From: Haladaptatus sp. R4
GTDB taxonomy: Archaea > Halobacteriota > Halobacteria > Halobacteriales > Haladaptataceae
DNA length: 64,000 nucleotides
Assembly: GCF_001625445.1 (NCBI RefSeq)
Contig: NZ_LWHG01000028.1
Span: forward strand, 62,001-126,000
Reading direction: 5' to 3'
The notes below the pieces were generated by a model. That model saw only the letters and a list, made by a program, of their open reading frames with translations, had not been told where the DNA came from and did not search any database. The position numbers were made by a program, and so were the translations under genes. Below are positions 1-64,000 of this stretch, one piece after another (positions within the stretch are counted from its first letter, which is position 1; the number at the start of each line of letters is the position of its first letter).

Positions 1-1
1 C

Positions 2-301
2 CTCTCCGACAGCGAGCGAATTCGAACGAACGATCCACCCGAAGACGAGTCCGACGAAGCGTACTGGACGGTGTACGGCACCGCACACGATTCGATCGTC
101 GTGACGTTGGCACGGGCGTTGGCGAACGTGCGAGACGTCCCGCCGACGGAATTACAACCGGTCCTCTCGGACGTCATCGACATCGACGCGCTCCAACGGC
201 TCGCCGAGCACGAGGATATCTCCGTCTACGCGACGTTTCAGTACGAAGGATACGAGGTGGTGGTCGATAGCGGTGAGATCAAACTGTACGACTCACGCTA
301 G
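2..301 (+). CDS. HalOD1-type output domain protein (5' end outside the window)
   Basis: The reading frame is open from the first bases of the window to a stop at 299-301, so the true start is probably upstream. A GTG at 71 is a possible internal start. The visible 99 residues match the small haloarchaeal HalOD1 output domain: an LARALANV helix, a P-x-E-L-x-P-V-L turn, an IDIDAL helix, then paired beta strands ending in EGYEVVVDSGEIKLYD. The domain occurs alone or at the C-terminus of haloarchaeal signalling proteins and its biochemical role is not established. A full-length relative lies at 10796-11134. The gene meets spoVR tail to tail with a 9-base overlap. Confidence 0.7.
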   Translation, partial: LSDSERIRTNDPPEDESDEAYWTVYGTAHDSIVVTLARALANVRDVPPTELQPVLSDVIDIDALQRLAEHEDISVYATFQYEGYEVVVDSGEIKLYDSR

Positions 302-2278
302 CCACTCGTCCGGTTTCGTGTTGTAATCGACCTCAGTCGCCGCGATGTCCTCGACCGCGCTCCACGGCAGGTCGCGCATCTCGAACTCGTCTCCGTCGTA
401 GCGGATGAGTTTTCCCTGCTCTTCGGGTTCCGGCTCGCGGTCCCGCCGTCGTGCGATTTCGGCGTCGCGTTCGTCGATTTCCTTCACGATAGTCTTGAGG
501 TTCACCGGATGGCCCCAGAGTTCGTAGATCCGTTCGAGCGTCCGCGTGGCCTGTTCGAGGTCGAGCATGACGCCGTTGTAGTGGTGACCGAGCAGGAGTT
601 CGCTCTTGTTGTCGAAGTTACCGTCGTAGACGGCCATCGTCGGCTTGCCGAAGTTCGTGAACTGAAGCATTAGCTTCTTCTTCACGTCCTCGTACTCCGT
701 GCTCGTCACCCGGTAATCGCCGGTCGTTCGGCTGAACTCGTAGGTGAAGTACTCGTTGTCGGTGACGAACTCCTTCGTCAGGAAGCCGTCCAGGAACGTC
801 ACGTCGTTGTGACTCGATCGCACCTCGTACATCCGGTCCCAACCGACGGTGTACTCCACGTCGGCGAGCGCTTCCTCGATGCTCCCGTACCGCTCGTCGT
901 CCATCATGTATCGGGCGTACTGTTCCAAGTCCGCCTGCGGGATTGCTTCGAGGAATCCCCTATTCTGGAGCTTACAGAGCGAGAAGTGGCGTTCCGCCAA
1001 CCCCTCGTACGAGAGCACCTTCCACGGATGGGCATCGACATCGATATCGCCAGCCTTCGCCTGCTCCAGCGCTTCGGTGTCGATCTTTTCCGCCGGGAGC
1101 GATTCGACCTCCGACAGCGTCTCGGACGTCACCGTTTCCAGTGCTGGATCGGGTTCGAGCAGTTCGTTGACCTGCTCGAAATCGACCACGTCGTGGAAGT
1201 TCCGCCACGTGATGCCCTTCACGCGAAGGATTTCACGCACGACTTCGCGACGGTTTTCGGTGTTCTCGATGTACTCCCACAGTTGCTTGCCGAGTTTGTA
1301 CGGGTTCAGTCCCGGCGACCCGAGAACGCGCGCTTGATGGTCCGCGTATTCGATGAACTCGTCGGACCCCGCGAAGCCCTCCTCGCCCATCATCATCGAC
1401 TCCCAGTACGCGGCCCACCCTTCGTTCATCACCTTCGTCGTCTTCTGGGCGGCGAAGTAGTACGATTCCGTGCGGAGCATCTCCAGCACTTCCCGTTGCC
1501 ACTCCTCCATCTCGGCGGCTTTGCCCTCCTCGGGGTCGTAGGCACTCCCGTGGTCACGGAGATACGCGAGGAGGTCCTTTTCGGGTTCTTCGAGCGCTCC
1601 CGATTGTTTTTCCTGCTGGGCTTCGAGCCATTCGTCGTCGAACACCTCCTGACGAACCTCGTCGCTGAGGTTCATCTCGGCGAGTTGGTCCGAGATTTCG
1701 TCGGGTTCGTGGCCCTCGTCCTCCTGAACCCGATGCTGGTGCTTGAACGCCTGATGCTGATCGATGTTGTCCTGCAGACAGAGCACGTTGTCGATCCACT
1801 TTTCGACCTCTTCGCGGTCGATTTCCGGGTCGGCCATGATGCGCCGGACCCTGTCGGCGTGGCGCGAGAGGAGCGCCGCCGCGTCGAGTTCGTCCGCGAA
1901 CATCCGGTACCAGCGGTTGTTGGCGAAGAAGTCCGAGTGGGCCTCGACGTGCGTGATGACCGCCTTCTGGTCGGACAGGCTGTTTGACTGTTGGAGGAAG
2001 GCGTGGGCCGGATCGTCGTTGATGACGATCTCGAACGCCTTGCCGCCGCCGTACTGGCCCTGTTTCTGCTGGCGGTCGTACTTCATCCCCCAGCGCCAGT
2101 GCGGGTACCGCTCCTGAAACCCGTCGTAGGCGATGAGTTCGTTCATCTCGTCGTAGTCGACGATCCAGTACTTGACCGGATACGGGTCGAGACCGAGTTT
2201 CCGCGCGAGGTTTCGGGCCTCCACGACTGGCTCCTGCAACTCTTCGGCCTTCCGTTGGGTTTCGATTCGCTCGTTCAT
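293..2278 (-). CDS. SpoVR family protein (YcgB-like)
   Basis: This 661-residue protein belongs to the SpoVR/YcgB family by memory of its motifs. The N-terminal half has the conserved [11 protein letters not shown] region, and [15 protein letters not shown] carries a His/Asp cluster. The middle and C-terminal parts have [10 protein letters not shown] and [14 protein letters not shown]. The family is linked to sporulation cortex in Bacillus and to stress or starvation in enterobacteria; its activity is unknown. It is the last gene of a minus-strand operon. Its ATG (2276-2278) overlaps the TGA of the DUF444 gene by four bases, which indicates translational coupling. The prkA-DUF444-spoVR set is also conserved in bacteria (prkA/yeaG, yeaH, ycgB), so the three products probably act together. 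Confidence 0.93.
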
Positions 2279-3585
2279 GATGCCTCCGTGCTCAGGATTT
2301 CGTAAATCGCGGTCGTCACGTCCTCCGGACCGTTGACGTAGCTGACGGCGACGTTTTCCGAGTCACCGAAGTGGCGCTCGACCTCCTCGGCGTGGGTCGC
2401 GTTGATGGCTTTGCCTTCTGGCTGCGTTTCGACGTAGGCGTGCAAGTTCGCCGGAATCTCCTCCATCCGGGGGATGACGTTCTCCTCGGTGTCGTTCCGG
2501 CTGTTCTCGCTGTCGCCCGCCGCGAACACGTAGCGGTTCCAGTCGGCCCACGGGTACTCCTCTTCGAGGATGCGACCCGCGAGTTCGTAGGCTGACGAAA
2601 TCTTCGTCCCGCCGCCCGACCGGATGCCGAAGAACTCGTCGCGTTCGACCCGCCACGCCTCCGCGTCGTGGGCGATGTAAACGAACTCGGCGGTATCGTA
2701 CTTCCCGGTGAGATACCAGTCGAGCGGCGTGAACGTCCGCTCCACGAGTTCGCGTTTCTTCTCGCGCATCGACCCGGACACGTCGCGGATGTTGACGACG
2801 ACGACGTTCTTCTCGCGCTCCTCGATGATCTCCGGGTAGCGGTAGCGCTCGTCCTCCCGACGGAACGGGATGTTCTTGACGCCGTGGTCGCGGATTTTCT
2901 GGGCCGTGCTGGTCGGTTCGACCTTCGACTCCATCTCCTCGATGCTCGACCACTTCGTGCGCTCGTCGGCGGACAGGGCCTCGTAGTTCTCCTCGACCCA
3001 GCGTTTGGAGACGGTGAGGTTGTTTCCGCGTGCCCACCGGAACACCTCGTCCGGACCCCAGCCCTCGACGCCCATCGCTTCGCGGATGTAGTCGGGGTCG
3101 AAGTCCATCGCCAGCTTGCGCTTCAGACCTTCCTTGAACATGCGCTCGAAGTCGAGCGTGCTGTCGGGGCCGGTCTTCGTCACGTCGGTGAAATCCCCCT
3201 CTATTTCCTCGATGACCTCCTTGCCCTTCGGTTCGAGTTCGAGGCCGAGTTCGTCGTCCAACTCCTCGGCGAACTCCTCCGGATCCATCTCGTAGTAGCC
3301 GTGTTCGTCCGACTCGTCGCCGGGGTCTCCGTCCTCCTCGCCGTCGTCGCCGGGTTGTGGCTGTGGCTGACCGACGGGGTCGCCCACGTCGGGTTGCCCT
3401 TGGCCGACACCGCCCCGGTCGCGTTGGTCGTAGCGGAACTCCGGGAGGTCCACGATCTTGATGGGGATGTGAATCTCGTCGGGGAGACTCTGGCCGAGGT
3501 CACCGTACTGGATGAACTCGGCGAGGTCCTCACGGCGGTCCTCGCCGACTTCACGGTATCGTTCGAGGTCGTCTCTCAATCCCAT
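2275..3585 (-). CDS. DUF444/UPF0229 family von Willebrand factor A-like protein (YeaH-like)
   Basis: This is a 436-residue protein. The frame stays open upstream to 4047, but that extension only shadows prkA and lacks family character. I chose the ATG at 3585, where [14 protein letters not shown] begins and which overlaps the prkA stop by 10 bases. After an acidic, Pro/Gln/Gly-rich low-complexity stretch, the C-terminal half is a VWA-type domain with the metal-binding-like motif DVSGSM near residue 268 and [14 protein letters not shown] further on. In enterobacteria the YeaH/YeaG pair is expressed together in starvation; the VWA domain suggests a scaffold or adaptor for the PrkA kinase. The product should be cytoplasmic. 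Confidence 0.92.
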
Positions 3586-5861
3586 TTGTAGCTCACCTGA
3601 TTCATGACGTGTTGGCTCGTCAGTTCGGCCGAGGCGGAGGAGTAGCCGAACAGTTCCTGTAGGTTCTGTATCGTCTTCTCCTTTACCTCGGCCGTCTCGG
3701 TGTTCCTCGGTGGGTTCTCCCACTGGCTCGGGTTGAAGTCCTCGTAGACACGGTGCACGTCGTCCCAGTCGTTGTTTGCGAGTACTGTTTTGATGATCGG
3801 GACCTCCTTCGGGTCGATATCGCCGACTTCGAACTCCTCGTTTCGGCTCTCCCACGCGTGGCGATTCAGCGCGGTGATGACCTTGTTCCGGCGGAACTCG
3901 GCCACGGCCGGACTCGGTTCGTGGTTCACCTCGTAGGCGTCCGGACTGAACCGACCGAGGTGCTCGGTTTCGAACACCTTCATCTTCAGCGCGTCCGGTT
4001 CGATCTCCTCGCCGCGGTCGTTTTCGACGATCTCGCCGGTCGCCCACGCGTAGACGTGTTCGATGTATTCGGCGACGGTCTCCTCGTCCACCCGGCGGTC
4101 GCGCATGATGGCGTCGAGCACGTCGCTCTCCTGCTGTTGGAAGATGTAGTTCTTCACGGGCACGAGGCGGTTCTCGTACTCGGTGCGTTCGGCCGTCGAG
4201 AAGACGGGGGCATCCCCGATTCCCTCGGCCATCGCGTTGAGCACGTCACGCGGCATGATGACCTGTTCGACGGCGTAGTCGGGGTGGTGTCGGTCACGGA
4301 TATCGTTGAGCAGTCCGGCGATGGTATCGCGGGTGTACGTGACCGGAATGCCGCCCGCCCCGTCCGACGCGTCGTCGTCGAAGTCGAAATCGTCCTTCTC
4401 GATGCGCTCGTCGCCGTCCAACAGGTAGCCGCGGTCGAAGAGGATGGCTTTGTCCACGAGGTCGAGTCCGGCGGGCACGTCGCTCCCGTCGAGTCGGGAG
4501 ACGACGCTGTACAGCGCCGCCGATTCGATGGCGTGGGGAGCGATTTCGCGCTCGTTGATGTCGTCGGCGTCCCGGATTCGAACGCCGATGGGTTCCCGAA
4601 TTCGGGCTTCGAGTTCGTCGTACACGTCGGCCCGCCACACCGACGTTTCGTTCGTGAGTTCGCGCCTGATGAGTTCGGCTTCCAGACTGAGGTTCGTCAG
4701 GTAGCGGAACTCGCGGCGGTCGAGCCGCCGTTTCAGCGCACGAAGGGGGTCCGCCCCTCCGGCATCGGCGTGCTGGTTCAACTGGGCTTCGAGGTCCGGA
4801 TTCGAGATGATGACGAGTTGGGTGTCGATGTCCATCTGGATGCCCTTATCCAGCTTGACCGCCTTCTCGTCGGGAACGTTGAGCAGCTTTTGCAGGAGGT
4901 CCGCGTGTTGGGCCGCATCCTCCACGATGGTCAGCAGGCCGTTGCCCTGCGAGAGGACGCCGTCGTAGCTGAACGCCTGCGGATTCTTCCGCCCGCGCGA
5001 GTCGAGTTCCTGCAACATCCCCTGCATCCAACTGCCGACGAGGCGCTGTTTCGGGCGGCCGCTGTCCTCCGAGTGGAGGACACCGATGCCGTCGCCGATG
5101 TCCACGACGTAGTTTTTCACGCGGAGATGTGCCGGGTCGGTGATGGCGGAGAAAAGCTCCTCCTCGCCCTCCCTGCGGTACTGCTCTTCCAGATAGTCGT
5201 ACGCCTCACGGCTGAACGGGTCGAGTTTGCCGTCGACCAGCACGTCGAGGTTGTCGTCGAGTTCGGCGTTCAGGGTGTCGAGCAACCCTTCACGGACCTT
5301 CGGCGGGAAGACGAGCAGCGGGTGTGACTGGACGGGACTGGCGTACCAGTTCTCCTCGCTCGTCGCGACGGCGTCGTCGCCGTAGGTCAGTCCCGGCGCT
5401 TCCGTCGCGGTGGCGATGTTCCACTCGACGGTGTAACGCCGTCCCTCGGGCGTTTTCGAATATTCGCGTAGCCCGTTGACGAGACAGCGTTTGAGTTCGG
5501 ACTTTCCGGTCGCCGTCGGTCCGGCGAACCAGATTATCTTCTCCTCCTTGCCGCGACGCGCCGCGATGGAACGCAGGTCGTCCACGAACGCGTTCAGCAC
5601 CTCGGTGTTGCCGAGGATGGCGTGCTCGCCGTCGTTGTGTGGGTCGTCGAAGAAACTGTAGCGCTCCTTCTCCTCGCCCTCCTCGACCACCGTTCGCCGC
5701 CCCATCGATTCGATGGCTTCGAGGAGGTACTTGCTCGCGTGTGAGGCGATGGTCGGGTTTTCGAACGCCGCGTCTACGTACTCCGCGAGGCTCATCGGCT
5801 CCTCGTAGGTCTCCCGGAGTTCACGGTTCGCGTCGTCGATGTAGTCGCTGCCTTCGGTCAC
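3576..5861 (-). CDS. PrkA-type serine kinase/AAA ATPase, second paralogue
   Basis: This 761-residue protein has a PrkA-type AAA domain in its N-terminal part. A Walker A motif GPTATGKS lies near residue 116, preceded by the family's short helical segment with [18 protein letters not shown]. The C-terminal part should hold the PrkA kinase-like domain. Bacterial PrkA/YeaG proteins are AAA proteins with reported protein-kinase or protease activity. The copy here is longer and more divergent than the paralogue just upstream (5865-7937). Only three bases separate the two genes, and this one overlaps the DUF444 gene downstream. A tandem prkA pair suggests that the two ATPases form a hetero-oligomer; that is inference. 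Confidence 0.9.
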
Positions 5862-5864
5862 TGG

Positions 5865-7937
5865 TTACTCCTCCATTTCGGCGCGGGCGACTTCCGCCCC
5901 GGCGAATTCGAGCACCTCCTTGGCACCCTCGCGTGAGTAGCCCTGTTCGATCAGCGCGTCCACCCACGCGTTCTGTTCGTCGTTGTCCATTTCGTTCGCC
6001 GACACCAACGCCGAGAAGTTGATGTTGTGTTTCTTGTCCTCCCAGAGTTTCCGCTCCAGGGCGCGGCGCAGGCGGTCGTTGTCCTGCGGGTCGAACGCTT
6101 GTCCCTCGCGGGCACGTCGCGACACCCAGTTCGAGGTCTCCTGTCGGAAGTCGTCCTTGCGGTCACGGGGGACTTCGAGTTTCTCCTCGACGGCGCGCAG
6201 GAAGCTCTCGTCTGGCTCCTGTTCCCGCCCCGTCAGTTCGTCCTCGACGGTCGAGTTGTCGATGTAGGCCATCACGTGGTCCATGTACTTCTCGCCCTGC
6301 CGTTGGATCTCGTCGAGGTCGTAGGCGAGCGCGTGACGCACGTCTTCGATCGCGCGTTCGCGGTACTCACCGCGGACCGTTTCGAGGTAGCGGTAGTAGG
6401 TCTCGAAGTTCTCCTCGGGGATGGAGCCGTGATTTTCGAGGTTCTCCTCGAAGTGGTTGAACACCGAGAGCGGACTCAGGAAGCCGCGGCTCCGGTGCGT
6501 GGAGTTCATGATGGCTTCCGCGATTTCGTCGCCGATGAACCGCGCCGAGACGCCTTCCATTCCTTCGCCGATGTCGGCCTTCTCCTCGGCCTCCTCGCGG
6601 AGCTTCTTCACGTCCACGTCGTCGGTGTCCTCGATCTCACCGTTGTAGGATTTGGCCTTCTGGAGGAGGTCCACCATCTCGGTGTCCGGTTCTTCGATCC
6701 GGGTCAGGACGCCGAATAGCCCCGCCATCTCCAGGGTGTGCGGTTCGATGTGCACGTCCGGAACGTCGGCGTTCCGGAGCATCTTTCGGTAGATGTCGGC
6801 CTCCGACTCGTACTCGAGGACGTACGGGAAGTCGATGCGCTTCGTCCGGTCGTTGAACGCCTCCATCTTCTCGTCGCCCTTCTTGTCTCGGTACTCGGGC
6901 ATGTTCGTCCGGCCGACGATGACCTGGTCGATGTCGATCCGCGGGTTGTTCTTCGGCTTGATGGTCTGTTCCTGGGTGGCGTGCAGGAAGTCGTAGAGGA
7001 ACTCCCGCTGGAGTTTGAGCAGTTCCTCACCGCTGAAGATACCCCGGTTCGCGTTACAGAACGCGCCGGAGTAGTCGAACGCCCGGGGGTCGGATTCGCC
7101 GTAGATGGCGATCTTCGAGTAGTTGACGTCGCCCGTGAGTTCGGTCTCGTCCTGGTTCTTCTTGTCCTTCGGTTCGAACGTCTCGACGGACTGGCGCTTG
7201 TTCTCGTCGGCGACGAGGCGGAAGATCTCGATGTGGTTTTCGAGCACCTGCTTGATGTCGTCGTCGTAGTAGGCCAGCAGCGAGTCCATGTAGAACTCGC
7301 TGGCGGGGTCGAGCGCCTGTTCGTTCTTGATGGTGTACGGCGCGTCCAACGCTTCGTTGATGTCGTCGATGACGCGCTGGCGCTGTTCGAGCGGCAACAG
7401 GACGAGCGGATCCTGGTTCATTGGGGACCGAATCACGTCGTCGGACGGGTCCTGGTCGGGAATCACGTCACAGAGGTTCGTCCACCGGAACGTGTACAGG
7501 CGGCCGTCGTCTTGGAGGGTGTAGTCCTCGAAATACTTGCGGACCTGTCGGTCGAAGTCGGACTTCCCCGACCCGACCGGGCCGAGTAGTAGCTTGATGC
7601 GTTTTTCGGGACCGAGCCCACGCGCACCGCTTTTTACCTTGTTCACGAACTCGTGAATCGCGCGGTGTATCTCGCGTCCGTAGAACGTGTTTTCCCCGTC
7701 GAACAGGGGGTCTTCGGATGCTAATCGGTACTCGACGACGCCGGAGTCCTCGTCGTACTCCGTGCCGTAGTAGTCGAACATGTCCGCGACTCGCTGGTGG
7801 GCGTTTCGGGCTACCTTCGGGTCTTCGTATACCTCCCGAAGATACCAGTCGAAGGACTTCGTTTCACGGAGGTCTTCCGGCATCGATTCCTGGTAACTGC
7901 GGCTGAGGTCGTCCAGCGTTTCGATGTCACCTTTCAT
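5865..7937 (-). CDS. PrkA-type serine kinase/AAA ATPase, first paralogue
   Basis: This is the first gene of the prkA-prkA-DUF444-spoVR operon. I chose the ATG at 7937 (690 residues, starting MKGDIETLDD) because the family normally begins only 20-30 residues before the SFDWYLREVYEDP segment. ATGs at 7949 and 8033 are alternatives; I see no Shine-Dalgarno site to decide. A Walker A motif GPVGSGKS is near residue 120, in the context KRIKLLLGPVG. VIVGRTNMPEYRDKKGDEKMEAFNDR matches the conserved PrkA sensor region, where a target-recognition loop contacts the nucleotide site. The product is expected to be a cytoplasmic ATPase or kinase active under starvation or stress. Confidence 0.93.
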   Translation of the reverse strand: MKGDIETLDDLSRSYQESMPEDLRETKSFDWYLREVYEDPKVARNAHQRVADMFDYYGTEYDEDSGVVEYRLASEDPLFDGENTFYGREIHRAIHEFVNKVKSGARGLGPEKRIKLLLGPVGSGKSDFDRQVRKYFEDYTLQDDGRLYTFRWTNLCDVIPDQDPSDDVIRSPMNQDPLVLLPLEQRQRVIDDINEALDAPYTIKNEQALDPASEFYMDSLLAYYDDDIKQVLENHIEIFRLVADENKRQSVETFEPKDKKNQDETELTGDVNYSKIAIYGESDPRAFDYSGAFCNANRGIFSGEELLKLQREFLYDFLHATQEQTIKPKNNPRIDIDQVIVGRTNMPEYRDKKGDEKMEAFNDRTKRIDFPYVLEYESEADIYRKMLRNADVPDVHIEPHTLEMAGLFGVLTRIEEPDTEMVDLLQKAKSYNGEIEDTDDVDVKKLREEAEEKADIGEGMEGVSARFIGDEIAEAIMNSTHRSRGFLSPLSVFNHFEENLENHGSIPEENFETYYRYLETVRGEYRERAIEDVRHALAYDLDEIQRQGEKYMDHVMAYIDNSTVEDELTGREQEPDESFLRAVEEKLEVPRDRKDDFRQETSNWVSRRAREGQAFDPQDNDRLRRALERKLWEDKKHNINFSALVSANEMDNDEQNAWVDALIEQGYSREGAKEVLEFAGAEVARAEMEE

Positions 7938-8468
7938 TGTATCACGCATTGTTTGGAGCTTCGTTTGGACCAAGGGAGAGAGAGACCGACCGGGCGGCCC
8001 GATACCGGCGGGAAGTACGTAGTCGGCATGCATTCACAAAGTTGTGTCGGTCGAACCACCGCGATCGCTCTCCGGCGGGGCTTGTCGGGCGACGGCGTGC
8101 GCGCCCGCAGTAACTCCTGCGTCAATCGCGGGATCATATGCTATGCGTGCCATCCATCGCTTCGGAAACCAGTCAACTCGTTTCGACATCCGTTCGTCAC
8201 GGAAGCGTATGGTTCGAGACCGTGTACCGTGCGGACTGCTACCACCCGATACTGTTTAATAGATAGGACGAGGACATATATAACTGTTGTCCATACACAA
8301 GGCTCTTATGATATAGATTAATGATTGTAATCGGCCAAAGTTAGGGAGTAGTGGGCTTGTAGCGGTGAAATTCTATAGCGTGAAAAACTACGGTATAAAC
8401 TCCATTTATATACTGGGCGATATCCGCGGACTGGCAAGCCTTACCCACGTCCGTCACCAACCGCCGCT
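7938..8468. other. Intergenic region between two divergent genes
   Basis: About 530 bases lie between the prkA operon (minus) and the DUF5820-like gene (plus). Positions 8250-8430 are clearly AT-rich compared with their surroundings and hold several TATA-like runs (around 8256-8263, 8276-8282 and 8404-8412). This is where divergent promoters would be expected, but the exact pairing of box and gene cannot be decided by eye. If the minus-strand box at 8256 drives prkA, that transcript would have a leader of almost 300 bases. No small ORF or hairpin stands out. Confidence 0.4.
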
Positions 8469-8855
8469 GTGTCCATCGAAAACCTTCCCGAGTCGTGGGT
8501 CGTCTGGAACGAGGAACCGAACGGACGGTGTATCCTCGCCTATCGTCCGGACGTTTTCGACACCCAACAGTTTCCCTCCGCGTGTATGCCGACGCTGTAC
8601 GTCACGCAGGGGACGCCGAACCGACCACCGCAGGAACGGCGGGCGACCGATTCGTGGTATTTCGAGTTCTTCCTCGAACCCGAGGTCACGCTTCCGGGGA
8701 CACCGCAGTTTCCCGCGCGTGAAGAAGCAATCACGGCCGCCGTCTCGCTCGCCGCGGAGTTCGACCGCGGCGAGGTCGACTACCGTTCGTGTTATCAGGT
8801 CCCCCGCGAGAGATACCTCGACAAGTTGGACGAATTGACGGGGCGAGAGGCTTAA
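8469..8855 (+). CDS. DUF5820-like haloarchaeal protein
   Basis: This 128-residue acidic, soluble protein has a GTG start at 8469; no ATG fits the family start. I recognise it from memory as a haloarchaeal family (DUF5820) with conserved LPESWVVWNEE near the N-terminus, WYFEFFLEP in the middle and an AVSLAAEFDRGEVDY helix near the C-terminus. The function is unknown. It is followed 25 bases later by the UPF0179 gene on the same strand, so the two may be co-transcribed. Confidence 0.75.
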   Translation: MSIENLPESWVVWNEEPNGRCILAYRPDVFDTQQFPSACMPTLYVTQGTPNRPPQERRATDSWYFEFFLEPEVTLPGTPQFPAREEAITAAVSLAAEFDRGEVDYRSCYQVPRERYLDKLDELTGREA

Positions 8856-8880
8856 CCGAGGGCCACACATACGCTCGCGT

Positions 8881-9330
8881 ATGTCCACTATCACCCTCGT
8901 CGGTACTCGTCTCGCGGATGCCGGTCAGGAATTCGTCTACCGGGGCGAAGCCAGCGCCTGTGAAGGCTGTCCCTACAGAAATCAGTGTCTCAATCTCTCC
9001 GAAGGGATCAAATATCGAATCACCGACGTTCGGGAAGGCGCACAGACGCTCCCCTGTGGCGTCCACGACGACGGCGTGACCGCCGTCGAAGTCGAACCGA
9101 CGACCGTCCGCGCCAACGTCTCCGCGCGAAACGCCTACGCCGGGAGCAAGGCGAGCCTCGAAGGACCGTGCCCACACGTCGGCTGTCCGAGTCACGAGTT
9201 CTGTGAACCCGCCGGTGCCGAGTTCGACGAGGAGTACCGCATCTCGAAAATCGTCGGCGACCCGCCGCACGACTACTGCATGTTGGACCGTGATCTGACG
9301 CTGGTCGAGTTCGACTCGAAGGAGAAATAG
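8881..9330 (+). CDS. UPF0179 family cysteine-rich protein
   Basis: This 149-residue archaeal protein belongs to UPF0179. The family mark is a set of Cys/His pairs that probably bind metal. CEGCPYRNQC lies near residues 24-33, a CGVH motif near 60, CPHVGCPSHEFC near 98-109, and HDYCMLD near 133. Euryarchaeota keep the family with very little variation, but its role is unknown. The ATG at 8881 follows closely on the upstream gene. There is no signal peptide or membrane segment. Confidence 0.9.
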   Translation: MSTITLVGTRLADAGQEFVYRGEASACEGCPYRNQCLNLSEGIKYRITDVREGAQTLPCGVHDDGVTAVEVEPTTVRANVSARNAYAGSKASLEGPCPHVGCPSHEFCEPAGAEFDEEYRISKIVGDPPHDYCMLDRDLTLVEFDSKEK

Positions 9331-9348
9331 TCCGTTCTTCGGCGGTAA

Positions 9349-10155
9349 TCAGTTTCCGAGCGCGCCGACGTATTCGGCCGTGTAGCCGAAGATGTCCTCG
9401 TAGCCGTACGCCGACATCAACACGGGAACGAACGGTTCGTCCGCGACCAGTTCCGCCCCGTCCGAAGTCGCGAACGCCTCCCCTTCTCCGACTCGTTGGA
9501 AGTTGTCCACCAACACTTCGAACTCCGATCCGCCGTTTTTCAGCACCGGCTGATCCATGCGGAAGACCTCGACTTCGTCGCGGGTACCCGCGTTCACCGG
9601 ATTCTCCCCCTCGGGTAACGGAAGAGCGCCCGTTCCCGCGAGGAATCCCCGCACGAGGTCGTAGGCGTGCCGGGCCGCTTCGTCCGACCCTTGGAGGCCG
9701 CACTCGACTTCCAGCGTGTGCGGGTGCGAGATGAGTTTCCCCTTGGTGAACACGTCCGTCTCGACCAGTTCGGAAACCGGTAGGTACGGACAGATCGACC
9801 GTGCGACGGCGTTCACACGGTCCACGAGCGCGAACGGTTGGGCGTACGACTGCGTCGAGTGCAACGAGAGAACGGTACAGTCCCGCAACTCCGTGACCAG
9901 TTCGTGGGCCAACCGCTGTTCGTACGTCTCCGCTTCGGGGTCTCCCGGGAAGACCCGATTCAAATCCTCGTTGACGTATCGGACGCCCCGTTCGAGCGCG
10001 CGCTCGTTCGCCACGACGACTTTCACCGCTCGCTCCACGTCCGGGTTCTCAGTCAACAACCGCTCTACCGCCCTCGGACCGCACGGCTCGTCGCCGTGAA
10101 TCCCGGCGACGATTGCGACTTCCGGTGTCCCTTCACCTAACTGCTCGATTCGCAT
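9349..10155 (-). CDS. Succinylglutamate desuccinylase/aspartoacylase family zinc deacylase
   Basis: This 268-residue protein has the zinc-carboxypeptidase-like fold of the AstE/AspA family. The zinc ligands are visible as GIHGDEPCGPRA near residues 18-29 and as the LHSTQ segment near residue 98. NEDLNRVFPGD is the conserved substrate-loop motif, and a glutamate in LEVECGLQGS is the probable catalytic base. The family hydrolyses N-acyl amino acids or removes other amide-bound groups; the substrate here cannot be read from sequence. The gene converges with UPF0179, with an 18-base gap. Confidence 0.88.
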   Translation of the reverse strand: MRIEQLGEGTPEVAIVAGIHGDEPCGPRAVERLLTENPDVERAVKVVVANERALERGVRYVNEDLNRVFPGDPEAETYEQRLAHELVTELRDCTVLSLHSTQSYAQPFALVDRVNAVARSICPYLPVSELVETDVFTKGKLISHPHTLEVECGLQGSDEAARHAYDLVRGFLAGTGALPLPEGENPVNAGTRDEVEVFRMDQPVLKNGGSEFEVLVDNFQRVGEGEAFATSDGAELVADEPFVPVLMSAYGYEDIFGYTAEYVGALGN

Positions 10156-10328
10156 TTACCGGAGTCAGGTGTCGAAGCTTGAAAGCGCTTTACACTCGGA
10201 TTTTTGCGGCAAAAGAAGGATGTCAGCGGGGACGCTGAAGCATCCGTTGTCATCCTCCCTTTCGATCAAATAATTTGACGATGAATCCCGCGATTTAGTC
10301 ACAAATCCGTTGCAAGACAGACACGAAC

Positions 10329-10336
10329 AATAATAA
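10329..10336 (+). promoter_or_regulatory. TATA box of the DUF7344-HalOD1 gene pair
   Basis: The sequence AATAATAA lies about 26-32 bases before an ATG at 10361, the usual spacing of a leaderless haloarchaeal promoter. It points to 10361 as the original start of the gene, although the downstream domain is in another frame. Confidence 0.55.
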
Positions 10337-10360
10337 CCTTGGATACACAACCTCCCGGTT

Positions 10361-10812
10361 ATGGACGATGATCATCCATCCGACGTCGAAACACGCTCGG
10401 GTGTCCCTTCAGAGCGTGTGCGACGGAGGACTTCTCGGAAGACGTTCTGGAGTTGGATCACGTGTTCCAAGCGCTCGCGGAATCACGACGACGATATCTC
10501 GTCTACACGCTGAAATCCCAAACCGAATGGGAGTTGGCCGAAATCGCGGTCAAAGTGACGTCGTGGGAGACCGATATTCCGGAAGTGGACCTGCCGGAGG
10601 AGGAAATCGAACGAACGTACGCCTCGCTCTATCACGCACACGTTCCGAAACTGGTGGAGGAAGGCGTGCTCGCGTTCGATAAACCGAACGAAGTCATTCG
10701 ACCTGGACCCAATGCCGAACAGGTGATAGCCGCGCTATCAGGCGCAGGTGCAAGCCTCGACGCTGGACAGGAGGCCCACGCTCGGAGGGATATGGATGAC
10801 ACGGACGAGTGA
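10361..10812 (+). CDS. DUF7344 winged-helix-type protein, N-terminus shifted out of frame
   Basis: The domain body (from about 10420, ATEDFSEDVLELDHVFQALAESRR) is in one frame and shows the DUF7344 pattern: RRRYLVYTL, then ERTYASLYHAHVPKLVEEGVL. This domain is a putative DNA-binding winged helix of haloarchaea. No ATG or GTG exists in that frame; the only starts are CTG at 10447 and TTG at 10453. An ATG at 10361 with a well-placed TATA box opens a plausible acidic N-terminus (MDDDHPSDVE) in the frame that one missing base before about 10420 would shift. The end overlaps the following HalOD1 gene, so the two are probably coupled. Confidence 0.7.
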
Positions 10813-11134
10813 GGGCGACGACCGTGTCGACGTCGATGGTGGCGACGACGACGGACACTGGACGCTCGTTCAGCAGGCACGATACGAACAGGGAGGTAGT
10901 TACGACCTCACGGCGACCATCGTCGGTGCCATCGCGGAAGCCAAGGGAGTGTCGCCGATGGAGTTGAACGATCCTGTCCTGTACGACTGCGTCGATGTGG
11001 CCGCCTTGGAGGACGCCTTCTTCGGACCCGACGTCTCGGGGCGGAGTCGCGCCGGTCTCGGCACCGTCGAGTTCACGTTTGGGAACTACCGCGTCACGGT
11101 CAAAAGCGACGGCTGGATTTCCGTGTACGAGTAG
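10796..11134 (+). CDS. HalOD1 output domain protein
   Basis: This is a 112-residue protein. I chose the ATG at 10796 because a good Shine-Dalgarno sequence (GGAGG at 10784-10788) precedes it by seven bases and because it overlaps the end of the DUF7344 gene (10812). The body has the HalOD1 pattern: SYDLTATIVGAIAEAKGV, then SPMELNDPVLYDCVDVAALE, then the strands FGNYRVTVKSDGWISVYE. The acidic N-terminal 25 residues are a haloarchaeal linker. The pairing of a DNA-binding-like DUF7344 protein with a HalOD1 protein suggests a small regulatory module. Confidence 0.85.
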   Translation: MTRTSEGDDRVDVDGGDDDGHWTLVQQARYEQGGSYDLTATIVGAIAEAKGVSPMELNDPVLYDCVDVAALEDAFFGPDVSGRSRAGLGTVEFTFGNYRVTVKSDGWISVYE

Positions 11135-11174
11135 GTTTCTCGCGGAAAAACTCGTTCTTCCTCGCGGAAAGAGT

Positions 11175-11663
11175 TCATTCGAAACGGTCCGTCTCGCCGT
11201 GATCATCCTCGTCCGCTGTCGGTCGTTCGTCGTCCAACCTGATTCTCCACCCGTGAAGAACGCTCGGGTCCGAGAGCGCCTCTTTCATCGTCGCGCGCAC
11301 GTCGGCCACGTCCACGCCGTAGAAGTCGTCCGGCACGCCGTGGAGGTACTGTAACGCCGTCTCGAAGAGCGAACGCATCCCGTCGCTATTCTCGAAGTCG
11401 AAGTGTTTGTACGCGCCCGCCGCGACCTGCACCATTCCGTGGAGGAACGCGCTCTCGACCGACCCGTTGCCGTAGTTGTACCACTCGTCCTCGAAACTGT
11501 CGTGGCTTGCGTGGAACTCCCCGGCGTTGAACAGTCGAACACCGTGAATCACCGCCGTTCGGAGGGTACCGTGCTCCCACCGGTTCCGCTCGGCGAGCCA
11601 TCCGGTCGGTGACTCGCCTGGCAACGGCGGTGCCGCGGTCGGGTCACGTGTGTGTTCGTCCAT
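11175..11663 (-). CDS. DUF309 domain protein
   Basis: This 162-residue protein is all helical. The DUF309 core is visible as [22 protein letters not shown] followed by [20 protein letters not shown]. The family's conserved His/Glu/Asp residues sit in H-A-S-H-D-x-F-E-D-E-W, a pattern seen in probable metal-binding or hydrolase-like helical bundles. The function is unknown. An acidic tail ([14 protein letters not shown]) follows the domain. The ATG at 11663 is the only sensible start. No operon partner is apparent. Confidence 0.85.
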
Positions 11664-11762
11664 TCGTGATCCGTCGTTGGGGTTCCATCGTGTTTACTGT
11701 GGCTACTGAGCCACGAAAAAGACAAAATCGTGCCCGCGACGGGCCGTTTCAATCCGATACCC

Positions 11763-12086
11763 CTACTGAGCCACCACCGCTTTGCTCGGCGGTGCCCGGG
11801 CGACTTCGTAGTCCCCGCTCTCGTCTACCGCGATGACTGCCCACTCGTAATCGGGATTCGAATCCCGAATCCGTTTGCGCAGTTGCGTCGCGTTCTCTGC
11901 CCACGTCACGAAACATCGAAGCGTCCCATATGTCGGCATCTCCCCGGAATCTGCGAGGGCGGAAACGCGTACTTCGCGCCACTTTCGTCTGGCGCGAAAT
12001 TCGTCTCCGTCGTCCAGAACCTCGTATCCGAGGCGGTTGAAAATCGACCTGGCCTCCTTGGTCGGTGGTGTGCTAACAGGGGCCAT
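11763..12086 (-). CDS. DUF7116-like haloarchaeal protein
   Basis: This is a 107-residue protein starting MAPVSTPPTKEARSIFNRLG. The frame is open to 12224, but a TATA box at 12112-12119, 26-33 bases before the ATG at 12086, supports this start as leaderless. The protein has a RIFNRLGYEV-type beginning, a basic strand RRKWREVRV, and TYGTLRCFVTWAENATQLRKRI. I place it in the haloarchaeal DUF7116 family from memory. It is small, soluble and of unknown function. Confidence 0.75.
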   Translation of the reverse strand: MAPVSTPPTKEARSIFNRLGYEVLDDGDEFRARRKWREVRVSALADSGEMPTYGTLRCFVTWAENATQLRKRIRDSNPDYEWAVIAVDESGDYEVARAPPSKAVVAQ

Positions 12087-12111
12087 CCGTATAGACCTAC
12101 CGCAGGGACCG

Positions 12112-12119
12112 TAATAAAT
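12112..12119 (-). promoter_or_regulatory. TATA box of the DUF7116-like gene
   Basis: On the minus strand the box reads ATTTATTA and lies 26-33 bases upstream of the ATG at 12086. It fits a leaderless transcript. Confidence 0.55.
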
Positions 12120-12177
12120 GTTCTTGCGGATTCGAACAACTGTAAGGATTCGTTCAAAATATCGAAACGAATGGCCA

Positions 12178-12714
12178 CTAGATTCGTTGAACCCACGGGT
12201 TTGCGTGTTGTTCGGGATAGACACGTACCTCTCCGTCGGTTTTGAGGGTCTCGATTTGGCTGCGTGCGTCCTCCCGGTCCATACCCCCGATGGCGACCGC
12301 CGCGTCCAACAGCATGTCCATCAGCACGCCGTCGTCCGTGACGGCTTCGCGGTCGCCTCCTTCGGTCTCCATCGCGTCCGTTTCCATCACTCGGAGGTAC
12401 TCGCGCAGGTCGGACGTGTCACGGAGTTCGTCGTGCCATCGCGGCGGATAGTAGCTGATTCGATTCCCCGGGAGTTCGTAAATGTGGCCGCCCCCGTGCC
12501 AGGAATCCTCGCTGACCAGCGCCTCGTCCACCGAGGAGGAAAAGCCCTCGTATCGAAACGTCATCGTGTCCAGATACTCCTCGAACAGTTCGCGCTCGAC
12601 GCCCGCACCGGTGTCTCGGTGATGTTCCTCGACCAACCGCAACGCACCGTCCAGCATGATGGTTTGGCGCTGGCTTTCCAACTCCTCGACCAGTTCCTCG
12701 TCAGTCGAAGCCAT
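12178..12714 (-). CDS. Conserved-looking haloarchaeal hypothetical protein
   Basis: I do not recognise this 178-residue acidic soluble protein. It starts with a charged coiled helix (DEELVEELESQRQTIMLDGAL). A distinctive HGGGHIYELPGNRISYYPPRWHDEL region follows, then a helix DREDARSQIETLK and the tail PEQHANPWVQRI. The ATG at 12714 is chosen over an ATG 12 bases upstream because MASTDEELVEE is the usual acidic start; both are possible. Codon use and composition match the neighbours, so the gene appears real. Confidence 0.65.
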   Translation of the reverse strand: MASTDEELVEELESQRQTIMLDGALRLVEEHHRDTGAGVERELFEEYLDTMTFRYEGFSSSVDEALVSEDSWHGGGHIYELPGNRISYYPPRWHDELRDTSDLREYLRVMETDAMETEGGDREAVTDDGVLMDMLLDAAVAIGGMDREDARSQIETLKTDGEVRVYPEQHANPWVQRI

Positions 12715-12756
12715 ACTAACGCTCACGCCGCATGGCCCCTAAAGAATCCGGCCGAT

Positions 12757-12999
12757 CTATTCGTGCGCCGCGTCCCACTCGGTCGCTTTTCGGAGGTTGC
12801 CACACCGATTGCACTCGATTCGACCCATCGAATCCATCGCGTTGTCGAGCGTCTCACAGTGACCACAGAAGTAGCCGTATCGGCGGTCGAAATCGGGCGA
12901 GCGATAGACGACGAAGAAGGGTCCCTTCGATCCGCGAGTCCCCTCCGACTCGTCGATGTAGACGGTTTCGTCGTCCCTGGTCGTCGCTGTATTCATCAT
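12757..12999 (-). CDS. DUF5816-like zinc-ribbon protein
   Basis: This protein of about 80 residues starts at adjacent ATG codons (12999 or 12996). Four cysteines in two knuckles (CGHC and CNRC, 20 residues apart) form a zinc ribbon that ends NLRKATEWDAAHE. The central GPFFVVYRSPDFDRRYGYFC and the invariant LDNAMDSMGRIECNRCGN recall the haloarchaeal DUF5816 family (from memory). The function is unknown; possibilities include nucleic-acid or protein binding. Confidence 0.78.
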   Translation of the reverse strand: MMNTATTRDDETVYIDESEGTRGSKGPFFVVYRSPDFDRRYGYFCGHCETLDNAMDSMGRIECNRCGNLRKATEWDAAHE

Positions 13000-13078
13000 T
13001 CTCCCGTTGAGGGTCCAGCGATTTAGGAGTGTTGAACATATCGAAGGAATCTTGTCTTCCCCCTGAAACACCTCGCCA

Positions 13079-14434
13079 ATGGCTCTCCGTATCCTCCACT
13101 ACTCGGACATCGAGAACGTCTACGATGACCCGGACCGGGTTGGCCGACTCGCGGGGTGTATCAACGCGAATCGGGACCAACGGACGCTCGTCGTCGGGAC
13201 CGGGGACAACACCGCACCCGGCGTTCTCTCCCTCGTCACCGAGGGGAAACAGGCACTCTCGTTCTTCGACGCTATCTCCCCCGATTTCGAGACGTTCGGA
13301 AACCACGACTTCGATTACGGGATCGACCGAACGCGTGAACTCGTTTGGCGATCCCCCCAGACGTGGCTCACCGCCAACATACGCGACGGCGACAACCGAT
13401 TCGCCGCCGGTGCTGGAACCGCGCAGTACGCCGTTCGGGAAATCGACGGGACGCGGGTCGGATTCTTCGGCGTGACGACGCCCGAGACGACCTCGATCAA
13501 TCCGAATACGGAGGGACTGGAGTTCACCGACCCGATCGAGGCCGCGGAAGCGACCGTCTCCCATCTCCGTGACGAAGGCGTCGATTACGTCGTCGCACTC
13601 TCCCACCTCGGGCGGTATGACGAGGAACTCGCCGCCGCCGTCGACGTGGACGTGATTCTCGGGGGGCACGTTCACTCCGAACGAATCGAACAGGTGAACG
13701 GAACGCTCGTCACCCGTCCCGGCGTCAACGGCCACGTCCTCTTCTCCATCGAACTGGACGACGAACCGTCCGTCAACCGCCACCGCGTTGCGGACGCCCC
13801 CCGAGACGAGGACGTGGCCACGATGATGGCAGAACAGAAGGGGGGTTCCGGACTCGATTCCGTCGTCGCCACCGTCTCCACCCCCATCGAGCGAACCGAA
13901 ACCACGACGTTCCGGGGCGAGAGCAGGATCGGAAACTTCGTCGCCGACGCGTACCGCTGGGCGACCGATGCGGCGGTCGGCCTGCAAAACAGCGGCGGCA
14001 TCCGCGAAGGCGAACCCCTTTCGGGTGAGGTAACGGTCGGCGACCTCGTGAGCGTGCTCCCGTTTCAGGAACGGGTGGCCGTCGCGGAACTCACGGGAGC
14101 GGAGCTTCTCGACGTGCTTCGACAGGCCTACGACCCGACCATCGGTTTCGCCGAACACGACTGGTGGCACGGCCATCTCAGCGGCGTCGAACTCGTCTGG
14201 AACCAGGCCGAACGGGCGGTCGAATCGGCGACCATCGGCGGGGAAGCCCTGTTGGAGGATGTCACCTACACCCTCGCAACGACCGAGTACCTCCTCCAGA
14301 GCGACCGGGAATTTCCGGCGCTCCGGGAGGAACACCGCATCGAAACCGGAAAGCTCCAGTACGAAGTGTTGGCCGACTACGCCCGCCGGTTCGGCATCGA
14401 ACCGGAGATAGAGGGTCGTATCGCGCGTCGATAG
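13079..14434 (+). CDS. 5'-nucleotidase/UshA-like metallophosphatase
   Basis: This 451-residue protein has two domains. The N-terminal calcineurin-like part carries the dimetal motifs in order: HYSDIEN at residues 7-13, GTGDN near 41, GNHDFDYG near 75, LSHLGRYDEE near 175 and GGHVHSE near 198. The C-terminal part has the 5'-nucleotidase substrate-binding domain, including QNSGGIREGEPLSGEVTVGD and LPFQERVAVAELTGAEL. UshA relatives are usually secreted, but no signal peptide is visible here, so the protein looks cytoplasmic. The substrate is probably a nucleotide or another phosphate ester. Confidence 0.88.
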   Translation: MALRILHYSDIENVYDDPDRVGRLAGCINANRDQRTLVVGTGDNTAPGVLSLVTEGKQALSFFDAISPDFETFGNHDFDYGIDRTRELVWRSPQTWLTANIRDGDNRFAAGAGTAQYAVREIDGTRVGFFGVTTPETTSINPNTEGLEFTDPIEAAEATVSHLRDEGVDYVVALSHLGRYDEELAAAVDVDVILGGHVHSERIEQVNGTLVTRPGVNGHVLFSIELDDEPSVNRHRVADAPRDEDVATMMAEQKGGSGLDSVVATVSTPIERTETTTFRGESRIGNFVADAYRWATDAAVGLQNSGGIREGEPLSGEVTVGDLVSVLPFQERVAVAELTGAELLDVLRQAYDPTIGFAEHDWWHGHLSGVELVWNQAERAVESATIGGEALLEDVTYTLATTEYLLQSDREFPALREEHRIETGKLQYEVLADYARRFGIEPEIEGRIARR

Positions 14435-14500
14435 ACCCCGGCCGAGGACCGTCACGAACGGATAGTAAACTTCTCCCCGGTGGGTCGCTTTCGACACCAC

Positions 14501-14899
14501 ATGACCCGCGTCCTCGTTCCAGTCCGATACCCGCTGACGGAACACTCGCGTCGAACGCTCTCGGAGGCGCTTCGTGTGGCCGAGGAATACGGTGCGGACC
14601 TCACCGTCTTACACGTCAACCTCTATCACCGCGGAAGCGACGTGACGCGAACCGATTTGAAACGAACCGTCGAAAAGGCGTTCGGTCGCGTCACCAACGC
14701 GAGATACGTCGTTCGGGACGGGTTTCTGGTGGAGGAGACGATTCTCGACGAAATCGCCGCGACGCGTGCCGACATCGTCGTCATCGGCCGCAAACAGGTC
14801 GGACGCTGGCGGCGGGCGATTCGCCGACTGGTGGACGATCCGAACATCGAGACCTTCCTCCGCGAAAAGGTGGACTGCGAACTGATTACGGTCGGTTAA
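14501..14899 (+). CDS. Universal stress protein (UspA) family protein
   Basis: This is a 132-residue single-domain UspA-like protein. I chose the ATG at 14501 because MTRVLVPVRYPL is the family's first strand. The frame is open 21 bases further upstream, but that adds an atypical MGRFRHH. The central IAATRADIVVIGRKQVG matches the Usp nucleotide-binding region. The classical G-x2-G-x9-G(S/T) loop is replaced by a basic segment (GRKQVGRWRRAIRR), so ATP binding is uncertain. The gene ends one base from the MscS gene, which converges on it. Confidence 0.8.
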   Translation: MTRVLVPVRYPLTEHSRRTLSEALRVAEEYGADLTVLHVNLYHRGSDVTRTDLKRTVEKAFGRVTNARYVVRDGFLVEETILDEIAATRADIVVIGRKQVGRWRRAIRRLVDDPNIETFLREKVDCELITVG

Positions 14900-14900
14900 G

Positions 14901-15887
14901 TCAGCGTTCGTCGAATTCGACGGCTGACGGCGTTTCGGTTCGTTCCCGGTCGGATTCCATCGAGACGCGGGCGACGCCGCTCGTGTCGTCGAAGACGAGG
15001 TGCGAGTGGGGGTAGGCGATTTCCACGTCGGCGTCCTTGAGTTCCTCCCAGATTCGTTCCATGATGTGTGACCGAACCCGGAGCATGTTGTACGGGTCTT
15101 TCACCCAGTAGCGGAGTTCGAGCAGGACGCCGTGATTCGCAAAGTCCCGTACCTGTGCGACGGGGTCGCTCGGATAGCGCGCGCTTCCGATGCGGATGTC
15201 GGGTCCAGACGCCACCACCTCCGGCGTGTCGCGGGCCGCCCGCTCCATGATGGCTCGCGCCTCGTCGAGGTCCCCCTCGTAGGTGACTTGGAGTTGGAGC
15301 GATAGCCGGGAGCGGGTGTCCTCGGCGGAGTAGTTCACCACGTCGCGCTCGCGCATCGTCGCGTTCGGGATGACGAGGAACGTATTTTCGAGCGTGAATA
15401 TCTTCGTGTATCGGAGCGTGATGTCCTCGACGTAGCCCCGAGTTCCCCCTTCCGGCGTGTTGGTATCGACCAGTTCGATGAGGTCGCCGATTTCGTACGG
15501 CTGGTCGGCCAGCAGGAACAACCCGTTGATGACGCTCCCGATGATCGGCGCGAGGACGAGACCCACCGTGGCGGAGAACACCGTCACCGAGAGCAGGATG
15601 TTCGACGCACCCAACCCGACCTGCGCCGCGGCGGTGCCGACCGCGAGAAACAGGATGACGCCCCGGATTCCGCGGAGGACCGTCTTCGTGATACTCGGCC
15701 TGCGGAAGCGGCGGGCAACCTGCCGCCCGACGAGGCTGACGACCAACTGCGAGACGTACCAACCGAGCAGGAGGAACAGGATGGCGAGAACGACGTCGTT
15801 GACGGAGACGTTCGTTGCAACTTCGTGCGCACCGACCTTTCCGAACAAGTCGGAGATATCGTTCACCACCTTTCCGAACGTCGGCAT
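14901..15887 (-). CDS. Small-conductance mechanosensitive channel (MscS family)
   Basis: This 328-residue membrane protein has an amphipathic N-terminus and three or four transmembrane segments (around residues 30-55, 70-90 and 95-130). The MscS pore-helix region is SVTVFSATVGLVLAPIIGSVINGLFLLADQPYEIGD in full, followed by the beta domain with TLRYTKIFTLENTFLVIPNATMRE. The C-terminal alpha/beta domain and a charged tail complete the usual architecture. It should release osmolytes on hypo-osmotic shock, a common need for halophiles. The start at 15887 gives the expected short cytoplasmic lead. Confidence 0.92.
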   Translation of the reverse strand: MPTFGKVVNDISDLFGKVGAHEVATNVSVNDVVLAILFLLLGWYVSQLVVSLVGRQVARRFRRPSITKTVLRGIRGVILFLAVGTAAAQVGLGASNILLSVTVFSATVGLVLAPIIGSVINGLFLLADQPYEIGDLIELVDTNTPEGGTRGYVEDITLRYTKIFTLENTFLVIPNATMRERDVVNYSAEDTRSRLSLQLQVTYEGDLDEARAIMERAARDTPEVVASGPDIRIGSARYPSDPVAQVRDFANHGVLLELRYWVKDPYNMLRVRSHIMERIWEELKDADVEIAYPHSHLVFDDTSGVARVSMESDRERTETPSAVEFDER

Positions 15888-15998
15888 GATGCTCCCGTCT
15901 CACCCGACCAAGTAAAACCCCCTCATTTCCCCGGCACACGTGTCGAGAACGGGAGCGATAGCGACGGAAACTAAGTCATGGCACGCCGATTCGAAGGT

Positions 15999-16744
15999 AT
16001 GGCTTCAGAAACACCTCGGCCGCGCGCCTCGTTCGAAATAAGCCACAACGAAGAGCCGAGCGGCACGCTCCTCGCCGGATTTTCCGAGTTCGGCCTCGCC
16101 GGACTGACCGCCGCAAACTATCTCGTCGAGCAACTCGGCCTCGAAGAGACGGGCCACGTCACCGCCGAACAGTTGCCCGCGATCACGCCGTTCGAGAACG
16201 GCGTCCCCGACACCACACGCGCCTGTTCTCCCGTCCCGACCTCGACGTGACCATCCTCGTCGGCGAACTGTTCGTCCCGGTCTGGGCTGCCGATCCGTTC
16301 GCCAGCGCGATCCTCGACTGGACCGCGGAACACGACGTCGAGGAGATAGGCATCCTCTCCGGCATCCCGGTCCCTCACGGTCCCGACGAGCACCGCGTCT
16401 TCTACATCGCCACCCCGGATTACCACGCCGAACACCTCGAAGGCACGGGACTCCCCGGCATGGGCCGTGGCTTCCTCGACGGCGTCAAGGCCACGCTCGT
16501 CGCCCGCGGCCTCGATTCGACGCTCGCGACCGGCGTGTTCGTGACCCCCGTCCACGCCCAAACCCCGGACGTGGAGGCCGCCCTTCGCCTCATCGACGCC
16601 GTCAGCGACGTGTACGACCTCTCGATCGATACCGAACCGCTCGAATCCTTCGCGGACGAAGTCGGCGAGTACTACGCCGAACTCGCCGAACGCGTCGAGT
16701 CGGCGGGCGAGGCCGAACGCCCGGACGACCGGATGTATATGTAA
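15999..16744 (+). pseudogene. PAC2 (proteasome assembly chaperone) family protein, frame broken by one base
   Basis: The two halves are in different frames. The first part (from ATG 15999 or 15978) gives TLLAGFSEFGLAGLTAANYLVEQLG and ends the domain text at ITPFENGVP. The second part, from about 16208, continues as RHHTRLFSRPDLDVTILVGE and then VPVWAADPFASAI, VPHGPDEHRVFYIATP and FVTPVHAQTPDVEAAL. Together they make the full archaeal PAC2 family protein of about 247 residues. One C added to the run at 16205-16208 restores a single frame. It is either a recent frameshift or a sequencing deletion in a C run. The family's archaeal role is inferred from eukaryotic proteasome assembly chaperones. 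Confidence 0.85.
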
Positions 16745-16751
16745 GGACCCA

Positions 16752-16806
16752 CCTTTTGCTGCGGGAGCGCGGCACCGCCGCGCTCCCTGGCAAAATCTGG
16801 ACCAAA
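16752..16806 (-). repeat. Inverted copy of the hairpin-3 module of the structured element
   Basis: Read on the minus strand, this stretch matches the block at 17183-17240 with only about five differences over some 55 bases. Both have TTTTGGTCCAG, a T-rich strand, a 10-bp GC stem (GGGAGCGCGG with CCGCGCTCCC) and a closing CAGCAAAAG. Pairing of TTTTGCC with AGCAAAA extends the stem. It ends shortly after the stop codon of the PAC2 gene and could also act as a terminator for that gene. Confidence 0.8.
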
Positions 16807-17017
16807 AACCTGCGTCACCCCGCTTCCGTCGCAGGAAGACTCGCTGACGCTCGTCTTCCTACGCCGTCGGGGGTTCCTTGGCCCGCTCGCTTCGCTCCCG
16901 GGAGATGTTGCTTGGGCGCTGAACGGACGAGCCAGCCTATCGCTTCGCTGGTCATGAAAGCTGGACAAGCGCCACCGGGAGCGATAGGCAGATGACACAA
17001 ACACCAAAGTCAGCAAT
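16807..17017. other. Non-coding stretch between the inverted modules
   Basis: No gene is visible. There is a hairpin around 16833-16860 (AGGAAGAC with GTCTTCCT). A longer inverted pair, GCCTATCGCT near 16935 and AGCGATAGGC near 16981, lies further on. These could form a cruciform or a folded RNA. The first GACACAA-like unit of the periodic array is at 16994. Confidence 0.5.
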
Positions 17018-17077
17018 CGACACAACCGCCAGAAGCCCGCAGTCGAAACGACCACTCAAATCAACTGGTGACACAAC
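16994..17077 (+). repeat. Array of GACACAAC-like units spaced about 25 bases, copy A
   Basis: Units begin at 16994 (GACACAAA), 17019 (GACACAACCGCC), about 17045 (a degenerate GAAACGACC) and 17070 (GACACAACTGC), with spacings of 25, 26 and 25. An equivalent array precedes the second structured element at 42998-43108. The even spacing suggests bound protein or repeated RNA units. Confidence 0.6.
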
Positions 17078-17097
17078 TGCGGAGACCAGCATCACTT

Positions 17098-17245
17098 CCG
17101 AAAATCGGAGATTTTCCGGGCCGACGACTGAATGGAGATGGCCGACGCACACCGCGCGTCGGCCATCGAAATGAAGGAGGAGTGCTTTTGGTCCAGGTTT
17201 TGCTAGGGAGCGCGGCTCTGCCGCGCTCCCGCAGCAAAAGCTGGG
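17098..17245 (+). ncRNA. Structured repeat element, copy A (three hairpins)
   Basis: This is a candidate structured RNA or DNA element. Hairpin 1 (17099-17119) pairs CGAAAATC-type arms and has the same sequence as in copy B. A conserved linker GCCGACGACTGAATGGAG follows. Hairpin 2 (17139-17166) pairs TGGCCGACGC with GCGTCGGCCA. A conserved linker with GAAGGAGGAGTGCTTTTGG then leads to hairpin 3 (17201-17240), which pairs TTTTGCT and GGGAGCGCGG with CCGCGCTCCC and AGCAAAA. Hairpins 2 and 3 have different sequences but the same pairing in copy B (43129-43267). The element ends eight bases before the TATA box of trmB, so it may insulate or terminate transcription there. Confidence 0.6.
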
Positions 17246-17247
17246 GT

Positions 17248-17255
17248 TCTATAAT
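17248..17255 (+). promoter_or_regulatory. TATA box of the trmB-type gene
   Basis: TCTATAAT lies 24-31 bases before the ATG at 17279, which fits a leaderless promoter. The box begins directly after hairpin 3 of the structured element. Confidence 0.6.
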
Positions 17256-17278
17256 CCTCCGTAGTTTTTCGTTTCATA

Positions 17279-18340
17279 ATGAGCTCCGACGACCTCTATC
17301 TGACCCTCGAACGAGTCGGAGAACGGTTCAGCTTGGGGGAGTACGAAATCGATGCGTACCTCACGGTACTCGAACACGGACGACTGACCGCGAGCGAAAT
17401 CGCGGAACACACCGACATCCCGCAACCGCGGGTGTACGACACCGTCCGAAGTTTGAGCGACCGGGGACTGGTCGAACTTCGTGAATCCCGGCCGATGAAG
17501 GTCATCGCCATCGACCCCGAGGAAGCCTTCTCCGACGTCCAATCGTCGCTCAGCGACATGATAACCGAACTCGAAGACCGCTACACGGCACCGGCGCGGG
17601 ACACCGAAGCCGTCTCGCTGGTCAAATCGCGTTCGACCATCCTGCGCTACCTCGAAGACGTCATCGAATCCGCGGAGTACGAACTCGCGCTGTCGCTGAC
17701 GCCCGACCTCCTCGACCGGTTCGAGGACGACCTGAAAGCCGAAATCGACGACGGGGTGAGCATCGAGTTGCTCATCACGCCCGCGTCCGAAGCGCGCGAC
17801 CCGGAGGAGTACGACTACAGTGCCGTGGCGACGACCGTTCGTGCCCGCCGTGGTATCACGACGCCCGTCATCGCGGTCGCCGACGGGGAGTACTCGATGT
17901 ACGCCACGCAGGACGCCCTGCGCGACGACCGCGACCGCTACGGCGTCATCTTCAACCGCTCGGCGCTGGGATTCCTCGTGTCCGGGTTCTTCGGGACGGT
18001 CCTCTGGACGACGGCCGAACGAACCCTCTCGGAGGACGCCGAGAGCCGAACGTTCCCGCGACGCTACGCGTCCATCCGTCGGTGTGTCAAGGAAATTCAG
18101 GGATTGGAAGGCGACTTTTACGCGACCATCAAGGGGCGGGACATCGAATCCGGTCACGACCGTGTCGTCCGCGGAAAAGTCGTCGGCCTCTCCTTCGAAG
18201 GCGGCGAACGCGTCGCCGGGATGTCCGTCGAGACGGAGAGCGGCGTCGTCACCGTGGGTGGGCAGGTCGCCGCGCTTGAGGACATCGAGGCGCACGAAAT
18301 CCGGATCGGGACGGACGAACCGCCGGAGTACGAACGTTAG
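17279..18340 (+). CDS. TrmB family transcriptional regulator
   Basis: This is a 353-residue protein. The N-terminal winged helix (residues 1-80) contains [26 protein letters not shown] and the recognition helix [20 protein letters not shown] coiled linker follows. The C-terminal effector domain resembles the TrmB sugar-sensor module, with a phospholipase-D-like fold region around [14 protein letters not shown]. TrmB proteins bind sugars and control sugar transport and central carbon metabolism in archaea; some haloarchaeal ones are global regulators. Its place upstream of the ABC sugar importer and sugar enzymes at 20.7-33 kb fits such a role, but no direct operator was identified. Confidence 0.9.
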
Positions 18341-19134
18341 AACGTAAACACGCGCTGGTCGCAGTCCGGACAGGCCAACACCTCGTCCGGCGGGGCGAGG
18401 GGACTCGAAGTTCCGCTGCCACAGCAGTTGTCTGCGCTCGTCACTTCGAGCGGTGCGTCACACACCGGGCAGTCGTTCAGGAACGCGCGGAGCGCCGAGG
18501 CTGATTGCACCCGAACGTCCGAGTCGATGTCGTACTCGTCGAGCGCCCGCGTCGCCGCGACTTCCGCTATCGCGACCGGACGGGAGAGCCACCGTTCGTT
18601 CTCTATCTCGTCCCCTTCGGTCGTGACGACGATGTATTCGTCGTCGTTGACGCTTTCGGTCGTGACGAGCGACGGCGATGCGTTTCGGACGGCCGCCCCG
18701 AGGTTACCTGACCGGAGGGCCGTCATCTCGTCGCGCCAGTCGGTGCGGAACCCTTCGCCCAGATGGAGACTCTCGCCGACGGCGTGAACGATGTCCGCAT
18801 CGAGGAGCGCGGAGAGCGCGCGCTCGCCGACGTCCTCGTCGGGTTCACCGGCCAGCGACCCCGTCTCGGCCGGTGGCTGTGGCTTCGGCGAGAGTCGGGC
18901 GGCGAGCTTCGGCGCGATTTGGGGCGTTCCGGGGACCAGATAGCCTCGGAGGGCGATTGCCGCTCCGCCGACGATGCCGACGGCCGAGGCGACACCGAGG
19001 CGGCGTGTTCGCGTTCCGGGATACAACTTGGTCACGCCCGCGCACGCGGAAAGAAGAATGATAGCATTGAGCACGGTGCACGGCCAACACCGATTCTCAC
19101 CCGTGTACTCCGGATTTCGAAGTTCGTCCAACAT
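18337..19134 (-). CDS. Membrane protein with C-terminal zinc ribbon
   Basis: This 265-residue protein begins [20 protein letters not shown] at the ATG 19134. One or two transmembrane segments follow at residues 20-60 ([14 protein letters not shown] and [22 protein letters not shown]), then a soluble domain. The C-terminus has CPVC and CPDC pairs with an extra CC in SADNCCGSG, forming a zinc-ribbon fold. It is a haloarchaeal type I have seen as an unnamed hypothetical. It converges with the TrmB gene and the two stop codons overlap by four bases. Its function is unknown. Confidence 0.78.
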
Positions 19135-19239
19135 TGACGAGGGGTTCGAACGCGGGGCGTTTGAAGGTTCGGGAGGTGAGTCGAGAGGATGGACGGAGAA
19201 CACAACTGATATCTCTGACGATTGACTGTTTCCGAGCGA

Positions 19240-20649
19240 ATGAGCGAGCGTGCCCAGAGCGCAGTTCGGCGGTTACTCTCGTTGTTGCCCGTCCTCGTGG
19301 TGAATTTGTTTCCGCTCGTCGGCGTGTTCTCCTTCGGATGGACGGCGACCACCGTCGTCGCACTGTACTGGGTCGAGATGGGTATCGTCGCCTGTTGGTC
19401 GATACCGAAGTCGCTGTTCGCTCGGAGGGTCGATGTGGTGTCCAGCTTGCGATTTCCCCTGTTGGAGTTGCTGGAAAAGCGCGGCGGCAAGTCCCTTTGG
19501 CGGGGCGGACCGCCCGCGTACGTTCGAAATGTCCCCTTCGCGGTCATGCAGGTCGGTATCCTGCTGTTCGTTTGGCTCGCATGGGGACTGTTCCTGCTGG
19601 CGCAACTCGACGTCGGGAGCGCGCTGTCGCCAATGGTCCTGTGGACGGTGGTCATTGCCGGATTCGGAATGGCGGTCGGACGCGGTATCGAGTTTCGGCG
19701 AGAGTATCTCGGCGAGAAACGATACGCCGAGATTTCGCCACGAATCGCACAGCAAGCGACTGCCAGACACATGGTGGTGTTCATGATGTTGCTGTTCGTC
19801 GCCAACACCGCCGGAACGCGAACGGCGAGTCGTTTCGCCGTCGTCGTCATCGTCACGATAAAGCTCCTGACCGAACTGTACCGGTTCCGGTCGGAGTACG
19901 TGAGACCGGACAGCGGCGGACTGCTCGGTCGATTTTTCTCCCTCGATACGGGCGACCTGCCGTCGAGTGTCTCGGCACCGTCCGGGAACCCGGACGAGCG
20001 ATTCCGTCCCGACTCCCGTGCCGTCTTCACCAGTTGTCTCGTTCCGGGGCTGTCGGGACTGGTGAGCCGCGCGGGCTACCTCGCTATCCTCGTCACCCTA
20101 CTCGGGATGCTGGTTTTCGGATGGGTTGGCGTCGCGGTCGGACTCGTCTCGATTGTCCCCATCGTGCTCGGCAAAACCCTCAGTTACTACGCGCTTCGTG
20201 GGACGGTCGAATATCGTCGGTACGACGACGAACTCGTGGCGTACGACTACTGGCTGGACGAACCACAGTGGCGGATCGGTCTCGACGAACTCGATGGGTC
20301 CTCGATACCGCGACAGGTGACGAGTCGGCTCCTCGGGACGGGAGTAATCAGGCTCGATTGGCACGACGGGAACGAACGACACCGGGAGCGACTCGGACCG
20401 TTCGGGAGCGTCAACGACGTCGCGGACGGATTGGGGCTTTCCGCCACCGACGCCGACCAGAAAGACCCCGACCGCGCGGTGTTCGTGGCCGCGATTGGAC
20501 TCACCCTGATGTTCCTCGCGGTTCCCGTCGCCGCAATCGCGTCCGGAAGCCTTCCGCTCGGGAGCGTCGTCATCCTTTCGCTCCTCCTCGGTGCACCCTG
20601 CTTCGTCGTTATCGGCGCGCTTCTCTGGGTCGCCGTGATGAACTGCTGA
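19240..20649 (+). CDS. Polytopic membrane protein (DUF6498-like)
   Basis: This 469-residue protein has about seven or eight transmembrane helices. I chose the ATG at 19240; a TTG at 19222 would add six residues. The N-terminal half has LLPVLVVNLFPLVGVFSFGW and the WVEMGIVACWSIPK segment typical of haloarchaeal DUF6498 proteins (recognised from memory). The middle is soluble, and a final pair of helices closes the protein. Its role is unknown. The AKR gene begins 56 bases downstream with its own TTTAC promoter-like box. Confidence 0.75.
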   Translation: MSERAQSAVRRLLSLLPVLVVNLFPLVGVFSFGWTATTVVALYWVEMGIVACWSIPKSLFARRVDVVSSLRFPLLELLEKRGGKSLWRGGPPAYVRNVPFAVMQVGILLFVWLAWGLFLLAQLDVGSALSPMVLWTVVIAGFGMAVGRGIEFRREYLGEKRYAEISPRIAQQATARHMVVFMMLLFVANTAGTRTASRFAVVVIVTIKLLTELYRFRSEYVRPDSGGLLGRFFSLDTGDLPSSVSAPSGNPDERFRPDSRAVFTSCLVPGLSGLVSRAGYLAILVTLLGMLVFGWVGVAVGLVSIVPIVLGKTLSYYALRGTVEYRRYDDELVAYDYWLDEPQWRIGLDELDGSSIPRQVTSRLLGTGVIRLDWHDGNERHRERLGPFGSVNDVADGLGLSATDADQKDPDRAVFVAAIGLTLMFLAVPVAAIASGSLPLGSVVILSLLLGAPCFVVIGALLWVAVMNC

Positions 20650-20705
20650 CGCCCGACGTACTTCGCCCACAGTTCTTTACCCGAAGTCGGAGTAGAAAGC
20701 TAGCG

Positions 20706-21692
20706 ATGACCGAGATGCAGTACACGAAACTGGGGAGCACGGGTCTCGAAGTGTCGCGGCTCTGTCTGGGCTGTATGAACTTCGGGAGCGAACACGAGTG
20801 GATGATGAACGACGAGGAGGCCAGCCTCGATCTCATCGACCGGGCGCTGGAACTGGGCATCAACTTCCTCGACACTGCGAACGTCTACTCCCACGGCGAA
20901 AGCGAGGAGATCGTCGGCAAGGCCATCGAGGGGCGCAACCGCGACGAACTCGTGATCGCCACGAAGGTGTTCGGCGGGATGGGGGAGTACCCGAACGGGC
21001 AGGGACTCTCCCGGAAGCACATCCTCGATCAAGCGGAGGCCAGCCTCGACCGACTCGGAACGGACTACATCGACCTGTATCAGATCCACCGCTGGGACGA
21101 GACCACGCCGATCGATGAGACGCTCTCGGCGCTCGACCACCTCGTCGAGACGGGGAAGGTCCGCTACATCGGTGCGAGCACGATGGCGGGGTGGCAGTTC
21201 ACGAAGGCGCTGTACCGAAGCGACATCGAGGACTACGAGCGCTTTACCTGCATGCAACCGGAGTACAACCTCGTGGACCGCCACGAGGAGGAGAACCTCC
21301 TGCCCGTGTGTGACGCGGAAGGCGTCGGCGTCATCCCGTGGTCGCCGCTTGGTGGCGGGTTCCTGACCGGGAAGTACCACCGTGACGAGGACGTTACCGA
21401 AGGGCGAGCGACGAGCGACGAGTACACCGAGGAGCGGTTCACCGACGAGAACTGGGCCGTGTTGGACGAGGTTCGTGCCATCGCCGAGGAAAAAGGCGTC
21501 TCGGCCGCGCAGGTCAGTCTCGCGTGGCTGCTCCACAAGCCCGTCGTGGATTCGCCCATCATCGGCCCACGAACGGAAGACCATTTGGTCGAGAACGTCG
21601 CGTCGCTCGACGTTTCGCTCTCGGACGAGGAACTGGAGCGACTCGAATCGCCGAAATCGCCGGTGTGGTCCCGCGAGATAGCCAATATCTGA
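20706..21692 (+). CDS. Aldo/keto reductase family oxidoreductase
   Basis: This 328-residue enzyme has the full AKR tetrad: Asp56 and Tyr61 in FLDTANVYSHG, Lys87 in VIATKVF and His128 in QIHRWDE. The NADP(H)-binding end has IGPRTEDHLVENV near the C-terminus. The sequence resembles the general-stress/YajO-type AKR group. It reduces aldehydes or ketones, possibly sugar derivatives given the neighbours. The frame is open upstream for 1.5 kb through the previous gene's shadow, so the ATG at 20706, which opens MTEMQYTKLGSTGLEVS, is the real start. Confidence 0.92.
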   Translation: MTEMQYTKLGSTGLEVSRLCLGCMNFGSEHEWMMNDEEASLDLIDRALELGINFLDTANVYSHGESEEIVGKAIEGRNRDELVIATKVFGGMGEYPNGQGLSRKHILDQAEASLDRLGTDYIDLYQIHRWDETTPIDETLSALDHLVETGKVRYIGASTMAGWQFTKALYRSDIEDYERFTCMQPEYNLVDRHEEENLLPVCDAEGVGVIPWSPLGGGFLTGKYHRDEDVTEGRATSDEYTEERFTDENWAVLDEVRAIAEEKGVSAAQVSLAWLLHKPVVDSPIIGPRTEDHLVENVASLDVSLSDEELERLESPKSPVWSREIANI

Positions 21693-21750
21693 TATTTCTC
21701 CCGTCGAAATCCGATGGGATTCCGTTTTACCGGTCGAACGTCGGTCGTGC

Positions 21751-21813
21751 CCGTCACGAAATGGCCAATGACCGTCACGAAATGGCCAATGACCGTTACG
21801 GAATGGCCAAAGA
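21751..21813. repeat. Three tandem 21-base repeats with TGGCCA palindromes
   Basis: Units start at 21751, 21772 and 21793; the first two are identical and the third has four changes. Each carries the palindrome TGGCCA (21762, 21783 and 21804) in the context AAATGGCCAA. A period of 21 bases places the sites on one face of the helix, as in cooperative operator arrays. A TATA box follows 13 bases later. Confidence 0.75.
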
Positions 21814-22030
21814 ACACCACGATAGGAATATAAAGGCGGGGGAGTGCCACTCCTCGTGTTACGTTTCGAAGGCGTTCGAACCCCCCACCGTCCCCCTTTT
21901 TCACGTAATTTCGACGATATATGATGATTATCGGCCATAAATAGTTTTAGTCATTCGAGATACAAGCAACACGAACGTGATACATCGTGTATAAAAAATC
22001 TAACAACGGCTGTAGTCAATCGCACCAAAG

Positions 22031-22038
22031 TTATAAAT
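22031..22038 (+). promoter_or_regulatory. TATA box of the sugar ABC operon
   Basis: TTATAAAT lies 25-32 bases before the ATG at 22063, which fits a leaderless start for the five-gene operon. Confidence 0.65.
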
Positions 22039-22062
22039 GGGGCAGTTCCGTCTTACAAAAGT

Positions 22063-23520
22063 ATGGTGGGTGTTAACGACCATGATAGAGATCGCCGGCG
22101 GGACGGCGTCTCCCGGCGGACTTTCGTAAAGGCCGCCGGAGTCTCCGGAACCGCCGTCGGTCTCGCTGGCTGTATCGGCCAAGGGAAATCGGCCAACTCC
22201 AACGTCGTCAAATTTGCCGCCGATTCGGACGCGGCCGACCAGCAAAAGCCGATAAACGATGCGCTTCACGAAGCTGGTCTGTCGAAGGATATCCACGTCG
22301 AAATCCTTCCCGGTTCGAGCAACACCGACGTCCGTCAGGCCCAGTATCAACGGTGGCTCTCGGCGGATCTGGCCGAACCGGACATGTTGATGATGGACAG
22401 CGGTTGGGCGCTGACGTTCATCGCTCGGAGGCAGGTGATGAACCTCAGCGAAAACCTTCCGGAGGACCTGACGAAGAAAGTTAACAAGGACTACTTCCAG
22501 GCCAGCGTCCAAACGGCGAAATCCAACGACGACGACCTGTACGCGATACCGATCTTCCCGGATTTCCCGACGATGCTGTATCGAAAGGACCTCGTGAAGA
22601 AGGCAGGGTTCAGCCCCGACGAGGAGGACTGGGCGACGAACTCGATTTCGTGGAAGAAGTTTTCCAAGGTCGTCAAGAAGGTCAAAGACCAGAACGACCT
22701 CAAATACGGATACACGTTCCAAGCCAACATCTACGAAGGGCTCTCGTGCTGTGACTTCAACGAGTTCATGACTTCCTGGGGCGGGTCGTTTTTCGGCTCG
22801 CACGACAACCTGTTCGGTCCCATCGGCAAGCGACCGGTGACCGTCGACGAAAAACCGGTCCTCGATTCCATCAAGATGATTCGGACCTTCATCCACGGGT
22901 CGGGCGGTTCGGGGACGTTACAGGGCTACGAAGGAGGTATCGCCCCGACGGCCGTTCTCTCGTGGACCGAGGACACGTCGATGGCTCCGTTCACCAACGA
23001 GCAAGCGGTCGCACACCGCAACTGGCCGTACGCTATCGTCACCAACGGGGCGGACGACGTGTTCGGCAAGGACCTCGGCGTCATGCCGATTCCGTACGGC
23101 GTCAAGCCGGACGAGGCGAAGTACAAGGGAACCGGCGGCCCCGCTGCCGCCCTCGGTGGCTGGCATATGGTCGTCAACCCGAACACCCCGAAACAAAAGC
23201 AGACTTTCGAGGTCATTCGGGCGATGATGCAACCGTCGGTCAAGTTGAAGATGTTCCAAATCCTCGGGTGGATTCCGCCGGAGCCACAACTGCTCAAATC
23301 GAAGCAGGCGAAGCAGGTTCCCGTCATCGGAAGATACGTGAATCAGCTCCGCATCGCCGGACAGAATGCGGTTCCACGACCGGTCACGGCGGTCTGGCCA
23401 CAGGAATCGGGAAAGATCGCTCAACAGGTGCACGCGGCGTACGCCAACGAGGCCTCGCCGGAATCCGCGATGTCCACCCTGAAAAGCCAGTTGAGTCAAA
23501 TTGAAAACTACAACAAGTAA
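22063..23520 (+). CDS. Sugar ABC transporter substrate-binding lipoprotein
   Basis: This 485-residue protein belongs to extracellular solute-binding protein family 1. The N-terminus has a twin-arginine motif SRRTFVK (residues 17-23), a hydrophobic stretch and a lipobox LAGC with Cys37. It should therefore be exported folded by Tat and anchored in the membrane by lipid. The body shows family features such as QAQYQRWLSADLAEPDMLMMD and KWHMVVNP-like segments. It captures a sugar or oligosaccharide for the permeases encoded immediately downstream (two-base gap). The ligand is not predictable from sequence; the neighbouring TrmB and MocA genes favour a carbohydrate or polyol. Confidence 0.93.
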   Translation: MVGVNDHDRDRRRDGVSRRTFVKAAGVSGTAVGLAGCIGQGKSANSNVVKFAADSDAADQQKPINDALHEAGLSKDIHVEILPGSSNTDVRQAQYQRWLSADLAEPDMLMMDSGWALTFIARRQVMNLSENLPEDLTKKVNKDYFQASVQTAKSNDDDLYAIPIFPDFPTMLYRKDLVKKAGFSPDEEDWATNSISWKKFSKVVKKVKDQNDLKYGYTFQANIYEGLSCCDFNEFMTSWGGSFFGSHDNLFGPIGKRPVTVDEKPVLDSIKMIRTFIHGSGGSGTLQGYEGGIAPTAVLSWTEDTSMAPFTNEQAVAHRNWPYAIVTNGADDVFGKDLGVMPIPYGVKPDEAKYKGTGGPAAALGGWHMVVNPNTPKQKQTFEVIRAMMQPSVKLKMFQILGWIPPEPQLLKSKQAKQVPVIGRYVNQLRIAGQNAVPRPVTAVWPQESGKIAQQVHAAYANEASPESAMSTLKSQLSQIENYNK

Positions 23521-23522
23521 TC

Positions 23523-24515
23523 ATGGCAGCTGAAGAACCAACGGAACACGGATTGCGGGAGCAGCCACGATCCGGTGCCTATGCGGGCGCAGTTCGCTGG
23601 ATAGAGAGCTTGAGCGAGACGCAGTTCGCCTACCTCCTCTTGATTCCCGCGTTGCTGTTGCTCGCCGTCATCGCGTTCTGGCCGCTCCTGCGTACGTTCG
23701 AGATGTCATTGCACGCAGACAGCATTCGCGGCGCGGCTCAACTCGGCGAGTTCGTCGGGTTCGAGAACTACGCGAACCTGCTGACGGGGAAACTCGATAC
23801 GGTTGCCCTACCGCAACCGTTCATCGATCTCAGTTCACCGTTCAAAAGCGCCCTCATCGTCACGTTCATCTTCACCATCGTGAGCGTCATCTTCGAGACC
23901 ATCGTCGGTTTCGGACAAGCGCTCGTGCTGGACCAGGATTTCCGTGGACGGCGCTGGGTTCGGGTGGCGATTATCCTCCCGTGGGCCGTTCCCATCGTCA
24001 TCCAAGGGATGATCTTCTACCTGCTCTTCCAACCGGGAATCGGGTTCGGGGCGGATATCCTCCACAACTTGTTGGGCTACTCGACGACGCCGCTGGTCAA
24101 CAGTCCCGAGGCGTTGTCGATCATCATCGTGGCCGACGTGTGGAAGACGACGGCGTTCATGGCCCTGCTCATCCTCGCCGGACTCCAGAGTATCGACCGG
24201 AGCCTCTACGACGTGGCGAAGGTCGCTGGCGCGTCGAGGTGGCAGCAGTTCAGGATGATCACCCTGCCGCTCGTCTTCCCGACCGTGATGGTCGCGATGT
24301 TGTTCCGCACCATCGCGGCGATGCGGATTTACGGGCTCATCCAGACCATGTCCGGGTGTACGACCGTTCCCTCGCTGTCCTGTCTCGTCGTCACGACGTT
24401 CAGCGTTCGGCGGTACGGGACGGCGTCCGCGATCGCGTTCGTCACGGCGGCCATCATCGGCATCGTCGTGACCGTGTACATCGTGAAATTCCGCGAGAGC
24501 GCAGGAGGGATCTAA
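23523..24515 (+). CDS. Sugar ABC transporter permease (MalF/UgpA type)
   Basis: This 330-residue permease has six transmembrane segments, starting with FAYLLLIPALLLLAVIAFWPLL near residue 35. The cytoplasmic EAA loop that docks on the ATPase reads VAKVAGASRWQQFRMITLP (near residue 235). The family matches MalF/UgpA-type carbohydrate permeases. The downstream permease ATG follows the stop codon directly (TAAATG), indicating coupled translation. Confidence 0.92.
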   Translation: MAAEEPTEHGLREQPRSGAYAGAVRWIESLSETQFAYLLLIPALLLLAVIAFWPLLRTFEMSLHADSIRGAAQLGEFVGFENYANLLTGKLDTVALPQPFIDLSSPFKSALIVTFIFTIVSVIFETIVGFGQALVLDQDFRGRRWVRVAIILPWAVPIVIQGMIFYLLFQPGIGFGADILHNLLGYSTTPLVNSPEALSIIIVADVWKTTAFMALLILAGLQSIDRSLYDVAKVAGASRWQQFRMITLPLVFPTVMVAMLFRTIAAMRIYGLIQTMSGCTTVPSLSCLVVTTFSVRRYGTASAIAFVTAAIIGIVVTVYIVKFRESAGGI

Positions 24516-25451
24516 ATGGCGCAAGCCGATGAAACGACGGCCGATGGGGACCAGCCATCGGGGCTGATCAACCGGTGGGCGAAAGGGTCCATGCAGAATC
24601 CGGACAAGACCTACCGCGGGTTGTTCTACCTCGTCATGGTGTTCTTCCTGTTCACCACGCTGTTCCCGCTCTACTGGTTGCTCGTCATCGCGCTGACGCC
24701 GAGCAATCAAATCTCCGACATGGGGTTGACTCCGAAGGGATTCAATCCGCACGTGTTCGTGGAGATATTCCAGCGCTTACCGTTCCACGTCTTCATGTTC
24801 AACAGCTTCGTGCTCGCGCTGGTGACGACGATCATCGTGTTGGTGCTCGCGAGCCTCGCGGGCTACGTGTTCGGGAGACTCGACTTCCCCGGCCGTGGGC
24901 CGCTGATGTTGCTCATCCTCGCGATCTCGTACTTCCCACCGGCGGCGTTCCTCATCCCGCTGTTCCAACTGTTCACGGGGAACGTGAGCATTCTCGGGCT
25001 GAGTCCGCCGATGCTCTACAACACGCCGGGAGCGCTGTTGCTCCCGTTCAGCGCCCTGTTCATGCCGCTCTCGATATTCATCCTGACGACGTTCTACGCC
25101 CAAATCCCGGACGGGTTGGAGGACGCCGCACGGATCGAGGGTACCACGCGACTGGGCGCGCTGTTCCGCGTCATCATCCCGCTGTCGGCACCCGGCGTCG
25201 CCACGGCGGGCGTGCTAACGTTTATCAACGTGTACAACGAGTTCTTCTTCTCGTACCTGATGACGGACGGACAGGCGAAACACTGGGCACCACTTCTGTG
25301 GGGCATTCTGGGCTACCAGGGCCAGTACGCATCGTTCTACAACCTCATGGCGGCGGCGAGCATCGTGGGCATCCTGCCCATCGCAATCCTCGTCGTCATC
25401 GCGCAGGAGAAAATCGTCAGTGGACTCACCTCTGGCGCACTGAAGGAGTGA
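24516..25451 (+). CDS. Sugar ABC transporter permease (MalG/UgpE type)
   Basis: This 311-residue permease has six transmembrane segments. The first is GLFYLVMVFFLFTTLFPLYW and the EAA loop is DAARIEGTTRLGALFRVIIPL. It pairs with the upstream MalF-type protein to form the membrane channel of the importer. The ATG directly follows the preceding stop codon. Confidence 0.92.
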   Translation: MAQADETTADGDQPSGLINRWAKGSMQNPDKTYRGLFYLVMVFFLFTTLFPLYWLLVIALTPSNQISDMGLTPKGFNPHVFVEIFQRLPFHVFMFNSFVLALVTTIIVLVLASLAGYVFGRLDFPGRGPLMLLILAISYFPPAAFLIPLFQLFTGNVSILGLSPPMLYNTPGALLLPFSALFMPLSIFILTTFYAQIPDGLEDAARIEGTTRLGALFRVIIPLSAPGVATAGVLTFINVYNEFFFSYLMTDGQAKHWAPLLWGILGYQGQYASFYNLMAAASIVGILPIAILVVIAQEKIVSGLTSGALKE

Positions 25452-25457
25452 TACACA

Positions 25458-26645
25458 ATGGGTGAAGTTAACTTAGAACACGTTTCGAAACAGTACGATG
25501 ATGTAACGGCAGTCGACGACATGAATCTGGAGATCAAGGACGGCGAGTTCATCACGCTCGTCGGCCCGTCCGGATGTGGGAAATCCACGACCCTAGAGAC
25601 CATCGCCGGTCTCACGATTCCGACGGATGGGACGATTTCCATCGCCGGACGGGAGGTAACGACCCTCCCGCCGAAGGACCGTGGTATCGCCATGGTGTTC
25701 CAGAACATCGCGTTGTTCCCGCACATGGACGTGTACGACAACATCAGCTTCGGGCTTCGGCTCCGGAAGTACGATACGGACGAGGTGGACCGCCGGGTCG
25801 ACCGGGCGGCCGAAATCGTCCAACTCGAAGGCATGCTCGACCGGATGCCGGACGAGATGTCCGGCGGCCAACGCCAGCGTGTCGCCATCGCGCGCGCCAT
25901 CGTCCGTGATCCGGAAGTGTTCCTGATGGACGAGCCGCTGGCGAACCTCGACGCCAAACTGCGCGTTCACATGCGGACCGAACTCCAGCGGCTTCAGAAG
26001 GAACTCGACGCGACCATCATCTACGTCACGCACGACCAGGCGGAGGCGATGACGATGTCCGACCGCGTCGCGGTCATCAATCAGGGGGAACTCCAGCAGT
26101 TCGATCCCCCGCTCGTCTGTTACAACGAACCGAAGAACCTGTTCGTCGCTGGGTTCATCGGCTCGCCGAGCATGAACTTCGTCGAGGGAACGATAGACGC
26201 GAACGGGTTGGCGACGGAGGATTACCACGTCCAGTTCGACCCCGGCCAACTCAGCGGTGTCGCGCCGGACGACGAGGTGACGATGGGGGTCCGTCCCGAA
26301 GACGTGTACCTCCTCGACGATGCGGACGACGTGGCGAACCCCACGGATACCATCTCGGCCCGAACGGACGTGCTCGAACCGATGGGCGACGAGATATTCG
26401 TCTACTTGCTGACGGGCGGCGCGAGTTCGGAGGGGATGGACGCCGAAGCGGACGATTCCCACCAGCTCCTGATGAGCGTGGACCCCGACAAGGACATCGA
26501 GACCGACCAGGAAGTGGAGGTCATCCTCGACCGGGAACGCATCCATCTGTTCGATACGGAGACCGGCGACGCCATCGCGCACGGACTGGAGTTCGCCTCG
26601 GTCGGAACGGGGGCTACCGGTACGGAAGCGGAGGGGGACGACTGA
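25458..26645 (+). CDS. Sugar ABC transporter ATP-binding protein (MalK/UgpC type)
   Basis: This 395-residue ATPase has Walker A GPSGCGKST near residues 36-44, signature MSGGQRQRVAIARA near 134, Walker B VFLMDEPLANLDAKLR near 155 and the H-loop YVTHDQAEAMTM near 190. The C-terminal 150 residues form the TOBE-type regulatory domain of MalK relatives, with an acidic haloarchaeal insertion (SSEGMDAEADDSHQ). It powers the importer encoded by the two permease genes upstream. Confidence 0.94.
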   Translation: MGEVNLEHVSKQYDDVTAVDDMNLEIKDGEFITLVGPSGCGKSTTLETIAGLTIPTDGTISIAGREVTTLPPKDRGIAMVFQNIALFPHMDVYDNISFGLRLRKYDTDEVDRRVDRAAEIVQLEGMLDRMPDEMSGGQRQRVAIARAIVRDPEVFLMDEPLANLDAKLRVHMRTELQRLQKELDATIIYVTHDQAEAMTMSDRVAVINQGELQQFDPPLVCYNEPKNLFVAGFIGSPSMNFVEGTIDANGLATEDYHVQFDPGQLSGVAPDDEVTMGVRPEDVYLLDDADDVANPTDTISARTDVLEPMGDEIFVYLLTGGASSEGMDAEADDSHQLLMSVDPDKDIETDQEVEVILDRERIHLFDTETGDAIAHGLEFASVGTGATGTEAEGDD

Positions 26646-26646
26646 G

Positions 26647-26850
26647 ATGGTGACGGAACTCGGTTGGTTCTATCTGGGCGCGGGTACGTTCCTGTTCTTC
26701 TTCTGGGCGTACGGCATCGCGTCGTTCGTCTTCGACGTGAAGAACAAGATCATCCCCGGTATTCGAGGACTGCTCGCGGACCGGAAAGACAGAAAAGCGG
26801 AGGAAGAACGTGAGCGCGAACGCGAAGAAAAGAAACAGCAGTTGTATTGA
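26647..26850 (+). CDS. Small membrane protein with charged coiled-coil tail, ABC operon
   Basis: This 67-residue protein begins one base after the ATPase stop. It has one transmembrane helix (LGWFYLGAGTFLFFFWAYGIA, residues 5-25), a short loop, and then a highly charged helix rich in E, R and K (residues 44-64) that should project into the cytoplasm. Such small proteins are found at the end of haloarchaeal sugar ABC operons. Its role is unknown; stabilising the transporter or linking it to a regulator is a guess. Confidence 0.75.
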   Translation: MVTELGWFYLGAGTFLFFFWAYGIASFVFDVKNKIIPGIRGLLADRKDRKAEEEREREREEKKQQLY

Positions 26851-26977
26851 CGTGCGCCCGTTTACCCACCCGAGTTCGTCTCGACCACGGCAAAAACTGC
26901 CGAAGAATCCTTCCGTCACGGCGGAGTGGCACGACGAAAGGAAAAGAATAACACCGTCTCACCGGTGAGCGGTAACT

Positions 26978-28045
26978 ATGAGTGCCAGTGAGCCGGTTCG
27001 AGTTGGGTTCGTCGGTCTCGGAAATATTGGACATTATCACGCCGACCGCGTCACTGACTTACGCCACGAAATCGTCGGTGGTGTCGATATCAACCCCGAC
27101 GCGCGCGCCCGATTCGCCGAGAAATACGACACCCGCTCGTTCGAGAGCTACGAGGAACTGTACGAGTCGGACATCGACGCCGTCGTCGTCACGACGCCGA
27201 ACAAATTCCACGAGGAGTACGCCATCTCCGCGCTCGATGCGGGGCTCGACGTTCTTTTGGAAAAGCCGCTCGCCCACACGCTGGAGAGCGCGGAGCGCAT
27301 CGCGGAGGCGGCCCGCAACGCCGAGGGATTCTGTATGGTCGGCTTCCACAACCGCTTCCGGACCCCCGTCGAGGTCATCAAGGGCTATCAGGACGAGGGT
27401 CGTTTCGGGAAGACGCGCCACGTCGAAGCCAATTACATCCGACGCCGTGGCATCCCCGGCCGTGGCTCCTGGTTCACGAACCGCGACGTCGCCGGCGGCG
27501 GTGCCCTCATCGACATCGGCGTTCACGCCATCGACCTCGCGCTTCACCTCCACGACTTCCCGAACGTGAAGGAAGTCAGCGGCGAGGTTCGATCGCAGTT
27601 CGGTGACCGAGACGACTACACGTACCTCGAAATGTGGGGCGACGACACGGACTCGGGCGCGTTCACCGTCGATGACTCCGTGACCGCGTTCATCCGTTGT
27701 GAGGGCGGCAAGACCATCTCGCTCGAAGTCGCGTGGGCCGCGAACCGCTCGTCGAGCGAGGAGTACTTCGTCCGCGGCACCGACGCGGGCGCGAGCTTCG
27801 ACAAGCACGACGACTCGCTCACCATCTACGAGACGAGCATGGTCGGGTCCGACCACTTCTCGGACACCAACGTCAAGACTCGTCAGGAGGACGCCCACAA
27901 AGCCGAACAGCGCGTCTTCTTCGAAGCGGTTCGGGACAACGTCGCACCGAAGATGAACACCATCGAACAGGCTCTCACGGTCCAGCGCGTCATCGACGCC
28001 GTCTACCGCTCGTCACAGGACGAGAAAGCAGTCCAGTTGGACTGA
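26978..28045 (+). CDS. Gfo/Idh/MocA family NAD(P)-dependent oxidoreductase
   Basis: This is a 355-residue enzyme. The N-terminal Rossmann domain has VGFVGLGNIGHYHADR, and LEKPLAHTLESAE carries the conserved EKP lysine near residue 94. The C-terminal beta-sheet domain has the family's GGGALIDIGVHAIDLALHL with catalytic Asp and His. It probably oxidises or reduces a sugar or inositol derivative taken up by the importer just upstream (127-base gap). The substrate is unknown. A second, distant paralogue is at 31837-32937. Confidence 0.92.
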   Translation: MSASEPVRVGFVGLGNIGHYHADRVTDLRHEIVGGVDINPDARARFAEKYDTRSFESYEELYESDIDAVVVTTPNKFHEEYAISALDAGLDVLLEKPLAHTLESAERIAEAARNAEGFCMVGFHNRFRTPVEVIKGYQDEGRFGKTRHVEANYIRRRGIPGRGSWFTNRDVAGGGALIDIGVHAIDLALHLHDFPNVKEVSGEVRSQFGDRDDYTYLEMWGDDTDSGAFTVDDSVTAFIRCEGGKTISLEVAWAANRSSSEEYFVRGTDAGASFDKHDDSLTIYETSMVGSDHFSDTNVKTRQEDAHKAEQRVFFEAVRDNVAPKMNTIEQALTVQRVIDAVYRSSQDEKAVQLD

Positions 28046-28046
28046 G

Positions 28047-29056
28047 TTATCGAACCCACCGAAGCCATTTTCCGTGTTGTTCGTAGGCGAGTAACCGTCG
28101 GTACTCCTCGCCGTCGAACCAATCGAGCGCGAAAGCTCCTTCCCACTCTTCCGCCGACGCGTGACCGGACAACCAGTGGAGCGGTCGTTCCTCCGCGGCA
28201 GTTTCGATCCGCGTCCGGAGTCGGTCCTGTGCCGTTTCCGGGAGTTGATATCGCATCTGCGTGTCGAACACGCAGACCGGAACGTCCGACGGAATCCCCG
28301 CGAGAACGTCGGGGAGTTCCTCGACCGCGTCCCCCTGTCGAAGTTCGAGCGGTTCCGACGCGCGACGTTCGTGGCCCCCCGGAGGAGTCGATGACGGTCC
28401 TCGTGTTCCGGCCAGACGAGCGCTCGAAGCCAACGAGCGTCCGTTTCGTCCCGCACGTCGAGCGGGTTCAGGTCGATGCCGATGCGGGAGGCGACTCGTG
28501 GAAACTCGTCCGGAAGCGGTGGGGACCGTTCGCTCCTGATTTCCGAATCGAGGATGCACTCGCCGGTGCCGTAGCGCCCCTCGTCGCCGTAATCGTAGAC
28601 GTATCGGTCCCAACAGAGGTTGAGGCCGCCGCTGGGCCCGAGTTCGACTAGCGCGAGCGGTTCGCCGCCGACTTCGTTCGAAATGTGAGAAAACGCCGGA
28701 AAGAGCGCGGTACAGCGCCGAACCGCGTTCGTCTGCGTTCTACGATTTCGCAAGAGTGGTAGCAGTTCGTCCTCGTGTTCGGCGCAAAACTCTCGGAACG
28801 GGGGGAACGGGTCGGCAGTTTTGGGGTCGTCCGTGACGCTCGGATAGAAATCGGTCAGGGGGTGCGAGACGCCGCTGAGCAGGTGCCAGTGAACCGCGGC
28901 GAACAGAATGTTCGGCGTGCCGCGCTTCGGCGGGATTTCCTCGGCGAGCGAGAGCAGATACGGGTCGTCGGCGACGCCACGCGCCAGTTTCTCGTACAGG
29001 GGCGACGTTCCGACACACCAGTCTGCGAACCACTCGAACTCCTCGGCGAGACTCAT
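28047..29056 (-). pseudogene. DUF2332 family protein, frame broken by one base
   Basis: The first two thirds (ATG 29056, starting MSLAEEFEWFADWCVGTSPL) carry the DUF2332 core VELGPSGGLNLCWDRYVYDY and end the family text near LLRGATNVARR. The last third is in the neighbouring frame, from about 28360: EPLELRQGDAVEELPDVL, VFDTQMRYQLPETAQDRL and the C-terminus HWLSGHASAEEWEGAF. The shift lies between about 28350 and 28380, close to a run of six C on the plus strand, and has the sign of one missing base. DUF2332 proteins are about 330 residues and of unknown function; the sequence suggests a methyltransferase-like fold. Confidence 0.8.
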
Positions 29057-29101
29057 ATGGGAAACGATTGGAGACTCGGAGTGTAAGCGTTGCCACCAAA
29101 A

Positions 29102-29108
29102 TTTTATT
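29102..29108 (+). promoter_or_regulatory. TATA box of the isomerase-like gene
   Basis: TTTTATT lies about 26-32 bases before the ATG at 29134, supporting that start over an in-frame ATG at 29068. Confidence 0.55.
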
Positions 29109-29133
29109 CTCGAACGGGGTAATCGTTCATAAC

Positions 29134-30105
29134 ATGGACATCGGCGTTCACACACCACCACTGTACGGCGAATCGCTCGAAGACGCGCTCGAATATCTGA
29201 ACGACATCGGCGTGGACGCCATCGAACCCGGCGTCGGCGGCTTCCCCGGCGACACGCACCTTCCGCGCGACGAGTACCTGGGCGACGAGGACGCACAGGC
29301 GGAACTCCACGACCTGCTCGCCGAGCACGACATGCGCATCAGCGCGCTGGCGACGCACAACAACCCGATCCATCCGGACGACGAGACGGCCGAGGAGGCG
29401 GACACGGAACTCCGCGAGGCCATCGAACTCGCCGACCAGTTGGACGTCGGCACCGTCACCTGCTTCTCCGGCCTTCCTGCGGGGGGCCCGAACGACGAGT
29501 ACCCGAACTGGATCACCGCGCCGTGGCCCACCGAGCACGCCGAGGCGCTCGAATACCAGTGGGAAGACGTGGCGATTCCGTACTGGCAGGAACTGGAGGC
29601 GTTCGCCGACGACCACGACGTCGACCTCGCCATCGAGATGCACCCGAACATGCTCGTCCACGAACCCGCCGGGATGCTCGAACTTCGCCAGGCGACGGGC
29701 GAGCGCGTCGGCGCGAACTTCGACCCCAGCCACCTCTACTGGCAGGGCATCGACGTTCCCGAGGCTATCCGCCTGCTCGGCGAACACGACGCCATCCACC
29801 ACTTCCACGCCAAGGACACGAAGGTGTACGAGTCCCAGGCCCGCTACAAGGGCGTCCTCGACACCACGCCGTACACCGACGAAGCGGACCGCTCGTGGCT
29901 GTTCCGCTCGGTCGGCTACGGCCACGGTGAAGAACACTGGAAGGACATCGTGAGCGCCCTCCGCCTCGTGGAGTACGACGGCGCGCTCTCCATCGAACAC
30001 GAGGACTCGCTCACCAGTTCCCGCGAAGGGTTGGAGAAGGCCGTCGAGTTGCTCCAGCGCGCCGTCTTCCGGACCACGCCCGGCGACGCCTACTGGGCGG
30101 AATAA
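29134..30105 (+). CDS. Sugar phosphate isomerase/epimerase family TIM-barrel protein
   Basis: This is a 323-residue protein starting MDIGVHTPPLYGESLEDALEYL. It has the xylose-isomerase-like TIM barrel. Metal ligands are visible in AIEMHPNM (Glu), ANFDPSHLYWQG (Asp and His), HFHAKDTK (His and Asp) and ALSIEHEDS (Glu). The family includes sugar isomerases, epimerases and 3-keto-sugar enzymes. Beside two Gfo/Idh/MocA dehydrogenases it could take part in an oxidise-then-isomerise sugar route, which is inference from context. Confidence 0.9.
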   Translation: MDIGVHTPPLYGESLEDALEYLNDIGVDAIEPGVGGFPGDTHLPRDEYLGDEDAQAELHDLLAEHDMRISALATHNNPIHPDDETAEEADTELREAIELADQLDVGTVTCFSGLPAGGPNDEYPNWITAPWPTEHAEALEYQWEDVAIPYWQELEAFADDHDVDLAIEMHPNMLVHEPAGMLELRQATGERVGANFDPSHLYWQGIDVPEAIRLLGEHDAIHHFHAKDTKVYESQARYKGVLDTTPYTDEADRSWLFRSVGYGHGEEHWKDIVSALRLVEYDGALSIEHEDSLTSSREGLEKAVELLQRAVFRTTPGDAYWAE

Positions 30106-30114
30106 GTCACGAAA

Positions 30115-30570
30115 TCACAAATCCGCGACGAGCGGTTCGGGGTAGAGCGTCTCCTCTCCCTCGGAAAACACGGTCGGGGACAGCCAGACGCACTCGATTT
30201 CTTCGTCCAATTCTGCTTCGTAGCCCGAGAACTCGTCCTCCTCGTACGGCCACGACTCCGCGATGTTCGCTTGGTAGACGCGCCACACTTCGTGCTGTTT
30301 CTGTCCGTCGGTCGTGAACACCTCTTCGTACGTTCCGACCTCCCGAACGTTCGAGAGCGAGACGCCCAACTCCTCGTCGAACTCGCGGTGAAGGGCGTCC
30401 TCGCTGTGTTCGCCGAATTCGACGCCGCCGCCGAGCGGGTAGTAAAACGACTCGCCGTTCGGGTGGTAGTCGCGGGCGACGAGGAGTTCTTCGAGGTGAG
30501 AGTTTTCGTCGTGGTGATTTTTACGGCGAACCAGACCGCGCGCCGAGACGCGGATGTGTCGTTCGGGCAT
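30115..30570 (-). CDS. Nudix hydrolase
   Basis: This 151-residue protein has a complete Nudix box: GGGVEFGEHSEDALHREFDE followed by ELGV (residues about 47-70), with the REFxEE core that binds the metals. It hydrolyses a nucleoside diphosphate linked to another group; the substrate is unknown. It converges with the isomerase gene, with a nine-base gap. Confidence 0.9.
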   Translation of the reverse strand: MPERHIRVSARGLVRRKNHHDENSHLEELLVARDYHPNGESFYYPLGGGVEFGEHSEDALHREFDEELGVSLSNVREVGTYEEVFTTDGQKQHEVWRVYQANIAESWPYEEDEFSGYEAELDEEIECVWLSPTVFSEGEETLYPEPLVADL

Positions 30571-30657
30571 GGGATTCGGTACGAGTGTTGGCTACGTGAT
30601 GGGACTATCGGAAATCGGTTCTGATAGAATTCGTCTCGACGAGAGATGTCTGGTGGC

Positions 30658-30712
30658 CTTGTGAATGCAGTTACCGAGAACACTACCTCGAAAGCCCCCA
30701 TCCGTTCGCGGT
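30658..30712 (-). repeat. Inverted copy of the 73-base repeat unit
   Basis: Read on the minus strand, this matches the first tandem unit at 31454-31506 over some 53 bases with about six differences. Shared parts are GACCGCGAACGGA, GGGGGCTTTCGAGG and TTCTCGGTAACTGCA. Confidence 0.75.
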
Positions 30713-30929
30713 CCTCCGGAAGACGTTCCGGCTCACATTCGTTCGCGGGCTGCGACTTCCGTGGCCACACTCACGTTCGTTCGTGTGACGCTCGGCCAAC
30801 ATCTCTCATCCGCTCGCTCCTTCGTCGCTCACTACTTCGAGAGGGGTCGGCGAGATGACCACGGTAAACGCGAGTTCAGTCGGAACGAGTTCCGACAACG
30901 TCCCTCTCACTGCGTTCGCGGGACCAGGC

Positions 30930-31096
30930 GGCCCCTTTCATCCCACCCGACCGTAACGCCCCGCACCACACGCCTCCCCAACCGATTCGCTCCGGGAGAG
31001 CGTTGCCCTCCCGTGCTCCCGTTCGCACGCTCACGGGAACTCCACTCCTTCCAGTCGTTCCGCTCATCCACCGTCAGAGCTTCGCTCTGACGAGCC
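30930..31096 (-). repeat. Left half of the inverted composite repeat
   Basis: On the minus strand this holds, in order, a hairpin GTCAGAGCGAAGCTCTGAC with flanking GGCTCG and GGTGGAT (31066-31096), then GAGCGAATCGGTTGGGGAGG (30971-30992), then GATGAAAGGGGCCG (30930-30943). The same three modules recur on the plus strand at 31248-31375, with the first two in swapped order. Confidence 0.7.
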
Positions 31097-31247
31097 ATTC
31101 GTTCGCTACCGCTCACGAAGACCTCGCACGATAGCCAGTCAGGTCCTCAGCCGACCGTTGGCTTCGGACCTGCTGGCCTGCGCGCCACCCGGCTGGACGG
31201 GCTACACGATACGAACCAACCGCACGGCGCGCGCGAAAAACGCGCGC

Positions 31248-31375
31248 GAGCGAATCGGTTGGGGAGGATGTGGCCCGGTGTGGGGCGGTTGCGGTGCTGT
31301 GTTTGGGTGTCCTCGTGAATGGAGTGAACGAGGGCTCGTCAGAGCTTTGCTCTGACGGTGGATTGAAAGGGGCCG
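31248..31375 (+). repeat. Right half of the inverted composite repeat
   Basis: The plus strand carries GAGCGAATCGGTTGGGGAGG (31248-31267), then the hairpin GTCAGAGCTTTGCTCTGAC with flanking GGCTCG and GGTGGAT (31333-31363), then TTGAAAGGGGCCG (31363-31375). The hairpin loop differs from the left copy while the stem is kept. Confidence 0.7.
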
Positions 31376-31453
31376 TCCGCTCGCGCACCGTTTAGTCGCT
31401 GTGTAGGCTCTATCCACGCGAGCGGTGCTGAGAGCGTGGATATCCTGCACAGC

Positions 31454-31672
31454 GACCGCGAACGGACGGGGGCTTTCGAGGTCGTCTTCTCGGTAACTGC
31501 AATCACAAAACCATCAAAAACTCGTCGTAGCGAGCGTGGCGGGGGCTTTCGAGGCGGTCTGCTTCGCAGCAACTGTAATCACACACCCATCAAACACCGC
31601 TTTTCGTAGCGGACGGGATTTTCGAGGCCCCTCTCAGCAACTGCAATCGCAACGGAAGCAAAACCACGACTC
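31454..31672 (+). repeat. Three degenerate tandem repeats with an exact 73-base period
   Basis: The core GGGGGCTTTCGAG starts at 31468 and 31541, and a decayed form (CGGGATTTTCGAGG) starts at 31614. Each core is followed by a variable hairpin-like part, then by AACTGCAATCAC or close variants, and by an ACCATCAAA-like block in the first two units. Confidence 0.8.
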
Positions 31673-31836
31673 TGAAATCGCTCTTCACTCAGTAGTGTCT
31701 TTCAGTACTATTCAGTAGAAAATAGTATTTTTCAGTATCTCGTTGATTTCACGATTTCACTCCTCCTCATTCCATCGTCCATCCTTGCCCTAGCCATCAA
31801 ACACTAAGCCCCTTCCCGGACAATTGAAACCCGATC

Positions 31837-32937
31837 ATGACACTGAAAATCGGTGTGTTGGGGTATCGATTCATGGGGAAGGCTCACGCCAACGCCATGG
31901 CCCGACTGCCAATGTTTTTCCCGGACGCGCCGGACATCGAACGCCACACGCTCATCGGCCGGAACGAGGAGGCGCTCGCGGAGGCCGCCGAGCGACTGGG
32001 ATTCGAACACACGAGTACGGATTGGGAGGAAGTGATCGACGAGGTGGACGTTTTCTACAACCTCGGGCCGAACTTCGTCCACGCCGAACCGTCCATCGCG
32101 GCGCTGGAGGCGGGTGTACCCGTCCTCTGTGAGAAGCCGCTCGCGGCGAACCTGGCGAACGCGGAGCGGATGGCCGACGCCGCGGAAGCGGCAGGCGTGC
32201 CGACCGCGACGGCGTTCAACTACCGGTACATCCCGGCGATTCAGTACGCAAAGAATCTCATCGAGGACGGCGAACTCGGCGAGATTCACCAGTTCCGAGG
32301 GCGCTACCTACAGGATTGGCTGGTGGACCCCGACGCGCCGTGGTCGTGGCGCAACGACGAGGAACTGGCTGGTAGCGGCGCGCTCGGCGACCTCGGCGCG
32401 CACACCATCGACCTCGCGCGCTTCCTCGTCGGCGACGTGGAGCGCGTGTCGGGGCACCTCCGAACGTTCGTCGACGAGCGCCCGGTAGATAACGGAAGCG
32501 AGACCAAACCCGTCACGGTGGACGACGCCTACTCCGCGCAGGCCGAACTGGAAGGAAACGTCATGGCGACGTTCGAAGCCTCGCGGTTCGCCGACGGGCA
32601 CAAGAACGACCACTCCATCGAGATTCACGGCTCGGAGGGCAGCCTGAAGTTCTCGCTCGAACGGCTCAACGAACTGGAGGTCCTGCGCGGCGACGACCGC
32701 GGCTACGAGACGATTCTCGTGACCGACGAGTCCGACCCGTACATCGACCACTGGTGGCCGCCGGGCCACGTCATCGGGTGGGAACACACGTTCGTCCACG
32801 AGAACTACGAGTTCCTCACAGCAGTGGAATCAGGAGAGGAGTACCGTCCGAACTTCGACGATGGGCTGGAGATTCAGAAGGTGCTGGACGCTATCGAGCG
32901 AAGCGACGAGAGCAGCGAGTGGGTCACCGTCGAATAG
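31837..32937 (+). CDS. Gfo/Idh/MocA family oxidoreductase
   Basis: This is a 366-residue enzyme. The Rossmann start is KIGVLGYRFMGKAHANAM, the EKP motif is CEKPLAANLANAERM (near residue 98), and the catalytic segment is GSGALGDLGAHTIDLARFL. It resembles the group of sugar dehydrogenases with a long C-terminal domain ending in a GWEHTFVHENYEFLTAVESG region. With the MocA gene at 26978 and the TIM-barrel gene it suggests stepwise sugar oxidation. It follows the non-coding repeat region and has no obvious operon partner. Confidence 0.9.
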   Translation: MTLKIGVLGYRFMGKAHANAMARLPMFFPDAPDIERHTLIGRNEEALAEAAERLGFEHTSTDWEEVIDEVDVFYNLGPNFVHAEPSIAALEAGVPVLCEKPLAANLANAERMADAAEAAGVPTATAFNYRYIPAIQYAKNLIEDGELGEIHQFRGRYLQDWLVDPDAPWSWRNDEELAGSGALGDLGAHTIDLARFLVGDVERVSGHLRTFVDERPVDNGSETKPVTVDDAYSAQAELEGNVMATFEASRFADGHKNDHSIEIHGSEGSLKFSLERLNELEVLRGDDRGYETILVTDESDPYIDHWWPPGHVIGWEHTFVHENYEFLTAVESGEEYRPNFDDGLEIQKVLDAIERSDESSEWVTVE

Positions 32938-32952
32938 GATTCGTTTTCCAGT

Positions 32953-33804
32953 TCAGTACTCCCACGTTCCCTCGTCGGTGACGACGGAGCTAAGGAGGTT
33001 GGTCGGGGTCGCGTCGTAGGCCGGGTTGGCGACCGCGAAGCCCTCGGCCGGTTCCCGGATGACCTCGCTGCCGGAGCGGAAGTCGTTCTCGAAGCGGAAC
33101 GCCTCGCCGACGATTTTCGCGCTGGACCCGACGGAAGTGACCGGGACTCCGACTTCGTTCGCGGTGGCGACGAGCGGGAAGGTCCCGACGCGGTTGTAGA
33201 GGGTTTCGTCCACGATGCAGTCCATGCCGGTGAACACGCGGTCACATTCGGGCAGGTAGTGACCGGCGGCGCTGTCGATGATGAGCGTCACGTCCACTTG
33301 GTCGATTTCGCCGAGTACGCGGGCGGTCTTCCGTCCGAGATAGCGCGGACGGGCTTCCATGACGTACACGTCGAGGTACGCGCCGTTCGCCACGGCCGTT
33401 TCGACGGCTTCCAGCACGGTGGAGGAGTAATCGTGGGTCAGCAGCGTCATGCCGTCCTTGAACAGCGGTGCGGCGTTCTCGGCGGCGCGGCGCTTGGCGG
33501 TCATGACCTGTTCGACGACGCTGTCGATGGCCGCTTGCATGTTCTCCTTTGCCTGTTCGACCGACTCGTTGTCCGACTCCGTGACCATCGTCACGATCGC
33601 ACGCTGGGTCGTGACGAGCGACGCGTGGGAGGGATTCGCCCGACGGAGCACGCTGCTGTTGTGGTCGAGCGCACGCTCGAACTCCTCGACCGTCTCGAAA
33701 TCGCGGTCGTTGAGGTCCGAGAGCGCCCTCGCTGCCTTGACCGCGACGGTCGAGGAGCTGTGTGTTTGCATCTCCTGTATCTCCTCGACTGTCTCGTCTA
33801 TCAT
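32953..33804 (-). CDS. eIF-2B alpha/beta/delta family protein (possible sugar-phosphate isomerase)
   Basis: This 283-residue protein has the eIF-2B-like fold: an N-terminal helical part with VAVKAARALSDL and a C-terminal Rossmann-like part with LTHDYSSTVLEAV, VYVMEARPRYLGR and DCIVDETLYNRVGTFPLVATA. Archaeal members include ribose-1,5-bisphosphate isomerase, methylthioribose-1-phosphate isomerase and uncharacterised homologues of the translation factor. The sequence alone does not decide; annotation as a translation factor would be unsafe. Its position next to sugar genes fits a sugar-phosphate role. Confidence 0.85.
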   Translation of the reverse strand: MIDETVEEIQEMQTHSSSTVAVKAARALSDLNDRDFETVEEFERALDHNSSVLRRANPSHASLVTTQRAIVTMVTESDNESVEQAKENMQAAIDSVVEQVMTAKRRAAENAAPLFKDGMTLLTHDYSSTVLEAVETAVANGAYLDVYVMEARPRYLGRKTARVLGEIDQVDVTLIIDSAAGHYLPECDRVFTGMDCIVDETLYNRVGTFPLVATANEVGVPVTSVGSSAKIVGEAFRFENDFRSGSEVIREPAEGFAVANPAYDATPTNLLSSVVTDEGTWEY

Positions 33805-33835
33805 GACCTAACGAAGTTCGCCGGGCTACAAGATT

Positions 33836-33907
33836 GTTCTGGGTCTGCGGTTGGCGGTCGTTCCGGGTCTGCGACCGATGGTCGTTCCCGGCCTCGGTTT
33901 GACGACC
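33836..33907. repeat. Three degenerate 24-base tandem repeats
   Basis: Units begin at 33836, 33860 and 33884, each starting GTTCYSGG and ending in GGTC or GACC. The repeat is upstream of the eIF-2B-family gene and may be a replication-slippage product. Confidence 0.5.
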
Positions 33908-34039
33908 GTCCCGAGTCGGGAGTGATCCCGTTCGGAGGGGGTTCGGACCGTCCCAGAACTGCGTTCGATTTCACCGCGCCCAAAGCTGACAACTGAATTG
34001 GGCGAACGGTTTACATTCGCCGGACGCTAACCGATTCCC

Positions 34040-34345
34040 ATGACCGTTCCCGTTCGATACTACTGCCCTCACTGCGGTGCGATTGCGACGCTCGACCGGC
34101 GAGCCAATCTGGCCGACAAATCGGTGACTGCCGACCCGCTGGATGGATGGACGTACGCCAACGCCTACGACGACTTCGAGGACACGGACGGCGTCGAAAT
34201 CGTCTGTGGTGCGAGCGAAACCGACGGCGATGGCTGCGGCGAACTGTACTACCTCAACTTCATCCGATACGAAAACGGGGAGGAACTCGACCCAGAGGTG
34301 CCGCTCCGTCCCGAAGACGCCCCGAACTTCGACTTTCGGACGTAG
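34040..34345 (+). CDS. Small zinc-ribbon protein, haloarchaeal hypothetical
   Basis: This is a 101-residue protein. The N-terminus YYCPHCGAIATLDRRANLADKS has one CxxC knuckle. A further Cys pair (VCGASETDGDGCGELYYLNF) would complete a zinc ribbon. I do not recognise a named family. The stop codon (34343-34345) falls within the first unit of a 17-base tandem repeat. Confidence 0.7.
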   Translation: MTVPVRYYCPHCGAIATLDRRANLADKSVTADPLDGWTYANAYDDFEDTDGVEIVCGASETDGDGCGELYYLNFIRYENGEELDPEVPLRPEDAPNFDFRT

Positions 34346-34419
34346 TGGATATTCGGACGTAGTGGATATTCGGACGTAGTGGATATTCGGACGTAGTGGA
34401 TATTCGGACGTAGTGGATA
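34335..34419. repeat. Five tandem copies of a 17-base unit
   Basis: The unit TTCGGACGTAGTGGATA repeats exactly from 34335 to 34419. The first copy includes the TAG stop codon of the zinc-ribbon gene, so every copy carries that same TAG. This looks like slippage-type expansion of the gene end. Confidence 0.9.
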
Positions 34420-34431
34420 CGGGTCCCGCTC

Positions 34432-34974
34432 TCACTCGTGCACGTTGAGGTGAAACCCCCACTCGTACGTCCTCCCCACGACGGTGTACTCGTCCTCGAA
34501 CCGATAGCTTCCCGACGGATAACAGGACTCCATCGCTTCGTGGGTCAGCACCGACCACTCGACGTGTGCCCCCTCGCCGGGGTCGAACCGCCGATTCTCG
34601 GTTGCAGTCCCACCGTAGGACAGCTTCGACCACCAACACCCGTCGTGGTGGTCCCCCGGATCGGCCTCGTACTTGAGAACGAGTTTCGAGCCATCGGCCG
34701 CGATGCCGAGGACGTCCGCGAACGGCGCGGGATAGCTGAATCGAAACGAACGGGGCTCGTCGCCCGTGTATTCGAACCGGACGCGGATTCGTGCCGGATG
34801 TTCCGCCGTGGGTTCGGAAAGTAGCTCCGCTGAGAGCGCGGCAGGGAACTTCTCGGGAACGGAGTCATTGTCGATCGTAAATCGGGATACCCCCCGTGTA
34901 TCGTGAAGGATATTCCCCAAACAGCCCGCAGTCACACTCGTTCCCAACGTTCCCAGCAACGCTCGTCGTCGCAT
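34432..34974 (-). CDS. Secreted lipoprotein of unknown function
   Basis: This is a 180-residue protein. The N-terminus RRRALLGTLGTSVTAGCLG has a Tat-like double arginine and a lipobox TAGC (Cys18), so it should be exported and lipid-anchored. The mature part has beta-sandwich-like stretches such as ARIRVRFEYTGDEPRSFRFS and ends in a strand YEWGFHLNVHE. I recognise no family; many haloarchaea encode similar single lipoproteins. Confidence 0.72.
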   Translation of the reverse strand: MRRRALLGTLGTSVTAGCLGNILHDTRGVSRFTIDNDSVPEKFPAALSAELLSEPTAEHPARIRVRFEYTGDEPRSFRFSYPAPFADVLGIAADGSKLVLKYEADPGDHHDGCWWSKLSYGGTATENRRFDPGEGAHVEWSVLTHEAMESCYPSGSYRFEDEYTVVGRTYEWGFHLNVHE

Positions 34975-35070
34975 ATGTCAACACTATTGTCATCCAGAGT
35001 ATCAATATCTTTTGATTGGTGAAAGAAGTATTGAACCTATCACTCGACGACCGGCACTATACTGCTCGAA

Positions 35071-36573
35071 TCAGCCTTTGATGTTGCAGACCGGAACGGT
35101 CCGTGCGACTTTGTCGCCGATTCCGAGCGCATCGGACACCCGAACGACTTCGTTCACGTCCTTGTAGACGCCCGGCGCTTCCTCGGCGACCGTCGCACCG
35201 CTCTGGGCTTTGACGAAGATTTGCTCTCCCGCCAACTCCTCCCGAACGTCTTCGCCCCAGTACTCCCGCTTGGCCTGCGTGCGACTCATCACCCGGCCCG
35301 CACCGTGTGCGGTCGAGCCGAAACTACGCTCCATCGACGCCTCGCCGCCTCGGAGAACGTAGCTTCCCGTCCCCATACTGCCGGGGATGATGACGGGTTG
35401 GCCGACGTCGAGATACGCGCCCGGTACCTCGGGATGTCCCGCCGGAAACGCCCGCGTCGCGCCCTTCCGGTGGACGAACAGTTCTCGCTTCTCGCGGTCG
35501 ACGGCTTCATCGTCTCCCACTGGTTCCCCCTCCGACCCAACCCCCACGACGTGCGTTTCCTTCTTGGCGATGTTGTGGGCCACGTCGTACAGCAACTCCA
35601 TGTCCATCGCTCGCCACGGCCGGTCGAACACGTCCTCGAACACCTCCCGCGTCCGGTGCATGACCAGCTGGCGGTTCACCCACGCGAAGTTGATGGCCGC
35701 ACCCATCGCCGCGTAGTACTCCTCGGCGAGTCGGCTTCCGGCCGGTGCCGCGGCGAGTTCCTTGTCCGGAAGCCGCGACAACAGGTCGGAGTGCGTCCGC
35801 TCGATCTTTCGCAGGTAATCCGTACAGACCTGGTGACCCAACCCCCGACTGCCGCAGTGGATGAGAACGACGATTTGCCCCTCGGACAGTCCGTACGCCT
35901 CCGCAACGTCGTCACGGAACACGTCCGCCACGCGCTGGACTTCGAGGAAGTGGTTGCCGCTGCCCAGACTGCCCAACTGGTTTTTCCCGCGATTTTTCGC
36001 TTTTTCAGAGACCGCCGTCGGGTCGCTCTCCTCTCGAACACCCTCGTCCTCGCAGTGTGCGAGGTCGGCGTCCGTCGCGTAGCCCTCCTCCAGCGCCCAT
36101 GCCAGGCCGCGGTCCAGCACCTCGTTTACCGTGTCGATTCCCGCCTCCACGACACCACCGCCGCCCAATCCGGACGGAATCGCGTCGAACAGTTCCTCCA
36201 CGAGTTCCTCCTCGTGGCCGCGCACGTCCTCGGCCGTCAGGTTCGTCCGCATCATCCTGACGCCGCAGTTGATGTCGTAGCCGACCGCCCCCGGCGAGAT
36301 ACAGCCGTTTTCCGCGTCGATCCCGGCGACGCCGCCGACCGGAAAGCCGTACCCTTGGTGTCCGTCCGGCATGCAGACCGCGTACTTCACCACTCCCGGT
36401 AGACTGGTCGCGTTCTGCAACTGCTGGAGCGTCTTGTCCTCCGCTATTTCGGCGAGCAGTTCCTCGCTGGCGAGGACGCGCGCGGGCGTCCCCATCCCTT
36501 CTCCCTGTGGAATCTCCCAAACGTACTCCTCCACCTGTTCGAGCGTGATGTCCCCCGCGGTGTACGTTTTCAT
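35071..36573 (-). CDS. rtcB: RNA-splicing ligase RtcB (tRNA-splicing ligase)
   Basis: This 500-residue ligase joins tRNA halves after intron removal, using GTP and Mn2+. Family marks are PDGHQGYGFPVGGVA, the metal-binding segment GYDINCGVRMM with the conserved Cys, GSLGSGNHFLEVQ with the conserved His, and IHCGSRGLGHQV. The guanylylated His is expected in STAHGAGRVMSR near residue 400, and the conserved C-terminal KG completes the protein. The gene is preceded on the same strand by archease, its activator (189-base gap), which is the usual archaeal pair. Confidence 0.96.
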   Translation of the reverse strand: MKTYTAGDITLEQVEEYVWEIPQGEGMGTPARVLASEELLAEIAEDKTLQQLQNATSLPGVVKYAVCMPDGHQGYGFPVGGVAGIDAENGCISPGAVGYDINCGVRMMRTNLTAEDVRGHEEELVEELFDAIPSGLGGGGVVEAGIDTVNEVLDRGLAWALEEGYATDADLAHCEDEGVREESDPTAVSEKAKNRGKNQLGSLGSGNHFLEVQRVADVFRDDVAEAYGLSEGQIVVLIHCGSRGLGHQVCTDYLRKIERTHSDLLSRLPDKELAAAPAGSRLAEEYYAAMGAAINFAWVNRQLVMHRTREVFEDVFDRPWRAMDMELLYDVAHNIAKKETHVVGVGSEGEPVGDDEAVDREKRELFVHRKGATRAFPAGHPEVPGAYLDVGQPVIIPGSMGTGSYVLRGGEASMERSFGSTAHGAGRVMSRTQAKREYWGEDVREELAGEQIFVKAQSGATVAEEAPGVYKDVNEVVRVSDALGIGDKVARTVPVCNIKG

Positions 36574-36762
36574 ACGTAGGATGTTCGGGAGCGACCGCCG
36601 AAGCTATTTCGGGGACCGTGATGGAGGGTCGGTCGTGAGTTGCCACTCCGGTTCGTCTCGGTGGGTGTGAGAGTTCCGGAACGAGTTTGGAAGAATCTCG
36701 TCCGCTCGTTACGAAGGGAGACATCTGGTTTTTCCGGGAGAGAAATTACCGACCCCCGCTTT

Positions 36763-37182
36763 CTACACGTCGAAGACGACGTGGGTGCGCCATCCGTCGT
36801 CGGTCTCCTCTATCGCCATCTCGGAGTAGGTGACGGCCTTTATCTCCCGCGCGCCGAGTCCGGCGAGCGGGACGCCGCGTGCGCTGCCGGTGAGTTCCCA
36901 TTCCCCGTTTTCGTCGCCGTGGATGGTGACTTCGTTTTCGACCGGGAGAACCGCCCGAACGTCGCGCTGGTAGATGAGTTCGTCCAAGTAATCGAAGAGG
37001 AGCGCTTCCCGGTTTTCGGCGCGTACCTCGATGTCGAACCGCTCTCCCGTCGCTGGAATTTCGTCCTCGTCCAGCATGGCGGCCGCCATGCCGTCCGCTG
37101 TGGCCGCGAAGGCGGCCGAAAGCGTGGCACCGGTCGCTCCGACGCCGACATCTGCGGTGTGATCGCGGAGTTCGTAGCCCAT
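36763..37182 (-). CDS. Archease (RtcB activator)
   Basis: This 139-residue protein starts MGYELRDHTADVGVGATG at the ATG 37182; longer frames add a non-family leader. The family motif H-T-A-D-V-G near the N-terminus holds the calcium-binding Asp, and LLFDYLDELIYQRD and VKAVTYSEM-like stretches follow. Archease speeds guanylylation and turnover of RtcB, which is encoded next downstream on the same strand. Confidence 0.93.
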   Translation of the reverse strand: MGYELRDHTADVGVGATGATLSAAFAATADGMAAAMLDEDEIPATGERFDIEVRAENREALLFDYLDELIYQRDVRAVLPVENEVTIHGDENGEWELTGSARGVPLAGLGAREIKAVTYSEMAIEETDDGWRTHVVFDV

Positions 37183-37255
37183 CGTGTTCCCTTCGATCGC
37201 TGTCATTTTGAGCGTTGTCACTCCGTACGCCCGCTGGATTTGTATGCCGGTGGAA

Positions 37256-37263
37256 TTATATTT
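37256..37263 (+). promoter_or_regulatory. TATA box of the GNAT gene
   Basis: TTATATTT lies 29-36 bases before the GTG at 37292 and supports a leaderless GTG start. Confidence 0.45.
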
Positions 37264-37291
37264 GTTTGCCTATTACTGCCACAGAGTGAGT

Positions 37292-37774
37292 GTGAATATC
37301 GACACGCGCGTCGTCGGGCCGGGCGACAATCGCTACGTCGGGGAGGCGTGGCAATTGAAGGAACGAATCCGGCAGGAGGAGGGCGTGCTGAAGCAACGAC
37401 GTGGGTTTTTCACGGACGCGTATCGACGCTCGACCGTTTACTGTTACGTCACCGAGGACGACGAGGGCGACCAGTTGGTCGGGTTTGCGGCGGCGCGACG
37501 CGACGGCTACATACTCTTTCTCGCGGTCGAACCCGAATTCCGGGGCGAGGGATTCGGCCAGCGACTCGTCGCCAAAGTCGCGGACAACCACGCGTCCGTC
37601 ACCTGCCACGCACGAACGACGAACGAGAACGCGCTCGACTTCTACCGCCACCTCGGGTTCGCCGTCGAGCGTCGTATCGACAACTACTACGAGGACGGCG
37701 GCGACGCCTACTACCTCCGGTTGGGAGAGGAGGAGAGCATCGCCAAGCGCCTCTCGGATTTCATGCGTAACTAG
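37292..37774 (+). CDS. GNAT family N-acetyltransferase
   Basis: This is a 160-residue acetyltransferase. I chose the GTG at 37292 (starting VNIDTRVVGPGDNRYVGEAW) because upstream codons give an untypical hydrophobic lead and a TATA box fits this start. The acetyl-CoA-binding motif is LAVEPEFRGEGFGQRLVAKV, and the later NALDFYRHLGFAVERRIDNYY is the typical end of the GNAT fold. The substrate is unknown; a RimI-like role on proteins or small molecules is possible. Confidence 0.85.
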   Translation: MNIDTRVVGPGDNRYVGEAWQLKERIRQEEGVLKQRRGFFTDAYRRSTVYCYVTEDDEGDQLVGFAAARRDGYILFLAVEPEFRGEGFGQRLVAKVADNHASVTCHARTTNENALDFYRHLGFAVERRIDNYYEDGGDAYYLRLGEEESIAKRLSDFMRN

Positions 37775-37846
37775 CGCTCACGCGTTGTAACGAATACGGA
37801 TCGTCGAACAGCATCCAAAAGCAACTGCTCCATCCAAAGAAACAAC

Positions 37847-37854
37847 GCTTTAAT
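37847..37854 (+). promoter_or_regulatory. TATA-like box of the priS-GINS operon
   Basis: GCTTTAAT lies 26-33 bases before the ATG at 37880. Confidence 0.45.
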
Positions 37855-37879
37855 CGGGTGGGTGTTTCATGAACGTACG

Positions 37880-39052
37880 ATGGAAGAGCGGACGCGAGCG
37901 TATCTTCGAGGCCGGTTCCGTGACCACTACCGAGCGGTAGCGCCGGAACTCCCGCCGGATGCCGACGAACGCGAGTGGGGCTACATCCCGTGGACTGCCG
38001 GGTCCGGAACGACCATGGTTCGGCACAACTCCCTGCTCGATTTGGGCACCCTCGGCGGCTTTCTCGAACGCGAACGTCCGCGCCACGTTTACTTCTCCGC
38101 CGGGCGCTATCACGACCCCGGCGCGGGGACGATGGAGGCAAAGCGCTGGCGGAGTGCCGACCTCGTCTTCGACTTGGACGCCGACCACCTGCCGGGCGTC
38201 ACCGAGGAAACGTCCTACGCCGAGATGCTCGCGCGGTGTAAGGACGAACTGCTCGACCTGCTCGACATCCTCGAAGGGGACTTCGGCTTCGAGGACCTGA
38301 CGGTCGTCTTCTCCGGTGGTCGGGGATATCACGTTCACGTCCGGGACGAGCACGTCAAAGGATTGGACCGCGAGGGACGGCGCGAGGTCGTCGATTACGT
38401 GATGGCGAACGAGATAGAGTTCGAATCGTTGGTGCAGACCGAAACGGTCGCCGGACTCGGCCTGAAAAACCCGACCCAAAAGCGAACCCTCCCGACCGAG
38501 GGCGGATGGGGTGGCCGGGTTCACGAACACGTCTGTACGTTCGTTGACGAACTCCTCTCGATGGACGAAGCCGATGCGCTCGACCGATTGCAGGAGTACG
38601 ACGGCATCGGCACCGGAAAGGCACGGGGAGCGTACAACGCCGCGAAGAACAACCGCCGTGAGATCGAGCGCGGCAATGTGGACGTTCACCCCGCTTTCTA
38701 CCAGTTGGCGAGAATCCTCGCTGACGACGTGTTCGCGGCCGAAAGCGCGGCGGTGGACGAACCAGTCACGACCGACACCCACCGACTCATTCGCCTGCCG
38801 GGAAGCCTCCACGGCGGCAGCGGCTTGGCGGTCAAACGGATTCCTCGCGACGAACTGGCGGATTTCGATCCGCTCCGGGACGCGATTCCGGAGACGTTCA
38901 CGGCCGACGAGGTGATGGTCGAACTGCCGTCGGAGACACAACTTTCGCTCCGGGGCGAAAGCTTTAGGCTTCCCGCGGGCAATATATCGATTCCCGAATA
39001 CGTCGCCATCTTTCTTATGGTGCGTGACCGGGCAGAAAAGGGGAAAGAATGA
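37880..39052 (+). CDS. priS: DNA primase small (catalytic) subunit PriS
   Basis: This 390-residue subunit makes RNA/DNA primers at the fork. The catalytic aspartates are in VFDLDADHL (near residue 97), and VVFSGGRGYHVHVRDE carries the conserved SGGxGxH nucleotide motif. Basic and His-rich parts follow (LPGSLHGGSGLAVK). The start MEERTRAYLRGRFRDHYRA is the family start; an ATG 18 bases upstream is less likely. The end overlaps the GINS gene by four bases (ATGA), a conserved archaeal pair of replication genes. Confidence 0.95.
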   Translation: MEERTRAYLRGRFRDHYRAVAPELPPDADEREWGYIPWTAGSGTTMVRHNSLLDLGTLGGFLERERPRHVYFSAGRYHDPGAGTMEAKRWRSADLVFDLDADHLPGVTEETSYAEMLARCKDELLDLLDILEGDFGFEDLTVVFSGGRGYHVHVRDEHVKGLDREGRREVVDYVMANEIEFESLVQTETVAGLGLKNPTQKRTLPTEGGWGGRVHEHVCTFVDELLSMDEADALDRLQEYDGIGTGKARGAYNAAKNNRREIERGNVDVHPAFYQLARILADDVFAAESAAVDEPVTTDTHRLIRLPGSLHGGSGLAVKRIPRDELADFDPLRDAIPETFTADEVMVELPSETQLSLRGESFRLPAGNISIPEYVAIFLMVRDRAEKGKE

Positions 39053-39954
39053 ATCTCGACGAACTCCGCAGTGTGCAAAGTAAGGAGCGTTCGAAGGATA
39101 GCTTACAGCATCTGCGCGAGTCGTTTTACGGCGATGTCGGCGAATACATCCGCGGCCTTCGCGAGGAGCGCGAGCGGGCCGCCGAACGGGCGAGCGACCC
39201 GTTCGATTCCGACGAAGTCCATCGGTTGACCGACGAAATACAGACCGCCGAGGAGGTCGTCGAGGCGGTGTACGAGCGCCGCGTCGGCAAGGTCGTCAAA
39301 CGTGCGAGCCTCGCCGCGGCCGGGATTCCGGCCGACGAGGAAGGACTGACCAGCGAGGAGCAGGTGCTGTTTTCGGATCTCGTGGAACGGATCGAGTCGA
39401 ACAAGACGACCGTCCTCGACGTGCTGTCGGGCGATGAATCCGCGTCTACCGAATCGTCGACGGCCGAATCCGGGACCCAGACCCAAAATCAACGTGCGTC
39501 CCGAACGGACCCCGAACCGACGTCGAAATCGGACCCAGAATCTGCTTCCGACGACCGTCCGAGCGCCGAAGCGGCAGCGATCACGGGCGACGACGAGTCG
39601 GCTGAGTCCGAACCGTCGTCGCCAGCGGCGAACGCGCGGGAACCCGAACCGACGGCGACGGAAGCCGACGGCAGCGCGACGGTCGCGCCGGATAGCGCGG
39701 AGACACGGTCCGAGACCCCTCAGAATGCACCGGAAACGAGCGCATCCGAACCGAAATCGAAATCCGAACCGGAATCGGCGGAGGAACCCGACCTCTCGGA
39801 CGACCGGACCATGGTCCGCATCACGCAGGATGTCGGTTCGATTCTCGGGGTCGACGAGCGCGAGTACGACCTTTCGAGCGAGGACGTGGTCGCGCTCCCG
39901 ACCCAGAACGCCGGGCCGCTCATCGAGCGCGACGCGGCCGAAAAACTCGATTGA
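39049..39954 (+). CDS. GINS complex subunit (Gins51/Sld5-like)
   Basis: This is a 301-residue replication factor. The N-terminal helical A domain (residues 1-130) has MNLDELRSVQSKERSKDSLQ and YGDVGEYIRGLREERERA. Residues about 130-247 form an acidic Ser/Glu/Thr/Pro-rich linker without structure. The C-terminal B domain has TMVRITQDVGSILGVDEREYDL and VVALPTQNAGPLIERDAAEKL. GINS links MCM helicase with the primase, encoded directly upstream and translationally coupled. Confidence 0.92.
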   Translation: MNLDELRSVQSKERSKDSLQHLRESFYGDVGEYIRGLREERERAAERASDPFDSDEVHRLTDEIQTAEEVVEAVYERRVGKVVKRASLAAAGIPADEEGLTSEEQVLFSDLVERIESNKTTVLDVLSGDESASTESSTAESGTQTQNQRASRTDPEPTSKSDPESASDDRPSAEAAAITGDDESAESEPSSPAANAREPEPTATEADGSATVAPDSAETRSETPQNAPETSASEPKSKSEPESAEEPDLSDDRTMVRITQDVGSILGVDEREYDLSSEDVVALPTQNAGPLIERDAAEKLD

Positions 39955-40010
39955 GTTCGGTCTCGCGTTCGACTGTTCGATTTTAAGGTGTCGCACTCGA
40001 AACGGAGCGT

Positions 40011-41027
40011 ATGGTCTCCGGACTCGGGTGGTTCGTCTTTCTCGCGCTGGTCGGGACGGCAATCGTCTGGAAGGCGAGCGACATGCTGGAGCGGTCGAGC
40101 AAGCGGCTTTCCGCGTACTACGGCCTCCCGCCGGTCGTCAAAGGGGCCATCGTCGTCGCCGTCGGGTCGAGTTTTCCGGAGCTTTCGAGTACGGTCGTCT
40201 CGACGTACGTCCACGGCGCGTTCGATCTGGGCGTGAGCGCCATCGTCGGATCGGCGATTTTCAATCTGCTCGTCATCCCGGCGTTGGCTGGCATCTTCGC
40301 GGACGGCGTCGAGGCCGACCGCTCGGTCGTCTACAAGGAAGCACAGTTCTACATGATCGCCGTCTCGGTGGTGATGATCACGTTCTCGCTGGCGGTCATC
40401 TATCACCCCGTCGCCGACATGCGCCTCGGCGGGACGGTCACGCGACCGCTCGCGCTCCTCCCCGTCGGGCTATATGCGGTCTACATCTTCACGCAGTGGC
40501 AGGACACACAGGATTACGACGCGGAGGCATCGACCGACGGCATTTCGCCGCTTCGGGAGTGGGCGTCGCTCCTCGCCAGCCTCGTCCTCATCGCCGTCGC
40601 GGTCGAGTGGTTGGTTCAATCCGCCCTCGGGTTCGGTGGGTTGTTCGACACGCCGGATTTCATCTGGGGACTAACCGTGGTCGCCGCCGGGACGAGCCTC
40701 CCCGATACGCTCGTGAGCGTCCGCGCCGCGAAGGAGAACGACGGGGTGACCAGCCTCGCCAACGTCCTCGGGAGCAACGTTTTCGACCTGCTCATCGCGG
40801 TTCCGGCGGGCGTGCTCGTGGCCGGGTCGGCGGATATCGATTTCTCCGTCGCCGTCCCGCTGATGGGATTTCTCACGTTCGCCACCGTCGTCGTCTTCGG
40901 CTTCCTTCGCACCGAGCTAACGCTCTCGAAAACGGAATCGTGGGGACTGCTCGCGTTCTACTGTCTGTTTCTCGTCTGGATGGTGTTGGAGACAGTCGGC
41001 GTGACGCACGTCGTTCCGGGCGCGTGA
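40011..41027 (+). CDS. Sodium/calcium exchanger family membrane protein (CaCA)
   Basis: This is a 338-residue integral membrane protein of about 10 helices. It has two alpha repeats: GSSFPELSSTVVSTYVHG followed by SAIVGSAIFNLLVIPA in the first half, and GTSLPDTLVSVRAAK followed by NVLGSNVFDLLIAVPAG in the second. The short acidic loop (WQDTQDYDAEASTD) between the halves is the usual regulatory linker region. It probably exchanges Ca2+ or another cation for Na+ or H+. Confidence 0.9.
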   Translation: MVSGLGWFVFLALVGTAIVWKASDMLERSSKRLSAYYGLPPVVKGAIVVAVGSSFPELSSTVVSTYVHGAFDLGVSAIVGSAIFNLLVIPALAGIFADGVEADRSVVYKEAQFYMIAVSVVMITFSLAVIYHPVADMRLGGTVTRPLALLPVGLYAVYIFTQWQDTQDYDAEASTDGISPLREWASLLASLVLIAVAVEWLVQSALGFGGLFDTPDFIWGLTVVAAGTSLPDTLVSVRAAKENDGVTSLANVLGSNVFDLLIAVPAGVLVAGSADIDFSVAVPLMGFLTFATVVVFGFLRTELTLSKTESWGLLAFYCLFLVWMVLETVGVTHVVPGA

Positions 41028-41036
41028 TTCGGGGCG

Positions 41037-41672
41037 TTACAGCGACGTTTCGTTCACGAACGCCTTGAGTATCCGCTCCTCCGCGCGGTGTGCCATGCCG
41101 CTGGCTGCGCCGGTCGTGATATCGAGTTCCGCCGCCAACTCGGTCAGCGTACATCGACGCGGCGTATCGTAGTACCCCCGCTCGACGGCTTCGGCCACGA
41201 ACTCGCGCTGGGCGTCGGTGAGAAGGTTCCCGCGTCCGTCGGCGGCTTGGGAGAGCGAAAGCACCTCGAAGGTCGCACCAATTTCCCGGAGTCGGTCCCC
41301 GAGGCGGGAGAGACGTTCGTGCGAGACGGTCGCCTCGGCGACCATCTCCCCGTCCGTGACGGTAACGGGGCAGACGGGGACGATACCCGCATCGACGGTG
41401 GCGGCGTGCACGATGGAATCGGTGGCGGTGTACTGGATCACGACGGTTCGATCCTCGGCGTGTGAGAGGTCGTAGGACCGAATTTCGTCGATGCCGTCGA
41501 GCGTCGCGGTGACGGCCTCGACGTCGTCGGTTTCGGCTTCGAACACGCCGAACAGGCCGTCGCGCGCGTTCGTCACCGTCAGGAGCGTGAACTCGTCGTC
41601 GGGGCGTTCCGTGGAGAGCTTGACGAACCACTCCTCCGGAGGTGGAACTATCTTCAGACGAACGGTAGCCAT
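41037..41672 (-). CDS. Bacterio-opsin-activator-type helix-turn-helix regulator (HTH_10)
   Basis: This is a 211-residue regulator. The C-terminal HTH_10 region is visible as LTDAQREFVAEAVERGYYDT and CTLTELAAELDITTGAASGMAHRAEERILKAFV. The N-terminal 130 residues form a sensor-like alpha/beta part starting MATVRLKIVPPPEEWF. I chose the ATG at 41672 because this strand is the family start. Target genes are unknown. A second HTH_10 regulator is at 48237. Confidence 0.88.
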   Translation of the reverse strand: MATVRLKIVPPPEEWFVKLSTERPDDEFTLLTVTNARDGLFGVFEAETDDVEAVTATLDGIDEIRSYDLSHAEDRTVVIQYTATDSIVHAATVDAGIVPVCPVTVTDGEMVAEATVSHERLSRLGDRLREIGATFEVLSLSQAADGRGNLLTDAQREFVAEAVERGYYDTPRRCTLTELAAELDITTGAASGMAHRAEERILKAFVNETSL

Positions 41673-41836
41673 GACTATCGTTCGGTCACCGACGCTAATC
41701 AACCGATTCATACCTGTGTTAACATGTTGAGACGCGAGTTGAATCGCGTCGGGGCGGTAGTGAGTACCGTATGACGACGGAAACGCGGAAGAAAACGAAA
41801 ACCGGAACGACCGCCGAGCGAACTGGCGAAGGAGAT

Positions 41837-42841
41837 ATGGCCGTCACCGAAATCGTGATGTCGCGGATGGGTACTCCCGACGTACTCACCCCGCGACGGC
41901 GACCCCTCTCGTCGCCGAGCGACGACGAAGCAGTCGTCCGCGTCGAAGCCGCCGGGGTTTCGTTCGCCGAGGTGCAGATGCTCCGCGGACGGTACTTCAA
42001 CCAGCCGAAATTCCCGTTCGTCCCCGGCTACGACCTCGTCGGCAGGGTGACCGAAGTCGGCGCGGACGTCACCGCAATCGAACCCGGACAACGGGTCGCG
42101 GCGCTCACCGAAACCGGCGCGTGGTCCGATCACGTCGTGCTCCCGGCCGGGAAACTGGCTCCGGTCCCCGACGAACTGGACCCAACTGCGGCCGTCGCGG
42201 TCGTAACCAACGGCGTGACGGCGTGGCAGATGTTGCACCGGGTCGCCGAGGTGAAAGCGGGGGAGACCGTGCTCGTTCACGGCGCGTCCGGCGGCGTCGG
42301 GACGCTACTCACCCGACTCGCTCGACTCGCGGACGTTCACGTCATCGGCACCGCCTCGGCGGAAAAGCAGGATGCGGTGCGGGAGTTGGGTGCGACTCCG
42401 CTGGATTATCGAAACGACGACGTTCCCGCTCGCGTCCGGGAACTCGCGCCGGACGGGGTGGACGCCGTCTTCGACCACGTCGGTGGCCCGGGCTTGACGA
42501 ACTCGTGGCGGATGCTCGGGTCGGGCGGAACGCTGGTTTCCTACGGCGTTGCCGGAACGCTCGACGCGAAGGGACATCGGCTTCGTCCGTTCGTCCCGAC
42601 CGTGGCCCGATTGCTGTTCTGGAAGTTCCTCCCGAACGGCCGCGACGCGACGTTCTACTACGTCGACCGCTGGCCGAAGTACTTCCGGGAGGACGTGACG
42701 AAACTGTTCGACCTTCTCGCTCGGGGTGAACTAGACGCCACCATCGACGAGCGGTTTCCGCTCTCTCGGGCGGATGAGGCGCTGGAAAAACTGGATTCCG
42801 GCGAGGTCGTCGGGAAAGCCGTACTGGTGTCCGACGAATAG
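41837..42841 (+). CDS. Quinone oxidoreductase-like zinc-free alcohol dehydrogenase (MDR family)
   Basis: This is a 334-residue enzyme. The N-terminal GroES-like domain has VRVEAAGVSFAEVQMLRGRYF and the cofactor domain has GETVLVHGASGGVGTLLTRLARL (near residue 137). Catalytic zinc ligands are absent, as in quinone oxidoreductases. It probably reduces a quinone or enone with NADPH. The start at 41837 (GGAGAT just before ATG) is favoured over one at 41771 because the extra 22 residues are not family-like. Confidence 0.88.
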   Translation: MAVTEIVMSRMGTPDVLTPRRRPLSSPSDDEAVVRVEAAGVSFAEVQMLRGRYFNQPKFPFVPGYDLVGRVTEVGADVTAIEPGQRVAALTETGAWSDHVVLPAGKLAPVPDELDPTAAVAVVTNGVTAWQMLHRVAEVKAGETVLVHGASGGVGTLLTRLARLADVHVIGTASAEKQDAVRELGATPLDYRNDDVPARVRELAPDGVDAVFDHVGGPGLTNSWRMLGSGGTLVSYGVAGTLDAKGHRLRPFVPTVARLLFWKFLPNGRDATFYYVDRWPKYFREDVTKLFDLLARGELDATIDERFPLSRADEALEKLDSGEVVGKAVLVSDE

Positions 42842-42997
42842 ATTTTCTACTGCTGAACCAGCAGTTCCACGATACCGAACCAAGCCGTCTCGCACTCGTC
42901 TGGACGAGTGTCTCTCCACCATCACGACGAACGGATTCGATAAAACAGTTCGGCGAACGACAGTTCACGCAAGCTGCTGACAGCATCGCAGGCCATC
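42842..42997. other. Non-coding stretch before structured element B
   Basis: No gene is seen. It contains small inverted pairs such as CTGCTGAACCAGCAG near 42849 and GTCTGGACGAG near 42898. The periodic array of the structured element begins at its end. Confidence 0.4.
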
Positions 42998-43108
42998 GAC
43001 ACAACCGACAAAAACTCGCATTTTCACAACTGCCAGAATCCGCACCCGACACAACCGCCAGAGCGAAAAACGACACGATCCACCGAAAATCGCTCGGCGA
43101 CACAACCG
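42998..43108 (+). repeat. Array of GACACAAC-like units spaced about 25 bases, copy B
   Basis: Units begin at 42998, about 43023 (a degenerate form with CACAACTGCC), 43048, about 43072 (GACACGAT) and 43099. Spacings are 25, 25, 24 and 27. The best units read GACACAACCG and are followed by CCAGA, as at copy A. Confidence 0.6.
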
Positions 43109-43128
43109 TCGGTCACTAGTACACCTAC

Positions 43129-43267
43129 CGGAAAATCGGAGATTTTCCGGGCCGACGACTGAATGGAGACGAACGACTCGCTAGCGAGTCGTTCGTCAAA
43201 ATGAAAGAGGAGCGCTTTTGGTGCAGATTTTTATCGAGGGTCGCGGAGCGACCCTCGCAATAAAAAG
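43129..43267 (+). ncRNA. Structured repeat element, copy B (three hairpins)
   Basis: The order is the same as in copy A. Hairpin 1 (43130-43150) is CGGAAAATC-GGA-GATTTTCCG. The linker GCCGACGACTGAATGGAG is identical. Hairpin 2 (43170-43196) pairs ACGAACGACTCGC with GCGAGTCGTTCGT, 13 bp. The linker GAAAGAGGAGCGCTTTTGG differs at two positions from copy A. Hairpin 3 (43230-43267) pairs TTTTTAT and CGAGGGTCGC with GCGACCCTCG and ATAAAAA. The element ends three bases before the stop codon of cdc48, which is read from the other strand. Confidence 0.62.
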
Positions 43268-43270
43268 GTG

Positions 43271-45532
43271 CTATTGGAACGTCCGACCCAACTGCTCTTC
43301 CGTTTCGGGTTCCGCGGTGTCGAAGCGCTCTTCGATCTCTTCGTAGCGTTCGCGGGTCTCCTCGGTGACGCTCGGGGTCACTTCGCCCAGCGCCTCCTCG
43401 AAGTGGTCGGCCGTGATGCGGACGTTACCGACGCTCTCGCCGATATCCTCGGGCGAGACGGTCGCGACGAACTCGCGGCTCGCGGCCATCGCGGCCTCGC
43501 GGCAGACGGCTTCGATGTCGGCACCGACGTAGCCCTCGGTCTGTGCCGCGAGTTCCTCCAAGTCCACGTCGTCGGCGAGCGGTTTGTGCCGCGTGTGGAC
43601 CTCGAAAATGGCGTTGCGAGCCTCCTCGTCCGGCACCGGTACGTGGACGTGACGGTCCAAGCGACCCGGGCGCAGGAGCGCCGAGTCGATGAGGTCGGGG
43701 CGGTTCGAGGTGGCGATGACGACGACGTCCTCCAACTCTTCGAGGCCGTCGAGTTCGGTCAGCAGTTGCGAGACGACGCGCTCGCTGACCTGCGTGCCAC
43801 CGCCGCCGTCGCGGCCGCGCTCCGTGGCGATGGAGTCGATTTCGTCGAAGAACACCACGGTCGGGGCGTTCTCGCGGGCCTTGCTGAACACTTCACGCAC
43901 GCCTTTCTCGGACTCACCGACCCACTTCGACAGCAGTTCGGGACCCTTGATCGAGATGAAGTTGCTGTCGCTCTCGTTGGCGACGGCCTTCGCCATCAGG
44001 GTCTTCCCGGTTCCCGGCGGCCCGTACATCAGGACGCCTTTCGCGGCCTGCATGTCGAGCGCCTGGAACACCTCGGGGTAGTCGAGTGGCCACTGGATGG
44101 TCTCGCGGAGTCGTTCCTTGGTGTTCTCCAAGCCACCGACGTCCTGCCACGTGACGTCGGGGACTTCGACGAACACCTCGCGGAGCGCCGAGGGTTCGAT
44201 GCCCTTCAGCGCCTCCTTGAAGTCCGCTTCGGTGACCTTCAGCGTCTCCAGTACGTCCGCCGGAATCTCGTCCGAGTCGAGGTCGAGTTCCGGGCGGACG
44301 CGACGGAGCGCGTTCATCGCGGATTCACGGGCCAACGATTCGAGGTCGGCACCGACGAACCCGTGGGTGTTGTCGGCGTACTCCTCCAAGTCCACGCCGT
44401 CCGCGAGCGGCATGCCGCGGGTGTGGACCTGCATGATTTCGAGCCGTCCTTCGCGGTCCGGCACGCCGATTTCGATCTCGCGGTCGAAGCGACCACCACG
44501 GCGGAGCGCCGGATCGACGGCGTCCACGCGGTTGGTCGCCGCGATGACCGTGACTTCGCCGCGCTCTTCGAGACCGTCCATCAGCGAGAGCAGTTGTGCG
44601 ACGACGCGGCGCTCCACGTCACCGCCGGCCTCCTCGCGCTTGGGCGCGATGGAGTCGATCTCGTCGATGAAGATGATCGCGGGGGCGTTCTGTTCGGCCT
44701 CCTCGAACACCTCGCGCAGTTGCTCTTCGGACTCGCCGTAGTACTTCGACATGATCTCCGGCCCGGAAATCGTGCGGAAGTAGGCGTCGATTTCGTTGGC
44801 GACGGCTTTCGCCATCAGCGTCTTCCCGGTTCCCGGTGGCCCGTGGAGCAGGACGCCCTTCGGCGGGTCGATGCCGAGGCGGCTGAACAGCTCCGGGTGG
44901 CGCATCGGGAGCTCTATCATCTCGCGAACCTGTTCGAGTTCGCGCTCCAGACCGCCGATGTCCTCGTAGGTCACGTCGGGGCGGGCTTGACCGCCTGCAC
45001 TGCCGCTCGCCGCGATTTCCTCGGCTGGTCGTTCGCTGATCTGGATGTCCGTCGAGTCGGTGACGACGACCGTTCCGTCGGGGTCGGTCTCGGCGACTTT
45101 GAGCGGGATGGATTGGCCGGAACCCATGCCCATCAGGCCGAAGCCGAACGGGATCGCTTGTCCCTGCGTGATCGCTTGGCCGCTCAACTTGTCACGGATG
45201 TGCGGCGCGATGTTCCCGCGAATCTGGAGGTTCTGCGGGAGTGCGATCGTCACCCGGTTCGCGGGGCTTACGTCGGCCTTCTCGATGCTGACCTTGTCGT
45301 CGATGCCGACGCCGGCCTCCTGCCGGAGTTTCCCGTCGATGCGGATGATTCCGCGACCTTCGTCCTCGGGGTAGCCGGGCCATACACGCGCGACTGCGCG
45401 ACCTTGCCCACGCCCCTCGATGACAATGTAGTCGCCATTCTCGACGCCCAACTCGTCCATGGAGCGTCGGTCAACCGCCGCGAGTCCACGACCCGCGTCC
45501 TTTTGCTTGAGCGGCTTGACTGTCAGTTTCAT
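43271..45532 (-). CDS. Cdc48/p97-type AAA ATPase (VAT)
   Basis: This 753-residue segregase unfolds proteins, probably for the archaeal proteasome. Domains in order: the N domain (residues 1-185) with [19 protein letters not shown]; the D1 ATPase with GPPGTGKT (near residue 232) and [11 protein letters not shown]; the D2 ATPase with a second GPPGTGKT (near residue 505) and [11 protein letters not shown]; and an acidic C-terminus. The start ATG overlaps the TGA of the small DUF7127 gene upstream by four bases. The region beyond the stop codon is the structured element B. Confidence 0.96.
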
Positions 45533-45771
45533 TGTCCCACCTCGATAGTGAGGACACCGTTGTTGATAAACGCTTGCGCGTCATCGGCCGACAGCTCTAT
45601 TTCGGTCTGGAAACTGTCGCCATCGCGCTCCACGACGACGATTGCCACGTCGTCCAGCACGTCCACAGAGACGTCGGCCGTGCCGAAATCCGCGACGATG
45701 AGCTCTCCGTCGTCGTAGTCGTAGCGACGGGCGATACTATCTTCCTGCTGTGATATGTGTTCGAGAGTCAT
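45529..45771 (-). CDS. DUF7127-like small protein, Cdc48 operon partner
   Basis: This 80-residue acidic protein starts [20 protein letters not shown]. Strands such as [26 protein letters not shown] give an alpha-crystallin/Hsp20-like pattern, although it is too short for a full domain. I place it in haloarchaeal DUF7127 from memory. Its stop overlaps the cdc48 start, so it is co-transcribed and probably supports Cdc48, for example as an adaptor; this is inference. Confidence 0.8.
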
Positions 45772-45777
45772 CTTTAG

Positions 45778-45792
45778 CTAACCTTTGGTTAG
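45778..45792. promoter_or_regulatory. Palindrome near the start of the cdc48 operon
   Basis: CTAACC-TTT-GGTTAG is a perfect inverted repeat. It lies between the TATA box (45801-45809) and the first ATG (45771), where the transcript of a minus-strand promoter would begin. A repressor or heat-shock-type operator is a natural reading. Confidence 0.55.
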
Positions 45793-45800
45793 GTACGCAA

Positions 45801-45809
45801 GTATAAATA
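45801..45809 (-). promoter_or_regulatory. TATA box of the DUF7127-cdc48 operon
   Basis: On the minus strand it reads TTTATACT, about 30-38 bases before the ATG at 45771. Transcription would start near 45778, leaving only a very short leader. Confidence 0.6.
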
Positions 45810-45978
45810 ACTTTCGACGGTTATGGCCTTGCAGTACTGCGATTCTCGTTTGGTGGTACAATTGTGGTCCACCTATTTTTATCCCCCTTTTGCTCCCGGT
45901 CACGGCCTCGTCCCCACTCGGACGCAACTCCGACATCGGACCCGTCTCCGGCGTCGAACACGCGACCTCGACATCGAA

Positions 45979-45986
45979 CTTTATAC
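45979..45986 (+). promoter_or_regulatory. TATA box of the alpha/beta hydrolase gene
   Basis: CTTTATAC lies 24-31 bases before the ATG at 46010, supporting that start against in-frame codons reaching back to 45785. Confidence 0.6.
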
Positions 45987-46009
45987 TTCGTGCGCGAGAA
46001 CGAATCCGT

Positions 46010-46786
46010 ATGGAGTCAGTCACGCATCAGGGTCGGGAGATTGCATACCGCGTCGTAGACCGCGGTGGCGACGGAAATCCGGTTCTGTTCGTCCACGGCA
46101 GTGGGGGAACACACGATATTTGGAAGGCACAACTCGCTCGCCTCGCCTCCGAGTTCCCCGTCGTCGCCCTCGATTTGAGCGGCCACGGCGGCTCCGATGA
46201 CGTCGATTCCGATCCCGGTTGGGGAACCCTCTCCGCGTACGCTGGCGACGTGCTGGCGGTTGCCGAGGCGACAGACGCCAAGACCCTCGTCGGTAACTCG
46301 CTCGGCGGTGCCATCGTGATGCATCTGGTCCTCGAACGTGATTTCGAACCCGAAGCGCTCGTTCTCGCCGGAACCGGCGCACGGCTTTCCGTCCTGGACG
46401 ATTTGCTCTCGTGGTTGGACGACGATTTCGACCGAGCAGTCGAATTCCTCCACGGCGGCGACCGGTTGTTTCACGACCCGGACGACCGGTACGTCGAACT
46501 ATCGAAGGAGTCGATGTATGCGGTCGGCCAGCGGGTGACGAGTCGTGATTTCCACTCCTGTCACACGTTCGACGTGTGTGACGAGGTGGACGGAATCGCC
46601 GCGCCGACGCTCGCCGTCGTCGGCGAATACGACATGCTCACGCCGCCGTGGTATCACGAATTCCTGGCCGAGAACGTGCAGGACGGCAGCTACGCGGAAA
46701 TAGAGGGAGCGGCCCACCTCGCCATGCTCGAAACCCCCGACGCGTTCAACGAGACGGTCGTGGAGTTCCTCGACGCCGCGCGGTAG
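46010..46786 (+). CDS. Alpha/beta-fold hydrolase
   Basis: This is a 258-residue soluble hydrolase. The oxyanion region is VLFVHGSGGTHDIWK, the nucleophile elbow GNSLGG has the catalytic Ser near residue 95, the acid is in VVGEYDMLTPPW, and the His is in GAAHLAMLE near the C-terminus. This is the classic triad of esterases and C-C bond hydrolases. The substrate is unknown. Confidence 0.9.
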   Translation: MESVTHQGREIAYRVVDRGGDGNPVLFVHGSGGTHDIWKAQLARLASEFPVVALDLSGHGGSDDVDSDPGWGTLSAYAGDVLAVAEATDAKTLVGNSLGGAIVMHLVLERDFEPEALVLAGTGARLSVLDDLLSWLDDDFDRAVEFLHGGDRLFHDPDDRYVELSKESMYAVGQRVTSRDFHSCHTFDVCDEVDGIAAPTLAVVGEYDMLTPPWYHEFLAENVQDGSYAEIEGAAHLAMLETPDAFNETVVEFLDAAR

Positions 46787-46883
46787 TTGCCCATCCGAGT
46801 GGACTACGTACAGCCCAAGTGGATCGTATACAACCCTAACGAACTGCGTTCGTTCTCAAAACAGCTCTCGATTCGAAATCGGC

Positions 46884-47693
46884 TCAGTACACGCCGTCCA
46901 GTTCGTCCTCGACGTGACTGTGTTTCTTGCCGGGGAACTCCTCCGATTCGACCTCGTCCCGATACGCCGTAACCGCACGCTCCATCTCGGTTTTCACGTC
47001 GCCGAACTGCTTGGCGAACGGCGGACTCCACTCACCCAGTCCGATGACGTCGTTGATGACGAGGACTTGTCCGTCCGTCTCCGGACCTGCCCCGATTCCG
47101 ATGGTGGGGATGTCGAGTTCCGCGGTGATGGTCGCCGCGAGGTTCGCCGGGATGTGTTCGAGGACGAGGGAGAACGCTCCCGCATCCTCGTGTCGTTTGG
47201 CGAGATCGAGTATCTCGTCCGCCTCGTCCCGTGTCGTTCCCTGTCGAACGTGGCCCAACTGATTGACGCTCTGCGGTGTCAGACCGAGATGGGCCATCAC
47301 CGGAACTCCGAGGTTCGAAAGCGTCTCGGTCAGTTCGACGGTGTGGGGGCCGCTCTCGATTTTGATGGCGCTCGCGCCCTCCTCTTTCAACATTCGACCC
47401 GCGTTCTCGACTGCGGTCTTCTCGTCGTAGCCGAAGCCGAGGAACGGGAGGTCGGCGACGACGAGGGCGTCTTCAGTCGCCCGCACGACCGAACCGGTTC
47501 GACTCGCGATCTCGTCCACCGTCACCGGGATCGTCGAGTCGTATCCCAGTACTGCGTTACCCATGCTGTCTCCCACGAGTATCATGTCGATACCGGCCTC
47601 GTCGATAACGGCCGCGGTCGGCGCGTCGTAGGCCGTGAGCATCGTAATCGGCTCCTCGCCCGCCTTGGCGCGGATATCCCTCACCGTTGGCAT
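46884..47693 (-). CDS. panB: 3-methyl-2-oxobutanoate hydroxymethyltransferase (PanB)
   Basis: This 269-residue enzyme adds a hydroxymethyl group to alpha-ketoisovalerate in pantothenate and CoA biosynthesis. Motifs include ITMLTAYDAPTAAVID, LVGDSMGNAVLGYDST with the Mg-binding Asp, GFGYDEKTAVENAGRML and PVMAHLGLTPQSVNQLGH. The start at 47693 (MPTVRDIRAKAG) matches the family. Other pantothenate genes are not in the window. Confidence 0.95.
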   Translation of the reverse strand: MPTVRDIRAKAGEEPITMLTAYDAPTAAVIDEAGIDMILVGDSMGNAVLGYDSTIPVTVDEIASRTGSVVRATEDALVVADLPFLGFGYDEKTAVENAGRMLKEEGASAIKIESGPHTVELTETLSNLGVPVMAHLGLTPQSVNQLGHVRQGTTRDEADEILDLAKRHEDAGAFSLVLEHIPANLAATITAELDIPTIGIGAGPETDGQVLVINDVIGLGEWSPPFAKQFGDVKTEMERAVTAYRDEVESEEFPGKKHSHVEDELDGVY

Positions 47694-47794
47694 ACTTCGA
47701 ACTCGTCGGTCCGACGGCTTAACCTGCCCGGTCGGAACGTTCCCCGGAATCCGACCTGACAACCCTTAAGGCGGCTCGGTTCCCGCGTTTAGCC

Positions 47795-48042
47795 GTGCGG
47801 AACCAGTCGAAACCTACGAACCTGACGGCATCGACTACGGATGGGTGATGCAAATGACGTTCGTCACCACGATTACCATCGGTGCGCCACTCGTCGCACT
47901 TCTCGCGTTCGTCACCGGCGTCTCGCTTCCGACGTGGAGTTCGCGCGCCTCCTTCGCCATCAGGATCGGTGCGATCGTATGGTTCGTCACCGCAATCGCC
48001 GTGTTTCTCTACGCTCGCGCCCATCAGACTCCCGAAACGTAA
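47795..48042 (+). CDS. DUF5822-like small membrane protein, frame shift near the start
   Basis: From 47797 to the stop at 48042 the frame reads AEPVETYEPDGIDYGWVMQM and then two transmembrane segments (VTTITIGAPLVALLAFVTG and IRIGAIVWFVTAIAVFLYA). This fits a haloarchaeal family I recall as DUF5822. The only start before VMQM in this frame is a GTG at 47842 or an ATG at 47845, which would cut off the conserved DGIDYGW. A GTG at 47795, with a TTAAG box at 47765-47770, is one base out of frame; one missing base just after it would give a complete gene. The function is unknown. Confidence 0.6.
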
Positions 48043-48207
48043 TTTTAACCAAAGATATACAGTGATACGCATTTCCAAACGAAAAGGCGCTATTTTTGGG
48101 AAATTTAGGATGTGTATGGGAGCTGAGTGTTCCTTCGGTTCACTGCTTCCCCTCCGGCTTTTTCTCCCACCTCATTTTGGATATCTATAGTTTAGCGGCC
48201 AATAACG

Positions 48208-48215
48208 GTATTAAC
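48208..48215 (+). promoter_or_regulatory. TATA-like box of the HTH_10 gene
   Basis: TATTAACC lies 22-29 bases before the ATG at 48237. Confidence 0.45.
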
Positions 48216-48236
48216 CAGAACTCCTGAGAAAGGTCC

Positions 48237-48887
48237 ATGACGGGAACGATAGCCGAGGTGGCGTTTCCCGCCGATGAGTTCGCCCTGGGAAAAACACTCG
48301 ATGCACTCGATACGGTTCGATTCGACATCGAGCAGGTAGTCGCCTACAATCGGAACCAGTTCATGCCCTTCGTCTGGGCCGGAACCGACGACCGTCTGGG
48401 AGTCGAAACCGCGTTCGAAGCGGACGAGAGCGTCCGCGATTTCCAGTTGATAGGGGGATTCGAGACCGAATCCCTCTACCGACTCGAATGGATCAAGGAC
48501 ATCGAATTGTTGACCCAAATCCTCGTCGAGGAGAACGGGACGGTGTTGACAGCCAGCGGAAAGGACGATACGTGGTACCTCCAGTTGCTGTTCAGCGAGC
48601 ACGATGCCGTCACCCGAACCCACGAGTACTGCCGCTGTCGAGGGATCGACCTCGACTTACAGAACATCCACGAGTTCTCGAAGGGTCGGACGGAACGATA
48701 CGGCCTCACCGAGAGCCAACGGCGGACGCTCCAACTCGCGTACAACACGGGCTACTACTCGGTGCCGCGAAACGCGTCGGCGACGGACCTCGCCGATTCA
48801 CTCGGCGTGACTCACCAATCCATTTCCGAAAAACTCCGCCGAGGGCACTCGAACCTCGTCAGAAACACGCTCGCGCTCAACGAGTAA
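48237..48887 (+). CDS. Bacterio-opsin-activator-type helix-turn-helix regulator (HTH_10)
   Basis: This is a 216-residue regulator. The C-terminal HTH_10 domain is LTESQRRTLQLAYNTGYYSV followed by ATDLADSLGVTHQSISEKLRRGHSNLVRNTL. The N-terminal sensor part starts TGTIAEVAFPADEFALGKTL, a common start in this group. The regulated genes are not apparent. Confidence 0.9.
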   Translation: MTGTIAEVAFPADEFALGKTLDALDTVRFDIEQVVAYNRNQFMPFVWAGTDDRLGVETAFEADESVRDFQLIGGFETESLYRLEWIKDIELLTQILVEENGTVLTASGKDDTWYLQLLFSEHDAVTRTHEYCRCRGIDLDLQNIHEFSKGRTERYGLTESQRRTLQLAYNTGYYSVPRNASATDLADSLGVTHQSISEKLRRGHSNLVRNTLALNE

Positions 48888-48923
48888 CCGCCGCGTAGTC
48901 GAAGAGACTCTGTCCTGAAGAAT

Positions 48924-49469
48924 CTACACGTACTCGAAGGCCACATCCGCCCGCTCCGCCGTCAGTTCGTCGCGGGGGGAGTCGCCGATGAAGAGAGCGG
49001 GACCGTCGACATCCAACGCGTGAAGGGTCGCCAAAAGTGGCTCGGGGTCCGGTTTCCGTGTCGGGACCGAATCACGGCCGATCACGGCATCGACCGCGTC
49101 GGCGAGTTCGTGCGTTTCGAGGCTCACGTGGCAGGATGCCTCACAGTTCAGCGAGCAGACGCCGACGGGCACCTCGCGTCGAAGCAGTTCGTCGGCGTGG
49201 GGAAGTCGCGTCGACCGCCGAGCACCGGTACACTCGTGGTCGCCGATGACCGTCTCGACCACATCGCGGACGTTCGCCTCGTCGGCCAAATCCAGCATCG
49301 CCCAGAGGTCGACGTTACTCGCATCGACACCGTGGTCGTCCAGCACCGCGGCGACGTCCACCGCGACCTGTTTCCAGTTTACGATGAGGTCCACGAGCGT
49401 CCCATCCAAGTCGTACACGACCGCCGAAACGTCATCTCTCACGGTCACCGGTATGTGTGGTGGTGGCAA
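48924..49469 (-). CDS. HAD superfamily hydrolase
   Basis: This is a 181-residue phosphatase-like protein. Motif I is VYDLDGTLVDL (nucleophile Asp near residue 20), a Ser/Thr lies in VGVCSLNCEAS, a Lys in TRKPDPEPLLA and the final acid pair in LFIGDSPRDELTAE. Its Cys- and His-containing middle part is unusual. The substrate is unknown; phosphoglycolate-phosphatase-like is the closest type. Confidence 0.87.
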   Translation of the reverse strand: MPPPHIPVTVRDDVSAVVYDLDGTLVDLIVNWKQVAVDVAAVLDDHGVDASNVDLWAMLDLADEANVRDVVETVIGDHECTGARRSTRLPHADELLRREVPVGVCSLNCEASCHVSLETHELADAVDAVIGRDSVPTRKPDPEPLLATLHALDVDGPALFIGDSPRDELTAERADVAFEYV

Positions 49470-49550
49470 ATGGACTTCGGTTGGGGCTAACGCAATGAGA
49501 AGTAAGCCGATGTTCGGATATCGACGGGTATGGAAGACGTTCGTCGCTCG

Positions 49551-49598
49551 ATTTGTCCAGTCGTTCTGAGCCGAATTTGTCCAATCGTTCTCAGCCGA
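49551..49598. repeat. Two copies of a 24-base unit across the acyl-CoA dehydrogenase stop codon
   Basis: The units 49551-49574 and 49575-49598 differ at two positions. The second unit includes the stop codon (49591-49593) of the acyl-CoA dehydrogenase gene, so this looks like a local duplication of the gene end into the 3' region. Confidence 0.75.
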
Positions 49599-50715
49599 GC
49601 AAGTTGCGCGCGATGACCTTCTTCTGGATTTCGGACGTTCCCTCGTAGATGGTCGTTATCTTCGAGTCGCGGTAGAATCGTTCCACGTCGAAATCCGTCG
49701 TGTAGCCGTAGCCGCCGTGAATCTGGACCGCTTCGTTCGTGATGTCGACGGCGGACTCGCTGGCGAAGAGTTTCGCCATGCTCGCGGCCGTCGCGTGGTC
49801 CTCACCGGCGTCCGCGAGGCGGGCCGCATCGCGGGTCAGCAGTCGTCCCGCCTGCAACTTCGTCTGCATGTCCGCCAGTTTGTGACGGATGGTCTGAATG
49901 TCCGCTATCGGTCGGTCGAACTGCTCGCGGTCCTGGGAATACTCGACGGCTTGGTCGAGCGCCGCCTGCGACAGGCCGACGGCCTGACTGGCGATGCCGA
50001 TGCGGCCACCCGTCAGGATGTGGAACGCGGCCGACAGCCCTTTCCCTTCCTCGGTCAGTCGGTTTTCGGCGGGAATCCGGACGTCGTCGAAGATGAGACT
50101 CGTCGTGTCGCTCGCTCGCAGACCGAGTTTCTCCTCCTTCTTGCCGACCTCGATACCGGCGTCCTTCGGGACGACGAACTGCGTGACGCTCCGCGGGTCG
50201 TCGCGGTCCGTCTTGGCGAACAGGACGACCACGTCGGCGCGCTTGCCGTTCGTGATCCACTGTTTCTTGCCGTTGATGACGTACTCGTCACCTTCACGAC
50301 GCGCTTCGGTGGACATCTCCGCCGGGTTCGACCCCGCTTCGGGTTCCGACAGCGCGAACGCGCCGACCGGGCGACCCTTCGCCATCTCGGGAAGCCACCG
50401 CTCCTTCACTTCCTCGCTGCCGAACTCCGAGAGACAGGACGTCGCCAGACAGTGCACCGACAGCGCGGTTGCGACCGACAGCGCGCCGTAGGCGACTTCC
50501 TCGTTGACGACGCTGTACGTCAACTTCCCGACGTCCAACCCGCCGTATTCCTCGGGCACCGTCATTCCCATCATGTCGAGTTCGGCGAGTCCGTCCCAGA
50601 CGTCTTCGGGGAACTCCTGCTTCTCGTCGCACTCCCCTGCCGTCGGTCGGATCTCCTCCACGGCGAACTCCCGGACCACGTCCTGAATGGCCCGTTGTTC
50701 CGCTGAAAGGTTCAT
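49591..50715 (-). CDS. Acyl-CoA dehydrogenase
   Basis: This is a 374-residue FAD enzyme. The N-terminal helical domain is AIQDVVREFAVEEIRPTAGE, followed by GAFALSEPEAGSNPA and ITNGKRADVVVLFAKTD in the middle beta domain. The C-terminal domain has QIHGGYGYTTDFDVERFYRD, and the catalytic Glu should be in IYEGTSEIQKKVIARNLLG. It oxidises a short- or medium-chain acyl-CoA; the partner electron-transfer genes are not in the window. Confidence 0.94.
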   Translation of the reverse strand: MNLSAEQRAIQDVVREFAVEEIRPTAGECDEKQEFPEDVWDGLAELDMMGMTVPEEYGGLDVGKLTYSVVNEEVAYGALSVATALSVHCLATSCLSEFGSEEVKERWLPEMAKGRPVGAFALSEPEAGSNPAEMSTEARREGDEYVINGKKQWITNGKRADVVVLFAKTDRDDPRSVTQFVVPKDAGIEVGKKEEKLGLRASDTTSLIFDDVRIPAENRLTEEGKGLSAAFHILTGGRIGIASQAVGLSQAALDQAVEYSQDREQFDRPIADIQTIRHKLADMQTKLQAGRLLTRDAARLADAGEDHATAASMAKLFASESAVDITNEAVQIHGGYGYTTDFDVERFYRDSKITTIYEGTSEIQKKVIARNLLG

Positions 50716-50888
50716 GATGGTTCTTCGAGTGCCGGAGGAAAAAGGTACACGTTCCGCGCTTTCGAGGACCGACCGGTTCGGTGGGATGGGGGGCTTCGGT
50801 TGGTGCTGTGAAGGTGGCGGTTACTGGAGCGAGGTTCACGAATCTCACGACCGTTCGAAGCTGACTCGGCTACGTACGCCGTTCGAGG

Positions 50889-51091
50889 TTATCCCGCGAA
50901 TCCGAGCGTCGTGAGGACGAGAGTGAGACTCCAGCCTGTCGCATCGACGATTTTGTAGCCGAGGTAAATCCCGATGATGCCCATGATGCCCGGCAGTTCG
51001 GGTGGGGCGGGAATCGGAACGCCGACGAACTTGAACAGCGCGCGGTCAACAGACCGGTCAGCAACGCAAGCGCAGTGAGTGTGTAATCCAT
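50889..51091 (-). pseudogene. XapX domain small membrane protein, frame broken by one base
   Basis: The start MDYTLTALALLTGLLT (ATG 51091) is in one frame. The rest, ALFKFVGVPIPAPPELPGIM and GIIGIYLGYKIVD, is in the next frame down to the stop at 50889. Inserting one G at about 51040-51046 (ACC-GGC-GCG in place of ACC-GCG) joins the halves as the usual XapX protein of about 68 residues. XapX proteins are short two-helix membrane proteins of unknown role. Confidence 0.75.
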
Positions 51092-51160
51092 CGGGTAGGT
51101 ACTCCGGAGAGTGCGGTGAAAAGTAGTTCGGACTGTGGCGTCGTTCGGGCGAGCTCGCCG

Positions 51161-51346
51161 TTAGCGACGCTGTGAGAGGGGTTGTGCTACCCCGAGCGGG
51201 ACCGAGATCCACGCGTCGTCCCGCGTGATGTCCGCGATGATAGCCAACTTACCGCCGTCGTCGTCCTCGTCTACGGCGAACATGACTTCGCCGTCCGGAA
51301 CCAGTGCATCCGAGTCGTCGGTTGAGCATGTCCAATTCAGAGTCAA
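51161..51346 (-). CDS. DUF7556-like small acidic protein
   Basis: This protein of about 61 residues has the core EVMFAVDEDDDGGKLAIIAD followed by ITRDDAWISVPLGVA, a haloarchaeal pattern I recall as DUF7556. The N-terminus before DSDALVPDGE is less certain. It has no membrane segment and its function is unknown. Confidence 0.6.
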   Translation of the reverse strand: MTLNWTCSTDDSDALVPDGEVMFAVDEDDDGGKLAIIADITRDDAWISVPLGVAQPLSQRR

Positions 51347-51637
51347 TCACCGTCGTTCACTTGCCTGCCGTTCGGCAAGTCTGGAGGCATATCTCTCCTT
51401 CTCCCCCTTTGTTATGGACCCCCTTCGGCGTTACAAGAACCCCTTACCGGGCCGGAAACCCGGTTTACGGCGAGTTGGACTGTCGGTATGGTCGGTACAA
51501 CCGACCGGTGGGGCGGTACGCGCAGGATAACAAAGTACCATCCGGGAATACGCTGGTCACGGACTGATTTCCATGCCGCTTCTAGAACGACAGACGGCCC
51601 AGCATCGCGCGACGACCGCCAGCGAACAATTACGCGT

Positions 51638-52657
51638 ATGAGCCACGAGACGAACGAATCGTGGTGGACACGGATCACGCGTCCCGTGTTGGAGTTTCCG
51701 ATCGATTTGGCCATCCTCGGTATTGCAGTCATACTCCTCTCCCTCGCGCTGCTGCAACCGGGGGTGTACGGAACGCCACTCGCAGTCGCGTTGGGGATTC
51801 CACTCGTGTTCTTCGCTCCGGGGTACGCCCTCGTCGCGTTGTTGTTCCCGCAGGCCGGAAAACAAACGTCGAGATGGTCGAGTCCGGGGCGGTTCCGGCA
51901 GGACGGTGTGACGGCGGGTGAACGGTGTGCGCTCTCGTTCGGCGTCAGCGTGTCGTTGCTGACGACGCTCGGCGTCATCTTCTCGCTCGCTCAACTGTCG
52001 TTCGCGCCGCTGCACGTTCTCGGTGCGATCGTCGGGTTCACGCTCGTAGTCTCGCTTTTCGCTGTGATTCGGCGGTTCTACGTGCCGAAACAGAATCGAC
52101 TGTCGATCTCGGTTCGGAGCGGTTCCGCTCGGTTGTATCGTGCGCTCTTCGACGAGGAATCGGCGACCGACGTGGTGCTCAACCTCGCGCTCATGCTCTC
52201 GGTCGTGATCGCACTGACGTCCGTCGGGTTCGCCGTCGCCGCCCCGCAGGACGGCGATCACTTCTCCAACCTCTCCCTGCTCACGAAGGGATCCGACGGG
52301 AAGTACGTCGCCGAGAACTACCCGGAGAACATCACGGCGGGCGAGTCCAAGCCCGTGTTCGTCGCCGTCAACAATCACGAGGATACAGCGGTTCACTACA
52401 CCGTCGTCGTCGAACTCCAGCGCGTTGAACAGCAGTCGAACGGTGCGGGTCGCGTCACTAAACAGGAGGAGTTGGGGCGGTTCGACCATCGACTCAACGC
52501 GGGCGATACGTGGCGCTTCCGCCACGATATCGCGCCGACGATGACCGGGGAGGACCTCCGCGTCGAGTACCTGCTTTACAAGGGCACTCCGCCCGGCAAT
52601 CCGACGGTGGACAACGCCGACCAACACGCCCAATTCTGGATCAACGTGACCGGATAA
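51638..52657 (+). CDS. DUF1616 domain membrane protein
   Basis: This is a 339-residue protein with four transmembrane segments in its first half, including DLAILGIAVILLSLALLQPG, VALGIPLVFFAPGYALVALL and helices near residues 95-140. A non-membrane C-terminal half follows with NITAGESKPVFVAVNNHED and a beta-sandwich pattern, probably outside the cell. DUF1616 proteins are common in haloarchaeal surface and glycosylation regions; the function is unknown. The TAA stop and the next gene's ATG share one base. Confidence 0.85.
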   Translation: MSHETNESWWTRITRPVLEFPIDLAILGIAVILLSLALLQPGVYGTPLAVALGIPLVFFAPGYALVALLFPQAGKQTSRWSSPGRFRQDGVTAGERCALSFGVSVSLLTTLGVIFSLAQLSFAPLHVLGAIVGFTLVVSLFAVIRRFYVPKQNRLSISVRSGSARLYRALFDEESATDVVLNLALMLSVVIALTSVGFAVAAPQDGDHFSNLSLLTKGSDGKYVAENYPENITAGESKPVFVAVNNHEDTAVHYTVVVELQRVEQQSNGAGRVTKQEELGRFDHRLNAGDTWRFRHDIAPTMTGEDLRVEYLLYKGTPPGNPTVDNADQHAQFWINVTG

Positions 52658-53238
52658 TGTGGCCGTGGGAACACCTCGCGTTCGGCTACCTTGTGTACTC
52701 CTCGTATCGTCACTTCCGCACCGGGCGGCCGCCGAGGGGCGACGCCGTCATCGTCCTCGTCGTCGCGACACAACTGCCGGACCTCGTGGACAAACCGCTC
52801 GCGTGGACGCTTGCAATCCTCCCGAGCGGTCACTCACTGGCCCACTCGCTCGTCACGGCGGTTCCGCTGTCCGTGGCCGCGCTCGTGCTCGCACGTCGGG
52901 CGAACCGAACGGACATCGGCGTCGCGTTCACCGTGGGCTACCTCTCGCATCTCGCCGGGGACATCATCTATCCGCTGGCCATCGGCAAGGAGGCCTCGTT
53001 CTCCTTCCTGCTCTGGCCGCTCGTTCCCGTTCCCCCCGACAGTTCGAGTCTCGGCTTTCTGGCACGATTTCACGAGTACTTCGGCGACTACCTCGCACAC
53101 CTCGGCGATCCGGCAGTTACCGGCTACATCGCGCTCGAACTCGGTCTCCTGCTCGGTGCGGCCTGCCTCTGGCTGTTCGACGGGTTACCGGGACTTCCGC
53201 GGGCAATCACCCGTTACGCACCCGTCGTCGGACGGTAA
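52657..53238 (+). CDS. DUF457/YdjM-like membrane-bound metal-dependent hydrolase
   Basis: This is a 193-residue protein with four to five transmembrane helices. Conserved His/Asp residues in WEHLAFGYL, ATQLPDLVDKPL, SGHSLAHSLVT and LSHLAGDIIYP match the YdjM/DUF457 family of predicted membrane hydrolases. It overlaps the DUF1616 gene by one base, so the two are translated together. Modification of surface lipids or glycans is a possible role, but only by context. Confidence 0.85.
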   Translation: MWPWEHLAFGYLVYSSYRHFRTGRPPRGDAVIVLVVATQLPDLVDKPLAWTLAILPSGHSLAHSLVTAVPLSVAALVLARRANRTDIGVAFTVGYLSHLAGDIIYPLAIGKEASFSFLLWPLVPVPPDSSSLGFLARFHEYFGDYLAHLGDPAVTGYIALELGLLLGAACLWLFDGLPGLPRAITRYAPVVGR

Positions 53239-53271
53239 CGGGCCGATAATCGGTGCGAATGCCGACGTGAC

Positions 53272-53514
53272 TTATTTTCCGGAGAGAACCGTTCCGCAGT
53301 GATGACAGACGTCGTTCTCGCGTTCGTTTCTCGCGCCACACGATGGACAGTTGGTTTTCTTGGTCGGGTTCGCGCTCTCCCCGTCCGATCGTCCGGACGA
53401 GATGCCGACTCCGACCAATAGGACCCCCGCGACGATGATTCCAAGCGATCCGAACATCGAGCCGATGCCGAGGAAAATGAGTGTGAGGCCTCCGGCAACG
53501 AGAGTATTTTCCAT
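53272..53514 (-). CDS. Zinc-ribbon membrane protein
   Basis: This 80-residue protein has two transmembrane stretches (GGLTLIFLGIGSMFG and IIVAGVLLVGVGIS) and a C-terminal zinc ribbon with CPSC and CHHC pairs. Its function is unknown. It is a typical haloarchaeal small protein of the zinc-ribbon domain type. Confidence 0.78.
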   Translation of the reverse strand: MENTLVAGGLTLIFLGIGSMFGSLGIIVAGVLLVGVGISSGRSDGESANPTKKTNCPSCGARNERENDVCHHCGTVLSGK

Positions 53515-53557
53515 ACGTTCGGCAGCGAACCGTGGATAAAAAGTCTTGTCGTGTTTC

Positions 53558-54574
53558 TTACCGGAACCGCTTGTACACGTCGGACAGCAGGTTCATCATC
53601 CGCGTGCCGCGCTCCATGCTGTGATAGCGGACGAGTTCGGGGTTGAATTTCGCCTTGTAGCCACAGAGTCTGCGCTCGTTCGCGCCGACGAGGTCGTAGC
53701 GTTCGATTCCCTCGTCCATCGCGTCGCGCATGATGGCCCAGTCAACGAGGTCGTTGATGGGAACGTCGTGGTTGTGCTTCGCGCCGCCCTGCCAGCGGTA
53801 CACGCGCTCGTCGTCGGCGAGGGCGATCATCCCGCCCGCGAACTCTCCGTCAACGTCACAGACGTACGGGCGAACCGCGCCCTCCGGCAGCCGTCGGTGG
53901 AGGTCCACGACGAACTCCGGGGAGAGGCTGTAGGGTTCGTCCTGTTCGTCGTGCCGGGCTTTCACCTGCCCGATTATCCGGCGGATCGCTTCCGGGCCGC
54001 GAACGTCGATCTCGTAGCGATTCTCGTCGGTTCGGGTGTTGCTCCGGGCGTCGCCGCTGAAACTGGCCAGCACGTCGTCCTCGCCGGGCGTGAGATCGAC
54101 CTCGTAGGTGTGTCGCGGCTGGATTTCGAACTCGTTCCACTCGAACGGGCGGACGTCCGTGTAGCCCGCACCCGTGCGGACGTGGACGTACTTCGGCGCG
54201 AACTCGTGGTCGAGCCACTTGAGACAGCCGTCGATGAACCGGCGGTGTCGGCGTTCGGCTTTCCGCCGCTTCAGCTTCCCCATGTTCAGCAGGGCCGGGC
54301 CGAGGCTGGGGAGCCAGATGCCCGGCGGCGGCGAAAACACAGTCGTCATCCCGCCCTTCGATATCGTGAAGACGGGGAACAGTCCCACGGGTTCCTGTCC
54401 CTTGTACCCCATGAGGGGATGGAACTCCGAACCGGTGTGTTCGGCCTGCACTTCCAGCGACTCCAGTCGGTGGAAGACCGACCCCTGTGGCGACCGTTCG
54501 ACGAGGTCGTTCCAGCGATCCAGATCGTTCGTCCGCTCTATCCTGATGCCGTCTTTTTCGATGGTAATACTCAT
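53558..54574 (-). CDS. FemAB-like GNAT-fold transferase
   Basis: This is a 338-residue protein with two GNAT-like halves. N-terminal marks are NDLVERSPQGSVFHRLESLE and FSPPPGIWLPSLGPALL; the C-terminal half has GGMIALADDERVYRWQGGAK and the DLVGANERRLCGYKAKFNPEL motif that marks the FemAB/BioF2-type family. Bacterial relatives add amino acids to cell-wall peptides. In haloarchaeal surface loci they may acylate or aminoacylate glycans. The start overlaps the end of the alkaline-phosphatase-like gene by four bases. Confidence 0.85.
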   Translation of the reverse strand: MSITIEKDGIRIERTNDLDRWNDLVERSPQGSVFHRLESLEVQAEHTGSEFHPLMGYKGQEPVGLFPVFTISKGGMTTVFSPPPGIWLPSLGPALLNMGKLKRRKAERRHRRFIDGCLKWLDHEFAPKYVHVRTGAGYTDVRPFEWNEFEIQPRHTYEVDLTPGEDDVLASFSGDARSNTRTDENRYEIDVRGPEAIRRIIGQVKARHDEQDEPYSLSPEFVVDLHRRLPEGAVRPYVCDVDGEFAGGMIALADDERVYRWQGGAKHNHDVPINDLVDWAIMRDAMDEGIERYDLVGANERRLCGYKAKFNPELVRYHSMERGTRMMNLLSDVYKRFR

Positions 54575-56172
54575 TCGAGATATCCGAGGTCCGCAAGTCG
54601 CGTTTCCACGCGCTCGTCGTCCGTTTCGACCGTCTCGCCCGCTTCGAACGCGGGGTAGCTCTGCTGGCCGACCGATTCGACGACCGGGAGAACCCGGCCG
54701 TCCATCCGGTCGCTCGCCGGGAGTCCGAACGTCGCCAGAATCGTCGGTGCCACGTCGAAGAGATGGGCACCGGCACAGTTCGCGTCCGGGTCGATGCCGT
54801 CACCCGCCGCGGCGAAGATGCCGTCTCGCTTGTGGTTCCACGGCTCGCTCGGTTTGCCGAACTGCTGGCCCCTGAGTTGGGCCGAGAGGAACTGATCGAA
54901 CTCCGCGGGGACACAGACGATGTCCACGGCGTCCGCGCTGTACGGCCCGGTGAAGTACTCCTCGCGCGGGGCGACCGTCTCGAACACGAGGTCGCCGTCC
55001 GGCGTCCTGACGTCGCGCAGTTTCTCGATTATCTCCGCGCGAACCCCTTCGTACTCGTCGGGAGAAACGACGCCGCTCGGGTCGCGTCCCTCGACGTTGA
55101 GTCGAACGCCGCACTCGATCCTGTCGCGCATGTACGCGACGGAGTTGGGGAAATCGACCTGTTCCGTTGCCGCGCGGATGAACTGCTCGGGGACGTGTTC
55201 CGCGACGACGGTGTCCAACCCGACGCGTTCGAGTACGGTTCCGATCCGTTGGCTCGTGATGCCGACCCGCGCGGCGAGCGCGAGTCCCCGTTCGGCCATC
55301 CCCTGCTCGTGGGAGGAACTCTCCTCGCCCTGCTGTAACTGGTTGCCCGCGATGGTTGACCACGAGGGCATGCCTTCGCCGCCGCGGGCGGTTTCGACGT
55401 AGCCCTCTTCGTGCAGGAAATCGTTGACGCGGAACTCGTAGCCGTTGTACTCGCCGATGCCGTGGTCGCTGGCGACGACGACGGTGTCCGGGTCACACGT
55501 ATCGAGGATTTTCCCGACCTGCTCGTCCACCGCTTCGTACACTGCTCTGGCGACTGCCTCGTCGCCCGGGTGTTCGTGAAAGAGCGTGTCCGTGCTCTGG
55601 AACTGGACGAAGCCGAAGTCGGGGTCGAAGCGACCTACGAGATATCTAAATGCGTCACCGCGCATGCGTGCGAGGCGACGATACCATTCGACGGATTGCT
55701 CCTCCGGGAGGTTCCGCGGCGGATACACCCGGTAGCCGCCGATCTCGTCCCGAACTTCGTCGAGGAGTCCTTCGGGGTGACACGTCGGGTTTTCCGGTGC
55801 GGTGTACCCCGGCAGTATCGCGCCGTCGATTTCGCGCGGCGGGTGTGTGACGGGTGCGTTGACGACGACGCTCGACAAGTCGTGTTGGTCCAGTAGTTCC
55901 CAGAGCGTGTACTCGCGGACACGGCTGGCGTTCACCACGTCCCAATCGTAGCCGTCGAAGTGGAGAAAGCCGAACACGCCGTGCTTTCCGGGATTAACGC
56001 CGGTGTACAACGAGGGCCACGCGCTGGGGGTCCAGGGCGGTAGTTGCGATTCCAGTGGCCCGGTCGACCCCTCATCGAAGATCGAGGCGAGGTTCGGGAG
56101 CGCCCCCTTCTCGAACAGCGGTTCGAGGACGCTCCGACACCCCGCGTCGATTCCGACGAGGAGGGTCTGCAT
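54571..56172 (-). CDS. Alkaline phosphatase superfamily protein (type I phosphodiesterase/pyrophosphatase)
   Basis: This is a 533-residue metal-dependent enzyme. The start TLLVGIDAGCRSVLEPLFEK replaces the usual IDGxxxD motif, and LPPWTPSAWPSLYTGVNPGKHG has the nucleophile Thr or Ser region. VVVASDHGIGEYNG supplies the Asp-His metal pair, and HLFDVAPTILATFGLP is the closing motif. Such proteins act on phosphodiesters or nucleotide sugars, often in glycan loci. No signal peptide is seen. A longer start 12 bases upstream is also possible. Confidence 0.88.
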   Translation of the reverse strand: MQTLLVGIDAGCRSVLEPLFEKGALPNLASIFDEGSTGPLESQLPPWTPSAWPSLYTGVNPGKHGVFGFLHFDGYDWDVVNASRVREYTLWELLDQHDLSSVVVNAPVTHPPREIDGAILPGYTAPENPTCHPEGLLDEVRDEIGGYRVYPPRNLPEEQSVEWYRRLARMRGDAFRYLVGRFDPDFGFVQFQSTDTLFHEHPGDEAVARAVYEAVDEQVGKILDTCDPDTVVVASDHGIGEYNGYEFRVNDFLHEEGYVETARGGEGMPSWSTIAGNQLQQGEESSSHEQGMAERGLALAARVGITSQRIGTVLERVGLDTVVAEHVPEQFIRAATEQVDFPNSVAYMRDRIECGVRLNVEGRDPSGVVSPDEYEGVRAEIIEKLRDVRTPDGDLVFETVAPREEYFTGPYSADAVDIVCVPAEFDQFLSAQLRGQQFGKPSEPWNHKRDGIFAAAGDGIDPDANCAGAHLFDVAPTILATFGLPASDRMDGRVLPVVESVGQQSYPAFEAGETVETDDERVETRLADLGYLE

Positions 56173-56775
56173 CTGACAGTCCATGCTGTTTTCGCGAACC
56201 CCTCGTTCGTCCTTTGTTATGCGTCAGTTTCCAGCCGTTTAGAGGGGTCGTACTGGCCGAATCTCCGTCAAACGTCGTCAGTCGGGGAGCGTGTGACTCA
56301 ATACCACCTTTCTCCAGTTCGACGGCGATTACTCTCGATCCGGCATTTTAGCGGGAGTCCCTGGACGCGATACGCGTCCCATCGGCGGCCCAGCCGTTCT
56401 CTCGACGCAATCGACCATCAAATATTTCAAACGGCACAGTGGCCCCAAACCGATACATACATAAAATAGGAGAAAAACATTGAATCTGCAATGGCACGCG
56501 ACACGACGACAGGCGAGCGATATCCTTCCTGAAAGGGCAGGTGTAGCATCGACGGTTACATCTTGACCGATGTCACGGATGCTCACTTCGCGACGAAACG
56601 TAATCGAAGTCATTCTCAGGGCCAAATGGACGACGACTCGGTGGTAATGTGGCGTTTCCATCGGAAATGACATCTTTCTCCCCTCGGATGCCTGTCATTA
56701 GATCGTCTTAAATAATGAGGATTGCATTGAGACGGGATCGTAATCTACTTAAATTGGTAATGCGGCATTGAAACC
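56173..56775. other. Intergenic region before the secreted beta-helix gene
   Basis: There are about 600 bases between divergent genes. The only clear signal is a TATA-like run (56747-56755) before the start at 56776 and AT-rich sequence from 56700 onward. A 114-codon open frame on the minus strand (56329-56673) has no haloarchaeal protein character. I see no other structure. Confidence 0.45.
56747..56755 (+). promoter_or_regulatory. TATA-like box of the beta-helix gene
   Basis: ACTTAAATT lies 21-29 bases before the ATG at 56776. Confidence 0.5.
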
Positions 56776-58209
56776 ATGGCACGCGACGAAACGGCACGCG
56801 ATTCGACAGACAGCGGTCTGTTAAACCGACGTTCGTATCTGAAATTCGCCGGAGCGACGGCAGCAGCCTTCGCTACGGCCGGGGTAGCGAACGCAGAAGA
56901 CTATCGAACCATCACCGTCCCTGCTGGCCAACAGAAATCGATCCACGTTGGGGACGGAGTGACGTTCGAGAACGTCCTCATCGACATCACCGCATCCGGT
57001 GCTGGGGTGGCGATCACGACCAGCGGAAACGGATGGACGATTCGAAACGTCGGTATCAAAGGACAGCACAGCGGTGAGAGCTTCATGATCATGCCCGGCG
57101 TCGAATCGCCGGACGGTCACGGTCTCATCGAAAACGTCTACATGGGCGACGGTACCAAGGCAAGAAAACACGGCGGCGGGGTCTGGGTCAACGCCAACCT
57201 CCCTCACCGCGGTACCATCACCTTCCGCCGGACTCACATCGCGAACACGGTCAACAACGGCCTGTACGCCTCCGGTCCGGGTAGTAAAGGCGCGAACGGG
57301 ATCACGAACGTCGAGGATTCGTACTTCCACTCGAACAACATCTCCAACATCCGCCTGAACGCGAAGGGCCCCCGAACCCCGTACGTCAAGAACACCGTGG
57401 TGAAGGTCGATGAAAGTACGCCCCCGTGTGGCGAGAACTGTTCGGCACCCGGTACGGTCAACAACCGCGGTGTCTGGTCCTGGTACGGTACGACGAAAGT
57501 CATCAACTCCGACATCCAGGGTGGATTGGTGACCGCACACGGCGGTAACGTGCAAACGGAAAACACCCGAACCGGCGACAACGCGGACCTGACGCCACCG
57601 AAAGGCGTCCCGATGACCGCGGAGCAGGCGGCGAGCGGTGCGGCCAAGAGTCACGGAAATCGCAAGCGAGCGGCGAAGAAAAAGCAGTCGAAAGCGAAGG
57701 GACTGCCGAACGTCATCAGCATTTCGAGCAACTCGTCCTCGAAGGCCGCGTCCTACGAGTTCGAGGTCGCCGGAAAGATCCGAAAATCGACCGATCACGG
57801 AGCCTCGAAGGACGACGACGACACGCTCAACAACGGTACCGCAACCGGCTCCGTCGCAGGCGGCACCGACAGCTACGAGTTCTCGGGCCCGCTCGTGAGC
57901 TTCAGTCTCGACGGCAAGGCGACGGTGTCCCTCAACGGCGAGCAGGTCACGGCGGGCAAACTCGGTCTGCCGAAAACAATCGTCATCGACGGCCACAAAA
58001 CCGCCGGGTCGAGCAGCTACTCCTTCGACGTCGGCGGGTCGGTCGCCAAATCCGACGCCCTCGGTTCGATCAACAAGATGGACACCGTCGAAGGCACCCG
58101 CGTCACGGGGAAGGTCTTCAACGGTAAGGACGGCTATCGATTCTCGGGCGACTTGAAACGGCTCCAGGTCGACGGCAAGGCGCGCATCTCGATCGGAGCG
58201 GGGAAATAA
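56776..58209 (+). CDS. Secreted Tat-exported right-handed beta-helix protein with duplicated C-terminal domain
   Basis: This is a 477-residue protein. A Tat signal peptide is visible as NRRSYLKFAGATAAAFATAG ending VANA, with cleavage expected near residue 40. The next 230 residues repeat short beta turns (IRNVGIKGQHSG, IENVYMGDG, TFRRTHIANT), as in parallel beta-helix proteins that bind or cut polysaccharide. A basic spacer (KSHGNRKRAAKKKQSKAK) leads to two repeats of about 80 residues (311-395 and 398-477), each with a SYEFEV- or SYSFDVGG-like strand and a final SLDGKA/QVDGKARISI. The last gene half is coupled to a small gene. Confidence 0.82.
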   Translation: MARDETARDSTDSGLLNRRSYLKFAGATAAAFATAGVANAEDYRTITVPAGQQKSIHVGDGVTFENVLIDITASGAGVAITTSGNGWTIRNVGIKGQHSGESFMIMPGVESPDGHGLIENVYMGDGTKARKHGGGVWVNANLPHRGTITFRRTHIANTVNNGLYASGPGSKGANGITNVEDSYFHSNNISNIRLNAKGPRTPYVKNTVVKVDESTPPCGENCSAPGTVNNRGVWSWYGTTKVINSDIQGGLVTAHGGNVQTENTRTGDNADLTPPKGVPMTAEQAASGAAKSHGNRKRAAKKKQSKAKGLPNVISISSNSSSKAASYEFEVAGKIRKSTDHGASKDDDDTLNNGTATGSVAGGTDSYEFSGPLVSFSLDGKATVSLNGEQVTAGKLGLPKTIVIDGHKTAGSSSYSFDVGGSVAKSDALGSINKMDTVEGTRVTGKVFNGKDGYRFSGDLKRLQVDGKARISIGAGK

Positions 58210-58418
58210 TGAGCCGGTCCCGCTGGGAGCGACTTCCCGCCAACCCCGACCTCGAAGGGGACCTCGGCTACGAAATCGACGAGTGGGACGTTATCCGCGC
58301 CCGCCGAGACGGGCGCGGCCGACTCATGTTCCTTCCGAAGGACAAGGACATGCTCCGCGACGATGCGTTCATCCTCGCTGACGCGGACGCCGTTTGTAAC
58401 GTCGAAAAGAAGCAGTAG
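58209..58418 (+). CDS. Small haloarchaeal hypothetical protein
   Basis: This is a 69-residue acidic protein. The stop TAA of the previous gene and this ATG share one base, so it is co-translated with the secreted protein. Sequence features are WERLPANPDLEGDLGYEIDEW and RLMFLPKDKDMLRDDAFILAD. I do not recognise a named family. Confidence 0.7.
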   Translation: MSRSRWERLPANPDLEGDLGYEIDEWDVIRARRDGRGRLMFLPKDKDMLRDDAFILADADAVCNVEKKQ

Positions 58419-58458
58419 CTCCTCCATCGGACCCCTTCGAGGGCCGTTCTTCTTCCAC

Positions 58459-59010
58459 CTACTGCCCTTCGGCCCGCCGCAGTTCGGGCGGCAATCCCTG
58501 CACGGTTCGCCGCCGATAGTAGAGATACTGGGCGATGGCCGAAACCCCGTACGCGACGAGAATGATGACGGCAGTGGCGATGCCGGAAATCAGCGTGAAC
58601 GGGTATATTTCGAACCAGACGCCGAGCACGAGCAGGATGCTCCCGAGCGAGAGCGCGAGGTAGTATCTGTCCCACGGAATCTCGGGTCGAGAGACGTCGC
58701 CGAGGTACGTATCGAGTTCACGTGCGCGTCGCGAGAGGGAAATCTCGCCCTCGTCCCTGTCGTACTCCACGATTCCGGCGTCGTCGAGTTTGGGAAGATG
58801 GGTCTGATAGAGCGAGATGTAGACGCGCTTGCGCTGCTCGCTCGTCAACCCCGAGAGCGTGGTGTCGTTCTCCCACACTGCGACTTGATCGGTCAGGTCG
58901 GACAGCTCGACGATTCCACCCTCACGTCGCAGGTAGTAGAGCGCATAGCGTCGTCGTGGACTCTTGAGAACCTCGAACACCTGGTCCTGTGAGAGTCCGG
59001 AACTAGCCAT
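58459..59010 (-). CDS. DUF7344 domain protein with two transmembrane helices
   Basis: This is a 183-residue protein. The N-terminal DUF7344 winged-helix-like domain has SPRRRYALYYLRREGGIVEL and RVYISLYQTHLPKLDDAGIVEYD; residues 110-160 form two transmembrane helices (YYLALSLGSILLVLGVWFEI and the following pair). It resembles the shorter regulator at 10361-10812, but membrane anchorage suggests a sensor. It probably regulates a neighbouring surface or glycan locus, though this is a guess. Confidence 0.85.
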   Translation of the reverse strand: MASSGLSQDQVFEVLKSPRRRYALYYLRREGGIVELSDLTDQVAVWENDTTLSGLTSEQRKRVYISLYQTHLPKLDDAGIVEYDRDEGEISLSRRARELDTYLGDVSRPEIPWDRYYLALSLGSILLVLGVWFEIYPFTLISGIATAVIILVAYGVSAIAQYLYYRRRTVQGLPPELRRAEGQ

Positions 59011-59273
59011 CGTATGGGGAGAGAGGCCGCTCGCTCATCGAAACCAATACACCTCCGTTTGCGTACGCGACCAGCCTGTGGTCACGGCTTCCACCACCGC
59101 ATACACCGGCAATCACCGCTTCCCCACTTTGTTACCACGGTGCTGTTCTCGGGTAACGTCGCCATACACCCCGTCCATTCGGCCGTATTCCTCGTTCCCG
59201 GTCGGGTAACGCCGATTTCGGCGGGTAAACGGCTCGTAGCGGGGCTAGTCCGGAGCTACCCGCCGCCAAGGAG
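59011..59273. other. Intergenic region upstream of the glycan operon
   Basis: No gene is seen. The stretch has several CGGGTAAC-like words (59155, 59204) and a matching inverse CTACCCGCC near 59257. These could be paired regulator sites, but the pattern is weak. Confidence 0.35.
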
Positions 59274-59281
59274 CGTATAAC
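59274..59281 (+). promoter_or_regulatory. TATA box of the glycan operon leader
   Basis: GTATAACA lies 19-26 bases before an ATG at 59300. It would give a leaderless transcript that begins with a 17-codon mini-frame. Confidence 0.5.
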
Positions 59282-59299
59282 AAAGAGGACAGGTAGGGC

Positions 59300-59353
59300 A
59301 TGGGGAATAACGCCCAGTCCGTCGCACGCACGGCGGAATCGGGCGATTCATGA
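59300..59353 (+). CDS. Possible 17-codon leader peptide
   Basis: ATG 59300 to TGA 59351 reads [17 protein letters not shown]. The TGA overlaps the ATG of a second mini-frame at 59350 (ATGA). I call it tentatively, because the TATA box fits this start and both overlaps are typical of coupling. Confidence 0.3.
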   Translation: MGNNAQSVARTAESGDS

Positions 59354-59427
59354 CCCAAGCTATGAACTCACTACCATCCACTGACACGCCCTGTGATTCG
59401 TGTCCCCGCTGGGGTGGTCGGCCGTGA
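59350..59427 (+). CDS. Possible 25-codon Cys-pair leader peptide
   Basis: ATG 59350 to TGA 59425 encodes a 25-residue peptide ending [13 protein letters not shown]. Its stop overlaps the GTG start of the acetyltransferase at 59424 (GTGA). The CxxC pair is the only notable feature. It may be a translational leader or a small protein. Confidence 0.35.
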
Positions 59428-60002
59428 CCGAACCACAGAGTCGAGACCGGACCATTCACCCGGATGCGACGGTTGGATACGCCTACACGGCGGATTCGAC
59501 ACCACCAACTATCGGTGACGGTGCGACCATCCGGTCCGGAACGGTTATCTACGACGACGTAACCATCGGGAGCGATTTCACGACCGGCCACGGTGCCCTC
59601 GTGCGGGAGAAGACGACCATCGGCGACGACGTTATCGTCGGCACGAACACGGTTATCGACGGGCAAACGACCATCGGCTCGCACGTGAGCATGCAGACGA
59701 ACGTTTACGTCCCGACCAACACCACGGTCGGGAACCGAGTGTTCGTCGGACCGGCCGCGACGTTCACGAACGACCCGTATCCCATCCGCCAATCGACGGA
59801 CCTCGAAGGGCCGACGCTCGAAGACGACGTTTCCATCGGCGCGAACGTAACCCTCCTCCCCGGCATCACCGTCGGCGAGGGGGCCTTCGTCGCCGCCGGT
59901 GCCGTCGTGACTGACGACGTGCCACCCGAAACGCTCGCCGTCGGTACGCCCGCCGAGATACGTCCGCTTCCGGAATCGCTCTCGGGAGGGAACGACATAT
60001 GA
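59424..60002 (+). CDS. Hexapeptide-repeat N-acetyltransferase (WbpD-like)
   Basis: This is a 192-residue left-handed beta-helix acetyltransferase. Repeats such as [40 protein letters not shown] and [19 protein letters not shown] match WbpD-type enzymes that acetylate a UDP-3-amino-sugar. I chose the GTG at 59424 (a GTG at 59400 is an alternative). The stop overlaps the aminotransferase ATG, as in a co-translated sugar pathway. Confidence 0.88.
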
Positions 60003-61075
60003 TTCCCATCGCGAACCCCGAACTGGGGCGCGAGGAAATCGAGGCGACCGTCGCCTGTATCGAGGAGGGGCAACTCGCCGACGGGCCGGAAGTACGCCGG
60101 TTCGAGGACGAGTTCGCCGCCTTCTGCGGGACGGAGTTCGGCGTCGCGACGAGCAACGGAACGACGGCCCTCCACGCCGCGTTCGAGGCCCTCGATATCG
60201 GCCCGGGTGACCGCGTGGTCACCTCGCCGTTCTCGTTCGTCGCCAGCGCGAACGCGATTCGGCTCGCCGGGGCGGAACCCGTCTTCGCCGACATCGACTC
60301 GGACACGTACACGCTCGATCCGTACGCGACCGAGCAGGCGGTCCGAAAACACGAGGCTGACGCGATTCTCGCGGTGCACCTCTACGGACTGGCGGCGGAG
60401 ATGAACCATCTGCAGGACATCGCCGAAACGCACGACATTGCACTGATCGAGGACGCCGCACAGGCACACGGTGCCGAGTACGACGGCAGACCGGTCGGAT
60501 CGTTCGGCGACGCGGCCTGTTTCTCCTTCTACCCGACGAAGAACATGACGACGGGGGAGGGGGGAATGGTGACGAGCGACCGCCGCGACGTGGCCGAACG
60601 CGCGGCGAGTTTCGTCAACCACGGTCGCACCGCGGACGGCGGCTACGACCACGTTCGTCTCGGTCACAACTTCCGGATGACGAGCATGGCCGCGGCCATC
60701 GGTCGGGTGCAGTTGTCGCGGCTTCCGAAGTACAACGAGGCGCGGCGGGCCAACGCGGCCTATCTCACCGACCGCCTCCGTGACGCGACCGTCAAACCGC
60801 CCGTCGAACCCGACGACTGTCGCCACGTCTATCACCAGTACACGATTCGCACGGAGGACAGAGATGGGTTGCAAAACCACCTCGAATCGCACGGCATCGG
60901 GACGGGCGTCTACTACCCGACGCCGATTCACGAACAACCAGCATACCAGCACGTCGAACACGACGCCCCGGTTTCGGAACGGATGGCGGACGAAGTCCTC
61001 TCGCTTCCCGTCCATCCCGGACTGACGGGCGAAGACGTGCGAACGATTGCAACCGCTATCATAGATTATGAGTGA
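59999..61075 (+). CDS. DegT/DnrJ/EryC1/StrS-type sugar aminotransferase (WbpE-like)
   Basis: This is a 358-residue PLP enzyme. The start [20 protein letters not shown] is typical, and [15 protein letters not shown] contains the PLP-binding region (near residue 155). The Schiff-base Lys is in [20 protein letters not shown] (Lys near residue 181), with [15 protein letters not shown] downstream. It puts an amino group on the sugar nucleotide formed by the oxidoreductase. The start overlaps the acetyltransferase stop by four bases, and its end overlaps the next gene. Confidence 0.93.
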
Positions 61076-62050
61076 ACCAACGAACGCGGTCGTCATCGGC
61101 GTCGGAAGCATGGGTCGCCATCACGCCCGCGTCTACAGCGAACTACCCGAAGTGAATCTCGTCGGGATTCACGACGTGGACGAAGCGAACGCGGCCGAAG
61201 TCGCCAGAAATCACGGCACACAGGCCGTCGATATGGAAACCGCCCTCCAAATCGCGGACGTCGCTTCCATCGCCGTTCCGACGCCGTACCACTACGAGAT
61301 GGCGAAGAAGTGTATCGATGCGGGGGTTCACGTCCTCGTCGAAAAGCCGTTCGTCGGCGATCCAGACGAAGGGGTGGATCTGATCTCCCGCGCGAAGAGC
61401 GCGGACGTGGTGATTCAAGTCGGCCACATCGAACGGTTCAATCCGGCGATCCGGACGCTCTCTGAGATCGTCTCGGAACTCGATATCATCGCCATCGATG
61501 CACAGCGACTCGGCCCGCCACCGGAGGGGCGAGCGGTGGACGTGAGCGCCGTGATGGATTTGATGATTCACGACATCGACGTACTGCTCTCCATCGTGGA
61601 CGACGATATCAACTCGATTGCGGCGGCCGGACGCGGGATAACCGCTATGCGAGTGCGAGCATCCAGTTCGACGGCGGAATCGTCGCCGGACTCACGGCGA
61701 GTCGGGTGACACAGGAGAAGGTCCGGAAGCTGTCGATCACGGCGGCCGACTGTCGGGTGAACGTCGATTACACGAACCAGTCGGTCGAGATTCACCGCCA
61801 CTCGCTGCCGGAGTACATCGAGGACAACGGCGACCTGCGCTACCGGCACGAGAGCATCATCGAGCGCCCGACCGTGGAGAACGGCGAACCGCTGAAGAAC
61901 GAACTCCGGTCGTTCGTCCGGAGCGCGACGACCGGTTCGACGCCGGTCGTCACCGGCGAGGACGGACTTCGCGTGCTCGAAGTCGCTCGAAAGATCGACG
62001 GATTGGCGTCCGGACCGAAGGAGCAGGAACAGGAGGTGCATCTCGGGTGA
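61068..62050 (+). pseudogene. Gfo/Idh/MocA family sugar nucleotide oxidoreductase (WbpB-like), frame broken by one base
   Basis: The first 190 residues have VVIGVGSMGRHHARVYSELP, DVASIAVPTPYHYEMAKKC and LVEKPFVGDP, then VMDLMIHDIDVLLSIV. Near 61636-61645 the frame changes: the continuation is RYASASIQFDGGIVAGLTAS and RVTQEKVRKLSITAADCRVN to the stop at 62050. The sign fits one missing base. WbpB-type enzymes oxidise the 3-OH of the UDP-sugar before amination. The gene overlaps the upstream aminotransferase by eight bases, and its TGA overlaps the GTG of the next gene. Confidence 0.87.
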
Positions 62051-63401
62051 GCCTGCGGCGACCCGAAAGGCTCTACGCGAACGACGCATCCACGGACGAG
62101 CAGCGGGAAGCGTTCCTGTCCGGCGAGATTCCCGTGGCGGTGTACGGCCTCGGAAAGATGGGCCTCCCGCTCGCGGCGGTGTACGCCGAGACTTGCAGTA
62201 ACGTCGTCGGAGCGGACATCGATCCGGACGTGGTCGAAGGAATCAACCGCGGCGAGTGTCACGTCCAGCGCGAACCCGGCCTCGCGGAACTCGTCTCGGA
62301 AACGGTCGAGTCGGGTTCCCTCCGGGCAGTCGAATCGCCGACGGAGGCGGCGCGGGACGCCGCGATTCACGTCGTCATCGTTCCGACGCCGATAACCGAC
62401 GACGACGAACCCGACCTCGCCATCCTCCAGTCGGTGATGGAGAGCGTCGCCGAGGGACTCGCTCCCGGCGACCTCGTCGTGGTCGAGTGCACCGTCCCGC
62501 CGCGGACGACCCGCGACGTCTTGCTCCCGATGTTGGAACGCGAGAGCGACCTCACGCGTGAGGAGTTCGGGGTCGCGGTCTGCCCGGAGCGAACCTCCAG
62601 CGGTCGCGCGTTGGAAGACATTCGGGGAGCCTACCCCAAAGTCGTCGGCGGCGTTGATGATGAGAGCACGCGCGTCGCGGAACTCGTCTATGGCGAACTG
62701 ACCAGCAACGAGGTCATCGCGGTGCCGAGCGCGACGACCGCTGAAGCCGTGAAGGTGTTCGAGGGCGTCTACCGCGACGTCAACATCGCGCTGGCGAACG
62801 AACTCGCCACGATAGCCGACGCGGCGGATATCAGCGTCAACCGGGCCATCGAGACGGCGAACACCCAGCCGTTCTGTGACATTCACCGGCCGGGACCGGG
62901 CGTCGGCGGGCACTGTATCCCGTACTACCCGTACTTCCTCATCCGGCAGTTCGAGATGGACTTCCCGCTGTTGAGTACCGCACGCGAGGTGAACGACTCG
63001 ATGCCCGCGTTCACGGTCGGAAAGGTCGGGGAACTGTTGGAAGAAGTGGGCAAATCGCTCGCGGACTCGCGGGTGCTCGTCCTCGGTCTAACCTACCGAC
63101 CCGGCGTCGAGGAGACGCGGGCCGCCCCGGCGCGTCCCATCTGTGCCGACCTGACCGAGCGCGGTGCGGACGTGTTCGCGGTGGACCCGGTGCTCCCGAC
63201 CGCGGACGGATTCGAGGCGACGAAACTCCCGCTCGAAACCGTTGGAGAGTACGACTTCGATGCGGCAGTGATGGTCACGAACCACGACGATTTCGCGGAC
63301 ATCGACTGGGACGGGTTCGATCCGATGGTCGTCGTCGACGGCCGGAACTGTCTGGACCTGTCCCGGTCGACCACCGCGTCTACACCATCGGAGGTGACTG
63401 A
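62047..63401 (+). CDS. UDP-sugar dehydrogenase (WbpA/UDP-glucose or UDP-ManNAc dehydrogenase family)
   Basis: This protein of about 451 residues has a GTG start at 62047. Motifs are the N-terminal VAVYGLGKMGLPLAAVYAET, VVIVPTPITDDDEPDLA, VCPERTSSGRALEDI, the KVFEGVYRDVNIALANELAT region, GPGVGGHCIPYYPYFLI with the catalytic Cys, and LGLTYRPGVEETRAAP near the C-terminus. The frame ending in DLSRSTT is one base off from the usual end HRVYTIGGD, which is reached in the next frame with a TGA at 63399. It oxidises the sugar C6 to the acid. The stop meets the next gene's ATG directly. Confidence 0.92.
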
Positions 63402-64000
63402 ATGTACGAGGGCAAATCCGTCGCGGTCGTGGTCCCGGCGTACAACGAGGAAGGACTCGTCGGCGGCGTCATCGACACTGTCCCCGAGTTCGCCGACCGG
63501 GTGTACGTCATCGACGACTGCTCGACCGACGGAACGTGGGCCGAGATTCAGTCGCACGCCGAACGCGCCGAAGCGGTCGCGGACGGTACGACGATGGGCG
63601 ACGGCGGAGCGATGGACGACGGCGGTCGAACGGGCGACGGCGGAGCGATGGACGACGGCGGTCGAACGGGCGACGGCGGAGCGATGAGCGGCGGTGGCAG
63701 GATGAACGACGGTGGCAGGATGAACGACGCTCGGGCGAACTTCGACCGGCGTATCGTGCCGATCCGTCACTCCGAAAATCGGGGCGTCGGCGCGGCCATC
63801 AAAACCGGCTACTGTCGTGCGCACGAGGAGAACATCGACGTGACGGCGGTGATGGCCGGTGACGGCCAGATGCGTCCCGAGATGTTGGCTCGAATCATCC
63901 AACCCATCGTGGACGGCCGGGCCGACTACACGAAGGGAAACCGCCTCTCGACGCCGGGATTCCGCGAGGGAATGTCGGCGTGGCGGAGTTTCGGCAACTG
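63402..64000 (+). CDS. Glycosyltransferase family 2 protein, 3' end outside the window
   Basis: The visible 199 codons form a GT-A-type start: VAVVVPAYNEEGLVGGVIDT, YVIDDCSTDGTWAEI, then a long insert, then RHSENRGVGAAIKTGYCRA and AVMAGDGQMRPEMLARII. This is the dolichyl-phosphate sugar transferase type seen in archaeal glycan loci. The insert (residues about 66-109) is a Gly/Asp-rich tandem repeat absent from typical relatives. The ATG follows the dehydrogenase stop with no gap. The acceptor and donor are unknown; a polyprenyl phosphate acceptor is plausible. Confidence 0.88.
   Translation, partial: MYEGKSVAVVVPAYNEEGLVGGVIDTVPEFADRVYVIDDCSTDGTWAEIQSHAERAEAVADGTTMGDGGAMDDGGRTGDGGAMDDGGRTGDGGAMSGGGRMNDGGRMNDARANFDRRIVPIRHSENRGVGAAIKTGYCRAHEENIDVTAVMAGDGQMRPEMLARIIQPIVDGRADYTKGNRLSTPGFREGMSAWRSFGN
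63597..63728 (+). repeat. In-frame tandem repeat inside the glycosyltransferase gene
   Basis: Two identical 36-base units (63597-63632 and 63633-63668) encode GDGGAMDDGGRT. They are followed by a partial third unit and two NDGGRM-type pieces. All keep the frame, so the protein gains a flexible insert of about 44 residues. Confidence 0.85.

Follow-up and report, generated by a model that had tools for sequence, protein, structure and literature searches.

A 73-base repeat in Haladaptatus sp. R4 as the probable arm of a large, modular, MITE-like palindrome

In a gap between two genes of Haladaptatus sp. R4, three repeat units begin exactly 73 bases from one another despite having diverged in sequence, raising the question of what keeps such a spacing. 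We use the 64,000 nucleotides around this locus (the window), together with the rest of the genome and the genomes of other haloarchaea, to ask what the repeat is and whether its period matters. A first-pass annotation of the window had proposed selection on the length of the unit or on a fold within each unit; we find that the observation is real and that its interpretation was only partly right and misread in detail. With a probability of roughly 0.75, we read the repeat as one arm of a large modular palindrome, a MITE-like mobile element that is non-autonomous and of the haloarchaeal MITE kind.

The array and the element that contains it

The three cores start at 31469, 31542 and 31615, one base later than first annotated (31468, 31541 and 31614) and indeed 73 and 73 bases apart. 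The cores are of the type GGGGCTTTCGAGG, and the third copy, at 31615, reads GGGATTTTCGAGGC. The units are strongly diverged, with ungapped identities between them of only 36/73, 28/73 and 28/73. The inverted fourth copy is also present and is longer than the 30658-30712 originally assigned to it: 30634-30713 pairs with 31454-31533 in an inverted match of 80 nt that is 81% complementary. None of 2000 shuffles gave an alignment score as high as those of the units with one another or of unit 1 with the inverted copy; Tandem Repeats Finder did not report the 73-base array. That the arm sequence matches tens of further sites in the genome, with a best E of 1.8e-30, is independent evidence against a chance array. 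Tandem repeats of other kinds lie further along the window: a 17-base unit (TTCGGACGTAGTGGATA) in five perfect copies at 34335-34419, just downstream of a small ORF, and glycine/aspartate-type repeats at 63596-63729 with periods of 18, 36 and 72 bases, partly perfect.

The array belongs to an element of about 1.05 kb that sits in the gap between two divergently transcribed genes, with the following features:

30115-30570, minus strand: NUDIX hydrolase gene, flanking, outside the element (Pfam NUDIX, E 2.6e-11)
30634-31677, no strand: the entire non-coding palindrome, with approximate outer limits (arms in inverted orientation, inverted repeats nested between them, unit profile, fold)
30640-30707, minus strand: left arm, a single terminal unit, the inverted fourth copy (profile match E 1e-17; 81% complementary to right unit 1 over 80 nt)
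30973-31267, no strand: core inverted repeat CCTCCCCAACCGATTCGCTC (30973-30992 / 31248-31267, 100% complementary)
31066-31096 and 31333-31363, no strand: small hairpin CGTCAGAGCTTCGCTCTGACG in two inverted copies (inverted repeat, 90% complementary)
31373-31470, no strand: right subterminal hairpin (inverted repeat, sequence read directly; hairpin slot shared with other elements)
31460-31526, plus strand: right arm unit 1, innermost and best preserved (profile match E 3e-21)
31532-31601, plus strand: right arm unit 2 (profile match E 3e-17)
31609-31665, plus strand: right arm unit 3, outermost and decayed (profile match E 2e-7)
31837-32937, plus strand: Gfo/Idh/MocA oxidoreductase gene, flanking, outside the element (Pfam GFO_IDH_MocA domains, E down to 2.7e-36)

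The right subterminal hairpin has an outer stem of CCGTCCGCTCGCG / CGCGAACGGACGG and an inner stem of GTCGCTGTGTAGG / CCTGCACAGCGAC (31395-31407 / 31444-31456). The core carries a motif, RTCGGYTGGGGAGG, that occurs 60 times in the Haladaptatus sp. R4 genome (reversed control 0). The proposed fold in each unit is not borne out: DNA folding of the units gives z values of +1.0, +0.6 and +1.8, no better than shuffles. The whole element folds far better than its shuffles (z -10.5 for 30634-31545), a compact relative reaches z -12.5 over its full length, and the fold is a property of the whole element rather than of a single unit. An Rfam scan of the window gave no match at the gathering score, and a tRNA scan found nothing.

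Dispersed copies, empty sites and relatives

In the 4.9-Mb genome of Haladaptatus sp. R4 (G000) the arm sequence gives 48 matches and the core 134 match pieces, which cluster by eye into about 45 elements with paired arms, lying between genes; 40 loci were retrieved. Most loci have outward-pointing units on each side of a palindromic core, and at some only one arm is recognisable. The earlier idea of a recurring unit in varying copy number survives here as the unit of a dispersed mobile element with one to three units per arm. A composition test found no gene-like ORF inside the elements, and a few loci have a predicted neighbour that overlaps an arm. Neighbouring genes are in tandem in 18 cases, convergent in 9 and divergent in 4, with no preferred arrangement. 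Two contigs end inside element copies, as expected of repeats that break assemblies. Phage records hold no match to the element, and its plasmid matches, which include Halorussus and Haladaptatus, are short and unannotated.

We searched for the flanks of 14 other elements in four congeners. At 8 of the 14 sites (L066, L069, L074, L077, L081, L085, L088 and L091) at least one congener is empty, with the genes separated by little more than the length of the flanks, in intergenic stretches too diverged for exact insertion junctions to be read. The comparisons are between species rather than strains; we conclude from the empty sites that the elements have moved, though not necessarily in recent times. 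One locus (L071) is filled in three species, where 3, 1 and 1 units can be recognised. Within the genus the elements are patchily distributed: three species have 22 to 26 matches, and six have none or one.

Six congeners keep a collinear arrangement at the window's own site, with a shorter gap that holds little in one (G008) and, in the other five (G001, G002, G005, G006 and G007), other sequence with short matches to this core or arm. In three of these (L120, L121 and L122, in G002, G005 and G006) repeated GATTGGAGTCG motifs near the end accompany the same core motif, CCTCCCCAACCGAT; this is a second terminal type on a shared core. In two further species (G003 and G004) the flanks of the gap, 30571-31836, lie about 18-20 kb apart and inverted, which places an inversion breakpoint within the gap. 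An inversion mediated by the element was considered and rejected, as neither units nor core motif occur in the stretches examined there.

Beyond the genus, the core motif RTCGGYTGGGGAGG is present in 80 of 145 genomes sampled from the class (reversed control 0-1), with copy numbers in the tens in several genera belonging to four families. In other families GGGGCTTTCGAGG occurs in outward pairs 240-410 bp apart, in compact elements that follow the plan CCTCGAAAGCCCC - hairpin - GCCCCTTTCAGTCC...GGACTGAAAGGGGC - hairpin - GGGGCTTTCGAGG. Four of the six compact elements in G163 have direct repeats of 8-11 bp, placed 34-36 bp outside both cores (CGGCGAGC, CCTAGGAC, CCGGCGAGCGG and CCTGGTAAT), and by our estimate chance would give such a repeat in fewer than 1 of 1000 elements. 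Two elements share CGGCGAGC, so that for those two a target preference and element sequence are indistinguishable; the remaining two words are unrelated.

The ends of the G163 elements match the ends of IS6-family elements at 17/18 (GGTAGTGTTcAGATAAGC) and 16/18 (GGCACTGTcTAGtTTAGC), where the intact IS6 ends were taken from genomes other than G163. Several of those IS6-family elements in related genomes carry perfect 8-bp duplications. When a full transposon with the G163 ends was sought, only an IS6 remnant beside a similar end came to light. IS6 elements generate target repeats of 8 bp, and a haloarchaeal MITE is counted among them (PMC7986276, PMC6807381). Given the IS6-like ends and the direct repeats at both ends in 4 of 6, the compact G163 elements are best read, on sequence grounds, as IS6-driven MITEs. 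As a separate observation, two remnants of 70-80 bases (L193 in G040 and L194 in G124) have flanks similar to the flanks of complete elements in related species; in them, one half of a hairpin seems joined to one half of a different hairpin, as a deletion of the middle would produce.

The Haladaptatus branch shares modules with these compact elements, has other ends and shows no detectable duplication; in the Haladaptatus sp. R4 genome no target duplication rises above background. The outer ends of the window's family read ...TCGTAGCGAACGG, lack the IS6-type terminal sequence (GGCACTGT... or GGTAGTGTT...) present in the G163 relatives, and gave no match to IS6 ends in the Haladaptatus sp. R4 genome. 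For this reason we do not class the window's element among the IS6 MITEs. The same genome yields a single weak IS6-type match, below the family cut-off, and we found no transposase matching the window's own family.

Period, unit turnover and hairpin exchange

How much meaning should be given to the number 73? Genome-wide, the spacing of adjacent units ranges from 65 to 78 (mean 73.3, SD 3.0, n=36), the commonest values are 72 or 75, and two spacings drawn at random from this distribution are equal in 12.5% of cases. The exact 73/73 is one case within this spread, and the number has no special role. Units are spaced by 53 and 62 bases in a sister genus (G014); in another family (G059) the spacing is exactly 57 in 9 of 11 cases, in arms (loci L225-L237) whose units differ in sequence. 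The proposed selection on a 73-base length is not supported by these values, and across relatives it is the copy number that varies as predicted while the 73 bases are not kept. What stands of the kept unit length is that the period is the length of the lineage's terminal module and fairly steady within each lineage.

The relationships among units point to how the arms may have been built. A unit resembles its neighbour no more closely than it does units of other elements (p 0.99), so neighbours did not arise by recent local duplication with a fixed spacing. The nearest relative of a unit lies in another element in 62 of 66 cases, and of two successive units the inner is the closer match to the family profile in 29 of 36 pairs (p 3e-4). 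From closest relatives that lie elsewhere and inner units that are better preserved, we infer growth from the inside out through exchange between copies, a pattern of relationships that local slippage alone does not predict. Local duplication also occurs, as the nearly identical 53-base arrays of G014 (96-99%) demonstrate.

The hairpins have a history of their own. Across 74 hairpins, the mean perfect helix is 7.8 bp within an element, 4.0 bp across elements and 2.8 bp in shuffles. Outside Haladaptatus the stems pair within and not between elements (9-12 versus 3.4-5.2), whereas in Haladaptatus alone the contrast is weak (6.4 versus 5.5). Pairing is kept while the sequence changes, either because the hairpin itself is selected or because template switching corrects it, a process that likewise perfects palindromes. 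At two sites orthologous between G097 and G067, identity is 88-92% in the flanks and 91-97% in the left hairpin, versus 58-63% in the right hairpin, whose stem at both sites is different yet still largely self-complementary. A third pair (G097 and G057) shows no such swap; in this small sample, single hairpins are apparently exchanged.

The window's element follows a plan of outward terminal units starting GGGGGCTTTCGAGG, a subterminal hairpin within each arm, and a paired core in the middle. The element encodes no protein, and its transposase is therefore presumed to be supplied in trans; for the compact relatives the mover would be an IS6-family (DDE) transposase, judging from ends and target duplications. 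The tandem units would be extra copies of the terminal module. Recombination or gene conversion among the dispersed copies may add new units at the inner side of an arm, older units would be pushed outward and decay there, and the near-constant spacing would be the length of the lineage's terminal module. Counting against this explanation are the missing target duplication and the non-IS6 ends of the window's family, the single weak IS6-type match in its genome, the weak stem contrast within Haladaptatus, and the local duplication in G014. More tentatively, and at clearly less than even odds, the elements may belong to a superfamily of modular palindromes that extends across several haloarchaeal families. 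In it, whole hairpins would be exchangeable cassettes, their stems substituted as full self-complementary pairs in one fixed slot between GAAAGCCCC and GCCCCTTTC, on the left or the right and in several genera, and terminal modules would stack with a lineage-specific period. If true, the swapping of hairpins would be how such a mobile element evolves, via hairpin cleavage and gene conversion or template switching.

Several of these observations could also be accommodated if the elements were chromosomal sites maintained by the host for nucleoid organisation, recombination, gene expression or a structured RNA, inherited vertically and homogenised, with units as binding sites at a meaningful spacing. 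Related elements do occupy the window's gap in several congeners and orthologous gaps in G097 and G067, stems keep pairing as they change, and the period is steady per lineage. Yet close relatives lack the element at many sites and the genus is patchily populated, neither an Rfam match nor a preferred gene arrangement is found, and compact relatives have target duplications and transposon-type ends, so that we consider host maintenance unlikely. Mobility by another route, IS200/IS605-type single-strand transposition acting on subterminal hairpins, is suggested by the near-terminal palindromes without a transposase gene that Haloquadratum PATEs also have; PATEs, however, lack terminal inverted repeats and target duplications (PMC3119063), while the window's arms are inverted repeats and the compact relatives have duplications, which makes a PATE-like element quite improbable.

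Simple tandem duplication of a 73-base unit by slippage at this locus, with no wider meaning, would account for adjacent, regularly spaced units and has its precedent in the G014 arrays. For this genome it is contradicted by same-arm units that differ as much as units of different elements and have their closest relatives elsewhere, and it leaves aside the inverted arm and the shared core at about 45 places; we regard it as highly improbable. We give still less credence to arms translated as C-terminal peptide repeats in the frame GAFE, with length kept in steps of three. A stretch of 15 codons is open in this frame in 72 of 83 units and exact-motif spacings are multiples of three in 16 of 25 cases (p 0.0016 if independent), but another frame is equally open (70/83), the window's 73 breaks the frame, G014 has 53 and 62, and the +3 indel resembles one inherited subfamily difference. 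Third codon positions are the most conserved (0.785 versus 0.712 and 0.776), and on this ground we reject coding arms.

Significance and comparison with known systems

With the repeat read as part of a mobile element, dozens of gene-free gaps in Haladaptatus sp. R4 are explained by one modular mobile family, as probably are many in other haloarchaea, and its compact members are linked to IS6 transposases. Stems that change and yet pair, along with apparent swaps of single hairpins, would then be a trace, left in nature, of the ways in which archaea cut, repair and copy palindromes.

The REPIN/BIME sequences of bacteria are dispersed mosaic palindromes between genes, built of inverted module pairs with species-specific sequence. 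The window's family shares these traits; its compact relatives differ from REPIN/BIME in having target duplications and IS6-type ends. Among archaeal systems, the likeness to IS6-family MITEs lies in being non-coding, transposase-free and haloarchaeal, and in the compact G163 relatives with IS6-type ends and duplications of at least 8 bp. Here the reference is MITEHarch3, a haloarchaeal IS6 MITE with an ISfinder entry (PMC6807381), compared here by its description; the archaeal literature we searched did not contain the repeat sequences and mentions MITEHarch once, without sequence. IS6 MITEs of 227 and 336 bp have been described (PMC7986276), whereas the window's element measures about 1 kb, stacks its terminal units, has different ends and shows no detectable duplication.

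The PATEs, SMRs and MITEs of Haloquadratum walsbyi (PMC3119063) are similar as transposase-free mobile repeats in high copy between haloarchaeal genes, and the PATEs also in their near-terminal palindromes. PATEs differ in having neither inverted ends nor target duplications, and SMRs are about 110 bp long without duplications (PMC3119063), while the window's element is large and modular with inverted arms, and has compact relatives with duplications. Lastly, the BrickBuilt MITE of Porphyromonas gingivalis (PMC4596501) is also a MITE between genes with tandem repeats in varying number. Its 23-nt repeats are internal (PMC4596501), whereas here it is the terminal modules that are stacked, in both arms and with a period specific to the lineage.
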